A stretch of DNA of 11,767 nt, from NCBI GenBank assembly GCA_013696905.1, contig JACCXP010000138.1:1-11767 (forward strand), written 5' to 3'. Origin of the DNA: Thermoleophilaceae bacterium (GTDB taxonomy: Bacteria; Actinomycetota; Thermoleophilia; Solirubrobacterales; Thermoleophilaceae). Within the stretch, counting starts at the first letter, position 1. Every line of letters starts with the position of its first letter. Both the position numbers and the translations under genes were made by a program. This document shows positions 1 through 11,767 of this stretch, piece by piece. The notes below the pieces were generated by a model. It made no database searches and was not told where the DNA came from. It saw nothing but the letters and a program-made list of their open reading frames with translations.

Positions 1-44
1 CGCCGAGCCGCGCCTCGGGGCGCAAGTCGTCCATCACCCGTCGC

Positions 45-212
45 CTAGCGCCGCCGCTGCCAGTGCGCGGCCGAGCGCCGGTGCCTGTTGCCGGGGACGC
101 CGCTCTCGTACACCCGTACGCTCGCGCCGCGCTCGGCGAGCGCGTAGGCTGTGGCGAGGCCGACGATGCCCGCGCCGATCACGCCGAAGTCAGGCACGCC
201 GGGGCGCCTCAT
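45..212 (-). pseudogene. Truncated N-terminus of an FAD-dependent oxidoreductase (DAO-like)
   Basis: Reading from an ATG at 212, the minus strand encodes 55 residues ending in TAG at 45-47. Residues 9-36 form a textbook dinucleotide-binding beta-alpha-beta unit: a hydrophobic strand, G13-x-G15-x2-G18, helix, then a second strand ending in the ribose-binding acid E36. This is the start of glycine/D-amino-acid oxidase or monomeric sarcosine oxidase type flavoenzymes, which are normally about 350-400 residues. After the V-P-G-N at 39-42 the sequence becomes Arg-rich and stops. The +1 frame stays open to the window edge but does not resemble the expected continuation. I read it as a decayed gene start. 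A sequencing frameshift is less likely because no frame restores the family. It overlaps the alcohol dehydrogenase remnant upstream. Confidence 0.6.
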
Positions 213-315
213 GCCACCTCAGGCCGCCGGCTTCTTTGACGCGCTGGACCGCCGGGCCGACGTCCTCGACGATTCCCTGGTTCTCGTGCCCGAACACCAT
301 GCCCGGCTCCTTCAT
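190..315 (-). pseudogene. Remnant of a zinc-dependent alcohol dehydrogenase (GroES-like domain piece)
   Basis: A 41-codon ORF on the minus strand runs from ATG 315 to TGA 190-192. Residues 5-27 read like the segment of medium-chain zinc dehydrogenases around the catalytic-zinc His-Glu: a G-H-E-N core followed by a G-I-V-E-D-V-G strand and A-V-x-x-V-K. In intact enzymes this lies about 50-60 residues into a protein of 340-390 residues. The preceding catalytic-Cys region is absent, because an in-frame TGA lies four codons before the ATG. The rest of the GroES and Rossmann domains is also missing. A good Shine-Dalgarno sequence (GAGGAG, plus-strand positions 321-326) sits 5 nt before the ATG, so a short peptide could still be translated. 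Most likely this is a deletion scar. Confidence 0.55.
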
Positions 316-377
316 TTGAGCTCCTCGTCAGTCAGGTAGGAGTGCGGTCTGGTACACAGCCTGCGTGTTGTTTATGT

Positions 378-395
378 GTTCCCGAGTATGGGAAC
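378..395. repeat. Perfect inverted repeat over the start codon of the membrane-protein gene
   Basis: GTTCCC (378-383) and GGGAAC (390-395) are perfect 6-base reverse complements separated by a 6-nt loop. The ATG at 388-390 lies across the loop and the 3' arm. In mRNA this could hide the start codon; in DNA it could be an operator. No clear Shine-Dalgarno sequence precedes the ATG. Function is inferred only from position. Confidence 0.4.
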
Positions 396-873
396 GTCGT
401 CCTTCGTGGCTCGTCACTCCCTCAATCCTGTGGGCGCTGCCGTCCGCGGCGTCGTCGCCGGCGCCGCCGGCACCGCGCTGATGACCGCGGCCCAGACCGC
501 CTACTACAAGTACACGGGCAGCGAGTCGAGCTCGACGCCCGCCGAGGTCGGCGAGCGGGTGATCGAGGGCGTGCTGCAGCGCGAGGTGCCCGTCAGCGAG
601 GACGCCCTCAACCAGGGCATGCACTGGGCCTACGGCACGAGCATGGGAGTCCCGTTCGGCATCGTCGCCGGCTCACGCCGCGAGCCGGCCTCCGTGCTCG
701 GGAGCGGCATCGCGTTCGGGATCGCGGCCTGGGGCGCGAGCCAGGTCGAGCTCCCGGCGATGAAGCTCGCGCCGCCGCCATGGGAGTACTCGGCGTCGTC
801 GCTCGCGACCGACGTCGGCTTCCACCTGGTCTACGGGCTCGGCGCAGCACTCGCCTTCCGCGTCCTGCGCTGA
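388..873 (+). CDS. Small membrane protein, possibly DUF1440/YagU-like
   Basis: From ATG 388 the gene encodes 161 residues. A GTG at 376 would add four residues. Hydrophobic, Gly/Ala-rich segments lie near residues 14-37, 82-95, 102-117 and 138-157, separated by short charged loops, which suggests about four membrane helices. The first loop contains a helix of the type STPAEVGERVIEG. The layout (glycine-rich first helix, central conserved G-x-x-x-G-x-P, final G-x-G-A-A-L-A-F helix) resembles YagU/DUF1440 inner-membrane proteins, but I am not certain of the family and the biochemical role is unknown. The gene stands alone on its strand. Its stop codon is only 6 bp from the stop of the convergent thioesterase, with no visible terminator between them. 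Confidence 0.75.
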   Translation: MGTSSFVARHSLNPVGAAVRGVVAGAAGTALMTAAQTAYYKYTGSESSSTPAEVGERVIEGVLQREVPVSEDALNQGMHWAYGTSMGVPFGIVAGSRREPASVLGSGIAFGIAAWGASQVELPAMKLAPPPWEYSASSLATDVGFHLVYGLGAALAFRVLR

Positions 874-879
874 GCGCCG

Positions 880-1296
880 CTACGAAGGCGCCGGTCGCAC
901 AGCGATCGCTATACGCGTGGTCGCGCACAGCCGGCCCTCGTCGTCTGAGAAGTCGACGTCCCACATCCAGCTCGTGCGGCCGCGGTGGCGCCGGCGCGCG
1001 TCGGCGTGCACGGTCCCGCTCGTGATCGGGCGCAGGAAGCTCGTCTGGTTCGACGAGCCCATCGCGATCATCCCGTCGCGATGCACGGCCCTGAAGGTCG
1101 CGATCGAGGCGATCGACTCGGCCAGCGCGGCGTAGACGCCGCCGTGCACGAGCCCGAAGGGCTGGCGCACCCGGTCCTCGACGGCCACGCGCCCGCGGGC
1201 GTGCTCGTCGCCCACGTCGAGCAGCTCGAAGCCGAGCACGCCGTCGAGCGTGAGCCCGACGTCGAGCACGGTCGGGAGATCCTGCACGGCCTGCAT
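880..1296 (-). CDS. PaaI/YdiI-type hotdog-fold acyl-CoA thioesterase
   Basis: This 138-residue protein has the length and layout of single-domain hotdog thioesterases. The signature G-L-V-H51-G-G-V-Y-x3-A-E60-S matches the catalytic segment of YdiI/MenI (DHNA-CoA hydrolase) and PaaI relatives: the HGG loop, then a helix carrying the catalytic acid, here E60. A later S-F-L-R-P-I segment and a C-terminal W-x-V-D-F-x-D-x-x-G-R-L-C strand also fit. It probably hydrolyses aryl- or acyl-CoA in the cytoplasm; the substrate cannot be decided from sequence, and menaquinone biosynthesis is only one option. ATG 1296 directly abuts the TAG of apt, so it is the last gene of the operon and probably translationally coupled. 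Confidence 0.88.
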   Translation of the reverse strand: MQAVQDLPTVLDVGLTLDGVLGFELLDVGDEHARGRVAVEDRVRQPFGLVHGGVYAALAESIASIATFRAVHRDGMIAMGSSNQTSFLRPITSGTVHADARRRHRGRTSWMWDVDFSDDEGRLCATTRIAIAVRPAPS

Positions 1297-1845
1297 CTAC
1301 TCCGCGTCGTAGGTGACGAGCGAGTGCACGTCGTAGGGGCGCAGCCGAGCGCGGCCGTCGAGGAACCCAAGCTCGATCGCGAACGCGCAGCCGGCGACCT
1401 CGGCGCCTGCGCCCTCGACCAGGTCGCAGAGCGCCCTCGCCGTGCCGCCGGTCGCCAGCAGGTCGTCGTGGACGAGCACGCGCGCGCCGCCCGCGAGCGC
1501 GTCGCGGTGCATCTCGAGCGCGTCGACGCCGTATTCGAGCACGTACTCGACCGACGAGGTCTCCGCCGGCAGCTTGCCGGGCTTGCGCGCCGGGATGAAG
1601 CCGGCCCCGACGCGGGCCGCGACCGCCCCGCCCAGGATGAAGCCGCGCGCCTCGGCGGCGACGACGTAGTCGACCCGGCGCGCGGCGGCGTAGTCGGCGA
1701 TCAGCGCGACCGCATGTTCGAGCGCCGCCGGGTCGAGCAGCAGCGGCGTCACGTCCTTGAAGACGATCCCCGCCTGCGGGAAGTCGGGGATGTCACGGAT
1801 GAACGCGCGCAGGTCTACGCCGGCGCTCGCGGTGACGCGGCTCAA
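1297..1845 (-). CDS. apt: Adenine phosphoribosyltransferase
   Basis: This 182-residue type I phosphoribosyltransferase makes AMP from adenine and PRPP (purine salvage, cytoplasm). Supporting features are the N-terminal I-R-D-I-P-D-F-P-x-x-G-I-x-F-K-D-V-T-P segment at 17-34, typical of Apt; the A-x-E-A-R-G-F-I-L-G strand-loop at 63-72; the R-K-P-G-K-L-P loop at 87-93; and the PRPP-binding motif at 123-136 (hydrophobic strand, D127-D128, then A-T-G-G-T-A). Length is normal for the family. The start is TTG, overlapping the MerR stop codon as TTGA (1842-1845). No better in-frame start lies closer to the conserved region, so I keep TTG. The downstream thioesterase starts at the next base after its TAG. 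Confidence 0.95.
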   Translation of the reverse strand: MSRVTASAGVDLRAFIRDIPDFPQAGIVFKDVTPLLLDPAALEHAVALIADYAAARRVDYVVAAEARGFILGGAVAARVGAGFIPARKPGKLPAETSSVEYVLEYGVDALEMHRDALAGGARVLVHDDLLATGGTARALCDLVEGAGAEVAGCAFAIELGFLDGRARLRPYDVHSLVTYDAE

Positions 1846-2600
1846 CCCGTGATCCGGCGCAGGTCCCGCACCAGCAGCAGGTACTTGAGGTGCGAGGCGA
1901 TCGTCGCCAGGTTCTCGAGCGCCTCGACCGCCTCGCGCCGCCGCTCGGGATTGCGCGAGCGCAGCGACGGAGCGAGGATCTGCTCGAGCAACGCGGCCTC
2001 ACGGTCAGCGGAGGTGCGAAAGACGCGCAGGTTGCGCCCGTGAACCCCGAAGCGCGCGAGCTCGGTGACGGCGCGGATGATCTCGCGCTCGGTGTCGTCG
2101 TAGAACACCTCGCCGTCGCGCTGCTCGCCCTTGATGACGCCGAACTCCTCGAGCTCGCGAACGAGCGCGACCTCGGCGCCGGTCTCCTCGAGCACGTCGC
2201 CCAGCGAGTAGAGCGAGGCCTGCCCCTTGACGCTCACCGACGTGCGGCGCAGCGTGCGCGGCTCGGTCCCGTGGCCCTTGTCGTCCTCTGACTCGTCGCG
2301 ACCCTGCGCGAGCTCCTGGCGGATCACCCGCAGCGGCAGGAACTCGTCACGCTGGAGACGCAGGATCGTGCGCAGGCGCGCGACGTCGCGCGGCGAGTAG
2401 AGGCGGTAGCCGCCCTGCGTGCGCCGCGGGGCGAGCAGCTTCTGGTCCTCCAGGTAGCGGATCTTCGAGATCGATATGTCTGGGAACTCGCGCTCGAGCT
2501 GCTTGCAGACCGCGCCGATCGTGAGCGACTTCGCGACCGGCCCGTTCTGCGGCTGGACCGGAGCGACGCCATCCGCAACCATGTCGATCTCGGCGCTCAC
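1842..2600 (-). CDS. MerR-family regulator, FtsR/Rv1828-like
   Basis: This 252-residue protein has a MerR winged helix-turn-helix at about 26-97: T-I-G-A-V, then F-P-D-I-S-I-S-K-I-R-Y-L-E, a R-R-T-x-G-G-Y-R-L-Y wing and a L-x-x-Q-R-D-x-x-L-P-L-x-V-I-R helix. That unusual longer first helix (F-P-D before the recognition helix) is typical of Rv1828 of Mycobacterium and FtsR of Corynebacterium, where FtsR activates ftsZ. A linker rich in charged residues (about 98-120) leads to an all-helical C-terminal domain, thought to dimerise in Rv1828. No metal-binding Cys cluster is seen; C32 lies within the HTH. GTG 2600 overlaps the FHA gene stop as GTGA; an ATG at 2582 is an alternative. The garA-ftsR gene order matches mycobacteria and corynebacteria. 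The target promoter is not shown here. Confidence 0.9.
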   Translation of the reverse strand: MSAEIDMVADGVAPVQPQNGPVAKSLTIGAVCKQLEREFPDISISKIRYLEDQKLLAPRRTQGGYRLYSPRDVARLRTILRLQRDEFLPLRVIRQELAQGRDESEDDKGHGTEPRTLRRTSVSVKGQASLYSLGDVLEETGAEVALVRELEEFGVIKGEQRDGEVFYDDTEREIIRAVTELARFGVHGRNLRVFRTSADREAALLEQILAPSLRSRNPERRREAVEALENLATIASHLKYLLLVRDLRRITG

Positions 2601-3064
2601 TGCTCGAGGTAGGTGAGCTTGTACTTGCCTACCTGGAGCTCGTCGCCGTCGACCAGGCGATGCGAGTCGATGCGGTGGCGGTTGACGTAGGTGCCGTTGA
2701 GCGAGCCGAGGTCATCGACGTAGAGGCCGTCCGTGCGGCGCACGAGCATGGCGTGGTTGCGCGAGACCGTCACGTCGTCGAGGAAGACCTCGGCCTCCGG
2801 GCTGCGGCCGATCGTCATGCGCTCGTCGCTGACCTGGAAGCCCTCGCCGGCGCGGCCGCCGCCGGAGCGGATGACGAGCGTCGCGCCCTGGCCCGCGAGC
2901 CGCTCGAGGTCGACGGGGTGCAGGTCCCCGAGCTCGTCGACGCGGTAGGCGATCGTCGACTGATCGACCGCCGCGGAGGAGTCGGGGAGGAACGCACCGC
3001 ACTTCTGGCAGTAGTTGGCGCCCTCCGCGTTCGCGTACCCACATTCGGGACAGTGCGTGGACAT
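2597..3064 (-). CDS. GarA/OdhI-like FHA protein with an N-terminal zinc ribbon
   Basis: This 155-residue protein has two domains. Residues 5-22 form a zinc-ribbon knuckle pair, C5-x2-C8 and C19-x2-C22. Residues 61-155 form an FHA phosphothreonine-binding domain with I-G-R (85-87), F-L-D-D-V-T-V-S-R-x-H-A (94-105; S101, H104) and G-S-L-N-G-T-Y-V-N (120-128). The FHA part is closest in wording to GarA (Rv1827) and OdhI, which inhibit 2-oxoglutarate dehydrogenase and are switched off by N-terminal phosphorylation. The classical ETTS phosphosite is not present. The linker has S36-T37 followed by I-A-Y-R, a candidate site by position only. ATG 3064 lies 15 nt after the RsiG-like gene, and the MerR gene follows with a GTGA overlap. 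The role as a kinase-controlled metabolic switch is inferred. Confidence 0.9.
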   Translation of the reverse strand: MSTHCPECGYANAEGANYCQKCGAFLPDSSAAVDQSTIAYRVDELGDLHPVDLERLAGQGATLVIRSGGGRAGEGFQVSDERMTIGRSPEAEVFLDDVTVSRNHAMLVRRTDGLYVDDLGSLNGTYVNRHRIDSHRLVDGDELQVGKYKLTYLEQ

Positions 3065-3079
3065 GCCCCTTGGGCCTTC

Positions 3080-3337
3080 CTACTGGCTCTCGCCGGGCGG
3101 CGCCGCCTTGCCCGACAGGATGTCCGTGAGCTGCTGCACGTCCGCGCCGGTGATCACGCTCTCGCCGTCCTCGTGCTTCTTGCGCAGCCGGTTGACGAGC
3201 TCCGCCCGCAGGATGTCGATCTTGCCGTGCAGGATGCGGCGGCGGTAGGACACCTCCTGCTCCTCCTCGGTGAGGTCGTTGATCAGATCCTTGAGCTCCT
3301 GGTCGCTGAGCGCGCCGAGGTCCGGAAACGTCTCCAT
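3080..3337 (-). CDS. rsiG: RsiG-like small protein (candidate c-di-GMP-dependent anti-sigma factor)
   Basis: This 85-residue, strongly helical, charged protein is the first gene of its operon. Residues 10-55 form one long helix pair rich in Glu, Arg and Leu. Within it, E26-x3-S30-x2-R33-x3-H37-x3-D41 matches the c-di-GMP signature of the Streptomyces anti-sigma RsiG (E-x3-S-x2-R-x3-Q-x3-D) at four of five positions, with His in place of Gln. Streptomyces RsiG has two copies, one per helix. Only one is seen here, as described for the homodimeric RsiG of Rubrobacter. RsiG with c-di-GMP holds the sporulation/motility-type sigma factor WhiG. No sigma gene is in the window, so the partner would be elsewhere. 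ATG 3337 is preceded by AAAGG at a good distance. The family call rests on the motif, size and helical make-up. Confidence 0.72.
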   Translation of the reverse strand: METFPDLGALSDQELKDLINDLTEEEQEVSYRRRILHGKIDILRAELVNRLRKKHEDGESVITGADVQQLTDILSGKAAPPGESQ

Positions 3338-3367
3338 ATCAGCCTTTGGTCGAGTTCTGAAACGGTC

Positions 3368-3373
3368 AGTATA
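3368..3373 (-). promoter_or_regulatory. -10 promoter element TATACT for the rsiG-FHA-merR-apt operon
   Basis: On the minus strand, TATACT lies about 30 nt before the ATG at 3337, in the only sizeable gap (77 nt) of the minus-strand gene run. It differs from TATAAT at one base in otherwise GC-rich DNA. No convincing TTGACA-like -35 box is seen at 16-18 nt. Two direct copies of AACCTC (plus-strand GAGGTT at 3375-3380 and 3387-3392) occupy the spacer/-35 region, so an activator may help. Confidence 0.5.
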
Positions 3374-3374
3374 C

Positions 3375-3392
3375 GAGGTTAAAGCGGAGGTT
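3375..3392. repeat. Direct GAGGTT repeat at the operon promoter
   Basis: GAGGTT occurs at 3375-3380 and again at 3387-3392, a 12-bp period, just upstream (in the minus-strand sense) of the TATACT element. Tandem half-sites about one helical turn apart near -35 suggest a regulator site. No protein can be assigned from the sequence. Confidence 0.35.
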
Positions 3393-3414
3393 GAGGGTCA
3401 GGCGCGAGGCTTCG

Positions 3415-4026
3415 TCAGCGCACCCCGTGCCGGCGGGCCTCGCGGATCGAGATCGCCGTCGCCACGTACGAGAGCACGAGCCCGATCACGAGCAGCGCAA
3501 ACGCGACGGGCGTGTCCGACAGCATCGACAGGAAGATCGAGAACATCGTCGGCCACACCGCCCAGCGCCCGACCATCGAGACCGAGATGTCGAGCCCGTG
3601 GTCGAGCGCGACCCGGCTGAGGATCAGCATCAGCAGCTCGCGCGCCACCAGCAGGCCGAGCGCCCAGCGCGGCAGCAACTCGAAGCGCCAGGCCACGAGC
3701 ACCCCCGAGACGACGAGCAGGCGGTCGACGAGCGGGTCAAGCAGCACGCCCAGGCGCGAGTACTGACCGGTGATGCGGGCGAGGATGCCGTCCAGGTAGT
3801 CGGTCGCGCCGATCACGGCGTAGGCGGCGGCGGCGGTGGTCGAGCGCCCGTCGCCCGAGGACATGCCGAGGTAGAGGAAGACCGGGATCAGCGCCAGCCG
3901 CGCGTAGCCGACGTAGTTCGGGATCGTCCACGGACGCAGCGGCTGGCCCCGCCGCGTCTCGAGCGGCGGCGGGCCCGAGCGGTCGAGCCCGAGCAGCCGC
4001 AGCTTCGTCAGTCGAGCCGGCGCCAT
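3415..4026 (-). CDS. CDP-alcohol phosphatidyltransferase (PgsA family)
   Basis: This 203-residue integral membrane enzyme has the full CDP-alcohol phosphotransferase motif: D76-x2-D79-G80-x2-A83-R84-x8-G93-x3-D97-x3-D101. These acids bind the metal ions and the CDP-diacylglycerol. The start of the catalytic domain, P-W-T-I-P-N-Y-V-G-Y-A-R (32-43), is typical of the PgsA/cardiolipin-synthase branch. Hydrophobic helices lie near 43-55, 63-77, 103-115, 122-138, 154-170 and 174-192. The acceptor alcohol (glycerol-3-phosphate, phosphatidylglycerol or inositol phosphate) cannot be fixed by sequence reading. I chose ATG 4026, which overlaps the proS end by 19 nt. The frame is open further upstream, but that extension only shadows proS. 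In mycobacteria a pgsA paralogue also lies near garA-ftsR, so the neighbourhood is partly conserved. Confidence 0.9.
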   Translation of the reverse strand: MAPARLTKLRLLGLDRSGPPPLETRRGQPLRPWTIPNYVGYARLALIPVFLYLGMSSGDGRSTTAAAAYAVIGATDYLDGILARITGQYSRLGVLLDPLVDRLLVVSGVLVAWRFELLPRWALGLLVARELLMLILSRVALDHGLDISVSMVGRWAVWPTMFSIFLSMLSDTPVAFALLVIGLVLSYVATAISIREARRHGVR

Positions 4027-5705
4027 CGCTCGATCACCGCCTCGGCCGCCCCCTCGAGCGGCAGCGAGAATCGCTCGCGCCCGCGGCGCACCTGAGCCTC
4101 GACCTCCCCCGTCTCGAGCCCGCGCCGACCGACCGTCACGCGCAGCGGGCAGCCGAGCAGCTCGGCGTCGGCGAACTTCTCCCCTGGGCTCTGGTCGCGG
4201 TCGTCGTAGAGCACGTCGAGACCTCCCGAGCGCAGCTCCTCGTACAGGCGCTCGGCGACCTCGCGGGCCTCCTCCCCCGGCTTTCCGAGCGCGACCAGCT
4301 CGACGTCGAAGGGCGAGATCGAAGGCGGCCAGGCGATTCCCTGGTCGTCGGCGCGCTGCTCGACCGCGGCCGCCATGATGCGCGCCGGGCCGATCCCGTA
4401 GGAGCCCATCCAGATCAGGCGCTCCTCGCCCTGCTCGTCGAGGTAGCCGGCGCCGAGCGGCTCCGAGTAGCGCGTGCCGAGCTTGAAGATGTTGGCGACC
4501 TCGATCGCGGGCTCGATCCGGATCTCTGATCCCGCCGGGCAGGTGTCCCCCGCGACGACCGCACGCACGTCGGCCCACTCGGGCTCGAAGTCGCGGCCCG
4601 GCTCGACCCCGCGCAGGTGGTGGTCGGGCTGGTTCGCTCCCGCGACCAGGCCACGAAGGCCGCGCAGCGCGACGTCGGCCACGACGGGGGCCGCCGCGCC
4701 GACCGGACCGATGTAGCCGGCCGGGGCACGGAAGAGCGCCTCGAGCTCTTCCGCGTGGGCGGCCCGGGCGGGGGCGCCGAGCGCGTTCTGGAGCTTGATC
4801 TCGTTGAGCCGGTGGTCGCCGCGCGTGATTACCAGCAGTGGTCCGCGGCCGTCGACGACGACTGGGAAGGCCTTGATCAGCGCGCCCGACGGCACCCCCA
4901 GCAGGCCCGCCACAGAGTCGATCGTCGCAGCGCCCGGCGTCTCCACGAGCTCGGGAGCCGCGAGCGGCTCCGGGAGGCCCTCGATGCGCCGGGGGCTCGC
5001 GCTCGCGACCTCGACGTTCGCGGCATAGCCCGCTTGCGACAGCGCCACCTCGTTCTCACCGGCAGCGCATGGCGCCATGTACTCGTGGGCGCCGTGCCCG
5101 CCCATCATCCCGACGTCCGCCTCGACGCGGTACCACTCGAGCCCGCTGCGGTCGAAGATGCGGTCGTAGGCCTTCACGTGGAGCTCGTACGAGGCGTCGA
5201 GCCCCTCCCGGTCGCGGTCGAACGAGTAGGAGTCCTTCATGATGAACTCGCGCGTGCGCAGCAGGCCCGCGCGCGGGCGCGGCTCGTCCCGCTCCTTGGT
5301 CTGGATGTGGTAGAGGATCCGCGGCAGGTCGCGGTAGGAGCGCAGCTCACGCGTCATGTGGTAGGTGATCGCCTCCTCGTGCGTCATCGCGAGCACGTGG
5401 TCTGCACCCTTGCGGTCCTTGAGCTTGAACAGCTCGTCGATCGCGAAGCGTCCGGTCTGTCGCCACAGCTCGGCGGGCTGAAGCACCGGCATCAGCATCT
5501 CGAGCCCTCCGATCGCGTCGATCTCCTCGCGCAGGATCTGCTCGACCTTGCGGTGCGAGCGCCAGCCGGCCGGAAGGAAGGTCCACATGCCCGCGCCGAG
5601 CTGGCGCACGAGGCCCGCCCGCACCATCAGACGGTGCGAGATCGCCTCGGCGTCGGCGGGCACCTCCTTGACCGTCGGCAGCAGGTAGGCGGACAGGCGA
5701 GTCAT
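4008..5705 (-). CDS. proS: Prolyl-tRNA synthetase, bacterial type with editing domain
   Basis: This 565-residue class II synthetase charges tRNA-Pro in the cytoplasm. The N-terminal R-Q-L-G-A-G-M-W-T-F-L-P-A-G segment (34-47) holds motif 1. Motif 2 is R150-T-R-E-F-I-M-K-D-S-Y-S-F (150-162), and motif 3 is G-S-Y-G-I-G-P-A-R-I-M-A-A (434-446). The region about 225-385 between motifs 2 and 3 is the inserted editing (INS/YbaK-like) domain that removes mischarged alanine, and residues after 465 form the anticodon-binding domain (D-D-R-D-x-S-P-G-x-K-F). The length is the normal 565-570. ATG 5705 overlaps the GH15 stop as ATGA, giving tight coupling to a carbohydrate enzyme. That is an unusual partner for proS. 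Confidence 0.97.
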   Translation of the reverse strand: MTRLSAYLLPTVKEVPADAEAISHRLMVRAGLVRQLGAGMWTFLPAGWRSHRKVEQILREEIDAIGGLEMLMPVLQPAELWRQTGRFAIDELFKLKDRKGADHVLAMTHEEAITYHMTRELRSYRDLPRILYHIQTKERDEPRPRAGLLRTREFIMKDSYSFDRDREGLDASYELHVKAYDRIFDRSGLEWYRVEADVGMMGGHGAHEYMAPCAAGENEVALSQAGYAANVEVASASPRRIEGLPEPLAAPELVETPGAATIDSVAGLLGVPSGALIKAFPVVVDGRGPLLVITRGDHRLNEIKLQNALGAPARAAHAEELEALFRAPAGYIGPVGAAAPVVADVALRGLRGLVAGANQPDHHLRGVEPGRDFEPEWADVRAVVAGDTCPAGSEIRIEPAIEVANIFKLGTRYSEPLGAGYLDEQGEERLIWMGSYGIGPARIMAAAVEQRADDQGIAWPPSISPFDVELVALGKPGEEAREVAERLYEELRSGGLDVLYDDRDQSPGEKFADAELLGCPLRVTVGRRGLETGEVEAQVRRGRERFSLPLEGAAEAVIERWRRLD

Positions 5706-7564
5706 CCGAGCTCGCGGTCGAGCGTGAAGGCGGCCGAGATCAGCGCCAGGTGGGTGAACGCCTGCGGGAAGTTGCCGAGCTGCTCACCCGTAGGCCCGAT
5801 CTCCTCCGAGTAGAGGCCGAGGTGGTTGGCATAGGTGAGCATCTTCTCGAACGCGAGCCGCGCCTCCTCGAGCCGCCCGGCCCGCGCGAGCGCCTCGACG
5901 TACCAGAAGGAGCACATCGAGAACGTGCCCTCGTCGCCCTCGAGGCCGTCTGGCGACGCCTGTGGGTTGTAGCGGTAGACGAGCGAGTCCGACACGAGCT
6001 CGTTCGAGATCGCGTCAAGCGTGGAGAGCCAGCGCGGGTCGGTCGGGGCGATGAACTTGACGAGCGGCATCAGCAGCACCGAGGCGTCGAGCACCTCGGT
6101 CTCGTAGTGCTGCACGAACGCGCCGCGGCCGGGGTGCCAGCCGCGCTCCATGATCTGGCGGTAGATGCGGTCGCGCTGGGCGCTCCAGCGCACGATGTCG
6201 GCCGGCAGCCCGCGCTGGCGAGCGATCCGCACCGCCCGCTCGAGGCTCACCCACGACATCAGCCGTGAGTAGGTGAAGTGCCGGCGCCCGCCGCGGGTCT
6301 CCCAGATGCCCTCGTCGGCCTGGTCCCAGTTCTCGCACACCCACTCGACGATTCGCGAGAGGTCCTCCCAGGCGTCGTGGTAGAGCGGCGTGCCGTACTT
6401 GTTGTAGAGGTAGACCGAGTCCATCAGCTCGCCGTAGATGTCGAGCTGGAGCTGGTCGGCAGCCTCGTTGCCGATCCGCACGGGACCCGAGCCCGCGTAG
6501 CCCTCGAGGTGGGGGAGCGTCTGCTCGGGCAGGTCCCTGCGCCCGTCGATCCCGTACATGATCTGAAGCGGCCCGGAGGCGCACCCCTTGGAGTCGCGGA
6601 AGCGGTCCGTGAGCCAGCCCATGAACGCCTGCGCCTCGTCGGTGAAGCCGAGCCGCAGGAGCGCGAACAGGGAGAAGGCGGCGTCGCGGATCCACGTGTA
6701 GCGGTAGTCCCAGTTGCGCCCGCCGCCGAGCTCCTCGGGAAGGGACGTCGTCGGTGCGGCGACGATCGCGCCGGTGGGCGCGTAGGTAAGCAGCTTGAGC
6801 GTGAGGGCCGAACGGTGCACCATCTCGCGCCAGCGGCCCGTGTAGCGCGAGCGGTCGAGCCAGCGACGCCAGTAGGCGACCGTCTCCTCGAAGGCCGCCC
6901 GCGTGTCCTCCTCGTCGTATGAGCGCGGCTTGCGGCCGTCGAGCACGTCGTCGAGCACGAACGTGACGCTGTCGCCGGTCGCGACTTCGAAGCTCGCGCG
7001 AACGCCGGTCTCGGTGCGTTCGAGCGCGACCGGTGACGCGAGTGCGATCTCGAGCGCGTCGGTCTCGAACACCGCGCCGCGCTCGTGCATCCGGAGCTCG
7101 TGGCGCTCGCGCCCGTAGTCGAAGCGCGGCTCGACCTCTATCTCGAAGTGCAGGCGGCCGCGCACGCCGACGACCCTGCGCATGAGGCGGTGCGAGTTCT
7201 CGTGCGGTCCCTTGACCGGCATGAAGTCCTGCACCTCGGCGACCCCCTCCTCGCTGAGGAAGCGCGTCAACAGGACATTGGTGTCTGGAAAGTACAGCTG
7301 CTTGCTCTTCCAGCCCGCGCGACTGGGAGCGATACGCCAGTGCCCACCGCGCTCGGAGTCGAGGATCGCCGCGAACAGCGACGGCGCGTCGAAGCGCGGG
7401 CAGCAGTACCAGTCGACCGTGCCACCGGTGCTCACGAGCGCGACCGAGTGCATGTCGCCGATCAACCCGTGGTCCGCTATCGGCGGGTAGCGCTCGGACG
7501 CGCCGGAGTCGTGGGGCCCCTCGAGCAGCGACTCCTCGCTGGTGCGAGCGGCGGCGCCTGTCAC
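5702..7564 (-). CDS. GH15 glucoamylase/trehalase-like glycoside hydrolase
   Basis: This 620-residue cytoplasmic enzyme has no signal peptide. Residues 26-210 form the N-terminal beta-sandwich domain of bacterial GH15 proteins: Y-P-P-I-A-D-H-G-L-I-G-D, then G-G-T-V-D-W-Y-C-C-P-R-F-D. Residues 240-620 form the (alpha/alpha)6 barrel. Typical barrel motifs are G-R-N-W-D-Y-R-Y-T-W-I-R-D-A (282-295), G-I-W-E422-T-R-G with the likely general acid, and S-E-E-I-G-P (586-591) with the likely general base, followed by G-E-Q-L-G-N-F-P-Q-A-F-T-H. The product is glucose from alpha-glucans or from trehalose; some actinobacterial relatives are trehalases, so the substrate is open. GTG 7564 overlaps the glucose dehydrogenase stop as GTGA, so the enzyme that releases glucose is co-translated with one that oxidises it. 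Confidence 0.93.
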   Translation of the reverse strand: MTGAAARTSEESLLEGPHDSGASERYPPIADHGLIGDMHSVALVSTGGTVDWYCCPRFDAPSLFAAILDSERGGHWRIAPSRAGWKSKQLYFPDTNVLLTRFLSEEGVAEVQDFMPVKGPHENSHRLMRRVVGVRGRLHFEIEVEPRFDYGRERHELRMHERGAVFETDALEIALASPVALERTETGVRASFEVATGDSVTFVLDDVLDGRKPRSYDEEDTRAAFEETVAYWRRWLDRSRYTGRWREMVHRSALTLKLLTYAPTGAIVAAPTTSLPEELGGGRNWDYRYTWIRDAAFSLFALLRLGFTDEAQAFMGWLTDRFRDSKGCASGPLQIMYGIDGRRDLPEQTLPHLEGYAGSGPVRIGNEAADQLQLDIYGELMDSVYLYNKYGTPLYHDAWEDLSRIVEWVCENWDQADEGIWETRGGRRHFTYSRLMSWVSLERAVRIARQRGLPADIVRWSAQRDRIYRQIMERGWHPGRGAFVQHYETEVLDASVLLMPLVKFIAPTDPRWLSTLDAISNELVSDSLVYRYNPQASPDGLEGDEGTFSMCSFWYVEALARAGRLEEARLAFEKMLTYANHLGLYSEEIGPTGEQLGNFPQAFTHLALISAAFTLDRELG

Positions 7565-8682
7565 GCGCCCTCAGCGACGGCGATCACGTGCTTGATCCCT
7601 CCGGGGTGTCCCACGAGCAGCTTGCGGTGCTCCTCGATCGAGTGTCGCGCGGAGATCAGCGCTCGCACGGCGTCCGGCCAGCGCTGCGAGAAGTGCTCGA
7701 GGTCGGAGATCGCCTCCTCGAAGGAGTCGAAGCCCGCGTTGACGGTCCCGAGCGCGACCTGGTTCCGAAGCACCATCGAGCGCATCAGCGCGTCGGTGTC
7801 GACCTCGGCGAGCGGGCCGTGGCCGGGCACGCCCGTGAATGCGAGCAGGCCGTTCGTGCCGAGCACGCCCAGCACTTCGAAGGCGAGCTTCGACGCGCCC
7901 GAGCCCTCGTAGACGAGGTCGATGTTGCCGACCCGCTCGGCGAGCTCGCCCGGCGACACCTGCTCGGAGGAGACGTAGGTCGCGCCGATCGCGCCGGCGA
8001 CGTCCGCCTTCTCGTTGGGCGCGGGCGAGCGCGAGTAGACCCAGGTCGAGAAGCCGCGGCGACGCAGCGCCATGGCGCCGAGCTGGGCCACGGGACCGGC
8101 ACCGAGCACGACCGCCGAGAGCCCGCGGCCGGGCTCATCGGACGCGGCGCTCGGATCGGCCCACGGCAGGCGCCGCTGGATCTCCCACACCTGCGCGAGG
8201 GCCTTTTCGGCGATCGTCAGCGGCTCGACGAGCACCGCGCTCTCGCGCAGGCCGTAGGGGACCTGGTGCAGGTAGCGCTCTTCGTCGACGAACAGCTCCG
8301 TCATGAAGCCGTGCGCGAGCTTGATGCCACGCTCGCTGTAGTCGCCGGTCTGGCAGAAGTCCTGGCGCCCGGCGCGGCAGGGCCGGCAGTGAAGGTGCTC
8401 GCAGGGTCGGCGCACCATCGGCACGGCGAGGTCGCCCGGCGCGAAGCGCTCCACGTCGCGCCCTACCTCGACGACCTCCGCGAGCGCCTCGTGACCGAGC
8501 ACGAGCCGCTCGTCACCGGGTGGCGGGGAGCCGTACTGGAAGCCCGCGATCTCGCGGTCGGTCCCGCATACGCCGACCTCGAGCGTACGCAGCTTCACGC
8601 CCGTGGCGGACGCGAGCGCGGGCTCTGGGATGTCGGCGAGGCCGATCTCCTCGCGGCCGGGATCGACCGTCACGGCCCTCAT
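7561..8682 (-). CDS. gdh: Glucose 1-dehydrogenase, zinc-dependent medium-chain type
   Basis: This 373-residue protein resembles the archaeal/actinobacterial glucose/galactose 1-dehydrogenases, which oxidise D-glucose to gluconolactone with NAD(P)+. Supporting features are V-C39-G-T-D-R-E-I (catalytic zinc Cys), L-G-H64-E65-A-L, V-R-R-P-C94 with further Cys at 99, 102 and 110 (structural zinc lobe), R-G-I-K-L-A-H-G-F-M-T-E (118-129), L-V-E153-P-L-T-I-A-E-K-A and the nucleotide-binding G194-A-G196-P-V-A. Alcohol dehydrogenases lack the G-x-x-x-x-H-G-F-M and V-E-P-L-x-x-x-E-K pair. The structural-zinc Cys spacing is C-x4-C-x2-C-x7-C rather than the usual C-x2-C-x2-C-x7-C. It is the first gene of the operon. 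ATG 8682 has no clear ribosome binding site, so a leaderless or short-leader mRNA is possible. Confidence 0.9.
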   Translation of the reverse strand: MRAVTVDPGREEIGLADIPEPALASATGVKLRTLEVGVCGTDREIAGFQYGSPPPGDERLVLGHEALAEVVEVGRDVERFAPGDLAVPMVRRPCEHLHCRPCRAGRQDFCQTGDYSERGIKLAHGFMTELFVDEERYLHQVPYGLRESAVLVEPLTIAEKALAQVWEIQRRLPWADPSAASDEPGRGLSAVVLGAGPVAQLGAMALRRRGFSTWVYSRSPAPNEKADVAGAIGATYVSSEQVSPGELAERVGNIDLVYEGSGASKLAFEVLGVLGTNGLLAFTGVPGHGPLAEVDTDALMRSMVLRNQVALGTVNAGFDSFEEAISDLEHFSQRWPDAVRALISARHSIEEHRKLLVGHPGGIKHVIAVAEGA

Positions 8683-8808
8683 GCGATGCGGGGGCTGCGG
8701 GGGCGGGACATGCGCCCATTCTCACACGCGCGCCCGACCGCACCGAAACCTCGGGGCCCGTACTAGTTTTCAGCACCGATCGCCTTGCAGGTGCGCCGCC
8801 CCACGACC
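8683..8808. promoter_or_regulatory. Divergent intergenic region between gdh and the secreted glycosidase
   Basis: These 126 bp separate two genes transcribed away from each other and must hold both promoters. A TACTAGT stretch at 8761-8767, followed by TTT, is the most AT-rich spot and overlaps a TANNNT-type -10 (TAGTTT, 8764-8769) for the plus-strand gene. No matching -35 is seen. For gdh I see no convincing promoter box. The three G-runs at 8690-8707 lie on the strand opposite the gdh transcript. Confidence 0.35.
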
Positions 8809-10347
8809 ATGCGAATGCTGCCCGTGCTGGTGGCCGCGCTGGCGCTCGCGCCCGTCGCCCCCGCGGCGGCCTCGAGCCGCCAGGAGTCGATGATGGAGGA
8901 CACCCAGGAGCTCCTCCAAGGCGGCCCGGCGCGGCGCGCCGCCGCGCTTGACGAGCTCGCAGGCCTCGGCGTCGACATCGTCAAGGTGCGTGTGCAGTGG
9001 CGGACGCTCGCCCCGAACGGCGCCTCCGAGGCACGGCCCGCGTTCAACGCCTCGGATCCAGCGGGGTATCCTCCGGGCGCGTTCGAGGCGCTCGACGACG
9101 TCGTCACTGGGGCGACGCAGCGCGGCCTCAAGGTCTTCTTCATGCTCAGCCCGCCGGCGCCCGAGTGGGCGACCAAGCGCGGAGAGCGCGCCGGCCACGC
9201 GGGCGTGCTGCGAGCCGATCCGGCCGACTTCGGGCGCTTCGTCGAGGCGGTCGGGCGGCGCTACTCGGGCACGCGCGGATTGCCCGCCGTGCGGATGTGG
9301 TCGATCTGGAACGAGCCGAACCACCCGCAGTTCATCCAGCCGCTGTCGGAGCGCCTGGGAGGCAGGCTCGCACCGAGCTCGCCGCACCAGTACCGGCGCC
9401 TCTATGCCGCCGCACAGGGGGCGCTCGCCCGCTCGGGCCACGCCCGTGACACGGTCCTCTTCGGGGAGATCCTGCCGGTTGGCCAGGGGCGCCTCAGTGC
9501 CACGAGCACCCTGCGCCCGATCCTCTTCCTGCGGGAGTTCTTCTGCCTCGACCAGAGCTACCGCCCCTACCGCGGCGCCGCCGCGCGAGCGCGGGGGTGC
9601 ACCCGCTTCCCGAAGCTGCGCATGAGCGGGCTCGCCTACCACGCCTACACCAAGCCTGGCGGCCCGCGCGTGCCGCTGCCGAGTCCCGACGACGCGACGA
9701 TCGGCCAGGTGCGCCGGATCGAGGCCGCGCTCGACCGGATCGCCGTGCGCACGCGGCGGCTGCGCCGCGGGATGCCGATCTACAACTCCGAGTTCGGCCT
9801 CCAGACCGACCCCCCCGACTGCGCCGGCTTCGGCACCTCGCTCACCAACCAGGCGGCCTTCTTGAACGAGGCCGAATGGGTCTCCTTCAGTCGCCCGCGC
9901 GTCAAGACCTACTCGAACTACCTGCTCGTGGACGACGCGATCCGCACGCAGTTCGAGCCGGGCACGAACCGCCGCTACCAGGGCTTCCAGACCGGCCTGC
10001 GCTACGGCCCGTTCGCCGTCAGGTGCGAGAGCCCCGATATCGCGCTCGCCTCGGGCTCCGCCAAGCAGCCGGGCTACGACGCTTTCCGGACCCCGATCTA
10101 CGTGCGCCGGCTGCGCGGGGCGGTGCAGGTGTTCGGGCTCGCGCGGCCACGCAAGGGTCAGGCCCAGGCAATCGAGGTTCTGCGCGACGGGGCGGTCGTG
10201 AAGACGGTCACGACGAGCGGCTATTTCCTGACCAGCGTCCGCGGAGGCACGAGTGGGCGCTGGCAGCTGCGCTGGAGCTTCGGCGGTCAGACCTACACGA
10301 GTCGCCTCGCGCGCGCGCTCGCCGACCCGCCGCCCAGAAGCCTCTAG
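8809..10347 (+). CDS. Secreted clan GH-A glycoside hydrolase with C-terminal beta domain
   Basis: From ATG 8809 the product has 512 residues. Residues 1-22 look like a Sec signal peptide (M-R-M, a Leu/Val/Ala core, A-A-A-S). The (beta/alpha)8 barrel spans about 40-380. It has W-N-E169-P-N (acid/base Glu on strand 4), a later H278-A-Y280, and N-S-E328-F-G (nucleophile on strand 7). This pair of Glu residues defines clan GH-A (GH5, GH39, GH42 and relatives). The exact family and substrate are not clear. Residues about 400-510 look like a beta-sandwich accessory domain. TTG 8785 and GTG 8791 are alternative starts; the ATG is chosen because it gives the best signal peptide. No strong Shine-Dalgarno sequence is seen. 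The gene is single and its stop lies 5 bp from a convergent stop. Confidence 0.85.
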   Translation: MRMLPVLVAALALAPVAPAAASSRQESMMEDTQELLQGGPARRAAALDELAGLGVDIVKVRVQWRTLAPNGASEARPAFNASDPAGYPPGAFEALDDVVTGATQRGLKVFFMLSPPAPEWATKRGERAGHAGVLRADPADFGRFVEAVGRRYSGTRGLPAVRMWSIWNEPNHPQFIQPLSERLGGRLAPSSPHQYRRLYAAAQGALARSGHARDTVLFGEILPVGQGRLSATSTLRPILFLREFFCLDQSYRPYRGAAARARGCTRFPKLRMSGLAYHAYTKPGGPRVPLPSPDDATIGQVRRIEAALDRIAVRTRRLRRGMPIYNSEFGLQTDPPDCAGFGTSLTNQAAFLNEAEWVSFSRPRVKTYSNYLLVDDAIRTQFEPGTNRRYQGFQTGLRYGPFAVRCESPDIALASGSAKQPGYDAFRTPIYVRRLRGAVQVFGLARPRKGQAQAIEVLRDGAVVKTVTTSGYFLTSVRGGTSGRWQLRWSFGGQTYTSRLARALADPPPRSL

Positions 10348-10352
10348 CCCGC

Positions 10353-10580
10353 TTACTCGGCTCTTCCACCGCCCGGCTCGTCGTCGCTTGTCTCGACCCG
10401 CTGCTCGGAGACGATGGTGCGTCCGTTGCGCTGCACGACCCTCTGGTAGCTCGACACGCGCGTGTGCTGCCCCTTCGACTCGTTGACGTTGGCCGCGATG
10501 GTCGCGTTCACGTCGGCCGCGACGCTCACCCCGTCCTCGTTGCGACGGACCTTGCGCTGGCTGACCCTGTTGATCTTCAT
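10353..10580 (-). CDS. Small hydrophilic protein of unknown function
   Basis: This 75-residue protein starts at ATG 10580. The 90-residue reading from TTG 10625 is less likely because the ATG has a clear ribosome binding site. I recognise no family. The N-terminal half is basic (M-K-I-N-R-V-S-Q-R-K-V-R-R-N-E-D-G), the middle is rich in Val, Asn and Ala with V-N-A-T-I-A-A-N-V-N, and a pattern R-V-V-Q-R-N-G-R-T-I-V-S-E-Q-R-V suggests beta strands. The tail (S-D-D-E-P-G-G-G-R) is probably disordered. There is no Cys, no signal peptide and no membrane helix. It follows ispG on the same strand after 41 nt, so it may be co-transcribed with it. Base composition is like its neighbours but its Asn/Gln/Val content is higher. 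Confidence 0.65.
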   Translation of the reverse strand: MKINRVSQRKVRRNEDGVSVAADVNATIAANVNESKGQHTRVSSYQRVVQRNGRTIVSEQRVETSDDEPGGGRAE

Positions 10581-10590
10581 CGAGTGAGTA

Positions 10591-10597
10591 TCTCCCC
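10591..10597 (-). promoter_or_regulatory. Ribosome binding site deciding the start of the small unknown gene
   Basis: The minus strand reads GGGGAGA here, 10 nt before ATG 10580. Other starts in this frame have nothing comparable. Confidence 0.55.
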
Positions 10598-10621
10598 TCG
10601 AGCGGCGCAGGTAAAGGCCGG

Positions 10622-11767
10622 TCAAGCGCGCGTGAAACGCCGCCCTGCGGTCGGCGAGACGTCTTCCCCCAGCTTGAGCCGCGGCTCGAGCAGGGCATCT
10701 GTCACCGCCGCGGCCTCGTCGCCGTCATCGGCCCGCGCAGCCGCCGCCTCCATCGCGGCGAGTCGCTCGGGGGTCAGCTCGTCGGCATTTTCGTCCTCGA
10801 TCCGCTTGAGCCACTGCGCGCCCTCGGCGGCCTTGCGCTCGTCGACCTCGGTGCGCCCGATCGCGAGCGAGCGGTCGATCTCGGCGAACAGCTCGTCCAC
10901 CAGGCGCTCCTGGGGCACCTTTCGGAGCGGCTTGCCGTGAGCGAAGATGAGGCCCTCGTTCTTCGCACCGGTGATGCCGAAGTCGGCGTGCGAGGCCTCG
11001 CCGATCCCGTTGACGGCGCAGCCGAGCACCGCGACCTCCACAGGATCGGCGTAGGACTCGAGGCGCTGCTCGATCTCCGCGACGACGGTGTCCATATCGA
11101 ACTGGAGGCGCCCGCACGTGGGACACGCGATCAGGACGGGGCCGCGCTCGCGCAGCTTGAGCGCCTTCAGGATCTCCCAGGCGACCTTGACCTCCTCCTC
11201 GGCGTGGAAGGTCGAGAGCGAGATCCGGATCGTGTCGCCGATGCCATCCGCGAGGAGCGTGCCCAGCCCCACGGCCGACTTCAGCGAGCCCGACCATTTC
11301 GTGCCCGCCTCGGTGATGCCGAGGTGAAGCGGATAGTCGATGCGCTCCGACAGGAGGCGGTTGGCCGCGATCGTGTTCGGCACGTTCGTCGACTTGATTG
11401 ACACCTTGAAGTCCTCGAAGTCGAGCGACTCCATGAGGGCGACGAACTCGGCCGCGGCAGCCACGAGCGCCTCGACCGGCTGGTCGCGCTCGAGCTCGTG
11501 TAGGTGCTTCGGCAGCGAGCCCGAGTTGACGCCGATCCGCATCGGCACGCCGGCGGCCGTCGCCCTGCGCGCCACCTCGGCGACCTTGTCACGACCGCCG
11601 ATGTTGCCCGGGTTGAGCCGGATGCAGTGGGCGCCGGCGTCGATGGCCTTGAGCGCGAGCGTGTGGTTGAAGTGGATGTCCGCGATAACAGGGATGGCGG
11701 AGCGCTTGACGATCGTCTTCAGCGCCTCCGCGTCCTCGTCGCGCGGGACCGCGACGCGAACCAGGTC
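10622..11767 (-). CDS. ispG: 4-hydroxy-3-methylbut-2-enyl diphosphate synthase IspG, 5' end beyond the window
   Basis: The frame is open to the right edge, so the real start is outside; 381 residues are visible and roughly the first 40-60 are missing. The visible part starts with D-L-V-R-V-A-V-P and continues I-P-V-I-A-D-I-H-F-N, then R-L-N-P-G-N-I-G and R-I-G-V-N-S-G-S-L, all standard for IspG (GcpE). The [4Fe-4S] ligands are C215-P-T-C218 and C250 in G-C-A-V-N-G-I-G-E257 (visible numbering). IspG reductively removes water from methylerythritol cyclodiphosphate in the non-mevalonate isoprenoid pathway, using flavodoxin/ferredoxin electrons. The normal protein ends soon after the L-R-K-V-P-x-E-x-L-V segment. 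Here about 80 more residues follow, rich in Glu, Ala and Arg and predicted helical. A GTG at 11575 is internal and not the start. Confidence 0.96.
   Translation of the reverse strand, partial: DLVRVAVPRDEDAEALKTIVKRSAIPVIADIHFNHTLALKAIDAGAHCIRLNPGNIGGRDKVAEVARRATAAGVPMRIGVNSGSLPKHLHELERDQPVEALVAAAAEFVALMESLDFEDFKVSIKSTNVPNTIAANRLLSERIDYPLHLGITEAGTKWSGSLKSAVGLGTLLADGIGDTIRISLSTFHAEEEVKVAWEILKALKLRERGPVLIACPTCGRLQFDMDTVVAEIEQRLESYADPVEVAVLGCAVNGIGEASHADFGITGAKNEGLIFAHGKPLRKVPQERLVDELFAEIDRSLAIGRTEVDERKAAEGAQWLKRIEDENADELTPERLAAMEAAAARADDGDEAAAVTDALLEPRLKLGEDVSPTAGRRFTRA

Follow-up and report, generated by a model that had tools for sequence, protein, structure and literature searches.

The closest described systems are the single-motif anti-sigma factors of the RsiG family. 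Of the 135 RsiG homologs that have been reported (Schumacher et al., 2021, PMC8325347), five carry a single copy of the motif, published as E(X)3S(X)2R(X)3[Q/H](X)3D, namely those of Rubrobacter radiotolerans, R. xylanophilus, Thermoleophilum album, Patulibacter medicamentivorans and Conexibacter woesei, and the RsiGs of these five species co-purified with WhiG (PMC8325347). Single-motif RsiGs were found in Rubrobacteria and Thermoleophilia and twin-motif RsiGs elsewhere; the former work as homodimers, whereas the twin-motif RsiG of Streptomyces venezuelae works as a monomer (PMC8325347). In Rubrobacter, the RsiG-WhiG switch was connected with type IV pili and also with c-di-GMP enzymes (PMC8325347), and a paper of 2026 on RmdB concerns Streptomyces (PMC13232838).

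The window, i.e., the whole stretch of 11,767 nucleotides analyzed here from contig JACCXP010000138.1 of a Thermoleophilaceae bacterium, carries a gene that is, as judged from its sequence, a single-motif RsiG and thus a further example of a solved and already described system. Less expected is its place beside garA and ftsR, which is shared across a wide range of related bacteria and is apparently unpublished.

The rsiG gene and its described relatives

The gene is an open reading frame on the minus strand with an ATG start and 85 codons before the stop (Table 1); the plus-strand reading of the same interval was rejected as it is not the gene. The sequence-only reading had described an 85-residue protein with the spacing E26-x3-S30-x2-R33-x3-H37-x3-D41, had taken it for the single-motif form of RsiG and had proposed a search against the RsiG family. 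All of this was borne out: the chain contains one motif copy (E26, S30, R33, H37 and D41, the codon for H37 being 3227-3229), the Pfam family PF22802 (RsiG) matched it with 76.5 bits, far over the cut-off of 27 (E 1.3e-21), and phmmer searches against the PDB returned, at E 5.9e-12, the Streptomyces chain 6pfj, which bears the name 'AmfC protein' in its entry, and, at E 8e-10 to 1.1e-9, the RsiG chains 7lq2, 7lq3 and 7lq4 of R. radiotolerans. No NCBIfam family was found for the protein at E <= 1.

Within the class Thermoleophilia the protein resembles the RsiGs of P. medicamentivorans and C. woesei in its one motif, its small size and its histidine at the variable motif position. The orthologue in P. 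medicamentivorans I11 (locus L134) is 74% identical to it, likewise has His at this position and shows the same order pgsA-rsiG-garA-ftsR-apt, the differences being the species, the remaining sequence divergence and the fact that no WhiG was found in the window's assembly. The gene at L134 is probably the P. medicamentivorans RsiG studied previously, because the species is the same and one RsiG per genome was reported (PMC8325347). The RsiG of R. radiotolerans (PDB 7lq2, 7lq3 and 7lq4) shares the single motif and aligns over residues 5-50, whereas it has Gln at the stacking position, where the window protein has His, and has a longer segment ahead of its motif helix (the 7lq4 chain has 118 residues). 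S. venezuelae RsiG (PDB 6pfj and 6pfv) belongs to the same family, its first helix aligning best and its second more weakly, but it has two motifs in one monomeric chain; with one motif only, the window protein falls outside this twin-motif, Streptomyces-type form.

Table 1. Position and assignment of the features of the rsiG locus in the window
Feature	Position	Strand	Basis
hotdog-fold thioesterase, next in the run after apt	880..1296	minus	TIGR00369, 85.7 bits (cut-off 36.6)
apt, adenine phosphoribosyltransferase	1297..1845	minus	NCBIfam NF002636, 219.2 bits (cut-off 125)
ftsR, MerR-type regulator	1842..2600	minus	NCBIfam FtsR, 218.4 bits (cut-off 150)
garA/odhI-like, zinc ribbon + FHA, 155 aa	2597..3064	minus	PF00498, 71.5 bits (cut-off 20.7)
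rsiG, predicted single-motif RsiG-type anti-sigma factor, 85 aa	3080..3337	minus	ORF; PF22802; PDB 7lq2/7lq3/7lq4, 6pfj
E-x3-S-x2-R-x3-H-x3-D motif, codons E26 to D41	3215..3262	minus	sequence; residue roles from PMC8325347
pgsA-like CDP-alcohol phosphatidyltransferase	3415..4026	minus	PF01066, 99.6 bits (cut-off 22); start codon by eye

WhiG, c-di-GMP and the candidate regulon

By analogy with the published proteins, the window gene is very probably an orthologue of the single-motif RsiGs, the c-di-GMP-loaded homodimer of which holds WhiG inactive. Following this, we propose that two RsiG chains would come together in an antiparallel coiled coil, that a c-di-GMP dimer would be clamped by their two E-S-R-H-D motifs, and that the loaded homodimer would bind flagellar-type WhiG and keep it from RNA polymerase; upon a drop in c-di-GMP, WhiG would be freed and the WhiG genes transcribed, its targets in this lineage being perhaps surface proteins, type IV pilin among them. 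Dimerisation, c-di-GMP binding, WhiG sequestration and the regulon are carried over from published relatives, and the computed part of this scheme comprises family membership, the motif, the gene order shared with P. medicamentivorans rsiG and the class-wide co-occurrence with WhiG. The ligand is probably made in the window's genome, because 12 GGDEF matches, all over cut-off, were detected there.

The co-occurrence was assessed in a draw of 299 genomes of the class, which differ in completeness and in which 'absent' can therefore mean 'not assembled'. RsiG was detected in 235 of them and a WhiG-type sigma factor (TIGR02479, E <= 1e-40) in 230, of which 227 were over cut-off; both were present in 221 genomes, RsiG only in 14, WhiG only in nine and neither in 55 (Fisher p 4e-37, n=299, related genomes not being independent). 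The window's genome is one of the 14 with RsiG only: its best TIGR02479 (FliA_WhiG) match stayed at 127.2 bits, below the cut-off of 189.6, and among its six strong matches, five of which were classified from the matched stretches only, two are SigB/F/G over cut-off and four match best with RpoD-type models. The absence of a WhiG/FliA-type sigma factor, which the sequence-only reading had named as a refutation of its RsiG proposal, thus formally holds for this assembly, but it is likely to be an assembly gap. All 13 other genomes of the family in the draw possess WhiG. In the single family WhiG that was tested (L159 of genome G284), the NCBIfam WhiG model scored 369 bits (cut-off 343), and K57, G61 and R62, the residues of Streptomyces WhiG that touch c-di-GMP (PMC8325347), are kept in the alignment. 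In the related genomes G226, G103 and G284, whiG is flanked by a phage-integrase/Xer-type gene on one side and an EF-G-type gene on the other, and an epimerase gene is found in the vicinity (typed by Pfam, one copy each). The best matches to these genes in the window's genome show only 28% (epimerase), 44% (phage-integrase/Xer-type) and 42% (EF-G-type) identity as compared to about 59 to 78% among relatives, and the true counterparts therefore seem to be missing as a block together with whiG, from which we infer the gap.

Alternatively, RsiG might be an orphan in this organism, WhiG (and type IV pilins) being truly lost and the protein acting instead, with c-di-GMP still as the ligand, on a SigB/F-type sigma factor, on the neighbouring GarA/FtsR or on some other partner. 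Besides the lack of both WhiG and a prepilin motif among the matches in this genome, the presence of two SigB/F/G sigma factors and the conserved linkage to garA-ftsR would fit this view, as would the 14 of 235 RsiG-containing class genomes without WhiG at E <= 1e-40, one of which is 96% complete (G041). We nevertheless regard such an orphan as unlikely, given that the assembly is 86.2% complete and split into 434 contigs, that the low identities of the whiG-flanking genes are those expected if the stretch was left unassembled, that every other family genome in the draw keeps WhiG, and that at most two (G041 and G194) of the 155 best-quality genomes with RsiG are without it.

Assuming that the preferred reading, control of WhiG by RsiG, applies, its regulon in the window's lineage is inferred from relatives. 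Exact FliA-type promoters were found five times in four of 15 family genomes (the window's own included), with no match in the other 11 and none for the reversed pattern. One of these sites (L211, G169:C177) lies ahead of a frame with the prepilin motif N_methyl (31.2 bits, cut-off 21.2). Two others precede collagen-like and secreted peptidase-like frames (assigned by eye) and two precede unnamed frames. The window's genome has no exact FliA-type promoter and no N_methyl prepilin motif at E <= 0.01; when up to 2 mismatches were allowed, 17 sites were obtained as compared to nine in the reversed control, none of the 17 being ahead of an evident pilin. One of these 17 sites (L176, G000:C134), with 2 mismatches, precedes a GGDEF-HD frame by 8 bases; genes of this kind are WhiG targets in Rubrobacter (PMC8325347), although the count in the reversed control makes chance a possible explanation.

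The histidine in the motif

The sequence-only reading had seen in the His at the Gln position a special change that may alter ligand specificity or affinity, a view that was not supported. Among the 30 best-scoring RsiG loci of the class from the 299-genome search, the window's own included, 28 have His and two have Gln (L018 and L032), Gln being present also in the further class locus L220. The residues E-S-R-H-D were found in 80/80 named loci, which are the 80 top-ranking of 557 confirmed loci and hence close to the query, with a scan pattern that allowed H or Q, and 14 of 16 single-motif loci picked from 12 other families have His (Gln in L188 and L189); the class, named and chosen sets overlap in part. 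In the 11-sequence alignment of RsiG, E26, S30, R33 and D41 are invariant and column 37 lies outside the invariant or nearly invariant columns. This is in line with the published description, according to which the Gln of the first motif is often replaced by His and the same stacking contact is possible with His (PMC8325347). A rare substitution at position 37 was ruled out by these counts together with that description: His is the usual residue in the single-motif RsiGs examined and no change particular to the window gene. Moreover, the His-type protein is a described and working form, because the single-motif RsiG of C. woesei has His and binds c-di-GMP and also WhiG (PMC8325347).

It is therefore very improbable that the His-type protein is a specialised form whose ligand choice or affinity has changed. 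The motif residue stacks on guanine, where a change could matter, and the one measured His-type protein had roughly half the c-di-GMP affinity of the one measured Gln-type single-motif protein, with Kd values of 25 µM in C. woesei and 12 µM in R. radiotolerans (PMC8325347). However, His is the common state, and C. woesei RsiG binds c-di-GMP, about 15-fold tighter with WhiG, and does not bind c-di-AMP (PMC8325347).

The AlphaFold2 monomer model of the window protein, built with 11 sequences, consists of a long helix (residues 12-56) and a short helix (64-74) with a mean pLDDT of 81.7. A Foldseek search with this model gave no PDB match at E <= 0.001 and no RsiG among the 35 rows listed, which carries little weight because the model is a single helix. 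That the protein is an unrelated helical coiled coil with the motif by chance, as might be argued from this search and from the simple heptad patterns common to coiled coils, is ruled out for practical purposes by the PF22802 score, the invariant E, S, R and D residues and the gene order common to the window and P. medicamentivorans rsiG.

The garA-ftsR neighbourhood and twin-motif chains

In the window, the garA-like gene begins 15 bases past the rsiG stop codon, and at the junctions of garA with ftsR and of ftsR with apt the two genes share 4 bases. On the upstream side, in the same orientation, come the pgsA-like gene, 77 bases before the rsiG start, and then proS (named by eye). The GarA-like protein has an N-terminal zinc ribbon before its FHA domain (PF13240, 29.5 bits, cut-off 25). 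It scored 107.6 bits with the NCBIfam OdhI model, which is under the cut-off of 200. The earlier placement of rsiG at the head of a GarA-FtsR operon holds insofar as rsiG is the first gene of the close-packed run rsiG-garA-ftsR-apt, but a transcript start was not located: a scan of 3300-3480 for sigma-70 promoters and terminators found none.

Conservation of the neighbours was followed by tblastn with the window proteins, strand and side being checked. All 126 single-motif loci have garA downstream on the same strand (30/30 class, 80/80 named and 16/16 chosen loci), and ftsR is downstream in 123 (27/30, 80/80 and 16/16), where again the sets overlap; a PgsA match upstream on the same strand was obtained for 77 of the 80 named loci. 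Three loci of genus g89 (L019, L027 and L029) gave no ftsR match between garA and apt, which are still close to each other there; in the fourth g89 locus (L022), ftsR is present. The distance between rsiG and garA exceeds 250 bases in eight of the 16 chosen loci and reaches about 1.2 kb, and the gapped loci that were examined have other small frames in this space. A conserved frame of about 85-115 residues with a pattern like EERV..YI.RE...GRK...IL.DPYV.N lies between the two genes in L191, L192, L194, L195, L197, L199, L200 and L205; three of these intervening frames were compared with Pfam and gave no family over cut-off. The window, with its 15-base gap, is without this frame of other lineages. 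In L195 and L200, the gap also contains a frame of about 256 residues that is polysaccharide deacetylase-like by eye (TFDDGPS). At L093 (CAMCUD010000013.1), in a record under the title of a Bifidobacterium breve MAG, an rsiG locus was found with 83% identity to the window protein; this title looks wrong. No match to garA or ftsR was obtained within 6.5-7 kb at any of three twin-motif loci of other lineages (L201-L203).

The odhI/garA-ftsR pair together with two downstream genes was described as conserved in Actinobacteria, the region upstream of odhI being variable (PMC6683498). RsiG is not mentioned in the conservation passages of that paper, the words 'GarA', 'FtsR', 'synteny' and 'FHA' do not occur in the main text of PMC8325347, and literature searches returned no statement of rsiG linkage to garA-ftsR, the titles listed for RsiG with GarA being off subject. 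The conserved place by garA and ftsR suggests that the dose of RsiG may be co-ordinated with central metabolism and division. As for the earlier idea that c-di-GMP is linked in this way to cell-cycle genes, the gene order on which it is based proved to be conserved, and gene order is its sole basis.

Within the class, twin-motif chains were encountered at the same locus. Two or more RsiG matches were present in 27 genomes of the class draw; when these were searched again, the second match was mostly elsewhere in the genome, and in ten genomes it shared an open frame with the first match at the garA locus. These ten comprise 3/3 genomes of g29 (family f4), which belongs to the same order as the window's organism, 5/5 of g45 (family f7) and 2/2 of family f10, counted over listed genomes, RsiG-negative ones not all being listed. 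The loci are L214, L217 and L218 (g29), L219 and L221-L224 (g45), and L229 and L230 (f10). At these loci garA follows in 10/10 and ftsR in 9/10, the available stretch of L224 ending early; all ten genomes have WhiG, and both motifs fit E-S-R-[QH]-D except for the second motif of L224, which ends in Glu.

Over 47 residues, the halves of the g29 chains are most like single-motif RsiGs from their own order (70-83% identity). In g45, the N-terminal halves have their best matches among family f7 RsiGs (64-77%) and the C-terminal halves, at 53-68%, mostly among f7 rows. In a tree of 47 columns, the C-terminal halves of g29 group with one single-motif row from that order (support 96/87). The f7 group (98/93) takes in every g45 half and, on a long branch, also the N-terminal halves of f10, the C-terminal halves of which group with those of the Streptomyces type. 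The alignment is limited to these 47 columns and some branches are long; a single clade was not rejected by the AU test, either for the full set of 13 C-terminal halves (p 0.117) or for the eight of g29 and g45 (p 0.079). Because of the best-match identities and the tree placement of the halves, we favour a minimum of two fusions in addition to that of Streptomyces, the twin-motif chains of the class apparently being products of separate in-frame duplications.

Taken together, it is an evenly balanced possibility that RsiG would have begun as a fixed member of an ancient garA-ftsR module, in which c-di-GMP control of WhiG would be combined in a single unit with GarA, the 2-oxoglutarate switch, and FtsR, the division regulator, and that the step from a homodimer to a fused twin-motif chain would have been taken repeatedly at this locus, separately in g29 and in g45 and perhaps in f10, besides the Streptomyces line. 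The deep garA-ftsR linkage and the apparent repeated fusions at the rsiG locus are what deserves follow-up. If an anti-sigma gene under c-di-GMP is coupled to garA and ftsR across many families, this would offer a testable link between c-di-GMP, nitrogen-carbon metabolism and division in early-branching actinobacteria. If the fusions were indeed repeated, the published single evolutionary path would become a repeated one, open to direct comparison, and the advantage of the twin-motif chain could be measured in independent cases.
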